From Syntrophobacteraceae bacterium (lineage in GTDB: Bacteria; Desulfobacterota; Syntrophobacteria; Syntrophobacterales; Syntrophobacteraceae): a stretch of 64,000 bases of DNA. Within the stretch, counting starts at the first letter, position 1. Each line of letters begins with the position of its first letter. This document shows positions 1 to 64,000 of the stretch, one piece after another. Made by a program: the position numbers and the translations under genes. Under the pieces are notes generated by a model. That model saw only the letters and a program-made list of their open reading frames with translations, did no database searches and had not been told where the DNA came from. Location of the stretch: NCBI GenBank assembly GCA_031292215.1, contig JARLHO010000050.1, positions 1 through 64,000 on the forward strand, written 5' to 3'.

Positions 1-343
1 AGACCCCAATCCTGACGGTCGTCTCAGCTACGAAGTGAAGTGGATGGAATGCAGGTTCTTGGCAATTTTTCTGATTTTTTTTTATGACCCTGTTCTGCTT
101 TGGTCGCTTTGGGCCGAGCGCTATATCGAATATCCAGGGGGGCAAAAGGGAAAATCCGCCATGAGCGGCGTAAACTTGCGTGCGCGCGGTCATTGGGGAC
201 AATCCGCAGGATTTGCCCCCCCGAGCCCCAACGGTCATGTCGCCAAAATGTTGTTTGAAAGACGCAGCGGCGCTCAATCGGGAAAATTTGTATCGATTTT
301 GCCGCTCATCCACTCATATTGCCTGGCACTCGAATATAAAGGG
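1..343. other. No supportable gene upstream of mreB
   Basis: Short overlapping reading frames occur here on both strands, but none has a convincing ribosome binding site or a recognisable protein. The stretch is probably the end of an upstream transcription unit plus the mreB regulatory region. Confidence 0.5.
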
Positions 344-352
344 TGCTAATAT
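344..352 (+). promoter_or_regulatory. Possible extended -10 promoter of mreB
   Basis: The sequence TGCTAATAT is an extended -10 element for the vegetative sigma factor, about 100 bp before the mreB start. No good -35 hexamer sits at the right spacing, which is tolerable for an extended -10 promoter. This is an inference from motif only. Confidence 0.35.
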
Positions 353-391
353 ACTAAGTTCTCTAAATTCTAGAATAAGCTTTGCCGGTAA

Positions 392-409
392 GCCGGGCGA
401 GCGCCCGGC
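392..409. repeat. GC-rich inverted repeat in mreB leader
   Basis: GCCGGGCG and CGCCCGGC are separated by two bases, a perfect inverted repeat between the putative promoter and the mreB ribosome binding site. It could form a hairpin in the leader RNA. It is not followed by a T tract, so it is not a classic terminator. Confidence 0.5.
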
Positions 410-452
410 CGAGCATCTATTTATTGAAATTGGACCGAAAGGAGAAATATAA

Positions 453-1487
<1,035 letters not shown>

Positions 1488-1550
1488 AAAGATTTAACCC
1501 GCATCTTGCTTACAATCGTCCATTCCAAACTTTCCCGGGTTAATTCCCCT

Positions 1551-2210
1551 ATGGCCTTCGCAAATAAGATGGTTACCGAACAGGAACGGGCGCAGTCACC
1601 AGGGGAGGAAATCGCAAACGCCGTAAGCCATGGCGTTGGGTTGATCGCATCTCTTGTTGCTGCGCCGTTTCTAATCGTTTCGACCCTGCGCGGCGAAAAC
1701 CCGTGGAATATCATCGGCGCCGGTGTTTTTACCGGGGCTTTGGTCCTTCTCTACCTGGCATCCACTCTCTATCACGCGCTTCCAAAGAACAAAGCAAAAC
1801 GTGTGTTTCAGGTGCTGGACCACGGGGCTATTTTCCTTCTTATCGCCGGCACCTACACCCCGTTTACGCTCGGCGTGCTTCGCGGCCCCTGGGGATGGAC
1901 GCTCTTATCTCTTGTGTGGGGCCTCGCAATATTTGGCGCGGCGATGACGGCAATGAGCGCCATGGAGCGCCCCTGGCTGTCCACCGGACTCTACCTCGCC
2001 ATGGGGTGGCTGATCCTGGTGGCTGTTCGGCCCCTCTGGCTCCATATGCCCTTTGACGGAATCCTTTGGCTTTTGGCCGGAGGGCTCTTCTACACCGGCG
2101 GTGTGGCGTTTTATGCGGCTAAGCGGGTGCGCTACAGCCACTTCGTGTGGCACCTGTTTGTTATTGCGGGCGCCACATGTCATTTCTTCGCAGTTCTCTG
2201 GTATGCTTAA
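1551..2210 (+). CDS. Hemolysin III family integral membrane protein
   Basis: This is a seven-helix membrane protein of the HlyIII/YqfA/PAQR superfamily. The family signatures are present: an N-terminal ANAVSHGVG segment, SxLYH (STLYHALPKNKAKRVFQVLDH) and a C-terminal HxxWH (YSHFVWHLFVIAGATCHF). The conserved His, Asp and Ser residues are thought to bind zinc. The reading frame is open from a TTG at 1506, but ATG at 1551 or 1569 fits the family better; none has a strong Shine-Dalgarno, so the start is uncertain. It follows mreB by about 60 bases and may be co-transcribed. Hemolytic activity is a historical name only; the true role in bacteria is unclear. Confidence 0.85.
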   Translation: MAFANKMVTEQERAQSPGEEIANAVSHGVGLIASLVAAPFLIVSTLRGENPWNIIGAGVFTGALVLLYLASTLYHALPKNKAKRVFQVLDHGAIFLLIAGTYTPFTLGVLRGPWGWTLLSLVWGLAIFGAAMTAMSAMERPWLSTGLYLAMGWLILVAVRPLWLHMPFDGILWLLAGGLFYTGGVAFYAAKRVRYSHFVWHLFVIAGATCHFFAVLWYA

Positions 2211-2327
2211 AGGGCTCGCACAGCGGGACCGTTGCGTTCCGTTTTCGCAAATCCCGCTACTCTGGCGCCTTATCCCGTGCTTTGTGGATTTACGCCGCTC
2301 TATTGCACTGCAGGGGGGAAACCGATC

Positions 2328-2936
2328 ATGAAATCCAAGGCTGACAAACTGGCAGGGGAGCTCCTCCACAAAGACTTCGAACTCCTTAGTCCGCGCGAGC
2401 AAAACGTAATTAACCGTATCGCCGACGGCGTCCACATTAGCCGCAATGTTCTCAAGGAACACGAAGAAAAACTGACCCCCGGGCAAAGGCTTGCCGACCG
2501 CGTGGCCGCTTTTGGCGGATCGTGGCCCTTTATCATCTTGTTCATGGCTGTTTTGGTCGCATGGATTGCGATAAATTCTCTGATTTTAGCCCGGTGGAAC
2601 CACACGTTCGATCCCTATCCCTACATCCTGCTCAATCTCGTGTTATCGATGCTTGCCGCCATCCAGGCCCCGGTTATCATGATGTCCCAGAACCGCCATT
2701 CGGAAAAAGACAGAATCGATGCCGCCCACGACTACGAGGTGAACCTCAAAGCCGAGCTCGAAATCTTGTCGCTACATCAAAAACTCGACATCCTGAGAGA
2801 AAAGCAGTGGAGTGACCTGCTCGCGGTGCAAAAGGAGCAGACTCAAATCCTTACGCACCTGATGGAAGAAGTGCTGGTCCTTAAAAACGGAGGCGGCGGA
2901 GTTGTCCATAAAGCATCGGAAAAGGGGAGGCTCTAA
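2328..2936 (+). CDS. DUF1003 family membrane protein
   Basis: The protein has 202 residues if it starts at the ATG at 2328, which has AGGGGGGAA just upstream; an upstream in-frame extension to 2232 lacks such a signal. It has two central membrane segments (WPFIILFMAVLVAWIAINSL and YPYILLNLVLSMLAAIQAPV) followed by MMSQNRHSEKDR and a C-terminal helical tail. This is the DUF1003 (YhjS-like) pattern of two helices plus a charged coiled tail. Its function is unknown. Its stop codon overlaps the ftsH start by one base, so translation of the two is probably coupled, which hints at a link to membrane protein quality control. Confidence 0.82.
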   Translation: MKSKADKLAGELLHKDFELLSPREQNVINRIADGVHISRNVLKEHEEKLTPGQRLADRVAAFGGSWPFIILFMAVLVAWIAINSLILARWNHTFDPYPYILLNLVLSMLAAIQAPVIMMSQNRHSEKDRIDAAHDYEVNLKAELEILSLHQKLDILREKQWSDLLAVQKEQTQILTHLMEEVLVLKNGGGGVVHKASEKGRL

Positions 2937-4888
2937 TGGCGAAAATAATCAAAACAGATGGAGAGCCCAGCCCGATAAATAAGCTCTTCGACCGATTAAA
3001 GGGTCCGGGAAAGGGTGGTCCGAACGGGGACGATCCTGCCAAGAAAAAGATGCACCTTTCGATCGGGTATTTTATAGCGGCCATGTTGCTCATCTTCTGG
3101 TTCCAAAACCACATGGGGGCCCAGAAGGTCGAAACGGTCCCCTATTCTAAGTTTAAGCAGTGGGTGCAAGACGATGCGGTGGGAAGTCTTCTCATCGGTC
3201 CGGAGCAGATAACGGGGACGCTAAAAGGGCAAAAGGATAAACCGGCCACATCTTTTGCAACCGTTCGGGTTGAAGACCCCAAACTCGTAGGGGAGCTGGA
3301 GCAAAAAGGGATCAAGTTCAGCGGCCATGTCGAGAGCAAGTTGCTCGGGGCGCTGATGTCCTGGCTGCTGCCGCTTGGGGTTTTCGCCTTCATCTGGTTT
3401 TTTCTCATGAAACGAATGAGCGGGGGCCCTCAGGGTGTGCTCTCCCTTGGGAAGGCACAGGTGAAGGTCTATGGTGAAAAGGACCTTAAGGTATCGTTTG
3501 AAGATGTTGCCGGGATCGATGAGGCCAAGGGCGAACTCGAAGAAGTCGTCGAGTTTCTAAAAAACCCGAAGAAGTCTCAGCGCCTGGGAGGGCGCATACC
3601 CAAGGGGGTTTTGCTCGTGGGCTCGCCCGGGACCGGCAAGACGCTTCTTGCGCGGGCCGTTGCGGGCGAAGCCGGTGTGATGTTTTTTAGCATGAGCGGG
3701 TCGGAATTTGTCGAAATGATCGTAGGAGTTGGCGCGGCCCGCATCCGGGATCTCTTTAAACAGGCGAGAGAGCATGCTCCGTGCATAATCTTTCTAGACG
3801 AAATGGATGCGCTGGGCAAGGCGCGAGGGATGAACCCCATGGGCGGCCACGACGAGCGCGAGCAGACGCTAAACCAGCTTCTAGTCGAAATGGACGGCTT
3901 TGACCCGAGTGCCGGGGTGATCATCCTGGCCGCTACAAACCGCCCCGATGTCCTTGACCCCGCCTTGCTGCGCCCGGGCAGATTCGACCGCCACGTGGCA
4001 ATCGATAAGCCCGACATTCGGGGACGGGAGGCAATCCTTAAGGTTCACGCAAACAATGTCGCAATGGGTCCGGATGTAGATCTTAAAAAAGTCGCCGCCA
4101 TGACTCCGGGGTTTGTCGGGGCCGATCTGGCCAATCTGATCAATGAAGCCGCCCTGATCGCGGCCAGGGGGGATGCCGAGGAAGTGACCATGGCCAATTT
4201 CCAGGAGGCCGCCGATCGCATCATGGGGGGGCTGGAGAAAAAAAACCGCGTCATGAGTCAGAAAGAAAAAGAGATCGTGGCCTACCACGAATCGGGGCAT
4301 GCGCTTGTGGCGATGCTTTTGCCGGGGACAGATCCGGTTAGCAAAATCTCGATCATCCCCAGAGGCATTGCGGCGCTTGGCTACACTCAGCAGCTTCCCA
4401 CCGAGGACCGCTATCTCATGACCCGGGACGAACTCCTGGATCGGCTGCAGGTCCTTTTGGGCGGCCGGGTTGCCGAGGAGGTGATCTTTAAAGACATTTC
4501 CACGGGGGCCCAAAACGACCTCCAGCGCGCAAGCGATATCGCCCGCACGATGGTAATGGAGTATGGGATGAGCGAGCGGCTGGGGCTTTTTACCTACTCG
4601 CGCAGGCCGCAGTCACGCTACCTCGAGCTCGGTTTGGGTTCAAACGAAAAAGAATACAGCGAGCGCACGGCGCAGGAAATCGATGAGGAAAAAAGCAGGA
4701 TTATGGATGAGGCCCACCAGAAGGTCCGGCTCACGTTGAAAAAGTACAGGGATTGCCTCGAAAAGCTCGCCGCCTTACTGCTCGAAAAGGAAACCATCGG
4801 GGGGGAGCAATTACAACAGTTTGCCGGGGAGGTGAGGAGTCGGGCGGCTGAGGCTGGAAAAGATCCTGCGAGCGATGAGACACATTGA
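2936..4888 (+). CDS. ftsH: ATP-dependent zinc metalloprotease FtsH
   Basis: FtsH is a hexameric inner-membrane AAA+ protease that degrades misassembled membrane proteins and short-lived regulators such as RpoH and LpxC. In order: a first membrane helix near residue 45, a periplasmic FtsH extracellular domain, a second helix near residue 145, Walker A GSPGTGKT near residue 230, Walker [11 protein letters not shown], the second region of homology [20 protein letters not shown], and the zinc site HESGH near residue 451 in the M41 peptidase domain. The length of 650 is normal. It overlaps the preceding DUF1003 gene by one base. An RpoH-like sigma factor, a potential substrate, is encoded at 41.5 kb. 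Confidence 0.96.
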
Positions 4889-5021
4889 TGCGTCTCGGAG
4901 GGTAGCCGTTTTAACAGGATATGGCCGGCGTGAGATTGAATAATACAGGGGCAACCATTGCGCGAGAGGCTTTTTAGGAAGCGTCCGACGTTGTTTCCAT
5001 TCTACCAAACGTGGTCGCCTG

Positions 5022-5506
5022 TCACACAACCTCGATGTCGATGTGTCCGGGAAATTCCCCGAACATCGCGCTTCTTTCCAATTCTCCTTGAGGATTAAAA
5101 AACCGCATATTGCCGTCATTGTCGCAGAACCAGACTTCTTTGGCCCCCTTCTCAAAATACAATGACATTTTGTGTTTCATCGTCTTTTCTCTCTTGGAGG
5201 GCGATATCACTTCGACAACCACTTCAGGGGATTCCCGATACGGATCGCTATCCTTGTTTTTTTGAAAAACCCGGTGCTTCCCCATGCGACATCGGCAATC
5301 TTTGTCCCGTCGGAAGTTTCAACGTTGCATTCCTGTATCGCCTTCTTTATTTCTCCATGCTGCTCAAACCAGCTAGCGATATGCATCCGGAACAACCGAT
5401 GGCTGTTCTTGGCTGCCACCATCATAATATACCCATCCGCATTGGTCTCAATCTTAAAAGGCAGGTCTTGCAGGCTTGGGTGCTCGACCACTTCATGCCA
5501 TTCCAT
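5022..5506 (-). pseudogene. Frameshifted Uma2 family (DUF820) protein
   Basis: Uma2 proteins have a PD-(D/E)XK nuclease fold and often occur in many copies per genome. The first half starts at ATG 5506 with AAAGGAGA upstream and reads MEWHEVVEHPSLQDLPFKIE, continuing to TKIADVAWGS. The second half, in another frame from about 5285, reads YRESPEVVVEVISPSKREKT and ends FGEFPGHIDIEVV. The two halves are adjacent parts of one family domain, so a frameshift lies between about 5210 and 5285. It is either a real lesion or a sequencing error. A more damaged relative lies at 27074-27258, including similar upstream sequence. Confidence 0.8.
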
Positions 5507-5875
5507 TTCAAGTCTCCTTTCTAAAGCGCTTGGCGACAAAAAACTCGAGCTCCTCGTGCCGATCCCGGCGAACCTGTCACCAAATCAATCCTGCGGAGGC
5601 GGACGGTCCAGTTCCACGGGAATAATATATATCCTTATTCGCCCCGGCCGGTAGCTTTTTCGCCGGCGCCTCGCTCTCGGTCCTCTGGTCCACCCGGACG
5701 CCGGCGCTCGGGCGCCTCGTACGTCTTCATGCAGCGCTTCTGAAGGTTTATTTACGGACAAGCCCTTAGTATCAAAAGTGGATGTGCCCTTTGGCGCCCT
5801 CGATGGCATCTGCTCTTTTCTTAAGTATTTCTTGTCCGAGTAAGTGATGATGGGATTATTGACATAAAAAAGAGC
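5507..5875. other. Intergenic stretch with no supported gene
   Basis: A 98-codon minus-strand reading frame exists, but it is Arg- and Pro-rich at one end, has no ribosome binding site and resembles nothing I know. I see no other structure until the promoter of the cold-shock gene. Confidence 0.45.
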
Positions 5876-5903
5876 TTGCATATCCGAATTTTGCGGTTAC
5901 AAT
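5876..5903 (+). promoter_or_regulatory. Vegetative promoter of the cold-shock gene
   Basis: TTGCAT and TACAAT are separated by 16 bases, a good -35/-10 pair. Transcription would start near 5910 and leave a leader of roughly 135 bases before the csp start. Long structured leaders are typical of cold-shock genes, but I did not fold this one. Confidence 0.5.
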
Positions 5904-6047
5904 AGTGGAGTGCCGGTGGAGTAGGCTATTTTGAGTTGCGGGAAATCGATCTTTTACCATTTATAATGGTGCGGTTTCGGGGTAACTTTGGGTGCCACGC
6001 CAAAAGAGCAGTGTAAATAACACAAGATTTGCAAAAGGATGTTCAAA

Positions 6048-6248
6048 ATGGTTGAAGGTCGAGTAAAGTGGTTTAATGATAGCAAGGGCTATGGATTTAT
6101 TGAAGCTGACAGTGGACATGATGTGTTCGTTCATCACTCATCCATCGAAGGCGAAGGCTTCAAATCTTTGGGCGAGGGTGATCGGGTCAGTTTCGCCGAA
6201 GAAAAGGGCGACAAAGGGCTAAACGCTACAAACGTAAGAAAACTCTAA
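6048..6248 (+). CDS. Cold-shock domain protein (CspA family)
   Basis: This is a 66-residue single-stranded nucleic-acid binding protein, an RNA chaperone of the CspA type. RNP1 (KGYGFIE) and RNP2 (VFVHHS) are both intact. The domain VKWFNDSKGYGFIEADSGHD is a textbook five-strand OB fold, and the length is normal. ATG 6048 is chosen because AAAAGG lies nine bases upstream; the in-frame ATG at 6039 abuts that signal and is too close. A promoter and a Rho-independent terminator bracket the gene, so it is likely monocistronic. Confidence 0.93.
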   Translation: MVEGRVKWFNDSKGYGFIEADSGHDVFVHHSSIEGEGFKSLGEGDRVSFAEEKGDKGLNATNVRKL

Positions 6249-6283
6249 TCGAAGCTTTTTAAAAGCGTTGGAGTTACATATTG

Positions 6284-6312
6284 GCCGGAGCCGTAAAAAG
6301 CTCCGGCTTTTT
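6284..6312 (+). terminator. Rho-independent terminator after csp
   Basis: GCCGGAGC and GCTCCGGC pair across an eight-base loop and are followed immediately by five T residues. It lies 36 bases after the cold-shock stop codon. Confidence 0.85.
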
Positions 6313-6672
6313 ATTCCGGAGCAGCGGCCGGGAAATCTCCTGCCTGCGTTATATATTCTTATCGTTGGCCGGCTCAGGACGACATAGCCTCCCGGGAGCA
6401 CCGTTAATTGGAACCGGCTTGGCCGACAAAGAGTGTGCCTTGTGCTCCGAGCGGCACATCCCCCCCTTCACCTGGTGAAAAGACGGCGAAAGAAACCCCC
6501 TCTTTTGAGGAATGGCGCCTGACCCACTGCCTCAATGCGTCCTTTCTGCCAAACCGTATTGTGACTGGCGAAAAAGGCGAGTGGTTTAATACGGAGTTGC
6601 GTTCAAGCCACGCCAAAAGGAGGGGTTTCGCTACGTTTCACCCATCGTGCAATGTTTGCGGGACCGGCGCGG
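6313..6672. other. Gene-free stretch entering a dispersed repeat
   Basis: No reading frame here looks real. From about 6597 the sequence (GTTGCGTTCAAGCC and following) matches the left part of the dispersed element also found near 44.8 kb. Confidence 0.4.
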
Positions 6673-6702
6673 GATGGGGGGAGCGAGAAGGCGCAACCCA
6701 TC
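6673..6702. repeat. Dispersed palindromic repeat, copy 1
   Basis: GATGGG and CCCATC form the ends of a 30-base palindrome with the core GAGCGAGAAGGCGCAAC. Near-identical cores occur at 34283-34314 and 44839-44869. It is a REP-like intergenic element. Confidence 0.65.
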
Positions 6703-6794
6703 AGGCTAAACTGGTCTAAGATCGGATCGCCTCCGGATTGTAATCGGTGCGTTTAAAACCGGCGATGCCGGTAATCCTTATGAAGGAAAAAGCC

Positions 6795-7016
6795 ATGCTT
6801 TCAAAAGCCTCGATTCATAGAGCGGTCTTGCAGGCCCGGGGTTGTGTGCAAGGAGATCTTTACCTCGATGCCGCAGGCAAATCCGTTTCTTTTGTCGTTG
6901 GAAAGAGGGATTCCCTGGACTACGGGCGCACCTATAAGGATTTTTGGCGCCTTGCCGGGGAGCATTCCTTTGAAAAGGTTGCCGGGATAATACAAAGGTG
7001 GGCGGCTTCGATGTGA
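6795..7016 (+). CDS. Small protein of unknown function
   Basis: The predicted protein has 73 residues and starts at ATG 6795 after AAGGAA. It is a soluble mixed alpha/beta sequence (GDLYLDAAGKSVSFVVGKRD, then DYGRTYKDFWRLAGEHSFEK). I do not recognise a family. It is followed by a 45-residue basic gene and then the giant beta-glucan synthase, all on one strand, so it may belong to that transcription unit. Confidence 0.5.
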   Translation: MLSKASIHRAVLQARGCVQGDLYLDAAGKSVSFVVGKRDSLDYGRTYKDFWRLAGEHSFEKVAGIIQRWAASM

Positions 7017-7053
7017 GAGTGAAACTTCGCTTTTCAAAAAAAAGGAATTAATA

Positions 7054-7191
7054 ATGCTGAGCAATAAGGATCGAAACAACAAGGGAAACGTTAAAGGAGT
7101 CGATGAAGGACATCAAAAGGCGAAAAGCGAGCCAAGCACGCGCGAGTTGCGAAGAAAGAATGCGGTAAAAAAGGTCAAGAGGCGCAAATAA
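7054..7191 (+). CDS. Very small, highly basic protein upstream of ndvB
   Basis: The reading frame of 45 codons starts at ATG 7054, with AAAAGGAA as a good ribosome binding site. The protein is hydrophilic and very Lys/Arg-rich, ending in KNAVKKVKRRK, with no membrane segment or cysteine. Its TAA stop is directly followed by the ATG of the glucan synthase, so it may couple translation of that gene. The tail could bind nucleic acid or ribosomes. Function unknown. Confidence 0.5.
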   Translation: MLSNKDRNNKGNVKGVDEGHQKAKSEPSTRELRRKNAVKKVKRRK

Positions 7192-10100
7192 ATGAAATCG
7201 GGCACTAAGGCCTTTGGGCGTACCTTGCTTCTTTTGAGGAGAAGGCTTTTCTTCGCAAAAAGCCCGTTAAAGAAGTGCGCAGTCGACGAGCCGCCGCTTC
7301 GATCCGAGTTGTTTAGCGCCGATCAGATGGAGCAGCATGGCAAGACCCTCGCGGACTGGCACCGTTTGACGCCGGGCCGCCCGAGGGACCGGCTTCTGAG
7401 GCGAGTGGCCGAAAATCAAGAAGTACTTCTCTCAGTCCACAACCTGCTGACCCGGGCCGTCAAGGCAGAGCGCCGGATTACCCCGGCCGGGGAATGGCTG
7501 CTCGACAACTTCTATTTGATCGAAGAGCAGATACGAACAGCCAGGCTTCACCTGCCAAGGGGCTATAGCCAGGAGTTGCCGCGTTTGCTTGACGGCCCGT
7601 CCGCGGGGCTTCCGCGGGTCTATGACATCGCGCTGGAAACTATTTCGCATGGCGATGGACGAGTTGACCTGGAGAGCCTTGCCGGTTTTGTCGCCGCCTA
7701 CCAGACGGTATCGGAGCTCAGCCTGGGCGAGTTGTGGGCGATACCCATCATGCTGCGCCTGGCGCTTATAGAAAATCTGCGGCGTGTGGCCACCCGGATC
7801 TCTTCCGACAGGGCCGACCGTAACCTTGCAGACTATTGGGCGGACCAGATGACGGAGATCGCCGGGAGGGACCCCAAGAGCCTGATTTTAGTCATCGCGG
7901 ATATGGCGCGCTCGGACCCGCCCATGGTGGGCTCGTTTATCGCCGAGTTTTCGCGCCGGCTGCAGGGCCAGGGTCCAGCCCTGGCGTTGCCGCTCACCTG
8001 GATTGAACAGCGACTCGCAGAGTCTGCCCAGACTATCGAACAATTGGTGCGCTCGGAGAACCAGCAACAGGCCGTGGACCAGGTTTCGATGAGCAACAGC
8101 ATCGGCAGCCTCCGTTTCCTGGCTGCGATGGACTGGCGCGAGTTCGTTGAAACGATCAGCCTTGTCGAAAAAACCCTGGGAGCGGATCCGGGAAACATCT
8201 ACCCCAAGATGGATTTTGCCAGCCGCGATCGCTACCGCCATGTCGTTGAAAAGACGGCGAAACACAGTTTGTACTCCGAAAAAGAGGTGGCGGGGCTCGC
8301 GATCCGTTTGGCGCAGGAGGGGGCTGCTCGAAAGGGCGGAGACGATCGCGCGGCGCACGTGGGTTTCTACCTGGTGGGTAGAGGACTAGCGCAGTTGGAA
8401 CGAGTGGCGGGAGTGCGTCGATCGCTTTCCGGAGTCCTTTGCAAATTCGGACGCCGTTATCCTCTGGCGCTCTATGGCGGGGCGATTGTGGCGATCTCTG
8501 TGCTCTTCTGCTGGCTAATGGTGATGAAGGCGCAGGAAAGCAGCCGAAATGGCTGGCTGCTCGCACCGGCCGGACTTCTTTTTTTCCTGTCCGCAAGCCA
8601 CCTTGGGGTGGCCGTGGTAAACTGGCTGGCGACGCTTATGGCAACGCCGCACCCGCTGCCGCGACTGGATTTTTCCAAAGGGATCCCGAAGGAGTCGCGC
8701 ACCCTGGTAATAGTTCCGGCCATGCTCACAAGCCTTCCAAACATCGAGGATTTACTCGATGGACTGGAAGTGCGTTTCCTGGCAAATCGGGATGACAACC
8801 TGCACTTCGCTCTTTTGACCGACTTTACAGACGCGCTCCGGGAAACGATGCCCGAAGACGATGCCCTTTTGCAACTGGCCCGAGAAAGAATCGAAGAGTT
8901 AAATGAAAAGTACCCGAGCGGCTCGCAGAGCGATATTTTCCTGCTCTTTCATCGCCCGCGCCGCTGGAATCCCGATGAGCGGGTCTGGATGGGGTATGAG
9001 AGAAAGCGCGGAAAGCTTTCCGACTTAAATTGGCTGCTGCGCGCCGGGCCAAATACCAGCCCGGGGGATCGCTTTTCGCTTATCGTTGGCAAAACCGCTG
9101 TTTTGGCGAGCGTAAAGTATGTGATCACCCTCGATACGGACACCCAACTGGCTCGCGATTCGGCACGGCAGTTTGTTGGAGCCATGGCGCACCCTCTTAA
9201 TCGCGCCCGCTACGATGACGAAAAAAAGCGAGTGGTTGAAGGCTACGCTATCCTGCAACCGCGGGTGGCGCTCAGCCTGCCCGGATCGAATCGGTCCCGG
9301 TACGCGCGCATGTGCGGAAACGATGCCGGGATCGATCCTTATACGCGCGCCGTCTCCGATGTCTACCAGGATCTTTTCGGCGAGGGCTCTTTTATCGGCA
9401 AGGGGATCTACGACGTAGACGCCTTTGAGCGGGCGATAAACGACCGTTTCCCCCCCAACCGGATCCTTAGCCACGATTTGCTGGAAGGGTGCTACGCACG
9501 GGCCGCGCTGTTAAGCGATGTGCAATTATACGAGGAATACCCCTCTCGCTACAGCGCGGACGTAAGCCGTCGGAGCCGTTGGATTCGAGGCGATTGGCAG
9601 ATTGGGCGCTGGGTGTTGCCCGGTGTTCCCGGGAAGGATTCGCGTTTTGAAAAGAACTCGCTCTCGATGCTTTCCCGGTGGAAGATCTTTGACAACCTGA
9701 GGCGCAGTCTAACGCCGTTTGCTTTAACCCTTGTGTTGCTGCTGGGCTGGACACAGCTTCGGTCGGCATGGCTTTGGAGCCTGTCGGTTACGGGAATCAT
9801 TCTCATACCTGCTTTGATCGGCGCCCTACCGGGCGTGATTAAAAAACCAGGCGATGTGACTCTGCGCCAGCACCTGGCCGAGGCGTTGTTTTCTACCGGC
9901 AGGGGCCTTGCCCGGGCCGGCTTTTTTCTCGTGTGTCTTCCCTACGAGGCCTTTTTCAGCCTGGACGCAGTTTTTCGCACTCTGTGGCGCCTGCTCATCT
10001 CGCACCGAAAGCTTTTGGAATGGAACCCTTCGAGCGGCCGGGATCAAAATCTGCGCACCGACCTCGCCGGCTCGTGCAAGACCATGTGGATCGCCCCGGC

Positions 10101-13100
10101 AATGGCTTTCGCCGTAGCCTTTGCTCTTGCGCTGTTTAGGCCGAGCGCCCTGATTGCCGCCGTTCCCATCCTCGCTCTTTGGTTTGGCTCTCCTGCTATC
10201 GTCTGGTGGCTCAGCCGGCCGCTCGATTTGCTGGAAGAAAGGCTAACAAGCGAGCAGACCGCCTTTTTGCGCAACCTATCCCGGAAAACCTGGGCCTTTT
10301 TCGAGACCTTCGTCGGCCCCCAAGATAACTGGCTGCCCCCCGATAACGTTCAGGAGCATCCCCTGGCGGTGATTGCGCACCGCACCTCGCCAACCAACAT
10401 CGGCCTGGCGCTGACAGCCAATTTGACAGCCTACGATTTTGGCTATCTTTCGGCGGGGCGACTCCTTGAGCGCACAGAGAACGCCTTCCGCGCAATGGAA
10501 GCCCTCGATAGACACCGGGGCCACTTCTATAACTGGTACGACACCCAATCGTTACAGCCGCTTTTGCCGCTCTACATTTCCTCGGTCGACTCCGGAAATC
10601 TCGCGGGCCATCTGCTGACATTGCGCCAGGGCCTTATCGCCCTGGCCGATGACACTATCGTTGGAACGCAACTCTTTGACGGGCTAAGCGACACGTTCAG
10701 GGTCCTGGGAGACGTTTTGCCAAGGACTGCCCCGGTCCAGCTCGCTAAACTTCAAAAGGAGCTGGGCGAACTCGGCGACCCATCCCGGCCGGCAACTCTT
10801 TCAAAGACCGGGCTGTGCCTTGAGCGGCTTTTGCTGACGGCCTGCGAAGTCGTCGCGGCCATCGAATCTTTCGAGAGATTTCCCGGCCGAGAAGATGCCC
10901 TGTGGTGGGCGCGCGCATTCGCTTCCCAATGCCGGGACGCCGTAGAGGAAATAGAGCATCTCGCTCCGTGGACGCAGATGCTCTCTTCTCCGGATAGGCC
11001 CCCGAACTTTCACGGTATCGATGAGATTGTGACGCTGCGCCGGTTGGCAAACCTCAACGAGGGGCTCCTGCCGGAAATAGACCATCGACTGGCCCTAAGT
11101 GTTGCCCCGGGAGAGAAGGCGTGGCTCGGGGAACTACGCTCTTTTGTCCTGGAGGGGGGACTGCGCGCCGGAGAACGGATTGGGGCTATTGAGCGGTTCG
11201 CCATACAGGCAAATGAGTTTGCCCGCATGGAATATGATTTCCTATACGATAAGGCGCGTCACCTTCTGGCCATCGGCTACAACGTGAGCGAACACAGGCG
11301 GGACGCAAGCTATTACGATCTGCTGGCTTCGGAAGCCAGACTTTCGAGCTTCGTTGCGATTTCTCAGGGAGCATTGCCCCAGGATAGCTGGTTCGCCCTT
11401 GGACGCCTGCTTACTACCGCCGGCGGGGAACCGGTCCTGCTCTCGTGGAGCGGGTCGATGTTTGAATACCTCATGCCGCTCCTGGTTATGCCGACATACG
11501 AAAACACACTGCTCGATCGGACCTGCAAGGCTGCTGTGGCCGCCCAGATCGAGTATGGTCGAAAATGCGGGACGCCCTGGGGCATTTCAGAATCGGGATA
11601 TAATGCCGTCGATGTTCAACTAAACTACCAGTACCGGTCCTTCGGAGTGCCGGGCCTGGGGCTGAAACGGGGGCTTTCCGAAGACCTTGTGATCGCACCG
11701 TATGCTACGGTGCTGGCGCTGATGGTTGCGCCCGCAAAAGCTTGCGCTAATCTTTTGCGCCTTGCGGCTGAAGGGTTTCTGGGAAAATTGGGCTTCCATG
11801 AAGCAATCGACTACACCCCTTCGCGCTTGCGCCGTGGTCAGCCGAGCGCTGTGATTCGATCCTACATGGTTCATCACCAGGGGATGAGCTTTCTTGCCTT
11901 GGCCTATCAACTCCTGGGCCGTCCCATGCAGAAACGATTCGAATCCGAACCCTTGTTCCAGGCGACCTTGCTGTTGCTCCAGGAAAGGACGCCAAAGGCC
12001 AGCGCGTTCTATGCGCGAACGACCGAGCTCTCCGAGTCTCTTGCGGCCCCCGGTGGCTCGGAGACCCCTGTGCGTGTTTTTAGCAGCCCCGACACGCCGA
12101 CTCCCGAAGTGCAGTTGCTCTCAAACGGCAGATATCATCTGATGGTCACTAACGCCGGCGGCGGCTACAGCCGCTGGAACGACATCGCCGTAACCCGTTG
12201 GCGAGAAGACGCCACGCGCGATAACTGGGGGGCGTTTTGCTACATCCAGGACGTTTCCGGCAAAAAGTTCCAGTCCACAACGTATCAACCGACGCTCAAG
12301 CGATCGAAAAACTTTGAGGCGATTTTTTCGGAAGGCCGAGCGGAGTTTCGCTGCCGCCACGACGACCTGGACGTCTACACCGAGATCGTTGTCTCGCCTG
12401 AAGACGATATTGAGCTTCGCCGGATCACTATCACCAACCGCAGTCGCACGCGCAAGGAAATCGATGTCACGAGCTACGCCGAAGTGGTCCTGGCCTCGCC
12501 GGTCGCAGACGCGCTCCATCCGGCCTTTAGCAATCTATTTGTCCAAACCGGGATCCTGCGTAAACAGCGGGCGATTCTTTGCACTCGGCGCCCCCGGTCC
12601 GTAGACGAAAAGACGCCTTGGATGCTCCATCTCATGGCCGTGCATGGGGCAAAAACCGGGGAGGTGTCCTACGAAACGGATCGGCTGCGCTTTATCGGCC
12701 GCGAAAACACTCTGGCCAATCCGCAGGCGATGAGCGGACCCTCGGATCCTTTAGGGGTGCTTTCGGGCGCCGAGGGGTCGGTCCTTGACCCCATTGTGGC
12801 CATCCGTTACCGCATAACGCTCGATCCGGAAAAACCGGCGACCGTAAATATCGTCTCAGGGATAAGTGAGACGCGGGAAGGCGCCATTAGCCTGGTGGAA
12901 AAATACCAGGATCGCCACCTCGCCGATCGGGTCTTCGATCTGGCATGGACCCATAGCCAGGTGCTCTTGCGCCAGATAAACGCAACGCAGGCCGACGCGC
13001 AGCTCTACTGCCGGCTGGCGGGCTCGATCATTTACGCAAATCCGTTGCTGCGAGCCGATCCGCGCGTTCTCATAAAGAACCACCGGGGCCAATCCGGTCT

Positions 13101-15945
13101 TTGGGGCCACGGTATTTCCGGCGATTTGCCCATTGTGCTGCTGCGTATCGAAGATCCGGCGAATATCGATCTCGTGCGCCAGCTCGTGCAGGCCCACGCG
13201 TACTGGCGTCTAAACGGCCTGGCGGTCGATCTGGTGATCTGGAACGAAGATCATGCCGGCTACCGCCAGATCCTTCACGATCAGATCATGGGGCTCATCG
13301 CAGCGGGTATCGAAGTCAACGTGACCGATCGGCCGGGCGGGATTTTCGTAAGAGCTGCGGACCAGTTGGCCGAAGAGGACCGTATCCTTATCCAAACGGT
13401 TGCCCGAGCCGTTATAGCCGACAGCCGCGGGACGCTGCAAGACCAGATTGGCGGCCGCAGGCAAGTCGAGGCGAGCGCGCCCCTCCTTACCCCCACCCGA
13501 ACGCAGCGCCCGGAACCCGTAGCTCTTGCTCCCCTGCCTCGAAACGATTTGAAATTTTTTAACGGCCTTGGCGGATTTACTCCCGATGGGCGCGAGTACG
13601 TTATCACCACCGCTCAGGGACAACTGACGCCGGCCCCATGGGTTAATGTTCTGGCCAACCCCCACTTTGGAACGGTCATCTCGGAAAGCGGCCTTGCCTA
13701 CACCTGGGGCGAGAATGCCCACGAGTTCCGCCTCACTCCCTGGGGAAACGATCCGGTAAGCGATGCGAGCGCGGAAGCGTTTTACCTCCGCGATGAGGAG
13801 CGAGGCCATTTCTGGTCACCCACTCCGCTGCCCTGCCGCGGAACGACCCCCTACGTCACCCGCCACGGCTTCGGCTACAGTGTCTTCGAACACACCGAGC
13901 GAGGCATCCGCTCCGAGCTTTGGGTTTATGTGGCCCTCGACGCACCAGTCAAGTTCGCGGTGCTAAAGGTGCGAAACGAAACCGATAGATCCCGTCGCAT
14001 CTCCGCTACCGGATACGCGGAATGGGTCCTTGGGGACTTGCGGCCAAAAACGACCATGCACGTCATTACCGAAATCGACCCGGAAAGCGGGGCGCTCTTT
14101 GCCCGCAACCCCTATAACACCGAGTTTGGCGAGTGCACTGCCTTCTATGATGTTGACGACGTCTCCCGCACCGTTAGCGGCGATCGGACGGAGTTTCTGG
14201 GGCGAAACGGCGCCTTGAGCTCACCTTTGGCCATGACCCGCACGCGCCTTTCCGGCAAAGTGGGGGCTGCCCTGGACCCTTGCGCCGCGATGCAGGTGAG
14301 CTTCGATCTGGGCGCCGGCCAGGAGCGAGAAATCGTCTTCCGGCTGGGAGTCGGGCGAGACGCCGAGGAGGCCAAAAGCCTGGTCAAGCGCTTCCGGGGA
14401 ACCGTTGCTGCCAGAAGCGCTCTCGATGTGGTGTGGCAGCACTGGACCCACACCCTGGGGGCGGTAAATGTGGAAACCCCCGACCAGTCCTTAAATGTGC
14501 TGGTAAACGGTTGGCTCTTGTACCAGACCCTTGCCTGCCGCCTGTGGGCAAGAAGCGGATACTACCAGTCGGGAGGGGCTTTCGGTTTCCGCGATCAGTT
14601 ACAAGACGTGATGGCGCTCATCCACGCAGCGCCACAGCTTACGCGCGAACACCTCCTTCTGTGCGCCTCCCGCCAGTTCCAGGAAGGAGACGTGCAACAC
14701 TGGTGGCACCCTCCCACAGGGCGGGGCGTTCGCACGCACTGCTCAGACGATTACCTCTGGCTGCCGCTTGCGACCTACCGCTATGTTCTACACACCGGGG
14801 ACACCGGAGTATTGGATGAGCCCGTTCAATTCCTTTACGGCCGCCAGGTAAAAGAGGACGAAGACTCCTACTACGATCTGCCGGGAAGATCCGAGGAGGC
14901 CGCAACCCTTTACGAACACTGTGTCCGGGCCATCAAATACGGCCTCAAATTCGGCGAGCGGGGGTTGCCGCTGATCGGCTCCGGGGACTGGAACGACGGC
15001 ATGAACCTGGTGGGCGAACATGGAAAAGGCGAAAGCGTCTGGCTGGGTTTTTTCCTCTTTGATGTGCTCGCGCGCTTTGCCGAGATTGCCGAAAAACGTG
15101 GCGACGTGTCCTTTGCCAAGCGTTGCCAAAAGGAAGCGGCTCAACTGCGGGCAAAAATCGAAGAAAACGGCTGGGACGGCGAGTGGTATCGCCGGGCATA
15201 CTTTGACGACGGCTCTCCTCTTGGCGCCTCGGCTAATACGGAGTGCCGGATTGATTCGATTTCGCAAAGCTGGTCTGTTTTATCCGGGGCAGGGGACGAA
15301 AAACGCTCGCGCATGGCCATGGAAGCCGTCTATGAGCGCCTCGTCCGTAGCGACCCTGGACTGGTCCAGCTCCTTTCCCCCCCCTTCGACAAATCGGAGT
15401 TAAATCCGGGCTACATTAAAGGCTATGTCCCGGGCGTTAGAGAAAACGGCGGCCAATATACCCATGCGGCCATCTGGGCGGCGATGGCCTTCGCTCGCCT
15501 GGGGGACAACCGGCGCGCCTGGGAGCTCTTTACCATGATAAACCCCGTTAACCATGCGAGATCGAGCGAGGAGAGCGCCCGCTACAAAGTGGAGCCCTAC
15601 GTCGTTTCGGCCGATGTCTACGCGGTGGCCCCCCATATCGGTCGAGGAGGCTGGACATGGTATACGGGCTCGGCTGCCTGGATGTACCGGTTGATCGTGG
15701 AATCTTTTCTGGGGCTAAGTCTCGAAGTCGACAAATTGCGCTTTACACCGTGCCTTCCCGCGGACTGGGAAGGGTTTACGATGCACTACCGGTATCGGGA
15801 GACAGTCTACCACATAGCCGTTTTGCAATCGCAGACCGGCAGAGGCGAGACGCGTGTCACAGTAGATAACGTCGAGCAACCCGATAAGACGGTTACCCTT
15901 GTCGACGATCACCGGGAGCACTCGGTAGAGGTGAGAATAAACTGA
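7192..15945 (+). CDS. ndvB: Cyclic beta-1,2-glucan synthase (NdvB/ChvB type)
   Basis: This giant 2917-residue inner-membrane enzyme polymerises UDP-glucose into a linear beta-1,2-glucan, cuts it and cyclises it for the periplasm (osmotic adaptation). In order: an N-terminal helical region; two membrane helices near residues 425-485; a GT84 glycosyltransferase with DTDT near 645 and RRSRWIRGDWQ near 800; further membrane helices to about 980; a glycoamylase-like domain (HFYNWYDTQSLQPLLPLYIS near 1120) with a second part near 1450-1590; then two GH94 phosphorylase-like units. The last carries SGDWNDGMNLVG near residue 2600, with the probable catalytic Asp. All modules of the family are present and the length is normal (about 2800-2900). 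The frame is undamaged. Confidence 0.93.
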   Translation: MKSGTKAFGRTLLLLRRRLFFAKSPLKKCAVDEPPLRSELFSADQMEQHGKTLADWHRLTPGRPRDRLLRRVAENQEVLLSVHNLLTRAVKAERRITPAGEWLLDNFYLIEEQIRTARLHLPRGYSQELPRLLDGPSAGLPRVYDIALETISHGDGRVDLESLAGFVAAYQTVSELSLGELWAIPIMLRLALIENLRRVATRISSDRADRNLADYWADQMTEIAGRDPKSLILVIADMARSDPPMVGSFIAEFSRRLQGQGPALALPLTWIEQRLAESAQTIEQLVRSENQQQAVDQVSMSNSIGSLRFLAAMDWREFVETISLVEKTLGADPGNIYPKMDFASRDRYRHVVEKTAKHSLYSEKEVAGLAIRLAQEGAARKGGDDRAAHVGFYLVGRGLAQLERVAGVRRSLSGVLCKFGRRYPLALYGGAIVAISVLFCWLMVMKAQESSRNGWLLAPAGLLFFLSASHLGVAVVNWLATLMATPHPLPRLDFSKGIPKESRTLVIVPAMLTSLPNIEDLLDGLEVRFLANRDDNLHFALLTDFTDALRETMPEDDALLQLARERIEELNEKYPSGSQSDIFLLFHRPRRWNPDERVWMGYERKRGKLSDLNWLLRAGPNTSPGDRFSLIVGKTAVLASVKYVITLDTDTQLARDSARQFVGAMAHPLNRARYDDEKKRVVEGYAILQPRVALSLPGSNRSRYARMCGNDAGIDPYTRAVSDVYQDLFGEGSFIGKGIYDVDAFERAINDRFPPNRILSHDLLEGCYARAALLSDVQLYEEYPSRYSADVSRRSRWIRGDWQIGRWVLPGVPGKDSRFEKNSLSMLSRWKIFDNLRRSLTPFALTLVLLLGWTQLRSAWLWSLSVTGIILIPALIGALPGVIKKPGDVTLRQHLAEALFSTGRGLARAGFFLVCLPYEAFFSLDAVFRTLWRLLISHRKLLEWNPSSGRDQNLRTDLAGSCKTMWIAPAMAFAVAFALALFRPSALIAAVPILALWFGSPAIVWWLSRPLDLLEERLTSEQTAFLRNLSRKTWAFFETFVGPQDNWLPPDNVQEHPLAVIAHRTSPTNIGLALTANLTAYDFGYLSAGRLLERTENAFRAMEALDRHRGHFYNWYDTQSLQPLLPLYISSVDSGNLAGHLLTLRQGLIALADDTIVGTQLFDGLSDTFRVLGDVLPRTAPVQLAKLQKELGELGDPSRPATLSKTGLCLERLLLTACEVVAAIESFERFPGREDALWWARAFASQCRDAVEEIEHLAPWTQMLSSPDRPPNFHGIDEIVTLRRLANLNEGLLPEIDHRLALSVAPGEKAWLGELRSFVLEGGLRAGERIGAIERFAIQANEFARMEYDFLYDKARHLLAIGYNVSEHRRDASYYDLLASEARLSSFVAISQGALPQDSWFALGRLLTTAGGEPVLLSWSGSMFEYLMPLLVMPTYENTLLDRTCKAAVAAQIEYGRKCGTPWGISESGYNAVDVQLNYQYRSFGVPGLGLKRGLSEDLVIAPYATVLALMVAPAKACANLLRLAAEGFLGKLGFHEAIDYTPSRLRRGQPSAVIRSYMVHHQGMSFLALAYQLLGRPMQKRFESEPLFQATLLLLQERTPKASAFYARTTELSESLAAPGGSETPVRVFSSPDTPTPEVQLLSNGRYHLMVTNAGGGYSRWNDIAVTRWREDATRDNWGAFCYIQDVSGKKFQSTTYQPTLKRSKNFEAIFSEGRAEFRCRHDDLDVYTEIVVSPEDDIELRRITITNRSRTRKEIDVTSYAEVVLASPVADALHPAFSNLFVQTGILRKQRAILCTRRPRSVDEKTPWMLHLMAVHGAKTGEVSYETDRLRFIGRENTLANPQAMSGPSDPLGVLSGAEGSVLDPIVAIRYRITLDPEKPATVNIVSGISETREGAISLVEKYQDRHLADRVFDLAWTHSQVLLRQINATQADAQLYCRLAGSIIYANPLLRADPRVLIKNHRGQSGLWGHGISGDLPIVLLRIEDPANIDLVRQLVQAHAYWRLNGLAVDLVIWNEDHAGYRQILHDQIMGLIAAGIEVNVTDRPGGIFVRAADQLAEEDRILIQTVARAVIADSRGTLQDQIGGRRQVEASAPLLTPTRTQRPEPVALAPLPRNDLKFFNGLGGFTPDGREYVITTAQGQLTPAPWVNVLANPHFGTVISESGLAYTWGENAHEFRLTPWGNDPVSDASAEAFYLRDEERGHFWSPTPLPCRGTTPYVTRHGFGYSVFEHTERGIRSELWVYVALDAPVKFAVLKVRNETDRSRRISATGYAEWVLGDLRPKTTMHVITEIDPESGALFARNPYNTEFGECTAFYDVDDVSRTVSGDRTEFLGRNGALSSPLAMTRTRLSGKVGAALDPCAAMQVSFDLGAGQEREIVFRLGVGRDAEEAKSLVKRFRGTVAARSALDVVWQHWTHTLGAVNVETPDQSLNVLVNGWLLYQTLACRLWARSGYYQSGGAFGFRDQLQDVMALIHAAPQLTREHLLLCASRQFQEGDVQHWWHPPTGRGVRTHCSDDYLWLPLATYRYVLHTGDTGVLDEPVQFLYGRQVKEDEDSYYDLPGRSEEAATLYEHCVRAIKYGLKFGERGLPLIGSGDWNDGMNLVGEHGKGESVWLGFFLFDVLARFAEIAEKRGDVSFAKRCQKEAAQLRAKIEENGWDGEWYRRAYFDDGSPLGASANTECRIDSISQSWSVLSGAGDEKRSRMAMEAVYERLVRSDPGLVQLLSPPFDKSELNPGYIKGYVPGVRENGGQYTHAAIWAAMAFARLGDNRRAWELFTMINPVNHARSSEESARYKVEPYVVSADVYAVAPHIGRGGWTWYTGSAAWMYRLIVESFLGLSLEVDKLRFTPCLPADWEGFTMHYRYRETVYHIAVLQSQTGRGETRVTVDNVEQPDKTVTLVDDHREHSVEVRIN

Positions 15946-15965
15946 TCGACCAACAAAACTTCTTA

Positions 15966-17798
15966 TCAGGTGCTTTTCATGTCGCCACTCAAGGCTTTTT
16001 CAAATTTATCCTTCTGCTTGAGCAGGTAATCGCGCATCGAGCCGCCCTCGGCGATCGCCTGGTCGATAGTTGCGACCGCGTCCTCATACATGCCGTTGAC
16101 AAAATAGGCCTCGGCGAGCGTATCGAGGATTCCCGGGGCAGGGTTTATGGAAGCCGCCTTGAGCGCAAGTCTTAAGGCTTCCTCCGGATGGCGGAAGGAA
16201 TAGGGACCGGTCGCATAGAGCCAGGCCAGGTTGTTTAAAGCGGAGGGATCATCGGGCGCCTTATTGAGGGCGGCCCTTAGGACCGATTCGGCCCGGGAGT
16301 ATCTGCCCCTCTGGCTAAGAAGCGCCCCGTAGGCCGAAAGATATTGCACATTGCCCGGGTCTTTGGCGATGGCGTGTTCGAGGATTCTTAGCTCGACGCT
16401 CGCTCGGAGCTCCTTGGTAAAGCCTGCCTTGTTGGCCCTCCAGTTGGCGAAAAGAAGAGCCGATATTACGGCTGCAAAGAGCAAAACGGAGCCGTAGAGC
16501 TTCCGGTTGTGCCTTCGGATAAGATCCCGGTTCCTGAAAGCTTCCACCAGGAAATTCACTCTCTGCCTGATGCTGTAGTGGTGCCAACTGGGCAGATCCT
16601 CAATCCTTCCGCTGTGAAAGGCGATCTTTTGAAGCGAGGTGATAAGAGGCTCGGGGTCGCCCACGAGCTCCATGGCGTACAGGTCGGCCTGCCGTTCGCT
16701 GTTGCGCAGAAAATAGCCGAAAATGAACCGAAGAAAGAAAACCATGGCCAGAACTATCGGCAGGGCGGACAGAAGAGAAAAGGTCGATGCGGCTACACCG
16801 CTCGTTGCAGCCGACCAGTTAAAAATTGTCCGGTTTGAGAGTGCGAGCCACTTAAGAGTATCGCCAAGCTCCATCACAAGAAGGACGAAAAGTATCAGGA
16901 GCGCTACGAAAAGCAACAGGTGCTTTTTTCGCACATGTCCCATCTCGTGGGCGATTACGGCCTTTAGTTCGGAAGTGTCAAGGGTTCTCAACAAACCCGC
17001 CGTTATGAGGATGTAGCGCAACCGGGGGAGGATGCCGACCACTCCGGCCGTAAGGATATCGGTTCCAAAAAGAGGCCAGAGAAGAAGGCCGCCGTTCTTG
17101 AAGTCCTGTTCGTCGCAAAACCGTTGCAGTTCGTTCGTCGTATAATCCCGAGGAAGCGGTTTGCAGCCCCACATTCGAACGATCAGCCAGGGGCCGAGGA
17201 GCACGAACCCGAAAAGAGCTACGGAAATGAGCCCCAGTTGGGCGAAATCCGAAGTCATGAAGGCGGGGGCTTTTATTAAGTCGAGTAGATCGGCGGCGAT
17301 GGAAATCAAAAGCCAGGGGAACAGGATGGCGGAAGTAAAAGAAAGGTGTCCCTTTATGAAATGGGCTCGGGACGTCCCCGCGCCTGAGAGGGCCTCGTGG
17401 ACCGGATAGCCGAAATACCAGACGATCGCCAGGTGCACCATGTAGATGGCAAGGCCGACAATCCCCGAGACGGTCGCAAACTTTGTGTATCCTGGAATCA
17501 CGCCCAGGCAGGCGGCTAGATTCAGACCGTAGAGGTAGACCGCGAGAAACCCGATGGCCGTGATGGAAAGAAGCGTTTCGGCGCGAAAATAGGCTCGGGA
17601 AAGTATCGAGGGGGAAGCGTTTTCGTCTGCTGCTTTTTTTAGCTTTCCAAAAGTGCGCCAGCAGCAAAAGACAAAAAAACAAAACAGGGCGAGGATGTAG
17701 AGAGCATCCGGCCAGTGCGGCGCAGGCGGCCTTCCCGTTTGCGGCAGGGTGCTGAAAAGCAGCAGGACTACGATAAAATAGATGAGCTGATTATACAT
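15966..17798 (-). CDS. M48 family membrane metallopeptidase with C-terminal TPR repeats
   Basis: A 610-residue membrane protease of the HtpX/Ste24 type. It has N-terminal membrane helices up to about residue 220 and the zinc motif HEMGH near residue 281. Two more helices follow, then the third zinc ligand in NSERQADLYAMEL. A final helix near 435 leads to a TPR region (LRILEHAIAKDPGNVQYLSA and PDDPSALNNLAWLYATG). The M48-plus-TPR arrangement suggests substrate selection by the TPRs in the periplasm or cytoplasm. The start at 17798 lacks a clear ribosome binding site. It lies downstream of purF on the same strand and converges with ndvB 20 bases away. Confidence 0.88.
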   Translation of the reverse strand: MYNQLIYFIVVLLLFSTLPQTGRPPAPHWPDALYILALFCFFVFCCWRTFGKLKKAADENASPSILSRAYFRAETLLSITAIGFLAVYLYGLNLAACLGVIPGYTKFATVSGIVGLAIYMVHLAIVWYFGYPVHEALSGAGTSRAHFIKGHLSFTSAILFPWLLISIAADLLDLIKAPAFMTSDFAQLGLISVALFGFVLLGPWLIVRMWGCKPLPRDYTTNELQRFCDEQDFKNGGLLLWPLFGTDILTAGVVGILPRLRYILITAGLLRTLDTSELKAVIAHEMGHVRKKHLLLFVALLILFVLLVMELGDTLKWLALSNRTIFNWSAATSGVAASTFSLLSALPIVLAMVFFLRFIFGYFLRNSERQADLYAMELVGDPEPLITSLQKIAFHSGRIEDLPSWHHYSIRQRVNFLVEAFRNRDLIRRHNRKLYGSVLLFAAVISALLFANWRANKAGFTKELRASVELRILEHAIAKDPGNVQYLSAYGALLSQRGRYSRAESVLRAALNKAPDDPSALNNLAWLYATGPYSFRHPEEALRLALKAASINPAPGILDTLAEAYFVNGMYEDAVATIDQAIAEGGSMRDYLLKQKDKFEKALSGDMKST

Positions 17799-17849
17799 TT
17801 AAAAAGTTTGAGTCCTCGATTGCTTTCCATAAAAAACAGAACTTAAGAC

Positions 17850-19349
17850 TCAAACGCGAGATTTAAACCCGCACCCGGGCGCATCTTTTACCTCAAAGCA
17901 GTGCTTTGCCAACTCATCTTCGAATTGAACCGGGTAGTCCCCGTTAAAACACGCAAGGCAGAACGGATGATCGTTGGACACAGCCCCCGCAGCTTCGAGC
18001 AACCCATCGACGCTCAGATAGTTAAGAGAATCAAGGCCGATGAAATCCCGTATTTCGGCTACCGTGTGCGAGGCGGCGATCAGCTCTCCCTTGGTGGAAA
18101 AGTCTATCCCGTACGGGCAGGGGTAGCGGTGAGGCGGGCAGCTTACCAGCATGTGAACTTCTTTTGCCCCGGCCTGCCGCAGCGAATCTATCCTTGTCCG
18201 GGTAGTGGTGCCCCGAATTATCGAGTCCTCGACGAGAAGAACGCTTTTGCCCTTTAGCAATTCTCGAACGGGGTTTAGTTTGACCCGTACCTGGAAATCC
18301 CGCATCGCCTGGCTGGGTTGGATGAAAGTGCGCCCGACGTAATGGTTTCTTATGACTCCCATCTCCAGCGGGATATTGTTTGCGTGGGCAAAACCGATGG
18401 CCGCGTAATTTCCCGAATCGGGGAAGGGCATCAGCAAATCCGCGTGAATGGAAGGGTTCTCCTTGGCCAGCAAAGCCCCGAGCTTTTTTCGGAACATATA
18501 GACGTTCTGGTTGAAGATATTGCTGTCGGGCCTCGAAAAGTAGATGAATTCGAATATGCAATACGAAGGACGCTTTTTGGGGAAAGGGAAAATCGAACGT
18601 ATACCGTCATCGTCGATAATTATAATTTCGCCCGGCTCGATGTCCCGGATGTAGGTGGCCTCGACGAGATCCAGGGCGCAGGTCTCCGAGGCCAGAACGT
18701 AGGCGCCGCCTTCGAGCTCTCCCAGGCAAAGAGGCCTGAAACCGTTGGGGTCCCGCACCCCGATCAGCATGTCGCGGGTGCTCATGACCAGCGAGTAGGC
18801 CCCCTTTACCCTTTTTAGGGTTTCCACCAGGGCATCCTCTATCCCTTGCTCCAGGTTTCGGGCCAGCAGGTGCATAAAAATTTCGGTGTCCATCGTGGAG
18901 CGAAAAATCGCTCCTTTCCTCTCGAGCTCGCGGCGCAGTTCGACCGCGTTTACCAGGTTGCCGTTGTGGCCGATGGCATAGTAATTGTTGCCGTGAAACA
19001 CCACGAAAGGCTGAGCGTTTGAGGCAAGGGATGACCCGGTGGTCGAGTAGCGCACATGTCCTATGGCCAGGTAGCCCCTGAGGCTCTTTAGGATTTCTTC
19101 GTTAAATATGTCGTGTACCAGCCCCATGCTCTTGTGCGTGGTGATCCGGGCGCCGTCCGAGGCAGCGATCCCGGCGCTTTCCTGGCCTCGGTGCTGCAGG
19201 GCGTAGAGGCCGAAATAGGAGAGCTTGGCCGCGTCTTCATGGCCGAAAATCCCGAAGATGCCGCACTCTTCCTTTTTGCTCGGATTATATGGCGTTAAAA
19301 TCCGCCCTTTCGCGGATAAGATTTCGCGCTCAGGCAGGTTGTTTTCCAT
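17850..19349 (-). CDS. purF: Amidophosphoribosyltransferase
   Basis: PurF catalyses the first committed step of purine synthesis, glutamine plus PRPP to 5-phosphoribosylamine. A short propeptide is followed by CGIFGIFG, whose Cys becomes the N-terminal nucleophile of the class II glutaminase domain. HRGQESAGI and the PRPP loop VEDSIIRGTTTR are present. The C-terminal cysteines (PFCLACFNGDYP) suggest the Bacillus-type enzyme with an Fe-S cluster, but this needs checking. ATG 19349 follows AAAGGAT; an upstream extension to 19412 is less likely. It lies 136 bases after carB on the same strand. Confidence 0.95.
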   Translation of the reverse strand: MENNLPEREILSAKGRILTPYNPSKKEECGIFGIFGHEDAAKLSYFGLYALQHRGQESAGIAASDGARITTHKSMGLVHDIFNEEILKSLRGYLAIGHVRYSTTGSSLASNAQPFVVFHGNNYYAIGHNGNLVNAVELRRELERKGAIFRSTMDTEIFMHLLARNLEQGIEDALVETLKRVKGAYSLVMSTRDMLIGVRDPNGFRPLCLGELEGGAYVLASETCALDLVEATYIRDIEPGEIIIIDDDGIRSIFPFPKKRPSYCIFEFIYFSRPDSNIFNQNVYMFRKKLGALLAKENPSIHADLLMPFPDSGNYAAIGFAHANNIPLEMGVIRNHYVGRTFIQPSQAMRDFQVRVKLNPVRELLKGKSVLLVEDSIIRGTTTRTRIDSLRQAGAKEVHMLVSCPPHRYPCPYGIDFSTKGELIAASHTVAEIRDFIGLDSLNYLSVDGLLEAAGAVSNDHPFCLACFNGDYPVQFEDELAKHCFEVKDAPGCGFKSRV

Positions 19350-19485
19350 CACGGTTCTATCCTTTTTACTTCGAAACATATATTGCGAAAAAAGTCCACC
19401 GCAGCTCCCCACGTGTCCCTGCGGAAGACCCCGGAAATCCTAAACAGGTTCGGGAAGCGGTTTGCCCCTGCTTCCCCCGCGTCTT

Positions 19486-22725
<3,240 letters not shown>

Positions 22726-22754
22726 TTAACTCGGTTTCCTTGAATGCTCGCTCG

Positions 22755-23918
22755 TTATACGGCTGCTGTCATTGCCGGCTTATTCTTCTCGATCATTTCG
22801 ATAAACCGGTCGAAAAGGTAAGAAGCATCATGGGGGCCGGGAGAGGCTTCCGGGTGATACTGGACACAGAAGGCGGGAATCTCCAGGTGAGCCATGCCCT
22901 CCAACGTATTATCATTGAGGTTTATGTGCGTAAGGCTTACGGGCAAGCCCGAAAGAGAATCGGGGTCGACGCTAAAGCCGTGGTTTTGCGAAGTGATTTC
23001 GATTTTCCCCGTAGTCAGATCCTTTACCGGCTGGTTTGCGCCCCGGTGGCCGAATTTGAGCTTAAAGGTCCTGCCCCCCAGAGCTAGTCCCATCATCTGA
23101 TGGCCGAGGCAGATGCCAAATATCGGCTTCTTGCCGAAAAGCGCCCGAACGGTATCGATCACGTAGTGCACCGCCGAGGGGTCGCCAGGGCCGTTTGAGA
23201 GAAAAATTCCGTCCGGATCGCAGGCAAGAATCTCGCCGACCGAGGTGTTGGCGGGAAAAACGAGCACCTGGCAGCCGGCGCTCTCAAGGTTTCGAAGAAT
23301 ATTGTACTTTATTCCGCAGTCAAGGGCGGCGACGCGCAGCCTGTCGTCCCGGGGGAGCCACTCGGGGGAATCGATTTCTTCCCTTTGGCCGTTTTGCCAC
23401 CTGTAAGGTTTTCGGCACGTTACTTCCTTTACCAGATCGACCCCGTTTAACCCCGGATAGGCCTCTAGCCGCGCCCTCAGTTCGGAGAGATTTTCCGTAT
23501 CGGTTGCGATGATCCCGCGCATCGCCCCCTTTACCCGCAGATGGCGGGTGAGGGCTCGCGTGTCTATGCCTTCGATGCCGATCTTGCCGTACTCGGCCAG
23601 GAAATCGGCCAGGGAGCGATCGCTTCGCCAGTTGCTGGCAAACTCCTGGTATTCCTTTACAATGAAACCTTCCACCTGGACGGCGGCCGATTCCATATCT
23701 TCCTTGTTTATTCCGTAGACGCCGATCAATGGATAGGTCATCGTCACGATCTGGCCCTTATAGGAAGGATCGGTCAATACCTCCTGGTAGCCGGACATGC
23801 TGGTGTTAAAAACCACCTCTCCCAGCGTTTTGCCGCTGCCCGAAAAGGCGTATCCATGAAAAACGGTCCCGTCCTCAAGCAAAAGAAGCGCCTTGGGGCG
23901 ATTCCAGGGAAGGCTCAT
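22755..23918 (-). CDS. carA: Carbamoyl-phosphate synthase small subunit
   Basis: CarA is the glutaminase subunit that feeds ammonia to CarB. The N-terminal CPSase_sm domain (LLLEDGTVFHGYAFSG, TSMSGYQEVLTDPSYKGQIV) precedes a class I glutamine amidotransferase domain. The nucleophile Cys lies in FGICLGHQ and the His/Glu pair in QYHPEASPGPHD. ATG 23918 has GAGGAA seven bases upstream. It is the first gene of a carA-carB-purF unit, with a likely promoter at 23977-24004. Confidence 0.97.
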   Translation of the reverse strand: MSLPWNRPKALLLLEDGTVFHGYAFSGSGKTLGEVVFNTSMSGYQEVLTDPSYKGQIVTMTYPLIGVYGINKEDMESAAVQVEGFIVKEYQEFASNWRSDRSLADFLAEYGKIGIEGIDTRALTRHLRVKGAMRGIIATDTENLSELRARLEAYPGLNGVDLVKEVTCRKPYRWQNGQREEIDSPEWLPRDDRLRVAALDCGIKYNILRNLESAGCQVLVFPANTSVGEILACDPDGIFLSNGPGDPSAVHYVIDTVRALFGKKPIFGICLGHQMMGLALGGRTFKLKFGHRGANQPVKDLTTGKIEITSQNHGFSVDPDSLSGLPVSLTHINLNDNTLEGMAHLEIPAFCVQYHPEASPGPHDASYLFDRFIEMIEKNKPAMTAAV

Positions 23919-23976
23919 AAAATGTTCCTCGCAGCTTCAATCCGACAATAAATTCCTCAAAAGTTCGCGGAAGCTA

Positions 23977-24004
23977 ATTGTAACGGGTACGTACAAAATA
24001 GCAA
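23977..24004 (-). promoter_or_regulatory. Vegetative promoter of carAB-purF
   Basis: Read on the minus strand, TTGCTA and TACAAT are separated by 16 bases, about 60 bases upstream of the carA start. No pyrimidine attenuator or PurR-type operator was obvious nearby. Confidence 0.5.
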
Positions 24005-24148
24005 ACTTTTATAAAACCCCGCAATTCTCAGCGCGGGCCATACTATGATAAACTCCCGTCAGGATGCAATAAAGAGTTTCGCGCGAGTCCTTTCTTAGGT
24101 CTAAAGCCGGGCTGGTCTAAAGCCGGGACGAAGACGAAAGAGAAATAT

Positions 24149-24269
24149 GTTTCACGCGAAGCCGCGAAGTTTCGCGAAGAAGGGGAGAGATTAAAGGGAG
24201 ATAGAAGAGCGAGATCGAATATGTCCGAAGATGCTTTCGGTACTTCTTCTTCGCGGCTTCGCGTGAAAC
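24149..24269. repeat. Inverted repeat with 21-bp perfect arms before glnE
   Basis: GTTTCACGCGAAGCCGCGAAG at 24149-24169 is exactly repeated in reverse complement at 24249-24269. Such Fnu-like TTCGCG(G/T)CTTCGCGTGAAAC repeats are common intergenic elements. The right arm lies inside a duplication of the glnE 5' end. Confidence 0.7.
24193..24245 (+). repeat. Duplicated 5' end of glnE (leader copy)
   Basis: This stretch is a copy, with a few changes, of 24290-24342, which holds the glnE ribosome binding site, start codon and first 14 codons. The copies are 97 bp apart. In the leader copy the start codon ATG reads AAG, so it is not a start. Confidence 0.8.
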
Positions 24270-24301
24270 AGTCTCATGTCTTTGGAATCAAAGGGAGATA
24301 G

Positions 24302-27037
24302 ATGAGCGAAATCGAATACGTCCGAAGGTGCTCTCAGTACTTTGCCATTCTTCTGCGAAACGATCCCGGTATCGAAGAATGGCTGCTTGGCGAGGGAAAC
24401 CTCAAGCGCAGGTATCCTCTTACCGGACTATATTGCGCCCTTGAGGCGGAGGCCGCAAAAGCGACCTCCTATACCGACCTGCTCCGGAGCTTTCGCCGTT
24501 TTAAACAGAAGCACTTTTTACGAATAGGCGCCAGGGATTTTTGCCGTTACGCCGATCTTAGCGAAACCACCGGGCAAATAAGCGACATCGCATCGGTGGC
24601 GCTCCAGGTTGGACTGGTGAGCCTATTGGCCCATCCCGACTGGTGGTCCGGGGAAGAAGATGCCAAGGAACTGGGGTTTTGGGACGGCCATGTCCCGCTG
24701 GTTATTCTGGGCTTGGGGAAACTGGGCGGCCACGAGCTAAATTACGTATCCGACATCGATCTCATTTTCCTTCAATCCGACACCCCTGAGCCAGCCCTCC
24801 TTTTACCGGCGGCGATTTTGCCAGCCGGCAATCCGGCCCCGGCGGCACGCCGGTTGATGAGCCAACTCATCCACAGGCTCTCACGGCTTATGTCCGACCC
24901 CTTTGAGGGCGACCGCGTCTTCCAGGTGGATTTCCGACTGCGCCCGGGCGGCAAAGAAGGCGTGTTGGCGCCGTCGATGAGTGCTGCGATCGAACATTAT
25001 CTTCTCCACGGACGGGCCTGGGAGCGCCAGATGCTTTTAAAATGCCGGCCCGTCGCAGGGGATCGCTCCGAGGGCAACGGCTTTATCCGCGAGGTCCGCC
25101 CCTTTGTGTTCCGCAGGTTTCTCGATTTCCAGGCGTTTGCCGAACTAAAGGAGATGCGAAACCGGGTCCTGGAGGAAGCCGGCCGTTTCCCCCCCGGTCC
25201 ACGATACGACGTAAAGCTTGGCATCGGCGGAATCAGGGAGATCGAGTTTCTCGCCCAGTCCCTGCAACTGGTATACGGCGGGCGAATGGTGGAGCTAGAC
25301 GAACCCAACACCCTGCGCTGCCTCGAAAAGTTATCCACCCTTGGCCTCTTGGCGCAGGATACCGCGGAAGCTCTAAAGGCTTGCTACATTTTCCTTCGAA
25401 ACGTCGAACACCGCGTGCAACTCGATCAGAACCGTCACACCCAACGGTTGCCGGCAAGTGTGGACGCTCGCAAGAGGCTCGCCCTGGCAATGGGGTTTGA
25501 AGAAGACGAAAGAGCGTTTTTAAAGGCGCTCGAAACCAACTGTCATATCGTGCACACGGCGTTTTGCGACCTTTTCGAGGAAAAGTCCGAAGGGACCTAT
25601 GTATCCGCCGGCGTATCCAAATCATTTGCGCTTGACGCCCTAGAGGACTCCCCGGTTTTTGCCGGCGGCGATTCTGCAAGCCGGCAATCTGGCTCCGGCG
25701 CCACGCCGGTTTCCAGGACCATGGAAAGATTTTCGCATATCGGCGACCGGGAGCTTGTGGAAAAGATTTTCGTAAGGCTCGACACCTATTTCGGACGGGT
25801 CGGCCGCAGGACGGGGCTCATGAAGTTGTTTGATTCAAACGGGCCCTGGATTTCTCCTTTCTGCGCGGCGCTTGGAGCAAGCGGGCTTGTGGCCGGGCTT
25901 CTATCTCATAATCCTACGCTTGTCGAAGGCTGCACGGAACCGTTTGAAGCCGCCCCCAAATGGGAAGAATCCGCCGCTTTACTGGTGGATAGAGCCGGGG
26001 ACTACGGAGAAAAACTCGAGTGGATAAGGAAGCTCAAAAACGAGCGGACTATCCAGCTTGCCCTGGCCGACCTCGAAGGCAGGATCGATTTTGCGACCCT
26101 CGAAGAGGAGCTGACCTCCCTTGCCGATTTTGTCATCCGAAATACGCTTGCAGCGGTAAGGGGGCGGCTCGGACTGCCCGAAGGGCTGCACCTCTCGGTC
26201 CTTGGAATGGGAAAGCTTGGCAGCCGGGAGATGAGCTATCTCTCCGATCTCGACCTGGTTTTCGTCTACGCCCCCGAGGCCGACAAACAGGGCCACACAA
26301 TTCCAGTAGACATCGTCCGGCTCATTCAACGGCTGATGAACATGCTCCAGACCCCTCTATCCGAAGGGCCGGGCTACGAGATGGACGTAAGGCTGCGGCC
26401 GACCGGGACTCACGGCCCGCTCGTTGTGACCCGCGACTCCTGGCGCGAGTATTATGGCAAGGCGGATATATGGGAAATACAGGCCCTTTTGAGGGTGCGC
26501 CACATTGCCGGAGAGGATGCGCTGGGGCGCTGGATCGAGGACAGAGCGGCCGAGCTCTGCTTCAAAGGCAGGCCTTCGCAAGCCGTGTGGCCACGCATTT
26601 GTCATCTGCGCGGCCGCATGGAAAAGGAGCGGGCAGCGGAAAAAGGCGGAGAAATCGACCTGAAGCTCGGGATGGGGGGCCTTGCCGACATTGAATTTAT
26701 CGTCCAGGGGGAGCTGCTCGCCGGAGGTTTTGCGAAAACTTCATCCTCCCCGGCCGGCCGTTCGGTCAGGCAAGGAGTTGAGGAGCTCTCAAAAAGTTAC
26801 ACAACGGCAGGGTTAGACAAACTCGCCGCCTTATTTCGCGTGCTCCGCGCCCTTGACCACAGAGTCAGACTGCACACCAACTCGAGTTCGGCAAAACTTG
26901 ACGAAGGTCGATTTAAATCGATGCTATTGCTGGGCCTTTGGCCCCCTCGTGCCGATGGGGACCGGATCGAATCCTGGCAGGACGTACTGGGGTTAAGAAG
27001 AAAGATACGGGCCATCTTTAAACAGTTTTGTCCGTAA
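24302..27037 (+). CDS. glnE: Bifunctional glutamine synthetase adenylyltransferase/adenylyl-removing enzyme
   Basis: GlnE adenylylates glutamine synthetase when nitrogen is plentiful and removes AMP when it is scarce, responding to PII. It has two nucleotidyltransferase domains: the N-terminal adenylyl-removing one with GLGKLGGHELNYVSDIDLIF near residue 138, and the C-terminal adenylyltransferase with GMGKLGSREMSYLSDLDLVF near 636. Each is followed by an RLRP motif and a GlnD-UR_UTase helical part. AAAGGGAGATAG precedes ATG 24302. At 911 residues it is slightly short of the enterobacterial protein. Two copies of one palindromic DNA repeat are embedded in the coding sequence (24806-24855 and 25663-25712). 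Confidence 0.94.
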   Translation: MSEIEYVRRCSQYFAILLRNDPGIEEWLLGEGNLKRRYPLTGLYCALEAEAAKATSYTDLLRSFRRFKQKHFLRIGARDFCRYADLSETTGQISDIASVALQVGLVSLLAHPDWWSGEEDAKELGFWDGHVPLVILGLGKLGGHELNYVSDIDLIFLQSDTPEPALLLPAAILPAGNPAPAARRLMSQLIHRLSRLMSDPFEGDRVFQVDFRLRPGGKEGVLAPSMSAAIEHYLLHGRAWERQMLLKCRPVAGDRSEGNGFIREVRPFVFRRFLDFQAFAELKEMRNRVLEEAGRFPPGPRYDVKLGIGGIREIEFLAQSLQLVYGGRMVELDEPNTLRCLEKLSTLGLLAQDTAEALKACYIFLRNVEHRVQLDQNRHTQRLPASVDARKRLALAMGFEEDERAFLKALETNCHIVHTAFCDLFEEKSEGTYVSAGVSKSFALDALEDSPVFAGGDSASRQSGSGATPVSRTMERFSHIGDRELVEKIFVRLDTYFGRVGRRTGLMKLFDSNGPWISPFCAALGASGLVAGLLSHNPTLVEGCTEPFEAAPKWEESAALLVDRAGDYGEKLEWIRKLKNERTIQLALADLEGRIDFATLEEELTSLADFVIRNTLAAVRGRLGLPEGLHLSVLGMGKLGSREMSYLSDLDLVFVYAPEADKQGHTIPVDIVRLIQRLMNMLQTPLSEGPGYEMDVRLRPTGTHGPLVVTRDSWREYYGKADIWEIQALLRVRHIAGEDALGRWIEDRAAELCFKGRPSQAVWPRICHLRGRMEKERAAEKGGEIDLKLGMGGLADIEFIVQGELLAGGFAKTSSSPAGRSVRQGVEELSKSYTTAGLDKLAALFRVLRALDHRVRLHTNSSSAKLDEGRFKSMLLLGLWPPRADGDRIESWQDVLGLRRKIRAIFKQFCP
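24806..24855 (+). repeat. Palindromic repeat inside glnE, copy 1
   Basis: The 50-base unit starts CCGGCGGCGATTTTGCCAGC and ends GGCACGCCGGTT. It encodes an Ala/Pro-rich insert (PAAILPAGNPAPAARRL) in a loop between the NTase motif and the RLRP motif of the first domain. About nine in ten bases match copy 2. Confidence 0.75.
25663..25712 (+). repeat. Palindromic repeat inside glnE, copy 2
   Basis: The same 50-base unit (CCGGCGGCGATTCTGCAAGC to GCCACGCCGGTT) lies in the linker between the two halves of GlnE. It is read in a different frame from copy 1, giving AGGDSASRQSGSGATPV, yet keeps the gene open. Confidence 0.75.
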
Positions 27038-27052
27038 ACCCGTCAATAACCG

Positions 27053-27073
27053 GGGCGGGCGCTTTCCCCGCCC
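27053..27073 (+). terminator. Possible terminator hairpin after glnE
   Basis: GGGCGGG and CCCGCCC pair across a seven-base loop 15 bases after the glnE stop. There is no T tract, so it may be only a stabilising hairpin. Confidence 0.3.
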
Positions 27074-27258
27074 TCACGCAACCTCTATGGTTTACGCGAA
27101 CGGGAAATTCTCCGAAAATCTCGCTTCTCCCCATTTCCCGTTCTAATCCACGCAGGATTGAGGCCGGAGCCGTCATAATCTTTCCCCATTCGATTTGTTT
27201 CGATCTTGAAGGGTAGCTCTTTAAGGCTCGGCTCCTTGACAACTTCTTCCCATTCCAT
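27074..27258 (-). pseudogene. Internally deleted Uma2 family relic
   Basis: The start MEWEEVVKEPSLKELPFKIE matches the Uma2-type gene at 5022-5506, and the end, in another frame, reads RSEIFGEFPVRV, matching its last residues. The middle of the domain, including the catalytic region, is missing. Sequence upstream of the ATG also resembles that upstream of the first copy. This is a dead second copy of the same gene family. Confidence 0.75.
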
Positions 27259-27479
27259 CGGAGTCGCCTTCCCGAAACGGCTGGTGGCAAAAATATCGAG
27301 GTTTTTGTGCACGACCGGCCGCGTTCAATCGATACTATATCCATTCGTTTGCCAGGGGCGGTAGAGCTTTTGCCTTTTGGCCGGCGTTGGCCCTTGGAGC
27401 CTGGCGGCCTCGATGAGCACGAAGCGCTTGTGATAAAAACCTGTTGATTGCGAAACGCTTTTCGACTCCATGAAAGGAT
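27259..27479. other. Stretch with no supported gene
   Basis: The left 55 bases belong to the upstream region shared with the other Uma2 copy. The rest holds only a 76-codon minus-strand frame without a ribosome binding site. Confidence 0.4.
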
Positions 27480-28418
27480 TCAACCCGCCGGGCCGGGGCC
27501 AAGCAACTCCCGTTCTTTATCGTCAATCCTTCTCTGCGCCTTTTCCGTGTTGAGCTCTTTTCCAAGATAGATCGAATGAAGCTTTCCCCTGATTTTTCTA
27601 AAGAGCCGGTAATAGCCGTCCTTGGATAGTTGTACGTTCCACTTGCCTATTTTTGCGGCGGCCGGTCCCTGGCGCTTTTGTATAACCGGTTCCCCGGTTA
27701 GCTTCCGGCGCCGTTGTATAACCTCCTCCCCGGCAGGCTCTTGACGAGGCCCCGCAGCCTGGAGAAAATATCTTTGAGCTTTAAAGGCGTTGTTTTCTTC
27801 TCTTAGCCAGACAACTTCCCGGCGGCAGACCTCCAGGTCTTGTGTAACCGTGTGTAACTGCTCGTTCGCCCCATCCAAATCGGTTCGCAGAAGCTGCAGG
27901 GCTTTTTCCCGGCGACCGTCGCGTTCCCTAAGAGCTACGGCGTCCTGCTCGTAGTTTTTGCTGTTCCAAAGCGCTCGATCTTTTTGGTCGAGGGCGTCTC
28001 GGAGCTTGTCTATGAGCTGTCGATCGGAGGCTTTGGCCGGAGCGGACGCGGCGCCTGGTCCCGCGCGTGCGCCCATCTCCCTTGAAGGAGCAGTCTTTTC
28101 GACCGTACTCCATTCGGATAGAAAAAGACTGAAAAGCAGGATTTGTTCGAAGACACCGAACTCCATCCGGCGCTCGATTCCGGGAACGGCAAGGCTGAAA
28201 GCTTTCCATGCCTTTCGCACCGTTTTGTGTTCGTCGTAGAGAAGCAAAACAAGTTGATTGTAGGCCTTTACCCATTGAACATAGGGGGCGAGCGGCGAAA
28301 TGAAATAGTCCTCTTCGTTTTCGGCTTTCCACATTTTCCAAGGCAGTTTTTTAAAAAGATTTTTTTTTGGCCCGGGCGCAGAAACGGTAGTGAACAGTGT
28401 GGCGCGGGCGTAAAACAT
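27480..28418 (-). CDS. Coiled-coil protein of unknown function
   Basis: The protein has 312 residues. The N-terminal 110 residues are compact and hydrophobic (YFISPLAPYVQWVKAYNQLV, FGVFEQILLFSLFLSEW). They are followed by a long charged coiled coil (about residues 130-220; DRQLIDKLRDALDQKDRALW). A basic C-terminal region reads KWNVQLSKDGYYRLFRKIRG and then KLHSIYLGKELN. That tail resembles the short DUF-type segment found in some integrase- and plasmid-associated proteins (IYLGK.. after a beta hairpin), which would suggest DNA binding. I do not recognise the whole. It neighbours a Uma2 relic and has no operon partner. Confidence 0.55.
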   Translation of the reverse strand: MFYARATLFTTVSAPGPKKNLFKKLPWKMWKAENEEDYFISPLAPYVQWVKAYNQLVLLLYDEHKTVRKAWKAFSLAVPGIERRMEFGVFEQILLFSLFLSEWSTVEKTAPSREMGARAGPGAASAPAKASDRQLIDKLRDALDQKDRALWNSKNYEQDAVALRERDGRREKALQLLRTDLDGANEQLHTVTQDLEVCRREVVWLREENNAFKAQRYFLQAAGPRQEPAGEEVIQRRRKLTGEPVIQKRQGPAAAKIGKWNVQLSKDGYYRLFRKIRGKLHSIYLGKELNTEKAQRRIDDKERELLGPGPAG

Positions 28419-28693
28419 TGGGGACTTGGCAGCCTCCCTTCAGGTTAAGGCACCCGATATGTACCTCTACTACCCGTTATAGTCAGCAACCATTTCCCGG
28501 GCTTTATCCAAATGTCTCCCCCCAATAGGCCTCTGGCGGTTGGGCGGAAGAGTTGCAATTATGCAACGAATGAAGATCAATTATCCAGGGGTTTTTTACG
28601 CAAAGACTAAACGGCTTAATCGAAACGGTTGCTCAAAGCCTGAGGGACAGGCGCAGGAAAGGCCGTTGTGGCCCCGGTCTGCTGATATCGAGG
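28419..28693. other. Gene-free region upstream of regulon promoter A
   Basis: Only an 83-codon frame at 28540-28791 is present, running through the regulator sites; it is not convincing. The region separates the coiled-coil gene from the first sigma-54 unit. Confidence 0.4.
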
Positions 28694-28740
28694 TGTTACA
28701 TGTGATACAAGCGACATGCAACGCATCCGTTGCATGCAAC
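28694..28740 (+). promoter_or_regulatory. Regulator binding sites, unit A
   Basis: Site 1 is TGTTACATGTGATAC (28694-28708). Site 2 is the perfect palindrome GTTGCATGCAAC (28729-28740), preceded by GCAACGCATCC. The same pair occurs at four more places in this window, always about 110 bp before a sigma-54 type promoter. Confidence 0.8.
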
Positions 28741-28842
28741 ATTTATTCTATTCAAGTCCACCCTTTGCTCCGGTACTGGGGCCTTCCATAGGTATTCAGA
28801 TATATAGTCTAAAAAGAGAACAGGCCGGTTCTCGATCTTCTC

Positions 28843-28858
28843 GGGCACACGATTTGCC
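28843..28858 (+). promoter_or_regulatory. Sigma-54 promoter A (BON protein and PLD lipoprotein)
   Basis: GGGCACACGATTTGCC fits the -24/-12 consensus, with GG at 28844-28845, ten bases, then GC at 28856-28857. The centre of palindrome site 2 is 110 bp upstream. The leader to the BON gene is about 210 bases. Confidence 0.8.
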
Positions 28859-29077
28859 TAAAGCAATAGACAGCAATGGTTAAGTCGAAGGCGGGGCCTT
28901 TTTTGAGGGCGCCGTCGATAAGACGAGAAAAACGTAAAATTTTATTGACAGGCAGTAACACGTGGAGAGGTCCCGTTAGGGAAGGTTAAGGCGCTGGAGC
29001 TGCCCGGAAATCTTTAAAGGGTGGCGGCCAGATACTAAAACCCAAGTGTTTTCCAAAACACCAGAAAGGACATAACA

Positions 29078-29392
29078 ATGAAAAAAGCTCTTTTCCCTGT
29101 AATTTTGTCTTTGTTTACGGTTCTGATCTTAGGCTCCGCATTAACGGCAATGGCTAGCCGAACGGCGGGGGCAGTGATTGACGATGCCGCGATCACAACG
29201 AAAGTGAAGTACGAATTGGCCGAAGATGTCAAATTCACCACTTTAAAAGTAGTCCAGGTCGATACCGAAAGGGGTGTTGTTACTCTTACCGGCAGGGTTC
29301 ACAGTCGGCAGGAAAAGCGACATGCCTCAATAGTGGCCCGGCATGTGAGTGGCGTTGTGAGCGTACGCAACCTGTTGGCGATTGTCCGGTAG
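29078..29392 (+). CDS. BON-domain periplasmic protein
   Basis: The protein has 104 residues: a signal peptide (KKALFPVILSLFTVLILGSA) followed by one BON domain with DDAAITTKVKYELAEDV, VDTERGVVTLTGRVHSRQEK and the closing VVSVRNLL strand. BON domains (OsmY-like) bind phospholipid or help stabilise the envelope under stress. AAAGGA precedes the start. It is the first gene behind sigma-54 promoter A and a paralogue of the BON gene at 46033-46362. Confidence 0.88.
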   Translation: MKKALFPVILSLFTVLILGSALTAMASRTAGAVIDDAAITTKVKYELAEDVKFTTLKVVQVDTERGVVTLTGRVHSRQEKRHASIVARHVSGVVSVRNLLAIVR

Positions 29393-29505
29393 TTATACCA
29401 ACCATTAATCCGGCCTGCAATCCTTCCTTGCCGTTTTTAAAAAGGCAGGGGAGGATACTCCGGATAAACTGCAGTCAAAGAAGGATCCATTGGAGGATTT
29501 TCGCA

Positions 29506-30921
29506 ATGAAAAATTTGAGCAACCGCTCGCTAATGGGACTTCTTTTTGAATTACTCGCGTTTCTGTGCTCGATCGCCGGGTCGGGCTGCGCATCCCTGCC
29601 AAATGTTCAGAAACTGATAGCTCATAGAATCTCAAGCTCCGATCGACCCGCAATAATAATGGGCAGCAAAGGAGAGTTCTCTGCAAAAGCCAGCAAAGCC
29701 AAGATCAAACGGCTTCAAGGGCAGGTCGAAGCCACCAGACTTCTGGAGCAGCAGGTTCAGTTGATGCAGTCCATCAGCAGGAGCCCTTTAGTGGCCGGGA
29801 ACAAGGTCACCCTGCTAATTGACGGAAAGGCCACCTACGCTTCGATGTTCGAGGCGATCCGAAACGCTAAGGATAGCATTAATTTTGAAACCTTCATATT
29901 TGACGATGATGAAGTGGGCAAAAAATTCTCCGATCTGCTCATCCAAAAGAGGGCCGAAGGCGTTCAAGTGAACTTGATCTACGATAGTTTCGGATCTAAG
30001 AATACTCCCGTTAGCTTTTTCCAGCGCTTGCGCGAAGCCTCGGTCCTGGTGGTTGAATTCAATCCCCTTAATCCCTGGAAGGTACTTGCGGGAAAGGCAT
30101 GGGCAGTAAGCCATCGAGACCATCGAAAGATTCTGGTCGTAGACGGCGCCATCGCCTTTACCGGCGGAGTGAACGTAAGTGCTGTCTATTCCGGGAGCTC
30201 ATCCCCCCGAACTAGTAGTGTGAAAAAAGACATACCCTGGCGAGATACCCATGTTCGAATCGAAGGCCCGGCGGCAGCACGATTCCAACGGCTTTTTATA
30301 AACACGTGGGAAAGGCAAAAGGGACCGCCGCTTCCAGCCAGAAACTATTTCCCTCATATCGAGCGAGCTGGAAATACGCTGGTAAGAGTAGTGGGGAGTT
30401 TACCGGGTGAGAGCAACCGACGCATATTCATGATGTACATATCCGCCATTACTCATGCGGAAAACTCGGTATACCTGACAACCCCTTATTTTGTGCCGGA
30501 CTCTCAAATGTTAAAAGCGCTCTGCGATGCCGCGGCGCGCGGAGTTGACGTGAAGATCCTGCTTCCCGGCTACAGTGATGAAGCACTGGTTTTCTATGCG
30601 AGCCGATATTACTATACCCGGTTGTTAAAAGCGGGCGTGCAATTGTATGAGCGGCGCGGAGGGATGCTGCATGCCAAGACGGCGGTTATCGATGATGTCT
30701 GGTCTACTATCGGATCGAGCAACCTGGACAATCAAAGCTTCCTTACCAATGACGAGGCCAACGCCGTGATCCTGGGCCGCGGCTTCGCCGACAGTATGGA
30801 GACCATGTTTGAAAAAGATTTGGAAGACTCCGATCAGATATCTCTGGATGAGTGGGAAAAACGGTCGCAAGACGATCGCCTGAAGGAATGGTCCGCCAAT
30901 CTGCTCAAACATTGGCTATGA
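29506..30921 (+). CDS. Phospholipase D family lipoprotein (cardiolipin synthase-like)
   Basis: The protein has 471 residues from ATG 29506, which follows TGGAGGA. A signal sequence ends in AGSGC, a probable lipobox. Two HKD motifs are present, HRKILVVDGAIAFTGG near residue 205 and HAKTAVIDDVWSTIGSSN near 388, as in cardiolipin synthases. These transfer phosphatidyl groups to make cardiolipin. The ordinary ClsA/ClsC transmembrane anchors are replaced by a lipoprotein signal, so the catalytic part may face the periplasm. It lies 113 bases after the BON gene and is probably in the same sigma-54 unit, which makes it a candidate for stress-induced membrane remodelling. Confidence 0.87.
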   Translation: MKNLSNRSLMGLLFELLAFLCSIAGSGCASLPNVQKLIAHRISSSDRPAIIMGSKGEFSAKASKAKIKRLQGQVEATRLLEQQVQLMQSISRSPLVAGNKVTLLIDGKATYASMFEAIRNAKDSINFETFIFDDDEVGKKFSDLLIQKRAEGVQVNLIYDSFGSKNTPVSFFQRLREASVLVVEFNPLNPWKVLAGKAWAVSHRDHRKILVVDGAIAFTGGVNVSAVYSGSSSPRTSSVKKDIPWRDTHVRIEGPAAARFQRLFINTWERQKGPPLPARNYFPHIERAGNTLVRVVGSLPGESNRRIFMMYISAITHAENSVYLTTPYFVPDSQMLKALCDAAARGVDVKILLPGYSDEALVFYASRYYYTRLLKAGVQLYERRGGMLHAKTAVIDDVWSTIGSSNLDNQSFLTNDEANAVILGRGFADSMETMFEKDLEDSDQISLDEWEKRSQDDRLKEWSANLLKHWL

Positions 30922-31024
30922 GGGTGGTCAACCCCTGCGAAAAGTCGGTGGAGCGCTCTAAGATCCGATGCGATTCAAAACGGGAGGGCGAAGTTACTGT
31001 ATAGTAAGCGGCCTTGAATCCACT

Positions 31025-33502
31025 TCACAAGAGACTGCCCGGTTTTCGATCCATATGTGCGGGTTTGCTGTTTACGGGGCACACGGGCGCCCGCAGCAAA
31101 AAATTCTCAGCCAAGGCAGAGTAATGGTGTAGCCATTCTTTCGAGTTTGGGCCGCCCAAGCCGGCCTTCTCATCGGAGTTGGGACAATAGGTGTGAAGGA
31201 TCTTGTAGCAGATGTTTTGGGTTTTCCATAGATTGACCTCAAACGGCAAGGTCCGAACCAGTTGTGCGGCCTTATTCAACCTCTCCAGACGGGAAAGGTC
31301 GTCAGGTTGATCGAGAAGTTGTTCGGCCAGATGTTCGATGTTGGCTGCCAGTAACAATCCCAGAGCAGTTACGTCCAGGGTCGCGCCAGCCAAACGAGCT
31401 TCTTCCAGAAGCGGTCTTACGACTTCGGGGTCAAGCCCATCTCCCTGAAGCACCCTGCGGAGCTTGGCATTCAAGCACAAGTCCGCCGCAACCGACAGGA
31501 CCGGGGGCCGTGGCGTGCCGGACCCGGTAAGAAAGCGAATAAGGGGAGCATGGTGCTCATAAATCGAGCTATATGCGGCTTCAGCCTCTTTAAGAGTCGG
31601 CCCCATGATGATGTTTAGCACTTTTCGCCGTTCATCGGCAAAAAGCGAGGTCAGAGAGTACGTGGACGCTCCGAAGTATTTACCCAGAAGAAGTATGGTC
31701 TTCGGGAAGTCAGCTCCGGCGAAAGCCTCGGAAATTTCTTTGGCCAGCGCTTCATATTTTTGTGCCCCCTGATATTCACCAGTGCCGCAGGCGATACTGT
31801 GATCGCCAAGGTGCAAAACGCCAAAGCATAAGCTGGAGGTCGCGCGCGTAGCATCCGAGGTGACCGTGGCCCGCCCGACTACCAACTTTGATCCCCCTAC
31901 CTGAAAGCTGCGGTAGTCCTCCCTGGTGGCGGAATACGCATAGATAGAGCTGCGCTCACCGACCTCCTGAAACAGCGAGCTTAAGGCATAGTGGGCGCCC
32001 ACATCTTTTATGTCGAGCATGGCGGGCCGGACCCATTTCTCATAAATGGAACGTCCGTTACCGTGTTCAGAAATGTTGCTTTTGGCAAGCTCAAGATGTT
32101 CGAGAAAGCCGGGTTCGTAGGATTGGCTAAAAAGCTGGTCGGCCAATTGCACCACCCTGCCGGCGTATTGTATGACCTGGACCGTTTCGATCCCGGAGAG
32201 TTCGTCAAAGAACCAACCGCAACTTGTGTACATGAGCATGGCGTTGCGTTGGAGTTCCATGAACTTGAGGACCGCGATCTGGTCGCTGGAGTTTAAGGGG
32301 CGGGTCGCGTGGCGGTTCATAAATGCCCCTATTCGCTCGGGGGATCGATCCACGCGGATGTCGATGTAGTCGTCTCGCGCCGCCCAAGGGTCCGTTAGAA
32401 ACTGTCCGGCCCTTTGTTCGAAAGCCGGGTTGACGGCATCGCGGAGCCAATCGAGCGCCGCACGCAGGGGGGCTCGCCAGGACTGGTTCCAACCCGGGTT
32501 GCCGCCGCTGTTACACCCGCAATCGGACCGCCAACGTTCTATGCCGTGAACGCAACTCCAGGAGCTGTTTTCAAAGATCTCCACTTCGTATGTCGGTGGA
32601 TGGTCCTCCAGGTACCGGCCATAATTTGTCACCTGCGCCAGGCCGTTGGACTCGATGTAGCGGAGCGCATGGGCCAGGGCCATGTCGCCGTGGTGATGAT
32701 GATGCCCGTAGCTTTCGCCATCCGTTGCGATGTGGACGAGGCGGGAAGAGTCGTCGGCAAACGCGGACAGCAGCCTGTTGGCAAATGCCTCTCCGTTGTT
32801 TAGCAAGCCTTCAAATGCCAGGGCCTGTGCAATGGGACCGTCGTAGAAAAACAGGTTCATGACCCGGCCAGACGCCAGCGACACCCGGTAGGCCGTGGCA
32901 GGATAGATTTTTCCACCACTTACGTCCTGCCATTTACTATCATCAATGGGCCGGACCCGGCTTGCCTGCCCGGGGGCGAGAATGGCAAACCCGATACCGT
33001 GTTGCGCCATGAGGTCGAGGGTTTCAAGGTCTACCGCCGTTTCCGGGAGCCACAACCCTTCGGGCTTGCGTCCGAAGCGATATTCAAAATCTTTTATTCC
33101 CCAGATAATCTGGGTGTTCTTGTCGCGGCCGTTGGCCAGCGGCAGGATCATGTGATTGTAGGCCTGGGCCAAAGCATTTCCATGCCCGCCGAATTTTATC
33201 ACGCTCTGCCTGTCAGCCTCCAGAATTGCCTCATAGGCTTCGGTGGCATGTTTTTGCATCCAAAGCAAGACCGTTGGACCGAAGTCGAAGCTAATACCGG
33301 CATAATTGTTTACGAGTTGGGCGATTTTTCCTTCCGTGTCCCAGATTCTCGACACGGCGTTTGCCGCGTAGCATTCGGCGGTAATCCGCTCGTTCCAGTC
33401 GTGGTACGGGAACGCGGAATCCTGGATCTCAATGGCCTCAAGCCATGGGTTTTCTCTGGGGGGTTGATAAAAATGGCCATGGATACAAACAAATCGGTCC
33501 AT
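31025..33502 (-). CDS. Glycoside hydrolase family 57 protein with DUF3536
   Basis: An 825-residue alpha-amylase/branching-type GH57 enzyme. The N-terminal CIHGHFYQPPRENPW is the family's first motif. GLWLPETAVD near residue 154 holds the catalytic Glu, and VHIATDGESYGHHHH near 260 holds the probable Asp acid. The rest is the DUF3536 region found in large GH57 members. The substrate is presumably an alpha-glucan such as glycogen. GGAGC lies nine bases before the start. It converges with the PLD gene and is followed upstream by creA. An alpha-glucan phosphorylase is encoded 15 kb away, which fits glycogen metabolism. Confidence 0.88.
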   Translation of the reverse strand: MDRFVCIHGHFYQPPRENPWLEAIEIQDSAFPYHDWNERITAECYAANAVSRIWDTEGKIAQLVNNYAGISFDFGPTVLLWMQKHATEAYEAILEADRQSVIKFGGHGNALAQAYNHMILPLANGRDKNTQIIWGIKDFEYRFGRKPEGLWLPETAVDLETLDLMAQHGIGFAILAPGQASRVRPIDDSKWQDVSGGKIYPATAYRVSLASGRVMNLFFYDGPIAQALAFEGLLNNGEAFANRLLSAFADDSSRLVHIATDGESYGHHHHHGDMALAHALRYIESNGLAQVTNYGRYLEDHPPTYEVEIFENSSWSCVHGIERWRSDCGCNSGGNPGWNQSWRAPLRAALDWLRDAVNPAFEQRAGQFLTDPWAARDDYIDIRVDRSPERIGAFMNRHATRPLNSSDQIAVLKFMELQRNAMLMYTSCGWFFDELSGIETVQVIQYAGRVVQLADQLFSQSYEPGFLEHLELAKSNISEHGNGRSIYEKWVRPAMLDIKDVGAHYALSSLFQEVGERSSIYAYSATREDYRSFQVGGSKLVVGRATVTSDATRATSSLCFGVLHLGDHSIACGTGEYQGAQKYEALAKEISEAFAGADFPKTILLLGKYFGASTYSLTSLFADERRKVLNIIMGPTLKEAEAAYSSIYEHHAPLIRFLTGSGTPRPPVLSVAADLCLNAKLRRVLQGDGLDPEVVRPLLEEARLAGATLDVTALGLLLAANIEHLAEQLLDQPDDLSRLERLNKAAQLVRTLPFEVNLWKTQNICYKILHTYCPNSDEKAGLGGPNSKEWLHHYSALAENFLLRAPVCPVNSKPAHMDRKPGSLL

Positions 33503-33553
33503 CAGTTATTGCTCCTTCTCACCGGAGAACGCAGAAATGAACGAGGTACGACT

Positions 33554-34045
33554 CTACGGCGCCCGCCACCCCATGATCGCAACCGTGCTGATGCTGTTCT
33601 TCGGGCTTCCCTGGATAACCCGGTCACTATAGGCCACGTAAACCAGCACATTGCGCTTACGGTCAAGGAACCGTACGACCTGAAGCTTTTTGAACACGAG
33701 GCTGCGGCGCTCGTCGAACACACGCTCGCCGTCCTTTAGTTCGCCGAGGATCTTGATCGGGCCGACTTGGCGGCAGGCGATGCTCGCGTCACTCGTATCC
33801 TCGGCCACGCCCAATTCGCCCTTCACCCCTCCCGTTTGCGCACGGGAGATGTAACAGGCGACCCCTTGGACTTTGGGATCTGCGAAGCTGTCGATCACGA
33901 TCTTGTCGTCTGGCCCGAACAAGCGAAAATGCGTGCTGACCGAGCCGGTCGTTCCGCGATCGGGGCGACTGACAACCCACCATCCAAAGAGGATAATGAC
34001 CAGGAGAATTGCCCCGCCGAAAATGATTCCAATACGTTTCATCAT
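33554..34045 (-). CDS. creA: CreA family protein
   Basis: The protein has 163 residues from ATG 34045, which follows GGGAGG. An N-terminal membrane helix or signal anchor ([20 protein letters not shown]) precedes the CreA domain: [39 protein letters not shown] and a C-terminal [20 protein letters not shown]. CreA (YjeN-like) is a periplasmic protein of unknown function. It is transcribed toward the GH57 gene, 51 bases away. Confidence 0.86.
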
Positions 34046-34282
34046 GGTTTGCCTCCCTGGAGTGGATCTACACACCACCCTGATCGGAGCCGGCGCGCCA
34101 CCTCACCACTGCGCCTCGCGTTGTCAACACGTGAAGAAGATAATACTTCGACCATTATTCTGCTCTCAATGTATATTAGAAACACGCAGCCATGGAGCCG
34201 ACTTTTCTAATCCCGTTCATGCCAAGCCCGGAATATGGACCCGATACCTCCCATCCTACGAGCCCTCCAGGCCTGGTGAGCC

Positions 34283-34314
34283 GTAGGATGGGTGGAGCAA
34301 GGCGCAACCCATCG
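34283..34314. repeat. Dispersed palindromic repeat, copy 2
   Basis: GTAGGATGGG and a CCCATC end flank the core TGGAGCAAGGCGCAAC. Copies lie at 6673 and 44839. The preceding 75 bases also resemble the sequence before copy 3. Confidence 0.65.
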
Positions 34315-34399
34315 GATTAATCATGAACGCAACTTGGTATTACACCAAGGCGGAAGCGCTTTCCGATTCCGAGGGGGCGGTTGATTGAGAAGCCCCCGG

Positions 34400-34424
34400 A
34401 TCGTAGCGCACCCTGCGCTACGAT
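34400..34424. repeat. Perfect 11-bp inverted repeat
   Basis: ATCGTAGCGCA and TGCGCTACGAT are separated by CCC. It lies after the regulon genes read leftwards and could act as a transcript end, but no T tract follows on either strand. Confidence 0.5.
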
Positions 34425-34487
34425 TCGACGCTGAACCACACATCGATCATTTTCTCAAACAATTTCTTATTCGATCGCCGTGAACCT

Positions 34488-34679
34488 TTACCTCCCGACA
34501 CGAAGTCCCGAAAGCGAACCGATGACGCCGAAGACGTTCAATAGCCAGAGAATTACACAAATCACCACGACTACATTAACGATTTTCTTGATTTTATAAT
34601 CCATCGGTATGTAGTTGTTAACCAGCCAAAGGATCACTCCAATAGCTACCAGAATAAAAATCAAATGAATCAAAGGCAT
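34488..34679 (-). CDS. Small two-helix membrane protein (Thivi_2564-like)
   Basis: The protein has 63 residues, almost all hydrophobic, with two helices (IHLIFILVAIGVILWLVNNY and IVNVVVVICVILWLLNVFGV) joined by PMDYKIKK. This matches a small uncharacterised membrane family often found next to stress genes. AAAGGAG precedes the start. It lies at the end of a series of minus-strand small genes under sigma-54 promoter E, though a gap of 120 bases with a palindrome separates it from the next gene. Confidence 0.75.
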   Translation of the reverse strand: MPLIHLIFILVAIGVILWLVNNYIPMDYKIKKIVNVVVVICVILWLLNVFGVIGSLSGLRVGR

Positions 34680-34783
34680 ACTTTTCTCCTTTTATGCCCA
34701 AAGCCCGCAGAGGACAGGATGTTTCCAGCCTCCGTCCTCTCACCTGGCACGGCATCACCTTATACGGTCCCAACTGCCTCGTG

Positions 34784-34798
34784 CTTACATAATGTAAG
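34784..34798. promoter_or_regulatory. Perfect palindrome, possible operator
   Basis: CTTACAT-A-ATGTAAG is a 15-base perfect palindrome upstream of the small membrane gene at 34488. It differs from the regulon palindrome. Its role is unknown. Confidence 0.35.
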
Positions 34799-34802
34799 AC
34801 AT

Positions 34803-34934
34803 TTAATGCTTTATGACATCTCCGATCTTTCCGGCTTTTGTTTCAAATTCCTTGGCTACTTTTGTTTTTCCAAAGAAGTATCCGCCAAAAAAACCAATGA
34901 TCAAACAACCTATTGCCCAAATGATGCTCGACAT
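34803..34934 (-). CDS. 43-residue single-helix membrane protein
   Basis: ATG 34934 follows AAAGGAG by seven bases. One glycine-rich membrane helix (SSIIWAIGCLIIGFFGGYFF) is followed by a basic tail (GKTKVAKEFETKAGK), like YtxH- or YtxC-type stress proteins in miniature. The open frame extends upstream to 35114, but that part overlaps the neighbouring gene's end region and lacks a signal. It is probably part of the stress gene series. Confidence 0.6.
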   Translation of the reverse strand: MSSIIWAIGCLIIGFFGGYFFGKTKVAKEFETKAGKIGDVIKH

Positions 34935-35076
34935 AGATTCTACTCCTTTTGTGATCAAGTAATTTAGAGCGTATTCATGGGAATCGCGTGAGTTAACTGG
35001 CGCTTCCAAGAAAAATATTTCCTTTGACATCCAAGCTCTTACCGCAACCGGAGCCACCGAGTTGCGACCTTTGCTG

Positions 35077-35862
35077 CTATTGTCCGTGCCCGTGCTGTTT
35101 TTCTTTACCGCCACCGTGATTTTGCCGTTGTTGGTGCTGCGGTTGCCTTTGTTGTTGCTGTTGGTGCTTTACGCCGGGCTGCCGGTTCTGCGGCTGTGGC
35201 CGCCGCGCACCGGGGGGCTGCTGTTGCCGTTGTTGTTGGTGGTGCTGCTGTTGTGGCCGCTGCATTCGTGGCTGCTGTTGCCTTTGTTGTTGCTGTTGGT
35301 GCTTTACGCCGGGCTGCCGGTTCTGCGGCTGTGGCCGCCGCGCACCGGGGTGCTGCGGGGGCGCCTGCGCCGGAGCGGGTTTGCGTCCTTCGGGGCGGGG
35401 TGGAACGGCGGGGTGGCCTTTTATTCCTTTTTGCCACGCACCTCCGTGGCCCTGATTGTGTTGCTCGAAGAATTTCTTACCATAACGCCGACCTTGCCGG
35501 TGTCCGCGCCAATAAGGATACTGTCGCTGAAAACTCTTCCAGTATTCGGGCTGTCCCCTATACCATGACATCCATCTCGGAGCATACCAGGTCGGGGGTC
35601 TGGCAATATAGCCGGAAGAATAGGCGTAATAGGGCGCCCAACCGTAATCAGGGCCGAAATAATAGTACAGGACGCCATTTAAAAACCAGTCACCGTTGTA
35701 GTAGACCCACGGCGTATTAGGTCCAACCCAGGGTGAGGCATAAAGATTCTGTGGCGGGGGGGGGTACTCATAGGCTTGAGCATGGGAAGGTGAAGACATG
35801 GCGGCGACCGCCCCTCCAGCCAGCGAGAGTGCTATTATCAAAATAGAGGCAATTCTTTTCAT
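35077..35862 (-). CDS. Secreted Gln/His/Pro-rich protein with internal repeat
   Basis: The protein has 261 residues from ATG 35862, which follows AGG at short spacing. A signal peptide (MKRIASILIIALSLAGGAVA) is followed by an aromatic Tyr/Trp/Pro-rich domain (residues 30-110, ending YWKSFQRQYPYWRGHRQGRR) and a low-complexity Q/H/R/P tail. The tail contains two copies of ARRPQPQNRQPGVKHQQQQQ. It resembles the aromatic-repeat wall-associated proteins found with stress genes. The His content could bind metal. The family is not named. Confidence 0.65.
   Translation of the reverse strand: MKRIASILIIALSLAGGAVAAMSSPSHAQAYEYPPPPQNLYASPWVGPNTPWVYYNGDWFLNGVLYYYFGPDYGWAPYYAYSSGYIARPPTWYAPRWMSWYRGQPEYWKSFQRQYPYWRGHRQGRRYGKKFFEQHNQGHGGAWQKGIKGHPAVPPRPEGRKPAPAQAPPQHPGARRPQPQNRQPGVKHQQQQQRQQQPRMQRPQQQHHQQQRQQQPPGARRPQPQNRQPGVKHQQQQQRQPQHQQRQNHGGGKEKQHGHGQ
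35143..35215. repeat. 73-bp direct repeat, copy 1
   Basis: This is identical or nearly identical to 35278-35350, within the low-complexity tail of the secreted Gln-rich gene. The unit spacing is 135 bp, a multiple of three, so the frame is kept. Confidence 0.8.
35278..35350. repeat. 73-bp direct repeat, copy 2
   Basis: Second copy of the unit at 35143-35215. Together they show a recent internal duplication of the coding sequence. Confidence 0.8.
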
Positions 35863-35998
35863 GTCCTGCCTTTTATCGATTTTTTCGATAGTGCATTGCA
35901 AAGATAATTGCGCGCATCAAATGGGTTTATGGCATCAGCGCCCTGCGCGGCCTCGATTGCGACCCCAAAGGAGAACCCGGATATGGCGCGCGATTTGT

Positions 35999-36178
35999 CT
36001 ATTTGCCCAGGACATTTTCAACCTGGCCGATCTTTTCTTGTACTTCGCCGGCTATTTTTTCGTCTTTGCCTTTGGCTTTCAGGTCGGGTTTCATGCCAAG
36101 CTTTCCGGCGATCTCCCTGAGCGCGCCCTTTACTTTGTGAAACTTGCCTTCGACCTGGTTTCTAATGCCTGATTTCAT
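35999..36178 (-). CDS. CsbD family stress protein
   Basis: A 59-residue protein too short for many gene callers. It reads MKSGIRNQVEGKFHKVKGAL, then a GKLGMKPDLKAKGKDEKIAG segment and ends in a VQEKIGQVENVLGK helix. This is the UPF0337/CsbD pattern (YjbJ-like): small, hydrophilic and induced in general stress. AGGAGGAA precedes the ATG. It overlaps the upstream 62-codon gene by 17 bases and sits under sigma-54 promoter E. Confidence 0.88.
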   Translation of the reverse strand: MKSGIRNQVEGKFHKVKGALREIAGKLGMKPDLKAKGKDEKIAGEVQEKIGQVENVLGK

Positions 36179-36350
36179 GGGATTCCTCCTGATCCGCGTA
36201 GATGCCGGGTTTGACCGATGGCTGCGGATAATCTGTCTGCGATTTTTTCACATCGCTTTTGTCGGCAGCGCTTTCCAATCGATTGATGGTCCAGTTGTAG
36301 AGTTTGGTCACCTGTCCATTCCAGTTCTCTGCGATTTGGTTCCAGCTCAT
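36162..36350 (-). CDS. Small hydrophilic protein with CsbD-like N-terminus
   Basis: The protein has 62 residues; AAGGAA lies upstream of ATG 36350. The N-terminus MSWNQIAENWNGQVTKLYNW resembles the start of CsbD proteins (M-W-x-Q-I-x-x-N-W), but the rest diverges and is polar. It is the first gene after sigma-54 promoter E, 150 bases downstream, and overlaps the csbD-like gene. It may be a degenerate paralogue. Confidence 0.6.
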   Translation of the reverse strand: MSWNQIAENWNGQVTKLYNWTINRLESAADKSDVKKSQTDYPQPSVKPGIYADQEESHEIRH

Positions 36351-36500
36351 TTACTTGTTCCTTATTTGTTAAAAATGACCCGCCATAATGAAACGCTATT
36401 TACGACCTCTTTCTTTACCCCCGAAATCGAGTTGGCCTGCGCTACTCGCCCCTGCGAAAAGAAGCCGGTGTGGCCCGAATGTGCCATCATTCTTATCTAT

Positions 36501-36515
36501 GGCAAGTTTTATGCC
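36501..36515 (-). promoter_or_regulatory. Sigma-54 promoter E (CsbD unit)
   Basis: Read on the minus strand it is GGCATAAAACTTGCC, with GG, ten bases, then GC. It nearly matches promoter B (GGCATAGAACTTGCC). The centre of the palindrome site is about 108 bp upstream. Confidence 0.78.
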
Positions 36516-36616
36516 TGCCGGACCAAGAGGTGTCTTGGTTGAATATTAACTAATAGTTACAGATATTTGCGCAATGGTGAGAGCCATTTTGAGGTGTTGG
36601 CTTGAATCGAAGACGT

Positions 36617-36664
36617 GTTGCATTGCAACAAGAGTGTTGCAAATCTTCCCTGTCGCATGCTACA
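36617..36664 (-). promoter_or_regulatory. Regulator binding sites, unit E
   Basis: On the minus strand, site 1 is TGTAGCATGCGACAG (36664-36650) and site 2 is GTTGCAATGCAAC (36629-36617), with an extra half-site TTGCAACAC between. The pair lies in the divergent space between the csbD unit and the histidine kinase gene, so it could act on both. Confidence 0.75.
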
Positions 36665-36773
36665 GTTTCAATGCCGGGGAGTCCCCTTTCGTTTCAGTCG
36701 ATAAAGCGGCTCGAAGGGGCAACGATGCTCTGCCCATTACCAAAAAGAAACTTACGGAACGGAGGGTGCAGGT

Positions 36774-38504
36774 ATGACGGAAGATAAATCCGATGCGGAC
36801 CGCTCTGACAGGTTGCGCCGCCTCTTTGAGGAGCGGGGTGGAGAAAGTGGAGGCGAAACCGATCGAGTAATGGCTGAGCAAGATTACCAGATGCTTGTGC
36901 ACGAGTTGCAGGCTCATCAGATTGAGCTGGAGATGGAAAACGATGAGCTGCGTTTGGGCCAGAGGCGACTCGGTGAATCGCTGGCGAAGTACTCCGATCT
37001 TTATGACTTTGCGCCGGTCGGCTACATCACTTCCAATAGTGATGGTCTCATCCAGGAAGCAAACCTCTCCTTTTCCGCTCAACTCTCCATTGAAAGAGGC
37101 GATCTTATCGAAACCCCTCTTTGGCTATACGTGGCAATGCCTGACAGAGCCAAGCTTAAGGCGCACCTCGAACAGGTTCTTAAAACCAACGAACGGCGAA
37201 CTTGTGAACTGAGACTCCAAAGCCCGAGCGGCCCGGAACTTTATGTGCAGTTGGACAGTATCCGGGTGCTAAATGTCGACGGTGCACAGTTATGCAGAAC
37301 TTCGGTAACGGATATATCTATCCGGAAGGGGGCCGAAGAGGAGGTAAACAGGGTTTATGACGAACAGGAAAGAAGCGTTGAGGAACGCTCAGCCCAGCTC
37401 AGTGAAAATGAGGGCAAGTTTAAAAAACTCTCACTGGAATTCCAGACAATACTCAATACTATCAGCGATACCCTGATCCTGCTCTCTCCCGAAATGGAAG
37501 TATTGTGGACAAACCGTGAAATACAGTTAAATGAGACCGCATCCGATCCGATAGGACAATACTGTTATAAATTATTACATGATCGTTTTGCCCCCTCCGA
37601 GGATCGCCCGATAACAAGATGTTTCGATACGGTTGAAAACATTGCTGCAGTCGTGACCCACAATGGGGCGGTACTGGACATAAGGGCATTTCCGATCAAA
37701 GAGGCTGAACGGGTCAGTAGCGTGCTCCTTCTGGTAAGTGATATTACCGAAAAGATGGCGATGCAGGCAGAAGCGATGCAGGCGGCTCATATGGCCTCAC
37801 TGGGGGAGTTGGCCGCCGGGGTGGCTCATGAAATCAACAATCCCATCACCGGCATCATAAATTATGGGCAAATATTGATAAATGAGTGCAGCCCCGAGAG
37901 CATGGAAAAGGACATCGGAGAGCGCATCGTGAAGGAAGGCGAGCGTATCGGCCGTATCGTAAAGATTCTTTTGTCCTATGCGCGCAGTGGGCGAGAAGAA
38001 AAAAAGCCCACTCGAATCCCGGCAATTCTCGAGGAATCCATTATCCTCATCCAGGCGCAGATCCGAAAGGAGGGTATCGATCTGAAAATAGATCTTCCCG
38101 ACGACCTTCCTGAAGTAGAGGCCAATTTGCAGCAACTCCAGCAGGGTTTTCTAAATATTATAAATAACGCGCGCTACGCCTTAAACGAGAAGTATCCGGG
38201 AAGGCATAAAAATAAACGCTTCGAGATCACCGGCGAGAAAGCAACCATCGGCGATCGCCCGTATGTGCGGCTCCTGTTTTACGATCGAGGGGTGGGAATT
38301 CCCACCCATGAGCTCTCCATGCTAACGAAGCCCTTCTTTTCCACGAAGCCTTTCGGGAAAGGGACCGGCCTGGGGTTGAACATCACTCAAAAAATCATAA
38401 CCGATCACGGCGGCCAGCTCAGCTTCGAAAGCGTCAAAGGGGAATTTACCAGGGTCATACTCGATTTGCCGGCTACTCGGGGCGGTGACGGGGTGGAAAA
38501 ATGA
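36774..38504 (+). CDS. Soluble PAS histidine kinase
   Basis: The kinase has 576 residues and no membrane helix. An N-terminal coiled coil (LVHELQAHQIELEMENDELR) leads to a PAS domain (about 75-190), a coil, a second PAS (about 225-330), a HisKA domain with the phospho-acceptor in GVAHEINNPITGIINY, and a HATPase_c domain with NIINNARYALNE, DRGVGIP and GKGTGLGLN. GGAGGG precedes the start. Its stop overlaps the start of the following activator (ATGA), so they form a two-component pair. Being cytoplasmic, it probably senses an internal signal or a soluble partner. The regulator sites lie about 110 bp upstream. Confidence 0.93.
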   Translation: MTEDKSDADRSDRLRRLFEERGGESGGETDRVMAEQDYQMLVHELQAHQIELEMENDELRLGQRRLGESLAKYSDLYDFAPVGYITSNSDGLIQEANLSFSAQLSIERGDLIETPLWLYVAMPDRAKLKAHLEQVLKTNERRTCELRLQSPSGPELYVQLDSIRVLNVDGAQLCRTSVTDISIRKGAEEEVNRVYDEQERSVEERSAQLSENEGKFKKLSLEFQTILNTISDTLILLSPEMEVLWTNREIQLNETASDPIGQYCYKLLHDRFAPSEDRPITRCFDTVENIAAVVTHNGAVLDIRAFPIKEAERVSSVLLLVSDITEKMAMQAEAMQAAHMASLGELAAGVAHEINNPITGIINYGQILINECSPESMEKDIGERIVKEGERIGRIVKILLSYARSGREEKKPTRIPAILEESIILIQAQIRKEGIDLKIDLPDDLPEVEANLQQLQQGFLNIINNARYALNEKYPGRHKNKRFEITGEKATIGDRPYVRLLFYDRGVGIPTHELSMLTKPFFSTKPFGKGTGLGLNITQKIITDHGGQLSFESVKGEFTRVILDLPATRGGDGVEK

Positions 38505-40213
38505 GTGCTAAAATTCTTGTAATCGACGATGAGGAATCGATCCGGTTTACCTTCGAGAGGTTTCTTGCAACCGAGGGGTATAGCGTAGCAACGGCTGAGA
38601 GCTGCCGCGAAGCTTTGGCCCGGATAAACGAGACGAGCTTTGATGTGGTATTTGCCGACATCATTTTGGGGGACGGAACGGGTATCGATATCCTGCGTGA
38701 GATCCGGGCAAGAGGACTGAGTTGCCCGGTGATCATGATCACAGGAGATCCGGGTGTCGAAACCGCTGGCGACTCCATTCGCCTGGATGCATTCGATTAC
38801 ATCCCCAAGCCGATAAATCAGGAGGCATTGCTGCATGCCGCCCAAACGGCTTTGAAATATAAGGCGCTAAATGATGAAAAGGAAAAATACCGTACAAATC
38901 TTGAGGCCATATTCAGGAGCGTAAGGGATGCCATCATCACCGTGGATAAAGAAGCCGTTGTGATCGAGTTCAATGAGGCGGCCATGACCATGTGCGGGTA
39001 TTCTCGAAGTGACATAGGAAAAGCCTTCAGTTCTCTATCCGAAATTTGCGATGGCAGATGTGCGGAGATCCTTGGGGAAGCTATCCAAAGCGGGGCGCCC
39101 GTCGAGGCGGACCGTCTCGAGTGGCGGACTGCCAATGGCGCAAGAAGGGTCATAAGCGTAAGGACATACCCCTTGCTTGGCTCACAGCGCGCGCTGGCAG
39201 GCGTCGTTATGGTGTTAAGAGACGATACGCATCTGGCCGAGCTGGAAAGGGAACTCACAGAACACCGCCATTTCTATCGCATCGTCGGAAAAAGCGGGCC
39301 GATGCAGAAGGTCTATTCTCTTATAAGGGCGTTGGCCGCTGTCCAAACGACGGTTCTTATCACGGGCGAAAGCGGGACGGGCAAAGAGCTCGTGGCCGAG
39401 GCGCTCCACCGCGCCGGAGAGCGCAGCCACAAGCCTCTGGTAAAGGTGAACTGCTCGGCCTTGCCCGAGAGTCTGCTGGAAAGCGAACTCTTCGGCCATG
39501 TGAAGGGAGCGTTTACGGGCGCGGTCAGAGATAACGTGGGGCGATTCCACAGAGCCGATGGCGGCACCATTTTCCTCGATGAGATTGGCGACATCTCCCC
39601 CTTGATACAACTAAAGCTCTTGCGAGTCCTTGAAAAGGGCGAATTCGAGCGCGTCGGAAACTCTGCGCCGGTCAAGGTGGATGTTCGGTTGATCGTTGCA
39701 ACAAACAAGAATCTTTTGGAAAAAGTCCACCTTGGCGAATTGAGAGCAGACCTCTACTACCGGCTGAAGGTGGTTGAGATCAGGTTGCCGCCCTTACGGG
39801 ACAGGCGCGAAGACATCCCTCTTCTGGTTGACCACTTTCGAAACGGGTTCAACGCTAAATTCAAGAAAACCATTGCAGCGTTATCCTCCGACGTCATGAA
39901 AGCTTTTGTCAAATATCCATGGCCCGGCAATGTGCGGGAGCTAGAGCACACCATGGAACATGGCTTCGTCCTGTGCAGCCAAAACATCATCACCTTCGAT
40001 CATCTGCCGCCTGACTTCTTGAGCGCTCCCGGAATCGAGCAGAGCTCTCACGATGAGCCTCACGGAACAGTCGATTCGCACGCAATTCTTGAGGCCCTGG
40101 ACAAAACCGCCTGGAACAAAGCTAAAGCAGCCCGCTTGCTGGGTATAGATCGCGTGACCCTCTACCGAAAAATCAAAAAATACAACCTCGCTGAAGATAC
40201 CCCCAAGTGTTGA
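38501..40213 (+). CDS. Sigma-54 dependent response regulator (REC-PAS-AAA-Fis)
   Basis: An enhancer-binding activator of 570 residues. REC domain: acidic pocket DDEES, phospho-Asp53, Thr81 and Lys103. A PAS domain follows (about 130-250). The AAA+ sigma-54 interaction domain has Walker A GESGTGKE, the sigma-54 contact loop GAFTGA and Walker B GGTIFLDEIGD, ending in the GNVRELEH motif. The C-terminal Fis-type helix-turn-helix reads AARLLGIDRVTLYRKIKKYN. A PAS between REC and AAA is unusual. It is translationally coupled to the kinase and is the best candidate to bind the five sigma-54 promoter sites of this window. Confidence 0.94.
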   Translation: MSAKILVIDDEESIRFTFERFLATEGYSVATAESCREALARINETSFDVVFADIILGDGTGIDILREIRARGLSCPVIMITGDPGVETAGDSIRLDAFDYIPKPINQEALLHAAQTALKYKALNDEKEKYRTNLEAIFRSVRDAIITVDKEAVVIEFNEAAMTMCGYSRSDIGKAFSSLSEICDGRCAEILGEAIQSGAPVEADRLEWRTANGARRVISVRTYPLLGSQRALAGVVMVLRDDTHLAELERELTEHRHFYRIVGKSGPMQKVYSLIRALAAVQTTVLITGESGTGKELVAEALHRAGERSHKPLVKVNCSALPESLLESELFGHVKGAFTGAVRDNVGRFHRADGGTIFLDEIGDISPLIQLKLLRVLEKGEFERVGNSAPVKVDVRLIVATNKNLLEKVHLGELRADLYYRLKVVEIRLPPLRDRREDIPLLVDHFRNGFNAKFKKTIAALSSDVMKAFVKYPWPGNVRELEHTMEHGFVLCSQNIITFDHLPPDFLSAPGIEQSSHDEPHGTVDSHAILEALDKTAWNKAKAARLLGIDRVTLYRKIKKYNLAEDTPKC

Positions 40214-40215
40214 AG

Positions 40216-40264
40216 TGTTGCACGTGACACCGAAGGCATGTAACGCAACTCTGTTGCATGCAAC
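40216..40264 (+). promoter_or_regulatory. Regulator binding sites, unit B
   Basis: Site 1 is TGTTGCACGTGACAC (40216-40230) and site 2 is GTTGCATGCAAC (40253-40264). They begin just after the activator's stop codon. Confidence 0.8.
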
Positions 40265-40367
40265 GTTTTCTCTATGCAATCCCACCTCCCCACAGCAGTA
40301 TTCATTCCTTACATAAGTAATCATATATATTACTAAAAATATAACTTGACAGGTTTAGATATCCTAA

Positions 40368-40382
40368 GGCATAGAACTTGCC
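40368..40382 (+). promoter_or_regulatory. Sigma-54 promoter B (SYLF gene)
   Basis: GGCATAGAACTTGCC has GG at 40368-40369 and GC at 40380-40381. The palindrome centre is exactly 110 bp upstream, as in unit A. TTGCCTAAAGC is shared with promoter A. The interval is AT-rich with a CATATATATTACTAAAAA tract, a possible IHF bend. Confidence 0.8.
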
Positions 40383-40569
40383 TAAAGCTACTGGCAAAAT
40401 AGCTCTATGGTATCATACGTTGAAGTTAGTAGAATTTTAAGGAGACATAATCGAGAAAACAAGGATTATTGGAATCGGTTTGCCTCCATGGATTATGGCA
40501 TCGCGGTGCTCCTGCCTCAATGGAGGCCGGAGCACAATATTTAACCGGTTTACAGGTAAAGGAGAGGGA

Positions 40570-41235
40570 ATGCTAAAACGCGTTCTGTTATTTTCGCTGT
40601 TTTTGGTTTTGGTTGCAACGTTCAATGTATCGGTGACATACGCTAACGGAATGCAGGAAGATATCAATCGGGCCGTGGCGACGATCCATGCATTCCGGGA
40701 TATGCCGGATAAATCGATCCCGCAGGAGGTGCTACGGCGGGCCAAGGGAGTGGCTATCATAACGGTCATCAAGGGGGGCTTCGTGTTCAGCGGACACGGC
40801 GGCTCGGGCGTGGTGCTGGCGCGAACGCGCAGGGGCTGGAGCGGGCCGTCCGCGATCGGAACAGGTGGGGCGGGATTTGGCTTTCAGATCGGAGCGGAGC
40901 AAACCGAGTTTGTATTCGTTCTAAATACTCATGAGGCCGTCAGGGCATTCTCGCAGGGAGGAAACGTGCAATTGGGAGGCAATGTAAGCGTGGCTGCCGG
41001 TCCCGTGGGTCGAACGGCCGAGGCGGATGTGACACCTGTTGCCGCGGTCTATGCGTATAGCCGCAGTCAGGGACTTTTTGCCGGCGTCTCTCTTACGGGC
41101 TCCATCATTGTGACGAGAAACGAGGCAAACGCACGATATTACGGCCGGGCGGTCACGCCGAGCCAGATCCTCTTCGGGAGAGTCAGGGCGCCGGCGGGCG
41201 CCAGAAGGCTTCAACGAGCTCTGGCGAGGTACTAA
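40570..41235 (+). CDS. SYLF/YSC84-domain lipid-binding protein
   Basis: The protein has 221 residues. AAAGGAGA precedes ATG 40570; an upstream frame extension to 40480 has no such signal. A signal peptide (LKRVLLFSLFLVLVATFNVS) is followed by the SYLF domain: AKGVAIITVIKGGFVFSGHG, GSGVVLARTRRGWSGPSAIG, FGFQIGAEQTEFVFVLN and VSVAAGPVGRTAEADV. SYLF domains bind phosphoinositides in eukaryotes and probably anionic phospholipids in bacteria. It is controlled by sigma-54 promoter B. Confidence 0.9.
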   Translation: MLKRVLLFSLFLVLVATFNVSVTYANGMQEDINRAVATIHAFRDMPDKSIPQEVLRRAKGVAIITVIKGGFVFSGHGGSGVVLARTRRGWSGPSAIGTGGAGFGFQIGAEQTEFVFVLNTHEAVRAFSQGGNVQLGGNVSVAAGPVGRTAEADVTPVAAVYAYSRSQGLFAGVSLTGSIIVTRNEANARYYGRAVTPSQILFGRVRAPAGARRLQRALARY

Positions 41236-41453
41236 AACCCAACCGAAACCGAGGGCAGGGTTTTAATAAATGTTTTCCAGTCCCCGGCGTGGGGCTTTCC
41301 CCCAATGCCATCCAGGATCTGCGCCAGTCCTGTTGCTATTCATTCGCAGGCGCTCCTGCCGTGATGGCGCTGGATCCGTTTTCTTTCACCAATATGTCGT
41401 CGTACTTGTTCGCCCGATAGTTTCCTATAACCATGACAAGGGAGAACCAATCC

Positions 41454-42425
41454 ATGCTTAAAAACGCGAACATCGAGGGGGTTTCAGACGCAGAACGGGA
41501 AACTCCGGCGGAAGTCCGGGAAAGCGAAGAAACCAAGTCTACGAACAGTTGCGACAGCTATCGGCCGGTTTCCTTCGACGCCTTCCGAATGTACCTCGGC
41601 GAGATCAAGCGGTATCCGCTTCTTAGCCGGGAAGATGAAACGGATCTTGCCATCCGCTATCGCGAAAAGGGCGATATCGTGGCCGCCCACAAACTAGTCA
41701 CAGCAAATCTCAGACTCGTTGTCAAGATTGCCAAGGATTTGCAGCAATACTGGATACAAAACCTGATGGACCTCATTCAGGAGGGTAATGTTGGACTGAT
41801 GCGGGCGGCAAAAAAGTTCGATCCATACCTGGGGTATAAGTTCTCGTATTATGCGTCCTTCTGGATCAAGGCATACATAATCAAGTTCATCATGGATAAC
41901 TGGAAACTCGTAAAAATAGGTACAACTCAAGCCCAGCGGAAACTGTTCTTCAATCTGCAAAAGGAAAAAAAGCGGCTGGAAGCCCGGGGAAAAGAGGCCT
42001 CACCCCAGTCGCTGAGCCGGCGGCTCAACGTGAAGGAATCTGAGATCGTCGAAATGGACCAGAGACTAAACGGTGGGGAGCTATCTATTGACAGCCCCCT
42101 GAAGGAGGGCTCCGAGGATACGCACAAATCTTTTCTGCCTTCAAACGACCTACCGATTGACGAGCAGTTAGCCGACCGGGAAGCTAAGGCGCTCCTCCAT
42201 GACAAGCTGATGCTTTTCGGAGAGCAGCTCACAGGCAAGGAGGCCGTCATATTCGACAAACGGCTACTCTGTGAGGAGCCGGCGACCCTGCGGGAAATAG
42301 GGGAGAAGTTCGGGGTCAGCCGGGAACGCGTGCGCCAGATCGAAAGCCGCCTTAAAATGAAGCTTAAGGCCTGCTTGGAAGAAGAAATCCAAGACATAGA
42401 CCTGCTGAAGGCGAGCTTGATTTGA
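41454..42425 (+). CDS. rpoH: RpoH-like RNA polymerase sigma factor
   Basis: A group 3 sigma-70 family factor of 323 residues. GGGAGA lies eight bases before ATG 41454; the in-frame ATG at 41433 is less likely. Region 1.2/2 (FRMYLGEIKRYPLLSREDET, GNVGLMRAAKKFDPYLGYKF), the RpoH-box QRKLFFNLQKEKKRLE after region 2.4, and region 4.2 HTH (LREIGEKFGVSRERVRQIES) are present. The RpoH box marks it as sigma-32 type, controlling heat-shock genes. It starts about 220 bases after the SYLF gene with no obvious terminator between, so read-through from promoter B is possible. Whether it is the sole RpoH of the cell cannot be told here. Confidence 0.87.
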   Translation: MLKNANIEGVSDAERETPAEVRESEETKSTNSCDSYRPVSFDAFRMYLGEIKRYPLLSREDETDLAIRYREKGDIVAAHKLVTANLRLVVKIAKDLQQYWIQNLMDLIQEGNVGLMRAAKKFDPYLGYKFSYYASFWIKAYIIKFIMDNWKLVKIGTTQAQRKLFFNLQKEKKRLEARGKEASPQSLSRRLNVKESEIVEMDQRLNGGELSIDSPLKEGSEDTHKSFLPSNDLPIDEQLADREAKALLHDKLMLFGEQLTGKEAVIFDKRLLCEEPATLREIGEKFGVSRERVRQIESRLKMKLKACLEEEIQDIDLLKASLI

Positions 42426-42471
42426 ATTTAACCTGTAGATGGCCGCTGGTAACGCCATGGGAGGCAATCAA

Positions 42472-42945
42472 ATGCGCAAACGTATAATCACCGATGAGGT
42501 CCAAAGTAACACGTCCCCGGACGCAGACTGGCTGGATTTAGAGAACTTAGCGCAGGCGGAGCTTACGTCCGAGGATGGCTCACATCCGATCGAGTCGGCG
42601 TTAAAACCCGGTGTAGGATCGGGCCTGCGGGCGTTGGAACCCGGTCGGCAGACAGTTCGGCTGTTGTTTGACGAGCCGTTGCGGGTAAGGCGTATTCATC
42701 TGGCGTTTCACGAAGATGAGCAGCAGCGCACGCAAGAGTTCTTGCTCCGGTGGTCCTCCGACGGCGGTCGATCATACCGGGAAATCGTGCGTCAGCAGTA
42801 TAACTTTAGCCCTCCGGATAATACACGTGAAATTGAAGACCTTGAAGTCGATCTTGTCGGGTTGACGGTGTTGGAAATAACCATTACCCCCGACATCAGC
42901 GGGGGATGCGCCCGTGCATCGATTGCCGAGTTGCGCCTCGCATAA
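42472..42945 (+). CDS. Discoidin-like (F5/8 type C fold) protein of unknown function
   Basis: The protein has 157 residues; GGGAGG precedes ATG 42472. It has no signal peptide. After a polar N-terminus the sequence ALEPGRQTVRLLFDEPLRVR, FLLRWSSDGGRSYREIVRQQ and VDLVGLTVLEITITPDISGG looks like the beta-sandwich of carbohydrate-binding discoidin domains. It follows the sigma factor by 46 bases and is probably co-transcribed. Function unknown. Confidence 0.65.
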   Translation: MRKRIITDEVQSNTSPDADWLDLENLAQAELTSEDGSHPIESALKPGVGSGLRALEPGRQTVRLLFDEPLRVRRIHLAFHEDEQQRTQEFLLRWSSDGGRSYREIVRQQYNFSPPDNTREIEDLEVDLVGLTVLEITITPDISGGCARASIAELRLA

Positions 42946-43239
42946 TCATACGGATTTGTTCCCTGGAGTTTACATTGGAGCCCAACCCTTCGGGGGGACC
43001 TTTCGTGGCTGTTATACCCGCTGCCAAGGCTGAGCCCGCCCTCGGGCAAATTCCTGTTACCCCTCTTAGGGAACACCCGCGCCCTGAGGGACTGAGCAGT
43101 GCGTTTGCCCCAGCCTGAGCCATGCCGAAACGTTAAGCGCAACCCATCGCCTCTGATAAAACCCCGTCCAGAGACGGGGCGGCGCCGCTCTTGTGCTCTG
43201 GCGAAAAGGTTTCCGTTTCGGCGCTCCGTTGCATCAAAG
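42946..43239. other. Intergenic region with a GC hairpin
   Basis: CCCCGTC-CAGA-GACGGGG at 43162-43179 is a hairpin without a T tract. GCGCAACCCATC at 43137-43148 matches the right half of the dispersed palindromic repeat. No gene is supported. Confidence 0.45.
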
Positions 43240-43287
43240 TGTTACATGCGACACGGAAATTGCGTCAACACTTCCGTTGCATGCAAC
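43240..43287 (+). promoter_or_regulatory. Regulator binding sites, unit C
   Basis: Site 1 is TGTTACATGCGACAC (43240-43254), site 2 is GTTGCATGCAAC (43276-43287), and an extra half-site CGTTGCATC lies at 43227. Confidence 0.8.
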
Positions 43288-43387
43288 ACTATTTTTCTAG
43301 CCCACTAAAGTACATCATGCTGCCAGCCAACCAGTAACTAGTCGTTATGACAGCATAATATGGAATCGTGAGATCATTTGCCTTTTT

Positions 43388-43402
43388 GGCACAAATTGTG
43401 AT
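43388..43402 (+). promoter_or_regulatory. Variant sigma-54 promoter C (receiver protein)
   Basis: GGCACAAATTGTGAT has the -24 GGCAC element, but the -12 position reads GA instead of GC. The palindrome centre is 107 bp upstream, so position supports it. Promoter D shares the GA variant. Confidence 0.6.
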
Positions 43403-43570
43403 CAATATCCTACCGATAAGGCGAAGAGAGGTCGCAAAGGAGAAGGATAGGGAGAATCAAGGGATGGGAGAATGCGAAATAATCGCCCTTGAAGATCACC
43501 TGTCTGGAACGAGATAAGGATAAAGATGAAAACAAAACCAGAAGCATAGACCTGAGGCTTTCGATATTAA

Positions 43571-44017
43571 ATGAAGGTAAATATACTCATAATCGATGAT
43601 GAAGAAAGCATCAGGTTCAGCTTTCAGAGATTTCTTGCGACCGAAGGGCATAGAGTGATCACTGCCAAAGGTTACAGGGAAGCTCTGGCAAGAATGGGTG
43701 AAACGCAATTTGATCTGGTGCTGGTAGATATTGTTTTAGATGATGGATGGGGGATGGATATCCTAGAGGAGGTAATGCGGAAAAACCTCAAAACCAGCGT
43801 GATCGTCATGACGGCGTATCCGACTATCGAAACTTTTAAGGGGAGTTTTAGCATGGATGCTGTCGATTACCTCATTAAACCGCTTAGACAGGAGGGGCTT
43901 CTCCATTCGGTAAACAAAGCATTGCAACAAATGGAAGGTGGAGTCAGTGATGGTTCCGACCCCGTGGGGAAGTCATGTCCCATTGCCTTTTTGATGCTTT
44001 TAAAGGAAGGCCGGTAA
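43571..44017 (+). CDS. Stand-alone receiver domain, paralogue of the regulon activator
   Basis: The protein has 148 residues. The REC domain MKVNILIIDDEESIRFSFQR resembles closely the N-terminus of the activator at 38501 (about three residues in five over the first 60). Asp53, Thr80 and Lys102 of the phosphorylation site are kept. After about residue 118 it has no AAA or DNA-binding domain, only a short unrelated tail. Under sigma-54 promoter C it would be made when the regulon is on, so it could drain phosphate from the kinase as a feedback sink. Alternatively it is a truncated duplicate. The start at 43571 lacks a strong ribosome binding site. Confidence 0.85.
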   Translation: MKVNILIIDDEESIRFSFQRFLATEGHRVITAKGYREALARMGETQFDLVLVDIVLDDGWGMDILEEVMRKNLKTSVIVMTAYPTIETFKGSFSMDAVDYLIKPLRQEGLLHSVNKALQQMEGGVSDGSDPVGKSCPIAFLMLLKEGR

Positions 44018-44037
44018 GCCGGCGGAAAGGCCACATC

Positions 44038-44313
44038 ATGCAAAAGGGTTTTAAAAACGAAGACATCGAACAGATACTGGCTCAGGCCGACGATCTCCTC
44101 AAGAAAACTGATCCGGAGATAATAGAATATATGGAAGAAGAAAGACGACTCCAGCTTGCAGAACATGCTCGAAAATTAAAAAAACTCAAGTCTGAGGTTC
44201 AATCCAAGAGCGGTAAGGAAGGAACACCGCAGAGCGGAGCTTACGGCGAAGGAATGCAGGAGGCCATCGAGGATATCGTGAAGGCGATGAAGGGATTGTC
44301 GAGCTATCTTTAA
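44038..44313 (+). CDS. Small charged helical protein of unknown function
   Basis: The protein has 91 residues from ATG 44038, which follows GGAAAGG. It is all-helical and charged (NEDIEQILAQADDLLKKTDP, EEERRLQLAEHARKLKKLKS) and ends EAIEDIVKAMKGLSSYL. No family is recognised. It lies 20 bases after the receiver gene and is probably co-transcribed, so it may be a partner of that receiver. Confidence 0.6.
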   Translation: MQKGFKNEDIEQILAQADDLLKKTDPEIIEYMEEERRLQLAEHARKLKKLKSEVQSKSGKEGTPQSGAYGEGMQEAIEDIVKAMKGLSSYL

Positions 44314-44327
44314 TACTAAGGACATCA

Positions 44328-44362
44328 TTAATTACCGAATATGGATGGGGCATGAAAATGCC
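44328..44362. repeat. Direct repeat around unit D, copy 1
   Basis: CATTAATTACCGAATATGGA and following bases up to CATGAAAATG resemble 44740-44774 (CATTAATTACCGAACATAGA to CATGAAAACG). The regulator sites and promoter D lie between the two copies. Confidence 0.55.
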
Positions 44363-44573
44363 CTGACATCGCGGTGAGATCAAAATCTCCATGGAGGCGA
44401 TTTTTCCTCTCAGTTGCCGTTCTCTCCGCGTGGACGCCTGCCCTGAAAGGGCAGAATACCCTAGCCTGGGGCAAGGCCCCGGGACGAGAACCACCCGTGC
44501 GCGCGGAGCCCTTGTAAGGGCGAAACATCCTCCCCTGCGAGAAACGTTGCACGACGCTCCGATGTTCGCTAAA

Positions 44574-44619
44574 CGTTGTACGTGACACAGAACGATGCAA
44601 CACTTCCGTCGCATGCAAC
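44574..44619 (+). promoter_or_regulatory. Regulator binding sites, unit D
   Basis: Site 1 is CGTTGTACGTGACAC (44574-44588), site 2 is GTCGCATGCAAC (44608-44619), and an extra CGTTGCACGAC lies at 44545. Confidence 0.72.
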
Positions 44620-44720
44620 ATGCCATTTACTTACCGACCAAGACCATCTCCCTGCCAGTTCGAACGCAACATATTGTTATTGCATTGCAATAGTGAACGG
44701 CGAGGTCAATCGTCCCACTC

Positions 44721-44735
44721 GGCACAGATCTTGAT
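44721..44735 (+). promoter_or_regulatory. Variant sigma-54 promoter D (Spy-like unit)
   Basis: GGCACAGATCTTGAT has a good -24 element and TTGA instead of TTGC at -12. The palindrome centre is 108 bp upstream. The leader to the first gene is about 370 bases and contains a dispersed repeat. Confidence 0.6.
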
Positions 44736-44739
44736 CATA

Positions 44740-44774
44740 CATTAATTACCGAACATAGAAAGGACATGAAAACG
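44740..44774. repeat. Direct repeat around unit D, copy 2
   Basis: Second copy of the 35-base unit at 44328-44362, immediately after promoter D. Confidence 0.55.
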
Positions 44775-44838
44775 CACAGTTGCGTTCAAGCCGGGCTGAG
44801 TTTCATCCATCCCGGTTTCCAGTCGGACATGGTGAACC

Positions 44839-44869
44839 GTAGAATGGGTGGAGCGAAGCGCAACCCATC
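44839..44869. repeat. Dispersed palindromic repeat, copy 3
   Basis: GTAGAATGGG and CCCATC flank the core TGGAGCGAAGCGCAAC. It lies in the leader between promoter D and the Spy-like gene, so it may affect transcript level. Confidence 0.65.
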
Positions 44870-45105
44870 AGTTCAATCTCAAATGCAAATTTGTTTCACA
44901 CCGACGCGAAGTCAAAAATGTTCGGTTATTTATGCAGGTCTTAGTAAATAGTCCGGTTAATCGAAATCAGACAACCCGTGGAAAGGAGCGTGAGTTTTGC
45001 ACCCGGGTGATCGTAAATTCAGGTCGGCTTACTCAGCGCATTGAATTCAATAAATTACAGATTACCTTCTATTAAAGCGTTTCTAACCTTATAGGGAGAC
45101 AAACC

Positions 45106-45588
45106 ATGAAAAGAATTGCCTGTCAGTTTACTTACTCAACCACGCTCGCTGTTGCCGTGGTGCTTTTCGCATCTATGGTTCTCGCAAGTCCAAGTCCTTT
45201 GCGCGCGGCATCGCCAACGTCAAGTATGGAGAAGGCTCGGAAGGCCTCAACGCCTGGCGCTGTTGAGGCGCGCATTAAAGAGCTTCACGCAAAGCTAAAG
45301 ATCACCCCTGCACAAAAAGAATCATGGAATACCGTGGCCGAGGTGATGCGGAGCAATGCAAAAACGATGGAAGCGCTCATCAAGGCAAGGACAGAAGAAG
45401 CAAACAAGTCGACCGCTGTCGAGGATCTCAAATCCTATGGCCGCATTGTGGACGCACATGCAGAAGCTATCAGAAAATTCATCCCGGCCTTCGAGAACCT
45501 ATATGCCGGCATGTCGGACGCTCAGAAGAAGGTTGCCGACAGGTTATTCCACCAGCAGTCCATGAAGTCCAAGGCAAAACGCAAATAA
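45106..45588 (+). CDS. Spy/CpxP family periplasmic protein
   Basis: The protein has 160 residues; GGGAGA precedes the start. A signal peptide (TLAVAVVLFASMVLA) is followed by an all-helical domain with an LTxxQ-type motif, LKITPAQKESWNTVAEVMRS. Residues RKFIPAFENLYAGMSDAQKK form the second one. Spy and CpxP are ATP-independent chaperones or stress sensors of the envelope. It is the first of three genes behind sigma-54 promoter D. Confidence 0.85.
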   Translation: MKRIACQFTYSTTLAVAVVLFASMVLASPSPLRAASPTSSMEKARKASTPGAVEARIKELHAKLKITPAQKESWNTVAEVMRSNAKTMEALIKARTEEANKSTAVEDLKSYGRIVDAHAEAIRKFIPAFENLYAGMSDAQKKVADRLFHQQSMKSKAKRK

Positions 45589-45657
45589 TGGCGACTGCCT
45601 AAACTCAAGACAGCAAATCCTCTTCCGATGAGGTCATTTTAAGAATGGAAGGTAACT

Positions 45658-45993
45658 ATGAGAACTTCAAACACGCGAGCCGGAAAATTGAGTTCTACAG
45701 CCATCAAGCTCTTGATGGCGCTCGTTTTCGCCTCATTTATCGGCGGTGCATCCATCACGCCGGCGTTCGGGTTTTACCTCGCTCTTCCGGGCGTGTCTAT
45801 ATCGTCGGGGGGCGTAGAGCTCGGCTTCCCGGGTGGCTGTGGTTATTATAACAACTGCGGTTATTATGATCCCGGTGGTTATTATGGCGGCGGTGGTTAT
45901 GGCGGTGGTTATGGCGGCGACGGTTATCGGGGCGGTTATCGGGGCGGTTATCGGGGCGGTTATCGGGGCCATGATGATGGTAGGCGAAAATAA
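45658..45993 (+). CDS. Secreted Gly/Tyr-rich repeat protein
   Basis: The protein has 111 residues from ATG 45658 (AAGG upstream). A signal peptide ends near ASITPAFG. The mature part has two Cys in GGCGYYNNCGYY and a low-complexity tail of GGYGG and RGGY repeats ending RGHDDGRRK. It resembles short glycine-rich surface or extracellular proteins. It lies between the Spy-like and BON genes of the same unit. Confidence 0.7.
   Translation: MRTSNTRAGKLSSTAIKLLMALVFASFIGGASITPAFGFYLALPGVSISSGGVELGFPGGCGYYNNCGYYDPGGYYGGGGYGGGYGGDGYRGGYRGGYRGGYRGHDDGRRK
45921..45968 (+). repeat. 12-bp tandem repeat in the Gly/Tyr gene
   Basis: The unit CGGTTATCGGGG occurs four times in a row, encoding RGGY or a close variant. 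Copy number could change by slippage without shifting the frame. Confidence 0.8.
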
Positions 45994-46032
45994 ATATGTC
46001 AGGATAAATAATAAGCAATTAAGGAGATCCAC

Positions 46033-46362
46033 ATGAATAAAACCCTCATGTCCATAGTGTTGCTACTAGGCTTCGCCGCATTGTTGGGCTTGTCTGTTGC
46101 CGCCCGTGCCGCTGAGTCAGCCGGTAACGTGGTGGATGATACTGTCATTACTACTACAGTGAAGGCTGAGTTGGCAAAAGATGTTCGGCTGGCGACACTG
46201 ACCGGTATTGACGTGAGTACGACAAAAGGTGTGGTTACCCTCACTGGTACGGTGAGTAACAGTGAAGAAAAAGCAATGGTAGAGAAGAAAGTCCGGGACG
46301 TAAAGGGTGTTGTTAAGATAAACAATGAGTTGCAGATTGTTTCTCCGTCAAAAAAAGAATGA
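46033..46362 (+). CDS. BON-domain periplasmic protein (second paralogue)
   Basis: The protein has 109 residues; AAGGAGA precedes the start. The signal peptide MNKTLMSIVLLLGFAALLGL precedes one BON domain (DDTVITTTVKAELAKDVRLA, GVVTLTGTVSNSEEKAMVEK, GVVKINNELQIV). It is similar to the BON gene at 29078 along the whole length. It is last in the promoter D unit. Confidence 0.88.
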   Translation: MNKTLMSIVLLLGFAALLGLSVAARAAESAGNVVDDTVITTTVKAELAKDVRLATLTGIDVSTTKGVVTLTGTVSNSEEKAMVEKKVRDVKGVVKINNELQIVSPSKKE

Positions 46363-46460
46363 TCCGGTAACGATTACCTGACTCCATGGAGGTCATCTAA
46401 GTTTTGGAAGCGGCCGCGCTCGGGGATTACACTGAGAGTGTCGGATTCATACGGTCGACT

Positions 46461-46723
46461 CACTGCTGTCCGGTTAATTTCAAAAGCGGCGGGGAATGTG
46501 TAGGGTGGGCACAGTTTCACCGTGCCCACCGAAAAGGTGGGCAAGATAAGGCCTTGCCCACCCTACAAAAACCGGCACAACATTTTGGCCCGAGTATCAG
46601 ATCCAATCCATGAATGCCGTGCGGACAGCACTACCCATTCAAATCGAAAACGGGAAACTATGCCAAAGAGTATTAGAAAGCAAACGTTTATAGCTGCCGA
46701 TTCAAAATTAACCGGACAGTAGT
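46461..46723. mobile_element. MITE-like element with terminal inverted repeats
   Basis: The left end CACTGCTGTCCGGTTAATTT and the reverse complement of the right end CACTACTGTCCGGTTAATTT match closely over 28 bases. The ACTGTCCGGTTAA end is like that of some DDE insertion sequences. The 263 bp between hold no transposase but an internal palindromic repeat, so it is a non-autonomous element. Confidence 0.65.
46501..46565. repeat. REP-like palindrome inside the MITE-like element
   Basis: TAGGGTGGGCA at the left pairs with TGCCCACCCTA at the right; an inner GTGGGCA/TGCCCAC type pair (CGTGCCCACC, GGTGGGCA) makes a cruciform. This is the common GTAGGGTGGGCA family of repeats. Confidence 0.7.
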
Positions 46724-46759
46724 GCGGTAGACTAACTGTTTTAAAACACAAAAGGAGCA

Positions 46760-47278
46760 ATGAAATTGAGCAAACAGAACGCAGTCGTTGGAATCTACAA
46801 TGCCCACACCGAGGCCGAAGCCGCAGTCAAAGAGCTTCAGAAATCGGGCTTTGACATGAAGAAGCTCTCAGTGGTGGGGAAGGACTATCACACCGAAGAA
46901 AATGTCGTCGGGTTCTACAACACAGGGGACCGGATGAAGTTCTGGGGAAAACTCGGGGCCTTTTGGGGAGGCTTGTGGGGGATCCTGTTCGGCTCGGCCT
47001 TCTTCGTCATCCCGGGGTTGGGCCAACTGGTAGTGCTGGGCCCCCTGGTCATGATAATTGTCGGCGCCCTGGAAGGGGCCATTGTGACCGGAGGGCTGAG
47101 CGCTCTGGGCGCTGGACTCTACAGCATGGGAATCCCCAAGGACAGCATCATCAAATACGAAACTGCTCTTAAGTCGGATAAGTTTCTGGTCATTGTCCAC
47201 GGGGCATCCGATGATGTCGCCGGGGCCAAATCGATCCTGGAGACAACGGCCAAAGATGAGCTCGTGGTGCACCAATAG
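46760..47278 (+). CDS. YflT-like general stress protein with glycine-zipper membrane segment
   Basis: The protein has 172 residues. The N-terminus AVVGIYNAHTEAEAAVKELQ and FDMKKLSVVGKDYH is the YflT/GSP17M fold. Then follows a Gly-rich hydrophobic region (LGAFWGGLWGILFGSAFFVI, LGPLVMIIVGALEGAIVTGG) and a C-terminal ferredoxin-like strand (KFLVIVHG). It starts just right of the MITE-like element; AAAGGAG is present but only two bases from ATG. It is followed 55 bases later by a UspA gene. Confidence 0.78.
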   Translation: MKLSKQNAVVGIYNAHTEAEAAVKELQKSGFDMKKLSVVGKDYHTEENVVGFYNTGDRMKFWGKLGAFWGGLWGILFGSAFFVIPGLGQLVVLGPLVMIIVGALEGAIVTGGLSALGAGLYSMGIPKDSIIKYETALKSDKFLVIVHGASDDVAGAKSILETTAKDELVVHQ

Positions 47279-47333
47279 TTACCAATCGCTTGGGACTCAT
47301 ACGAGAGAGATTCTACCGCAAGGGGGGAAGTCC

Positions 47334-47792
47334 ATGGAAGATGTCAATCGGATTTTGGTCGTTAGCAGATCGACGAAATATTGTCAAAAAGCCGTTGACT
47401 ACGGAATTTCGCTTGCTCAAAAATTCGGGGCAGAGCTTTTCGTGGTGCATGTCATGCACAATCCTTTCATGCTGAAAGGTTGGAACCTCGCGGTTCCCTC
47501 TTTGGACGCAGAATATGCAAGATTACAGCAGACATTCAAAGATGACATCGATCGCATGATCGAAGGTAATAAAACAAAGGGACTCACTGTCAAAACTGTC
47601 ATAAAAGAAGGGAACCCCTTTGAAGAAATAGTGAAGATGGTCAAGGAAGAAAATATCGATCTGCTCATCATGTTGGCCCACGAGGAAGGTCATTTCGAAC
47701 ACTTTCTATTCGGCCGTGACAATGAGGATTTGATACGCAAGATGCCCTGTTCCATCATGCTGGTCAAAAAAGAACCTCCCGGGGAAACGTAG
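47334..47792 (+). CDS. Universal stress protein (UspA family)
   Basis: The protein has 152 residues from ATG 47334, which follows AAGGGGGGAAG. The Rossmann-like Usp fold is evident: VNRILVVSRSTKYCQKAVDY, FGAELFVVHVMH, and a C-terminal IDLLIMLAHEEGHFEHFLFG with LIRKMPCSIMLVK. The ATP-binding motif G-2x-G-9x-G(S/T) is altered (AHEEGHFEHFLFGRDNEDLI), so ATP binding is uncertain. It stands between the stress genes and the sugar-phosphate island. Confidence 0.88.
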   Translation: MEDVNRILVVSRSTKYCQKAVDYGISLAQKFGAELFVVHVMHNPFMLKGWNLAVPSLDAEYARLQQTFKDDIDRMIEGNKTKGLTVKTVIKEGNPFEEIVKMVKEENIDLLIMLAHEEGHFEHFLFGRDNEDLIRKMPCSIMLVKKEPPGET

Positions 47793-47978
47793 CGCAGGGC
47801 TTCCCGGCGCATCGTGGAACAGGGAAGTCGATTCTCGGAAAGCCGTCCGGGCGTATGGAAAAGACGTATGCGCGCGGGCTGAAAACGAGCAAGAGCGTTG
47901 CATCGGCAAACCGTGCTGCGGCCAAGCGGGAATTTTTCGTGAACTCGGGGGCCGGCGCTGCCAATAGAGAGGCAAGAC

Positions 47979-48230
47979 ATGAAAGACAATCCTTTAAAAC
48001 AATTGGGAGCGCTCGGCCAATCCATCTGGCTGGACTACATCAGGCGAGATTTGATCGCCGGCGGCGGGCTCCGGCGCCTCATCGAGGAGGATGGACCGCG
48101 GGGGATGACCTCGAATTCATGCATCTTCGAAAAGGCTATCGTGGAAAGCCACGATTACGATGAGGACATTCGGGCCATGGCGCTTTAAGGGAAAGGCGCC
48201 GAGGCAATTTATGAAATCCAGGCTGATCCT
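47979..48230 (+). pseudogene. tal: Transaldolase N-terminal fragment
   Basis: The reading frame begins MKDNPLKQLGALGQSIWLDY and goes on with IRRDLIAGGGLRRLIEEDGP and TSNSCIFEKAIVESHDYDED, the N-terminus of transaldolases. Family Pro after TSN is Ser here. A TAA stop at 48186-48188 interrupts the frame, which goes on in frame as GKGAEAIYE, again transaldolase-like, then loses similarity. The rest of the enzyme, with the Schiff-base Lys, is gone. Confidence 0.8.
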
Positions 48231-48380
48231 TCATTGCCCGAACAGTGCCAGGCGTTTTTGTCGCCATCAGTGCTGAAAAACAGCTTCGTTGCTATTGCGG
48301 CTAAACCTCAGTCGGCGGATGTCCCTTGGAATCCCTACAGTAGCCCGGACGCCGTCCAGGACAAATATGAAGGAGAAACA

Positions 48381-50927
48381 ATGAGAAAACAAACCCGCGC
48401 CGTCCACCCCATATACAATCTCTTGCCCACGGAAATAGAGGGGTTCGATGCCCTTGCCGAGTTGGCCCTGAATCTGCGTTGGTCTTGGAATCACGCGACC
48501 GACGAAGTGTGGCGGCAGCTTGATCCCAAACTGTGGGAAATCACGCACAATCCCTGGGTTGTCCTTCAGACGGCCTCGCGTGAGCGGATCGAGCGGGTTT
48601 TGGCCGATTCGGTTTTTCGCAAAAACGTTGATGAGCTGGTTCAGACCAGGCGGCAAGCGTTGAGGGCGCCCGGGTGGTTTCAGCAGAATCATCCGCAGGC
48701 GCCCTTGACCTGCGTCGCCTATTTCAGCATGGAATTTATGTTGAGCGAAGCTTTGCCAATCTACTCGGGCGGGCTTGGCAATGTAGCCGGCGATCAGCTC
48801 AAAGCCGCCAGCGACCTGGGCGTGCCTGTAGTCGGCGTGGGACTGCTGTACCAGCAAGGCTATTTTCGCCAGGTAATCGACAGGGAGGGAGCGCAACTGG
48901 CCCTTTTCCCGTATAACGACCCCGGACAGTTGCCTATAACGCCTGTGCGGCAAACGGACGGCGAGTGGCTGCGGCTTGAGATCGCTTTACCCGGCTACTC
49001 GGTCTGGCTGCGCGCCTGGCAGGTCCAGGTCGGTCGAGTCAAGCTTTACCTGCTGGACAGCAATGACGCGGCGAACTTTCCCGCTCATCGAGGAATTACC
49101 AGCGAACTGTATGGCGGCGGGCCGGAGTTGCGCCTCGCGCAGGAAATGCTCCTCGGGATCGGCGGATGGCGATTGCTCGGTGCGCTTGGCATCCAGCCGG
49201 AAGTCTGTCATCTCAATGAAGGGCACGCGGCCTTTGCCGTGTTGGAACGCGCCCGCAGCTTCATGCAAGAGACCGCCCAGCCCTTCGAAGTCTCACTTGC
49301 CGTAACGCGAGCGGGAAACCTCTTCACCACACACACGGCGGTTACCGCCGGCTTCGACCGTTTCGCCCCGGCCCTCATCGAGCAATACCTCGGGGGTTAT
49401 GCCGAGCAAAAGCTCGGCATAACCCCGCATGATTTACTGGCCTTGGGCCGTCAGGACCCAAACGATTCGTCGGAGAGTTTCAACATGGCCTACCTGGCAA
49501 TCCGGGGCAGCGGTGCGGTCAATGGCGTGAGCCGCTTGCACGGGAAGGTGAGCCGGCACATCTTTTTGCCTCTCTTTCCGCGCTGGCCGCAGGACGAAAT
49601 ACCGGTCGGACATGTGACCAACGGAGTTCACATGCCGAGCTGGGACTCGGCGGAATCTGATGATCTGTGGACTCAAGCCTGTGGAAAAGACCGCTGGCTG
49701 GGGACGGTTGAAACCCTGGAGCAGGACATCCATGGGGTCTCCGACGCCGGCCTTTGGCAATTTCGCATCGCCGCAAGAAAGTCTCTTGTCGAATACGCTC
49801 GGAAGCGATTGTCCGGGCAACTGGCCGCTTCCGGCGCGCCGTCCGAGGCGGTTGACGGTGCGAAAAATCTATTCGATCCCAATGCGTTGACACTGGGGGT
49901 TGCGCGGCGCTTTGCGACCTACAAGAGGCCGAACCTGCTCCTGCACGACCCGGAGCGACTGCTTAGTCTTTTAACCAATCTTGTGCGCCCGGTGCAGCTC
50001 ATCATCGCCGGAAAGGCCCATCCAGCGGATGGGGCGGGGCAAGCCTTGATCCACGAATGGATAAATTTCATCCGCCGTCCGGAGGCCCGCCCCCATGTGA
50101 TCTTCCTCAGTGACTACGACATGCTCCTGACCGAGCAACTGGTGCAGGGGGTCGATGTCTGGATCAATACGCCACGGCGACCCTGGGAGGCGTGTGGAAC
50201 GAGCGGCATGAAGGTGCTCGTAAATGGAGGCATCAATCTCTCGGAATTGGACGGCTGGTGGGCGGAAGCATACTCGCCCGAAGTGGGCTGGGCGCTGGGG
50301 GACGGCCTGGAACATGGGGACGATCCGGCCCGGGACGAGGTCGAAGCCGACGCGCTCTACGACCTGCTGGAGCGCGAGGTGATCCCGGAGTTCCATACCC
50401 GAGACGATAAGGGCATCCCAACGGCCTGGGTCGCGCGAATGCGTGAAAGCATGGCGCGTTTGACGCCGCGCTTTTCCGCCAACCGCGCTGTGCGCGAATA
50501 CGCCGAACAACACTACCTCCCGGCTGCGTCAGCCTACCGGGAACGGTCTGCCGATAAAGGCTCAGCCGGCTCGCAGACAGTCAACTGGCAACAAAATCTG
50601 GAGCAGAAATGGGCCGGGCTGCGCTTCGGAGATTTGCGGGTCGAAACCAATGCGGACCACCACGTGTTTGAAGTCGAAGTTTTTCTCAACGATCTCGCCC
50701 CGGATGAGGTGCGGGTTGAGCTTTATGCGGACGGAATAAACGAGGGCGATCCCGTCCGGGAGGAAATGAAGTGCGCGAAAACGGAGCCCGACGCATCGCG
50801 CCTTTGGGTCTATCACGCAACGGCGTCTGCTAAGCGTCAAGCGGGGGACTATACGGCGCGAGTAATACCTCGGCGCTCCGGGGTGGCGGTTCCGTTGGAA
50901 TCCGCTAAAATCCTGTGGCAACGATGA
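48381..50927 (+). CDS. glgP: Alpha-glucan (glycogen/maltodextrin) phosphorylase, DUF3417 type
   Basis: A GT35 phosphorylase of 848 residues that releases glucose-1-phosphate from alpha-glucans with pyridoxal phosphate. ATG 48381 has AAGGAG just upstream; an in-frame extension to 48234 is part of the broken transaldolase region. The N-terminal DUF3417 (LAELALNLRWSWNHATDEVW) is typical of the short bacterial/archaeal type. VAYFSMEFMLSEALPIYSGG, CHLNEGHAAF and the PLP region EACGTSGMKVLVNGGINLSE are intact. A C-terminal beta domain follows. It would act with the GH57 enzyme at 31 kb and, before its loss, GlgX. Confidence 0.92.
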   Translation: MRKQTRAVHPIYNLLPTEIEGFDALAELALNLRWSWNHATDEVWRQLDPKLWEITHNPWVVLQTASRERIERVLADSVFRKNVDELVQTRRQALRAPGWFQQNHPQAPLTCVAYFSMEFMLSEALPIYSGGLGNVAGDQLKAASDLGVPVVGVGLLYQQGYFRQVIDREGAQLALFPYNDPGQLPITPVRQTDGEWLRLEIALPGYSVWLRAWQVQVGRVKLYLLDSNDAANFPAHRGITSELYGGGPELRLAQEMLLGIGGWRLLGALGIQPEVCHLNEGHAAFAVLERARSFMQETAQPFEVSLAVTRAGNLFTTHTAVTAGFDRFAPALIEQYLGGYAEQKLGITPHDLLALGRQDPNDSSESFNMAYLAIRGSGAVNGVSRLHGKVSRHIFLPLFPRWPQDEIPVGHVTNGVHMPSWDSAESDDLWTQACGKDRWLGTVETLEQDIHGVSDAGLWQFRIAARKSLVEYARKRLSGQLAASGAPSEAVDGAKNLFDPNALTLGVARRFATYKRPNLLLHDPERLLSLLTNLVRPVQLIIAGKAHPADGAGQALIHEWINFIRRPEARPHVIFLSDYDMLLTEQLVQGVDVWINTPRRPWEACGTSGMKVLVNGGINLSELDGWWAEAYSPEVGWALGDGLEHGDDPARDEVEADALYDLLEREVIPEFHTRDDKGIPTAWVARMRESMARLTPRFSANRAVREYAEQHYLPAASAYRERSADKGSAGSQTVNWQQNLEQKWAGLRFGDLRVETNADHHVFEVEVFLNDLAPDEVRVELYADGINEGDPVREEMKCAKTEPDASRLWVYHATASAKRQAGDYTARVIPRRSGVAVPLESAKILWQR

Positions 50928-50928
50928 T

Positions 50929-51288
50929 GAAAACGCCCCAAGGCGAGTTGCACGGCTATACCCCGGAGAGCTCCGAACGCGCTGACATCCGGGTGGGGCC
51001 TGGTGGAAAAGATCCCCTATCTAAAAACCCCGGGAGTGACCGCTGTGGAGCTGATGCCGGTGCAGGAGTTCAATGAAACTTCCATCCCGGGCAAGGAACC
51101 CGCAAACAGGCCAACCGCTCAGGAATTACTGGGGATACCATCCCGTGGTGCAGGACCACATCTTGGCCGCCCTTCGTTATTGGATGGTCGAGATGCACGT
51201 GGACGGGTTCAGGTTCGACCTGGCATCGGTTCTACCGTCCAACCGCCGGGGGAGAGCTCCGGGCAGCCCGAGAAACTGGTCCTATTGA
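50929..51288 (+). pseudogene. glgX: Glycogen debranching enzyme (GlgX) remnants
   Basis: Separate pieces in different frames match isoamylase-type debranching enzymes. [20 protein letters not shown] with VQEFNE lies around 51002-51080. [40 protein letters not shown] and FDLASVL follow at 51090-51240. Large parts between and after are missing. A gene of about 700 codons has been reduced to 360 bp. Confidence 0.8.
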
Positions 51289-51315
51289 GGTTCCTAAACC
51301 ATGAAGGAAATCGAA

Positions 51316-52233
51316 ATGAGAAAAAGCAACTCTTTTGCAGCGTGGATCTTCATCGTGATTCTCGGCATTGGCGCACTATTAGCCTTTGCCATGAATAGAG
51401 CCAACATGGAAAACGTGTGGTTTGGAGTCATTATCTTTTTTATCGCCGTCGTTCTTTCTGCCGCCATCAGGGTTGCGGATCAGTGGGAAAGGGTGGTGAT
51501 ATTGCGGTTAGGCAAGTTCCACTCCCTCAAGGGACCGGGAATATTTTTCATTATCCCGATCATCGACACAATCCCTTACTGGATCGACATCCGCGTGATC
51601 ACGGCTTCTTTCAAGGCAGAAAAGACGCTTACCAAAGATACGGTGCCCGTTGATGTGGACGCCGTGCTGTTTTGGAAAGTTGTGGACCCTAAGAAGGCGG
51701 CCCTGGATGTAGCCGACTATCAAAGCGCTTTACATTGGGCCTCCCAAACAGCGCTGCGTGATGTCATCGGCAAGACCATGCTTTCGGATATGCTGGAAGG
51801 CAGGGATAAGATCAGTAACGAACTGCGGAAGATCATCGATGAGCGCACCGAGCCATGGGGCGTTAATGTTATTTCGGTCGAAGTCAAGGATGTACTTATT
51901 CCGCCGGCCTTGGAGGATGCGATGTCGATGCAGGCTCAGGCCGAACGAGAACGTCAGGCCCGGGTGATTCTGGGAGATTCGGAGCGACAGGTGGCGGAGA
52001 AGTTTGGGGAGGCGGCCAAGACCTATGCCAACAATCCCACCGCTCTTCATTTGAGGGCCATGAACATGCTCTATGAGGGTTTGAAGGACAACGCCACGAT
52101 CGTTATTGTACCCAGCACCGTCGTGGAAACCATGCAACTGGGGAGTGTCGCCGGGCTCACGGCCTTGACCATGGGATTGGGTCAGGAGCGCGCAAACAAA
52201 GAAAAGGCAAGCGCGGTCCAAGAAGGGGAATGA
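51316..52233 (+). CDS. Stomatin/slipin-like SPFH membrane protein
   Basis: The protein has 305 residues; AAGGAA lies just before ATG 51316. Two N-terminal membrane segments (FAAWIFIVILGIGALLAFAM and VWFGVIIFFIAVVLSAAIRV) precede the SPFH domain: VADQWERVVILRLGKFHSLK, GPGIFFIIPIIDTIPYWIDI, RVITASFKAEKTLTKDTVPV. Then a coiled-coil and a C-terminal oligomerisation part (LHLRAMNMLYEGLKDNATIV) follow. It probably organises inner-membrane microdomains. Slipins are usually paired with a NfeD protein, which is absent here. Its stop overlaps the next, broken, gene. Confidence 0.88.
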   Translation: MRKSNSFAAWIFIVILGIGALLAFAMNRANMENVWFGVIIFFIAVVLSAAIRVADQWERVVILRLGKFHSLKGPGIFFIIPIIDTIPYWIDIRVITASFKAEKTLTKDTVPVDVDAVLFWKVVDPKKAALDVADYQSALHWASQTALRDVIGKTMLSDMLEGRDKISNELRKIIDERTEPWGVNVISVEVKDVLIPPALEDAMSMQAQAERERQARVILGDSERQVAEKFGEAAKTYANNPTALHLRAMNMLYEGLKDNATIVIVPSTVVETMQLGSVAGLTALTMGLGQERANKEKASAVQEGE

Positions 52234-52238
52234 CTGCA

Positions 52239-52541
52239 ATGAACGTGATCCAAGCAACGGGAAAAAGGACGACAAAGAAAACGACTGCAATCGCATGCGT
52301 GTTTGTGGATATCGGCGGCGTCCTGCTCACCTACGGGCGCGATCGTCATGCGCGCAAGCGGGCGGCAAGGAAGTTCAATCTGGAGTTGGCCGAGATCGAG
52401 GATCGGCATCGCCTGAACTTCTACACCTATGAGGAGGGGAAGCTCACGCTGGATGAGTATTTGAGCCGGGTGGTCTTCCACCAAAAGCGATCGTTTACCC
52501 GGGCTCAGTTTCGGCGGCCTCGATGCAAAACAACTCAATAA
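52239..52541 (+). pseudogene. HAD hydrolase N-terminal fragment
   Basis: The frame begins MNVIQATGKRTTKK and has the HAD motif VFVDIGGVLLTYGRDRHARK (phosphatase-type DxGGVL), then an EYLSRVVFHQKRSFTRAQF segment. It ends abruptly where an acetate kinase fragment begins. The later HAD motifs are missing. An intact HAD protein of a different kind lies at 56486. Confidence 0.75.
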
Positions 52542-52951
52542 GATGGTCAATTTCGAGTCCGGGCTGCTCGGCGTGTCGGAGACCAGTTCGGATATGAGCG
52601 ATTTGCCAGGTCGCGAGGCCGGCGATGTGCGTGCGGCGGAGGCGGTCGCGCTGTTTTGCCGCCAGGTGAAGAAATGGATCGGCGCATTCGCGGCGGCATT
52701 GGGCGGACTCGACACTCTGGTGTTCTCGGGCGGTATCTGCGAGAATGCGCCTACGGTTCGTACCAGGATCTGCAACGGGCTGGGATTTCTTGGAATCGAA
52801 CTCGAAAGAAAAACAAAACATGGCCAATGCGGGGATGATTTCTCCTGCGGCCGGCCGGACTTCTGTCCGCGTCATCCACACCGATGAGGAATGGGTGATA
52901 GCCAACGCTGTCTACCAGGTTCTCGGCCCTGGCCGGGAAAAGGAGAAGTAA
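52510..52951 (+). pseudogene. ackA: Acetate kinase C-terminal fragment with frameshift
   Basis: FGGLDAKQLNKMVNFESGLL, GVSETSSDMSDL, and VAAEAVALFCRQVKKWIGAF-like sequence up to DTLVFSGGICENAP match the last third of acetate kinases. Near 52815 the frame shifts and goes on as VRVIHTDEEWVIANAVYQVL. The N-terminal two thirds are replaced by the HAD fragment. Acetyl phosphate made by the next gene would thus need another acetate kinase. Confidence 0.85.
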
Positions 52952-52954
52952 ACC

Positions 52955-55324
52955 ATGAAGACGAAAACTCTTTCCCCGGAGTTGCTCCAGAAGATGGATG
53001 CGTACTGGCGCGCAGCCAACTATCTTTCGGTCGGCCAGATTTATCTCTATGACAATCCGCTTCTAAAGCGGCCTCTAACGCTTGCGGATGTAAAGCACAT
53101 GCTGCTCGGACATTGGGGCACGACCCCGGGGCAAAATTTTATCTACGTGCACCTCAACCGGGTCATAAAAAAATACGACCTCGACATGATTTATGTCTCC
53201 GGTCCGGGACACGGTGGTCCGGCCGTTGTGGGCAACACCTATCTTGAAGGCACTTATACCGAGATTTATCCCGACATCAGCCAGGATGAAGCCGGGCTTC
53301 GGAAGCTCTTTATTCAGTTTTCCTTTCCCGGAGGAATCCCCAGCCACGCATCACCGGAGTGCCCGGGGTCGATCCACGAGGGTGGCGAGCTTGGCTATTC
53401 GCTTAGCCATTCGTTCGGGGCGGTGTTTGATAATCCCGATCTTGTCGTCGCCTGCGTTGTTGGAGACGGCGAGGCGGAGACGGGGCCCCTTGCGACCGCC
53501 TGGCATTCGAACAAGTTTCTCGACCCGGTAACCGATGGCGCGGTGCTGCCGATCCTGCACCTAAACGGCTATAAGATTTCCAACCCGACCGTCCTGGCCC
53601 GCATCACCCGCGAGGAATTGGAGCAGTTGCTGCGCGGCTACGGGTGGACGCCCTACTTCGTCGAGGGAGACGAACCGGCGCTCATGCATGAGGCCATGGC
53701 CGCAACGCTTGACACGGCGGTTGAGCAGATCAAAAAGATACAACTTGATGCCCGCCTCCACGGCAGCTCCGAGCGTCCGCGCTGGCCGATGATCGTTTTC
53801 AACTCCCCCAAGGGCTGGACGGGGCCCGAAACGGTCGACGGCCTGCAAGTCGAGGGTACGTTTCGAGCGCACCAGGTGCCGCTCTCCGACCCGGCCACCC
53901 ATCCCGAACACCTCAAGATGCTCGAAGAGTGGCTGAAAAGCTACCGGCCGGAGGAACTCTTCGACGAGCAAGGCCGGCTCATGGCGGAGCTTGCCGAGCT
54001 TGCGCCCAAAGGCGAGCGTCGCATGGGCGCAAATCCGCACGGCAACGGCGGCATGCTGCTGCGTGATCTGGCGATGCCCGATTTTCGCGACTACGCGGTC
54101 GAGATCCCCTCGCCCGGTGTGCGCGGCATCGGCGACACGCACGTGCTCGGCCCTTTTCTGCGCGATGTGGCAAAACTAAACGGCGAGCAGCGGAATTTCC
54201 GGGTCTTTGGCCCCGACGAGACGCTCTCAAACGGCCTGGAGGCCCTCTTTGAGGTGACCAACCGCCAATGGGACGCAGCAATCGAGGCAAACGACCAATT
54301 CCTCGCCCCCACCGGGCGCGTTATGGAAATGCTAAGCGAGCACCAATGCGAGGGCTGGCTCGAAGGCTACCTGCTCACCGGCCGCCATGGGCTCTTTAAC
54401 TGCTACGAGGCGTTTATCCACATCGTCGACTCGATGTTCAACCAGCACGCCAAGTGGCTAAAAGTTACCTCGCGTCTGCCGTGGCGAAGGAAGATCGCCT
54501 CGCTAAATTACCTGCTGGCCTCTCATGTCTGGCGCCAGGACCACAACGGCTTTACGCATCAGGACCCCGGTTTTATCGACCATGTCGTAAATAAGAAGGC
54601 CGAGATCGTGCGCATTTACCTCCCGCCGGATGCGAACTGCCTGCTCTCGGTGATGGACCACTGCCTTCGCAGCCGCCATTACGTAAACGTTGTGATCGCG
54701 GGTAAACACCCCGCGCCCCAATGGCTGACGATGGAGGCCGCCGTCAACCACTGTACCGAAGGCATCGGCATCTGGCCGTGGGCCGGAAACGACCAGGGGG
54801 GCGCCCCCGATGTGGTCATGGCCTGCTGTGGCGATGTCCCAACGCTTGAGACTCTGGCCGCTGTCTCCATTATGCGCGAGCATCTGCCCGACCTTAAAAT
54901 CCGGGTGGTAAACATCGTCGACCTCATGAAGCTGCAGCCGCAAGCAGAGCATCCGCACGGACTTAGCGACATCGATTTCGACGAGATTTTTACCCTGGAT
55001 AAACCCGTCATCTTCGCCTTCCACGCCTACCCGTGGCTGATCCACCGTCTGACCTACCGGCGCGCCAACCACCACAACTTCCACGTTCGCGGCTACAAAG
55101 AAGAGGGCACCATAACCACGCCCTTCGACATGACGGTGTTAAACGACCTGGACCGTTTCCACCTCGTGATGGACGCAATCGACCGCCTGCCGCAGACCGG
55201 CGCCAAGGGCGTCTACCTAAAGCAGGAGCTAAAGGATAAGCTCACCGAGCACAAGCAATACATAGACAAATATGGCGAGGACCTGCCGGAAATTCGCAAC
55301 TGGAAATGGAGTACCCCCCGATGA
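52955..55324 (+). CDS. xfp: Phosphoketolase
   Basis: The enzyme is thiamine diphosphate-dependent. It splits xylulose 5-phosphate or fructose 6-phosphate with phosphate into acetyl phosphate plus an aldose phosphate. Its 789 residues are normal. [60 protein letters not shown] (ThDP motif start) and the later [20 protein letters not shown] are all present. It starts three bases after the acetate kinase fragment and overlaps the aldolase start. Normally acetyl phosphate goes to AckA, broken in this place. Confidence 0.95.
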
Positions 55325-56343
55325 ATGCGCAAAAGCTAATAGACACAGCAAAGACGCTGGTCGCCGAAGGCAAGGGGCTGCTGGCGATGGATGAGAGCAA
55401 CCCAACCTGCGACAAACGATTCGAGAGGTTGGGGATCCCGCAGACAGTAGAGGCCCGGCGCGCCTGGCGTGAGTTGATTGTGACCACGCCCGGCCTGGGT
55501 GAGTCCATTAGCGGCGCGATCCTCTTCGACGAGACGATCCGCCAACAGAAAAAAGACGGTACTCCCTTTGTTACAGTCTTAACCGATGCGGGAATCATTC
55601 CCGGCATCAAGGTTGATGCCGGCGCAAAGGAGCTGGCGGCTCATCCCGGAGAGAAAATAACCGAAGGCCTCGATGGACTGCGCGAGCGGCTGGCCCAATA
55701 CTCGCAAATGGGCGCCCGTTTTGCCAAGTGGCGCGCGGTAATCGCCCCGGGCGACGCCATTCCCAGCCGGGGCTGCATCGAGGCCAATGCGCATGCGCTG
55801 GCTCTCTACGCCGCGTTGTGCCAGGAAGCCGGACTGGTTCCCATCGTCGAGCCGGAAGTGCTAATGGACGGCGATCACACCCTGGAGCGGTGCCGCGTGA
55901 TAACCGAGGAGGTCCTGCGAACGGTTTTTAACCAGCTCTACACGCAGCGGGTGCTACTGGAGGGGTTGATCCTTAAGCCCAACATGGTGCTTCCGGGATT
56001 GACCTGCCCCCGGCAGGAAGGGGTGGACGAGGTGGCGCGCGCCACGGTGAGGAGTCTTTTGTGGACCGTTCCCGCCGCCGTTTCGGGAATCGCGTTTTTG
56101 TCCGGCGGCCAATCGGCTGAACTCTCATCGGCCCGTTTGAATGCCATGAACGCTGGATTTAAATCCCGGCTGCCCTGGGCGCTTACGTTTTCTTTTTCCC
56201 GCGCCATTCAGCAACCGGCTTTGGAGCTTTGGCGGGGCGAGGAGGCCAACGTCTTGGCGGCGCAAAAGGCCCTGTATCATCGCGCGAGATGCAACAGCGC
56301 CGCGCGCCGTGGCCAATACGATGCCGCGATGGAAAGGGCTTGA
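55321..56343 (+). CDS. Fructose-bisphosphate aldolase, class I
   Basis: The enzyme cleaves fructose 1,6-bisphosphate through a Schiff base. It has 340 residues from ATG 55321, overlapping the phosphoketolase stop. [30 protein letters not shown] and [20 protein letters not shown] are family motifs. The Schiff-base Lys is in [11 protein letters not shown]. The terminal Tyr of the animal enzyme is not present. Together with phosphoketolase it would feed and drain a pentose/bifid-type shunt. Confidence 0.94.
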
Positions 56344-56345
56344 CC

Positions 56346-56489
56346 ATGCGACAGGCTCGCAACCTGCAGAACCTGCGGCATAAAAAAAACAGGAGAACGC
56401 CCGTCATGGAAGCTGTCGCCAACCAGCCCGAGGCGGTTGGCGCACCCCTTTTGGCTAAAAAACCTGTCGAGGCGGAAACACTCTCATGA
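56346..56489 (+). CDS. Possible 47-residue linker gene
   Basis: A short frame lies between the aldolase and the HAD gene, overlapping the latter by four bases (ATGA). It starts MRQARNLQNLRHKKNRRTPV and has no known domain or clear ribosome binding site. It may be only leftover sequence. Confidence 0.25.
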   Translation: MRQARNLQNLRHKKNRRTPVMEAVANQPEAVGAPLLAKKPVEAETLS

Positions 56490-57199
56490 CGGTACCCGGC
56501 GAAGTTGTGTTCCTGTTTGACGTAGACAATACCCTGCTCGATAACGACCAGGTGGTGGGTGACCTCAGACACCATCTTGAGCGCGAGTTCGGAGCGAAGG
56601 CCCGGGACCGCTACTTCGCCATCCTGGAAGGGTTGTACGCCGAGCTTGGCTATGCGGACTACCTGGGGGCTTTGCAGCGCTTCCGGCTAGAAGACATGTG
56701 CGATCCGCGACTGCCGATACTGTCTTCGTTTCTGGTGGATTATCCGTTTGCAAACCGCTTGTATCCCGGTTCGCTCGCCGCCCTTGCCCATGTTCGCCCG
56801 TGGGGGGCGACGGTTGTCCTCTCCGATGGCGACATGATTTTCCAGCCGCGAAAAATTCAACGCTCGGGGCTATGGGAGGCGGTCGAGGGCCGCGTGCTCA
56901 TCTACATCCACAAAGAGCAGATGCTCGAAGATGTCGAGCGGCGCTACCCGGCGCGCCGTTATGTCATGGTCGACGATAAGCTGCGCATTCTGACAGCCAT
57001 GAAAAAGATCTGGGGAAAACGGTTGACGACCGTATGGCCCCGCCAGGGACATTATGCCCTCGACCAAAAAGATCTCGATGCGTATCCGCCCGCTGACGTG
57101 ACGGTTGAGCGCATCGAAGACTTGGTCCACTACGACTTAAACGCATTGCTCGGCGCCGATGCAGGTCGTCTCAGTCAATGCAGGGTAAAGGCAGAATGA
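56486..57199 (+). CDS. HAD superfamily hydrolase
   Basis: The protein has 237 residues. Motif I FLFDVDNTLLDND, motif II VVLSDGDM, a Lys in IQRSGLWEAVEGRVLIYIHK and motif III/IV YVMVDDKLRILTAMKKIWGK are all visible. It is likely a small-molecule phosphatase; the substrate is unknown. It ends a run of three sugar-phosphate genes and may act on a phosphorylated intermediate of that path. Confidence 0.85.
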   Translation: MTVPGEVVFLFDVDNTLLDNDQVVGDLRHHLEREFGAKARDRYFAILEGLYAELGYADYLGALQRFRLEDMCDPRLPILSSFLVDYPFANRLYPGSLAALAHVRPWGATVVLSDGDMIFQPRKIQRSGLWEAVEGRVLIYIHKEQMLEDVERRYPARRYVMVDDKLRILTAMKKIWGKRLTTVWPRQGHYALDQKDLDAYPPADVTVERIEDLVHYDLNALLGADAGRLSQCRVKAE

Positions 57200-57233
57200 A
57201 AAACAGTGTCGGGGATGCTGTTGGGGACGCGCC

Positions 57234-57333
57234 GGGACGAAAATAAAAAGGACTTAAGATTTCTTTTAAGTCCCTGAATTTGCGTGATAGCGGGGCTTGG
57301 ATTTGAACCAATGACCTTCGGGTTATGAACCCG
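57234..57333. repeat. Attachment-site repeat, left copy (attL) with tRNA fragment
   Basis: About 100 bp match 59268-59367. It contains a tRNA terminator-like hairpin (57250-57273) and the 3' half of the initiator tRNA from 57285, but with mutations (TGG to TGA at the CCA end) and no 5' half. Confidence 0.82.
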
Positions 57334-57513
57334 GAGGGTGGCTTTACCTGTATTTCTTAGAACCTCCAGAAATGTCCCGCAATAAGCCATTTCAGTAAAT
57401 AATCAGTTCGTTGACTTTACCTGTTTTTATCCTAAAATGTATCGAAAGTGTGAGGGGAAATGTGGGGGGATGAAAATCTTCGGGTTTCCTGATCGGGCCT
57501 TTATTCGGAAGGG

Positions 57514-58685
57514 ATGACGCCATGGCTGAAACAGGAAAGACTCAAGACGAAATACCCCGGAGTCTATTTCATCGAGGCGACCGTGCCGGGCGGCAAGCCT
57601 TAAAAAGTCTACTACATCCGTTACCGGCGCAAGGGGAAGATGATCGAGGAAAAGGTCGGAAAGCAGTTCCAAGACGATATGACCCTGGCGAGGGCGAGCG
57701 GAATCCGGGCGCTGAGAATGCAGGGCAATGAATCCACAAACCGGGAGCAACGCGAACAGGAGCGGCGGCGGGCGGAGGCAAAGTGGACCATAAACCGCCT
57801 ATGGGTAGAATACATGGCCGGGAAACCCGACCTCAAGGGAATCGTGACCGATGAGAACCGCCGAAGCATATCAAGCCGCTCTTCGGGGAAAAGGAACCGG
57901 GCGAAATCGTTCCCCTCGACGTGGACCGGCTAAGAGTAAAAATGGTCAAAACCCATGAGCCCGCTACCGTGCGGAACGCCTTGGAACTCTTGTGCCGGAT
58001 TATCAATTTCGGCGCTGATAAGCAGCTCTCCCCGAAATTGGGTTTTACTATCGAAATGCCCGAGGTTGATAACGTGACGACCGAGGACTTGCCCTCCGAC
58101 CAGTTATCAAGGCTCCTGGAAGAAATCGAAAGCACCCCCCATGTTCCAGGCCGCGAACCTGATGAAAATGGTCTTGTTTACCGGCATGAGGCGCGGGGAA
58201 CTCTTCCGGCTGGAAGTGGTCCGACCGGGATTTTGAGCGCGGTTTCATCGGTCTCCGCGACCCCAAGGGCGGCAAAAGCAAAAGCATTCCCATGAATACC
58301 GAAGCGCGGAAACTCTTGGAGAACCACGAGAGGACCGAAAGTCGGTTTGTCTTCCCGGGCAGGGGGGATAAAAAGCGTGTAGACATCCCCAAGACAGTGA
58401 ACCGCATAAAAGGCCGCTACGGGCCTGCCCGAAGATTTCCGGGCGCTGCATGGTCTGAGGCACGTTTATGCCTCCATGCCGGCTTCATCCGGGCAGGTCG
58501 ATATGTGTACCCTGCAAAAACTTATGACGCACAAAGGCCCGCAGATGACCCAACGATACGCCTTCTTGCGCGATGAGACGTTGCGGAAGGGTTCGGACCT
58601 GGCCGGAAGCATTGTCGGGCAGGCGATGAAGGGGACCAACGGCGACACAGGGAAGGTTATCAACTTTGAAAACGCGAGGGATTGA
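57514..58685 (+). pseudogene. int: Broken tyrosine integrase
   Basis: The start is MTPWLKQERLKTKYPGVYFI, the usual N-terminus of an integrase family of Desulfobacterota. A TAA interrupts at 57601-57603. The frame resumes KVYYIRYRRKGKMIEEKVGK and later shifts near 57850, 58170 and 58420. The core-binding domain lies near 57920-58120. The catalytic region TGMRRGELFRLEW, HGLRHVYASM and THKGPQMTQRYAFLRDE (Tyr) is readable only by joining frames. The element therefore cannot move by itself. Confidence 0.85.
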
Positions 58686-58687
58686 TT

Positions 58688-58897
58688 ATGAACGGATCGG
58701 AAGCCGAGAAGATCGAAGAGCGCTATTTGCCGAGCGTAGAAACGGCGAAGATCATCATCAAGGAATATTTCGAGCAGCACCACGGGGAGATCATCGACTA
58801 TGTCGATTTGGTGAATGCCCTGGACCTGCCGCTTCCTCTCATTGTCCAGGCATGCGAACAGCTTGACCAGGAAGGCAAAATTGCCGGAGTCGATTAG
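58688..58897 (+). CDS. Small winged-helix-like protein
   Basis: The protein has 69 residues. It is charged and helical (VETAKIIIKEYFEQHHGEII, YVDLVNALDLPLPLIVQACE, then QLDQEGKIAG), with the layout of a short winged helix. It follows the integrase by two bases, so it may have been the directionality factor or a cargo gene. No family is recognised. Confidence 0.5.
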   Translation: MNGSEAEKIEERYLPSVETAKIIIKEYFEQHHGEIIDYVDLVNALDLPLPLIVQACEQLDQEGKIAGVD

Positions 58898-59267
58898 AAG
58901 GGAAGATCACCGGGTCCACAGGGAAGCAGGCGACGCCATCGAGGGCGACCAAATCCTCATTGAATGCCGCAAGCCGGGCAAATGGCAGACAGTCAGAGGT
59001 TCGGAACAACACCATTACTTTGTTACCGCTGCGAGCAAGAATGCCTATGCCGTAGTCGTTAGAAGGTTTACCAACGTCAAAAAAAGATGATATTGTCTTT
59101 TGCCTTTCGCCCTGGCGGTCAAGTTCTTGCCTTTTGTACGGACGCATGCGGAAACCTCCCGGTTGAGGTTGGACGGACCCCGCCTTGATGATTTCACGGC
59201 TCCGGAAAGTAAAGGTGATTCGAGCGGCGAAATGGGCGAAATTGATCCGCCTATGGGGGATAGTGTG
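58898..59267. other. Rest of the integrated element, no supported gene
   Basis: A readable segment, GDQILIECRKPGKWQTVRGS, at 58945-59005 could be a protein remnant, but no start or family is apparent. The right attachment repeat begins at 59268. Confidence 0.4.
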
Positions 59268-59395
<128 letters not shown>

Positions 59396-59632
59396 ACAAC
59401 AAAATGAAGTATAGCCTGCCTCACCCTCGATGTCAACAAAAGACTAAAAGCCCCGCAAATGCGCCACAGACGCCAGGGTAGATGAATGTGCGCTAGATTT
59501 CGGGAAAATTAAAATCGATTTTCGCCTTCGATACGGCCATAAATTTACCCTGCGATGTCGATGTTACCATAGAGGCGCCCTCCCATTCTTGCTTTTTTTC
59601 TTTGTCTTTTGTCGCTCCCCTGACGGGGAGTT

Positions 59633-59815
59633 TACAATTACCCGCCTACTTACTTTTGCAATGACTCGCGCCTGGAGGGGCTGGGGCCGATCGCCCCCTT
59701 TTCGCAAAGCTGACAATTACCCACACATGCGCCCACTTACCCCTTAGCGGAGACTCCCAAGAAAGGGGCTTGGCCTGATCGCCCCCCTTTTTTGCAAAGG
59801 GGGGTTGGGGGATTT
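59633..59815. repeat. Two tandem copies of an interspersed repeat
   Basis: Two units begin ACAATTACCC (59635 and 59713) and each ends with a CGATCGCCCCC or TGATCGCCCCCC box and TTGCAAAG-like bases. The second unit is followed by GGGGGTTGGGGGATTT. A third copy lies inverted at 60042-60131. Confidence 0.6.
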
Positions 59816-59950
59816 ACTCTGCCGGCGCCGGAAAAAACGAAACAACTGTCCAATACACACCAGTTCGGGGGGCAAGGAGCCGGTCAAAAACGAGCGACGA
59901 TTTAGCTAGGCGAAAAACCCAATGATCGGGTTTTCTATCGGCAGAGTAAA
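59813..59950. repeat. Central cruciform sequence between the large inverted repeats
   Basis: TTTACTCTGCCG (59813-59824) and CGGCAGAGTAAA (59939-59950) are perfectly inverted. Between them AAAACCC and GGGTTTT form a second hairpin near 59916-59936. No gene is seen. Confidence 0.6.
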
Positions 59951-59999
59951 AGATTTTGGGTTATTCAGTACTCAGGTTTTTCGACCTCGATATCCTTAA

Positions 60000-60030
60000 G
60001 TACAGGGACGGAGTTTACTCCGTGCTGTAC
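60000..60030. repeat. Hairpin near the right inverted repeat
   Basis: GTACAG-GG-ACGGAG and CTCCGT-G-CTGTAC pair around TTTA, an imperfect 31-base palindrome. Confidence 0.55.
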
Positions 60031-60041
60031 GAATAGACTTG

Positions 60042-60131
60042 AAATCCCCCCAACCCCCCTTTGCAAAAAAGGGGGGCGGTCGAGGCAAATCTCCGGTAAG
60101 GGGTAGGTGGGCGTATGTGTGGGTAATTGTA
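60042..60131. repeat. Inverted copy of the interspersed repeat
   Basis: AAATCCCCCCAACCCCCCTT and following bases to TGGGTAATTGTA are the reverse complement of 59713-59815 with some small gaps. Together they form a large inverted repeat. Confidence 0.7.
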
Positions 60132-60282
60132 AGGACGGGAAGGGGGAAGGCAAGGGTTGGAATGACTGTGCCGGCATAATGGCTGTTTGCGGCCCGAAGA
60201 GGGATTTTTTCCAAGAAGACGCAACGGCTGTTTATTTTCCCGGGATTTGATATACTCCGGGGGCCTTCAAAGAAAGGGACTA

Positions 60283-61095
60283 ATGAGAGAAAACATTCGA
60301 ATAGCCATCATTCAGCCCAAACCGTACCCTTCGCCCGAAGATCCGCGAAATATCGGACACGCTCTTCAATTGATGGAAAGATGCCGTGGCGAACAACTCG
60401 ATGTCATCTGCCTGCCGGAGTACTTTCCGGCTCTTGGCGAACGCGAGATCGGCGCTGCCGCGCGAAAACTAAACAGCTACGTATTAGCCGGCATGATCGA
60501 AGAAGACGGCGCGAAGCGCTATAATACTTCGATGCTTTTTAGCAGGGCAGGGAAGCCGATAGGCAGACAGCGCAAGGTTAGCGTCGGAGCGATCGAGCGC
60601 GAGAGGCTGGGAATCTCTCCTGGCGACGGGGTGTTCCGGGGCTTTGAGACCGACTTTGGAAAAATCGGCATTCCGGTGGGCATCGATTTCTGGGGACAGC
60701 CTGAAGCCGGCCGCCAGCTATCCTACCAGGGCGTGGATATCGTTTTTAATCCGAGCGCATTTTCGGCCCTGCGCGGTCACTGGAAAACGGGGGGGCTGGT
60801 CCGAGCCTTCGATAATTTCCTTCCGATAGTTGGAATCAATACGGCCGACTACAACGCGATGATAGGAGATAAGCGCGTTCATCAGCACGGCGGGGGCAGT
60901 TTCATAATCCAGCCTCCTAAGATGCTGGATAAGGACGATTTCAATCGTTGGGCAAGATCCATTGACGACATCGAAAACTGGGCCGTTCTCGAGCTGGATG
61001 AACTCGAAAGTGTCCATATGGCGGACGTAAATCTTGCGAGCGCCTCCCGTTTTAGAAGCGAGTTTTTCAACCGGTTTGGCTTTAAAAAGGTTTGA
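60283..61095 (+). CDS. Nitrilase-fold protein lacking the catalytic cysteine
   Basis: The protein has 270 residues; AAAGGGAC precedes ATG 60283. The carbon-nitrogen hydrolase fold is clear: VICLPEYFPA with the Glu (46), RQRKVS with the Lys (98) and DFGKIGIPVGIDFWGQPEAG at the site of the nucleophile elbow. In active members the last segment reads like GVAICYD; here a Gly (133) stands in place of Cys. Glu, Lys and the Asp after the Cys are kept. It is therefore probably a non-hydrolytic or altered member. It lies 12 bases before a radical SAM gene and is probably co-transcribed with it. Confidence 0.82.
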   Translation: MRENIRIAIIQPKPYPSPEDPRNIGHALQLMERCRGEQLDVICLPEYFPALGEREIGAAARKLNSYVLAGMIEEDGAKRYNTSMLFSRAGKPIGRQRKVSVGAIERERLGISPGDGVFRGFETDFGKIGIPVGIDFWGQPEAGRQLSYQGVDIVFNPSAFSALRGHWKTGGLVRAFDNFLPIVGINTADYNAMIGDKRVHQHGGGSFIIQPPKMLDKDDFNRWARSIDDIENWAVLELDELESVHMADVNLASASRFRSEFFNRFGFKKV

Positions 61096-61107
61096 GGGTC
61101 TCTATCC

Positions 61108-62055
61108 ATGGCAAATGCGCGCCCCGGCTATCTCGATCTTTATGAGAGCGGCGAACTGCTGCAAAGAGCCCAGGCGTTGGATGCAAAGCTTAATAATTGC
61201 GATCTGTGTCCTCGCGGGTGCGCAATTGACCGAAAAAACGGGGAATTGGGCTACTGCGGGGTGGGAAGCCTGCCCCGGGTCGCCTCCATAAATTTGCACC
61301 ACTGGGAGGAGCCTCCCATCTCGGGCACAGGGGGCTCGGGCACGATATTTTTTTCCGGCTGCACCCTCGGGTGCATCTTTTGCCAGAACTACCCGATCAG
61401 CCAGATGGGGGTGGGCCGCGACATGAGTATCGAAGACCTTGCCAGCGGCATGCTGGGTCTCCAAAAAAGAGGCGCCCACAACATAAACCTGGTAAGCTCA
61501 ACCCATCAGATGGCAGCCGTTGTCCGCGCTCTTATCCCGGCGGTCGAAAAGGGGCTTCGCATACCGCTCGTCTTCAACTCGGGCGGATACGAGTCCCCCG
61601 AAACCCTAAGGCTTCTCGATAAAATCATCGATATCTACCTGCCCGACATCAAATACTCGGATCCGCAAAGCAGTGCGAAATATTCCGGCGCACCCGATTA
61701 TGTCGGCTACAACCGCAGGGCTCTATGCGAAATGTGGCGCCAGGTCGGCCCACTTTTTACCGATGATGCGGGAATCGCGCGAAAAGGAATGATGGTGCGC
61801 CACCTGGTGCTGCCCGAAAACCTCGCCGGCTCACGCGAATCCCTCGCGTTTCTAGCCGAGCAGATGGGCCCGGGGGTTTGGGTCAGCCTTATGAACCAGT
61901 ATTTTCCGGCGCACAAGGGCCCCAATTCTCCACCCCTTGACAGGAAAACGACCGAAGAAGAATATGAGGCCGTATTCACCGCAATGATCGATTCGGGAAT
62001 AGGTAACGGTTACGTTCAGGGGGACGGGCTGGTTAGTCCGGGTGATTTTTCTTGA
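61108..62055 (+). CDS. Radical SAM protein, PflA/PflX-like
   Basis: The protein has 315 residues. An N-terminal cysteine motif CDLCPRGCAIDRKNGELGYC precedes the radical SAM cluster motif CTLGCIFCQN (CxxxCxxC). The rest forms the TIM-barrel half: NLVSSTHQMAAVVRALI, FNSGGYESPETLRLL, DIYLPDIKYSD. This matches the group of pyruvate formate-lyase activase-like proteins (COG1313) with unknown targets. It uses S-adenosylmethionine to create a radical, probably on a partner enzyme. The neighbour encodes an odd nitrilase-like protein. It overlaps the converging response regulator by 23 bases at the stop codons. Confidence 0.88.
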   Translation: MANARPGYLDLYESGELLQRAQALDAKLNNCDLCPRGCAIDRKNGELGYCGVGSLPRVASINLHHWEEPPISGTGGSGTIFFSGCTLGCIFCQNYPISQMGVGRDMSIEDLASGMLGLQKRGAHNINLVSSTHQMAAVVRALIPAVEKGLRIPLVFNSGGYESPETLRLLDKIIDIYLPDIKYSDPQSSAKYSGAPDYVGYNRRALCEMWRQVGPLFTDDAGIARKGMMVRHLVLPENLAGSRESLAFLAEQMGPGVWVSLMNQYFPAHKGPNSPPLDRKTTEEEYEAVFTAMIDSGIGNGYVQGDGLVSPGDFS

Positions 62056-63442
62056 AAGTTTTCGAATCGAGCCGGGTTTCGCGCATAAGCCTGTGGAGGT
62101 ATTGGCGCTTTAGTCCGGATTCGCGGGCCGCCTTGGAGACATTGCCTTCGTTGCGGCTCAAAACCCGGGATATGTATTCGGAGTGGAACTTGTCGATCAG
62201 GGCGTCTTTGGCTTCCTTAAAGGGCATGGAAAAGAGCTCGCAGGACTGGCCGATTTCTTGCGGCGCCCGGGGGACCGCTCCTGCGGCCGCTATGTCCGAA
62301 AATTCGAGACATTCCCCCGAGGCCATTATAACGCCTCTTTCAATGGTGTGCTCCAGTTCGCGAACGTTTCCGGGCCAATCCCTGCCGATCATGTCCCGCA
62401 TAAGTTCGTTCGATATCCTTTTTACCCTCTTGTCGTAGAGGCCGTTGTACTTATCGAGAAAATGGGAGACCAGAAGCGGGATGTCCTCTTTGCGTTCCAC
62501 AAGGCTTGGAAGCCGGATATTTATCCCATTGAGCCGATAGAACAGATCCTCTCGAAACGCCCCTTTTTTGATCATTTCGGCCAGGTTCTGGTTGGTGGCC
62601 GCAATGAATCGGATGTCCGTTTTGGAGATGGAATTAGACCCCACGACTTTGTATTCGCCCTCCTGGAGGAGGCGCAGAAGTTTTACCTGCGTGGAGGGAT
62701 TGAGGTCGCCGATCTCGTCGAGGAAAAGCGTCCCGTGGTTGGCCTCCTCGACCAGCCCCTTCTTGTTGCGGATAGCGCCGGTAAAGGCGCCCTTGACGTG
62801 GCCGAACAACTCGGATTCAATAATCGATTCGGGAATCGTGCTGCAGTCGATCGGAATAAACTGCTGAGCGCTCCTTGCGCTTTGAGTATGAAGCGCGCGG
62901 GCGACCAGTTCCTTGCCGGTCCCGGAGTCTCCGGTTATCAGGACGGTAGCCGAAGTTTTCGCCACTTTTTCAATCTGGTCGGAAAGAGACTGCATGATGG
63001 GCGTATAGCCCACGAGCATTGGCAGAATCGTTTTTTCTTCGAGCTTTTGGCGAAGGTAGCTGTTTTCCTGCTGAAGCTTTTGCCAGTTGAGCGCCTGCTC
63101 GATGACGTGAAGAATCCTCTCTTTTCGGAAGGGCTTGGTGATGTAATCGAAAGCTCCCTTGCGGGTGGCTTGAAGGGCCGACTCGATCGTCCCGTAGGCG
63201 GTCATTATGATCACCGCAGTCCGGGGGTTTTTCTGCTTTACCTCCTCCAGCACCTGGATCCCGCTCCTGCCCGGCATCTTGAGATCGGTCAGCACCACAT
63301 CGAAGCTCTTTTGCTCCAGGAGCTGCGTCAATTCCTGGGGGTCGCTTAGCGTGGTCAGCTCATGGGAGCTTTTCTCGGATACGATCCTGCTCAAAAGGGC
63401 CAACATGTCGTGTTCGTCGTCCAAGGCAAGAATTGAGGACAT
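62033..63442 (-). CDS. Sigma-54 dependent response regulator (REC-AAA-Fis)
   Basis: An NtrC-type activator of 469 residues. ATG 63442 has AAAGGTGATAAGG upstream; an extension to 63535 is less likely. REC (acidic DDEH, phospho-Asp in VVLTDLKMPG, Lys in ITKPFRK), AAA+ domain with GDSGTGKE, the GAFTGA loop, Walker B HGTLFLDEIGD, and GNVRELEHT are complete. The C-terminal HTH reads AARESGLKRQYLHRLMRETR. The recognition helix differs from that of the activator at 38501, so a different site is expected. A sensor gene diverges from it at 63613 and is the likely partner. Confidence 0.93.
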   Translation of the reverse strand: MSSILALDDEHDMLALLSRIVSEKSSHELTTLSDPQELTQLLEQKSFDVVLTDLKMPGRSGIQVLEEVKQKNPRTAVIIMTAYGTIESALQATRKGAFDYITKPFRKERILHVIEQALNWQKLQQENSYLRQKLEEKTILPMLVGYTPIMQSLSDQIEKVAKTSATVLITGDSGTGKELVARALHTQSARSAQQFIPIDCSTIPESIIESELFGHVKGAFTGAIRNKKGLVEEANHGTLFLDEIGDLNPSTQVKLLRLLQEGEYKVVGSNSISKTDIRFIAATNQNLAEMIKKGAFREDLFYRLNGINIRLPSLVERKEDIPLLVSHFLDKYNGLYDKRVKRISNELMRDMIGRDWPGNVRELEHTIERGVIMASGECLEFSDIAAAGAVPRAPQEIGQSCELFSMPFKEAKDALIDKFHSEYISRVLSRNEGNVSKAARESGLKRQYLHRLMRETRLDSKTFKKNHPD

Positions 63443-63612
63443 CCTTATCACCTTTTCGGGATCAGAGGGTTTTACGGAACCGGATATCCCGGCCCGGGGG
63501 CTCTTTGAGATGTAACCGATGAATTTTCGCTCCACTTTCGTTAAAGAGTCAAATAAAATGTCATTAAAAAGTTGCAGTCGAGTTTTTATCGACCCTCTTT
63601 AACTCCAGTCGT

Positions 63613-64000
63613 ATGGATGAAACACAAAAAATGTATTCAAAGTCCAGGACCAACCGTTTCAAAGTTTTGAAGGTCCTCAGTATCGCCGCCGTTTTGCTCG
63701 TTGCCGCGGCGTCCTGGCTCGCCATCTCCACTGCCGAGTACATGAAGGATACGGTAAGAAGCCAGTTTAACGAACAGCAACTGGCCCTGGCCAGGTTGGG
63801 CGCCCAGAGGATCGAGGCGCACATCGACAGCGCCATGGGCGACTTGCAGCTCTTAGACTCCCTTCCCGCCATTCAGTACTTCGACCCCGCGCGCTACAAG
63901 ACCCTGCTGCTGTCGATACTGCCGGTTTTTAACGAAAGCTCCATCATAACGATTTATCGTGTGGATGCTCAGGGCAAGCTGGTTTTCAGCGCGAGCGAGC
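63613..64000 (+). CDS. Membrane sensor, probable histidine kinase N-terminus (cut by window end)
   Basis: The frame is open to the last base (129 codons). A positively charged N-terminus, one helix (VLSIAAVLLVAAASWLAIST) and then a periplasmic helical/PAS-like region (QLALARLGAQRIEAHIDSAM, SSIITIYRVDAQGKLVFSAS) match the dCache sensor domains of histidine kinases. It diverges from the response regulator at 62033-63442. No kinase domain is visible in the window, so the call rests on the N-terminus and context. ATG 63631 is an alternative start; no clear ribosome binding site exists. Confidence 0.65.
   Translation, partial: MDETQKMYSKSRTNRFKVLKVLSIAAVLLVAAASWLAISTAEYMKDTVRSQFNEQQLALARLGAQRIEAHIDSAMGDLQLLDSLPAIQYFDPARYKTLLLSILPVFNESSIITIYRVDAQGKLVFSASE

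Follow-up and report, generated by a model that had tools for sequence, protein, structure and literature searches.

A short repeat inserted in glnE

The glnE gene of a Syntrophobacteraceae bacterium carries two in-frame copies of what we consider, with a probability of about 0.8, to be a clade-specific, non-autonomous, dispersed repeat of ~54 bp composed of two adjacent hairpins. These are the only copies in the window (the whole 64,000-nucleotide stretch of DNA analysed), which derives from a 4.9 Mb genome referred to here as G000. The repeat is dispersed and occurs in frame within genes; transposition is inferred as the means of dispersal. Palindromic repeats that encode protein are known chiefly from the intracellular Rickettsia and Wolbachia, and the element described here provides a clear example from a lineage that is presumably free-living, in which a single genus includes both carriers and closely related non-carriers. 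Comparison within the genus offers a way to follow a repeat as it inserts, as the native loop wears away, and as the site settles into a fixed linker.

The host gene (24302–27037, forward strand) encodes glutamate-ammonia-ligase adenylyltransferase as an intact 911-residue ORF, whose product matches the Pfam families GlnE and GlnD_UR_UTase as well as the E. coli GlnE structures 1v4a and 3k7d. Copy 1 (24802–24855, forward; covariance model score 68.0 bits) is read as PAAILPAGNPAPAARRL and copy 2 (25658–25711, forward; 72.3 bits) as AGGDSASRQSGSGATPV; the element-spanning stretches deduced by translation include PAAILPAGNPAPAAR and AGGDSASR. A sequence-only reading had described two similar segments of ~50 bp at these positions, and their relationship is borne out by 89% identity across 55 bp (24801–24855 against 25657–25711) and a within-window blastn E-value of 3e-16. 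It had also proposed that they are read in two frames without breaking the gene. The core is indeed translated as A-I-L-P in copy 1 and as G-D-S-A in copy 2, the peptides cited for both copies are correct, and both lie within the one continuous ORF.

The insertions fall in a loop or linker, as predicted: site 1 is a loop directly after the NTase motif and strand DIDLIFL, and site 2 is the linker joining the two catalytic halves of GlnE. Two parts of the earlier description need modification. A gain of about 17 residues per copy had been proposed, but only site 1 lengthens the protein, by ~12–16 residues over element-free relatives, and there is no growth at site 2, because ~23 native residues beside the element are missing. 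Each copy consists of two small hairpins rather than a single palindrome. In copy 1, hairpin 1 (24805–24829, forward) has the stem ACCGGC/GCCGGC, with five of six positions paired, and the loop GGCGATTTTGCCA, and is followed by hairpin 2 (24839–24853, forward; CCGGCG-GCA-CGCCGG). The corresponding hairpins of copy 2 are at 25661–25685 (forward; stem GCCGGC/GCCGGC, loop GGCGATTCTGCAA) and 25695–25709 (forward; CCGGCG-CCA-CGCCGG).

A different repeat is present in the glnE leader (24148–24342 of the window), where a 22-nt inverted repeat, CTTCGCGGCTTCGCGTGAAACA, with arms 79 nt apart, is interleaved with two 56-nt direct repeats that are 88% alike and correspond to a duplication of the ribosome-binding and start region of glnE.

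Structure and covariation of the element

Alignment of 12 copies from G000 defines a unit of ~54 bp in which hairpin 1 and hairpin 2 are separated by a 9-nt linker. Hairpin 1 has a variable 6-bp stem enclosing a nearly invariant 13-nt loop, GGCGATTYTGCAA; the stem of hairpin 2 is likewise 6 bp long and closes a loop of 3 nt. The stem of hairpin 1 occurs in many variants (including GCCCGC, GCGCCC, GCCGGC, GCGCCG, GCGCGC, GCCTGC, and GCCGCC), nearly always with the exact complement on the opposite arm. The structure was defined on G000 copies and tested independently on 27 copies from other genomes, in which standard pairs occupy 96.9% of pair cells, compared with 73.9 ± 1.7% in shuffled alignments. 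Changes on both sides of a pair are seen in 63 cells versus 22 in shuffles, and the covariation score is 0.512 versus 0.118, with none of 500 shuffles scoring as high. Sliding the structures by 1–3 columns reduces pairing to 30–49%. An Rfam search with the element returned no family, and the sole match, at 17 bits, is spurious. The combination of a fixed loop with covarying stems lets one ask whether such palindromes are kept by selection or by template-switch repair; paired stem change around a constant loop is compatible with template switching (PMC8794818) and also with selection for binding of the loop by a partner.

Distribution among genomes

A census with covariance model R1 at E<=1e-4, the model E-values being rough, found 19 copies in G000, 15 each in G001 and G005, eight in G003, six in G009, three in G007, and one in G010; four genomes of the same genus (G002, G004, G006, and G008) have none at this threshold. 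All of the genomes whose source is known are MAGs. At E<=0.01, 29 genomes of other genera gave a single weak match at chance level, and a pattern scan of ~85,000 species genomes found strong copies in only four MAGs of this genus (Syntrophobacteraceae bog_1154, WY4.bin13, BP9.bin85, and DX1.bin82), the remaining matches of <=28.7 bits being expected by chance. In a GlnE tree the seven carriers group together and the four non-carriers fall outside; with the census, this indicates that the origin or acquisition of the family lies at the base of the sub-clade. The shared distribution is partly vertical inheritance, and true transpositions are fewer than copies.

The sequence-only reading had suggested searching the genome for the unit and aligning GlnE with relatives. 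The search recovers many further copies, both genic and intergenic, and in the alignment no non-carrier has either segment, and G003, G009, and G010 also lack the site-1 segment. Neither of the two outcomes that the reading had named as refuting it was therefore observed.

Matches of 22–32 bits were left out of the G000 census and mostly correspond to a different, ~140-bp intergenic repeat containing hairpin 2. This repeat is present in some dozens of copies in G000 (L092, L094-L102, and other places), shares the linker and hairpin 2 with the coding element (CCGTC-TGCGGCG-ACA-CGCCGC), and is possibly a parent or sister family.

Coding and non-coding locations

Twelve of the 19 G000 copies are inside conserved genes: eight in uvrA, two in glnE, and one each in cobB and a gene for a beta-lactamase-fold protein. 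The others are intergenic or in leaders (dnaG, carboxypeptidase Taq, glnB-glnD, and C149); those at dnaG and carboxypeptidase Taq are probably 5′ of the start codon and were left out of the coding count. Relatives add further coding hosts, identified by Pfam as a B12-radical SAM protein, an M1 peptidase, an FtsY-like SRP GTPase, and a protein kinase; NarG and several unnamed copy-spanning ORFs were left out of the list of hosts. The element is found at many unrelated loci, singly or in tandem, in both orientations, and both within and between genes. Three nitrogen-control genes (glnB, glnD, and glnE) border or carry it, and the glnB-glnD gap (L210, 1507–1637) contains two full copies together with degenerate ones.

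Coding copies are positioned in loops and interdomain linkers, e.g. between the CbiA and GATase_3 domains of CobB, and five of the six frames are used (GDSAS and AILQA, with LAESP, LQNRP, and CKIAA on the opposite strand). Of 62 copies, 31 (50%) are open in all six frames, compared with 17% of shuffles. The spacing of neighbouring copies is divisible by three in six of six cases in coding arrays and in one of seven in non-coding arrays.

Histories of individual insertions

At glnE site 2, G000, G001, G005, and G007 have the element in a common frame, and remnants are present in G009 and G010. In G003 (L071) ~110 bp splits the hairpin-1 loop with the reading frame kept, and the split element still precedes the native LEKLQETLKAYP; this stretch of ~23 residues is gone at site 2 of G000 and the others. 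Site 1 carries the element in forward orientation in G000 and in reverse orientation (read as LAESP/Q) in G001, G005, and G007, and lacks it in G003, G009, and G010. The difference in orientation implies that a single tolerant loop either received the element twice or underwent an inversion, and the G000 copy looks independent of those in its relatives.

The genus has a fused double UvrA of about 1830–2140 residues (L246 in G000). At site B, between YRRL and RVLEVDH, non-carriers and G003 have a native stretch of 25–26 residues, which is replaced by two copies of the element in G000 and three in G001. Only hairpin 1 is present in G007, and decayed remnants are found in G009 and G010; the frame is GDSA/GDFA in all carriers of the element or a remnant. 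The fusion junction of G000 UvrA contains a 184-residue low-complexity block of element arrays, which G009 lacks almost exactly; relatives have reduced forms of this block and of the site-B elements, or lack them.

A full element is present in cobB of G000; G009 and G010 have related cores that share its frame, and G001 and G007 have no element. In G005, the same CobB interdomain linker (L236) encodes MSHAKSRRREEKSRE from a CGCGAAG-type palindrome resembling that in the glnE leader of the window, i.e. a second repeat family. The copies in the beta-lactamase-fold gene of G000, G001, and G005 share one site and frame, two of them having the stem GCCTGC/GCAGGC and the third GCCCGC/GCGGGC. At glnE site 2, uvrA site B, cobB, and the beta-lactamase-fold gene, related species share both the position and the frame of the insertion, and native residues have been lost at two of these four. 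From these histories, the copies behave like inserts that are passed on by inheritance, duplicate, decay, and take the place of native loops; some insertions are new.

Dispersal and maintenance

The designation of the element as mobile is well supported by its distribution; the analysis revealed no donor enzyme, no duplicated target site, and no recent jump traceable to a single event. The unit ends do not pair with each other as the terminal inverted repeats of a MITE would, and the junctions are too diverged for a target-site duplication to be read. Exact insertion junctions are unreadable because the species are only ~75% identical in GlnE. We suggest that copies spread as DNA, probably by way of a single-stranded hairpin form, with a mobilising enzyme supplied by the host genome. 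Their survival within genes would follow from three properties of the unit: it is short, it is often open in all six frames, and its 54 bp amount to 18 codons. Landing in a flexible loop would add or swap a short Ala/Gly/Pro-rich peptide and leave the protein unbroken, after which adjacent native codons may erode, local copies may duplicate in multiples of three, and the hairpins may decay or become re-paired.

The alternative with the best claim, although we do not favor it, is that the hairpins are kept by replication error, arm-to-arm template switching producing a self-repairing palindrome that is neither a functional RNA nor a product of selection. Changes in the stems are whole C-G/G-C swaps, and pairing remains perfect even in copies with damaged loops (e.g. 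L107 site 1); the G010 cobB core, GGCGATTTTGC-AGGG-GCAAAATCGGCC, contains an inverted copy of part of the loop, as expected of a template switch, a process documented for hairpins generally (PMC8794818; PMC6649704). By itself, however, template switching explains neither the near-invariance of GGCGATTYTGCAA across loci nor arrival at unrelated loci, and orthologous copies mostly retain one stem (as at glnE site 2). A more tentative proposal is that the element may be a self-renewing coding palindrome with a fixed 13-nt loop and stems rewritten pairwise by template switching or conversion, such that hairpins persist within genes across species and the element-encoded peptide replaces the host loop, with its frame set by the landing.

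It is unlikely that the element belongs to the REP superfamily (CGTC or GTAG type) and is moved by a RAYT/Y1 transposase. Like REPs, it consists of small GC-rich palindromes that are both tandem and dispersed and sometimes intragenic, notably in uvrA (PMC3733652); CGTC or TGTC is found 5′ of hairpin 2 in some copies, the intergenic family with the same hairpin 2 has CGTC, and G000 has eight Y1_Tnp matches. However, the tag (CGTC, TGTC/CCTC) is at the stem end in only three of 47 ungapped copies, stem and loop lengths do not fit the CGTC families, and the consensus lacks the terminal GTAG tag, GTAG being close to only a few copies (e.g. L211, L213, and the uvrA flanks). Near the Y1 genes of G000 there is no copy of the hairpin-1 loop with up to one mismatch allowed. 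Y1/HUH transposase genes do not track the element, as they are present in carriers and also in three of the four non-carriers; in view of this lack of association, a RAYT/Y1 mobiliser is not favoured.

Less probable still is that the element is an RNA or DNA binding site under selection, with its loop bound by a protein or RNase and a regulatory role in leaders and 3′ regions, the coding copies being a by-product. Invariance of the loop while the stem covaries is consistent with this, as are the copies in the dnaG and carboxypeptidase leaders and between glnB and glnD. Third-position identity in the glnE site-2 element is 83% for G000 against G001 and G005, on 18 codons only, compared with 63% (G001) and 55% (G005) for the whole gene. 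Against it, the regulatory context is not conserved, Rfam has no matching family, 12 of the 19 G000 copies are in coding regions, and several orthologs (G007, G009, and G010) decay freely. Convergence of GC-rich low-complexity linkers, prompted by their Ala/Gly/Pro-rich composition, is refuted to near certainty by 89% DNA identity in different frames and on both strands, the 54-bp unit with its covarying stems, and the non-coding copies.

Comparison with known repeats

The dispersed two-hairpin repeat is of a kind already known from RPE, WPE, and intragenic REPs; in the part of the literature covered, we came across no publication describing such repeats in Syntrophobacteraceae. Di Nocera et al. 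list intragenic GTAG and CGTC REPs, and uvrA is doubly hit by these in Opitutus terrae and Thioalkalivibrio (PMC3733652); that uvrA is hit again here is a coincidence of interest. The CGTC-tagged REPs, which include R. conorii RPE-4 and RPE-6, are likewise small GC-rich palindromes with intragenic copies, and a minority of element copies have CGTC/TGTC before hairpin 2. They have stems of 8–9 bp starting with A/T pairs and loops of 4–5 nt (PMC3733652), whereas hairpin 2 of the element has a GC stem of ~6 bp and a 3-nt loop and comes after another hairpin, whose 13-nt loop barely varies. The RAYT-mobilised GTAG REPs and REPINs are also short dispersed hairpins, sometimes paired and sometimes intragenic (uvrA included), but they carry a GTAG tag that the element consensus lacks, and no association of the element with a RAYT was found. 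In nematomorph mitochondria palindromes are similarly maintained inside coding sequence, with template switching proposed (PMC6649704), but these are long perfect repeats rather than a dispersed family with a common core.

The likeness to RPE drawn in the sequence-only reading holds for behaviour, i.e. in-frame insertion in several frames with loops tolerated, but not for family membership. Rickettsia RPE and Wolbachia WPE are dispersed palindromic repeats found in frame in conserved genes and between genes and tolerated by the protein (PMC2229807), and the element is likewise dispersed and tolerated in frame in glnE, uvrA, cobB, and the beta-lactamase-fold gene. However, RPE are single long stem-loops of 105–146 bp (PMC2229807) restricted to Rickettsia, which are reported to lose repeat identity with time (PMC6649704), whereas the element is 54 bp with two short hairpins, is found in Syntrophobacteraceae-like MAGs, and has stems that stay paired through double changes. 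It is not an RPE, and is set apart by size, architecture, and host.
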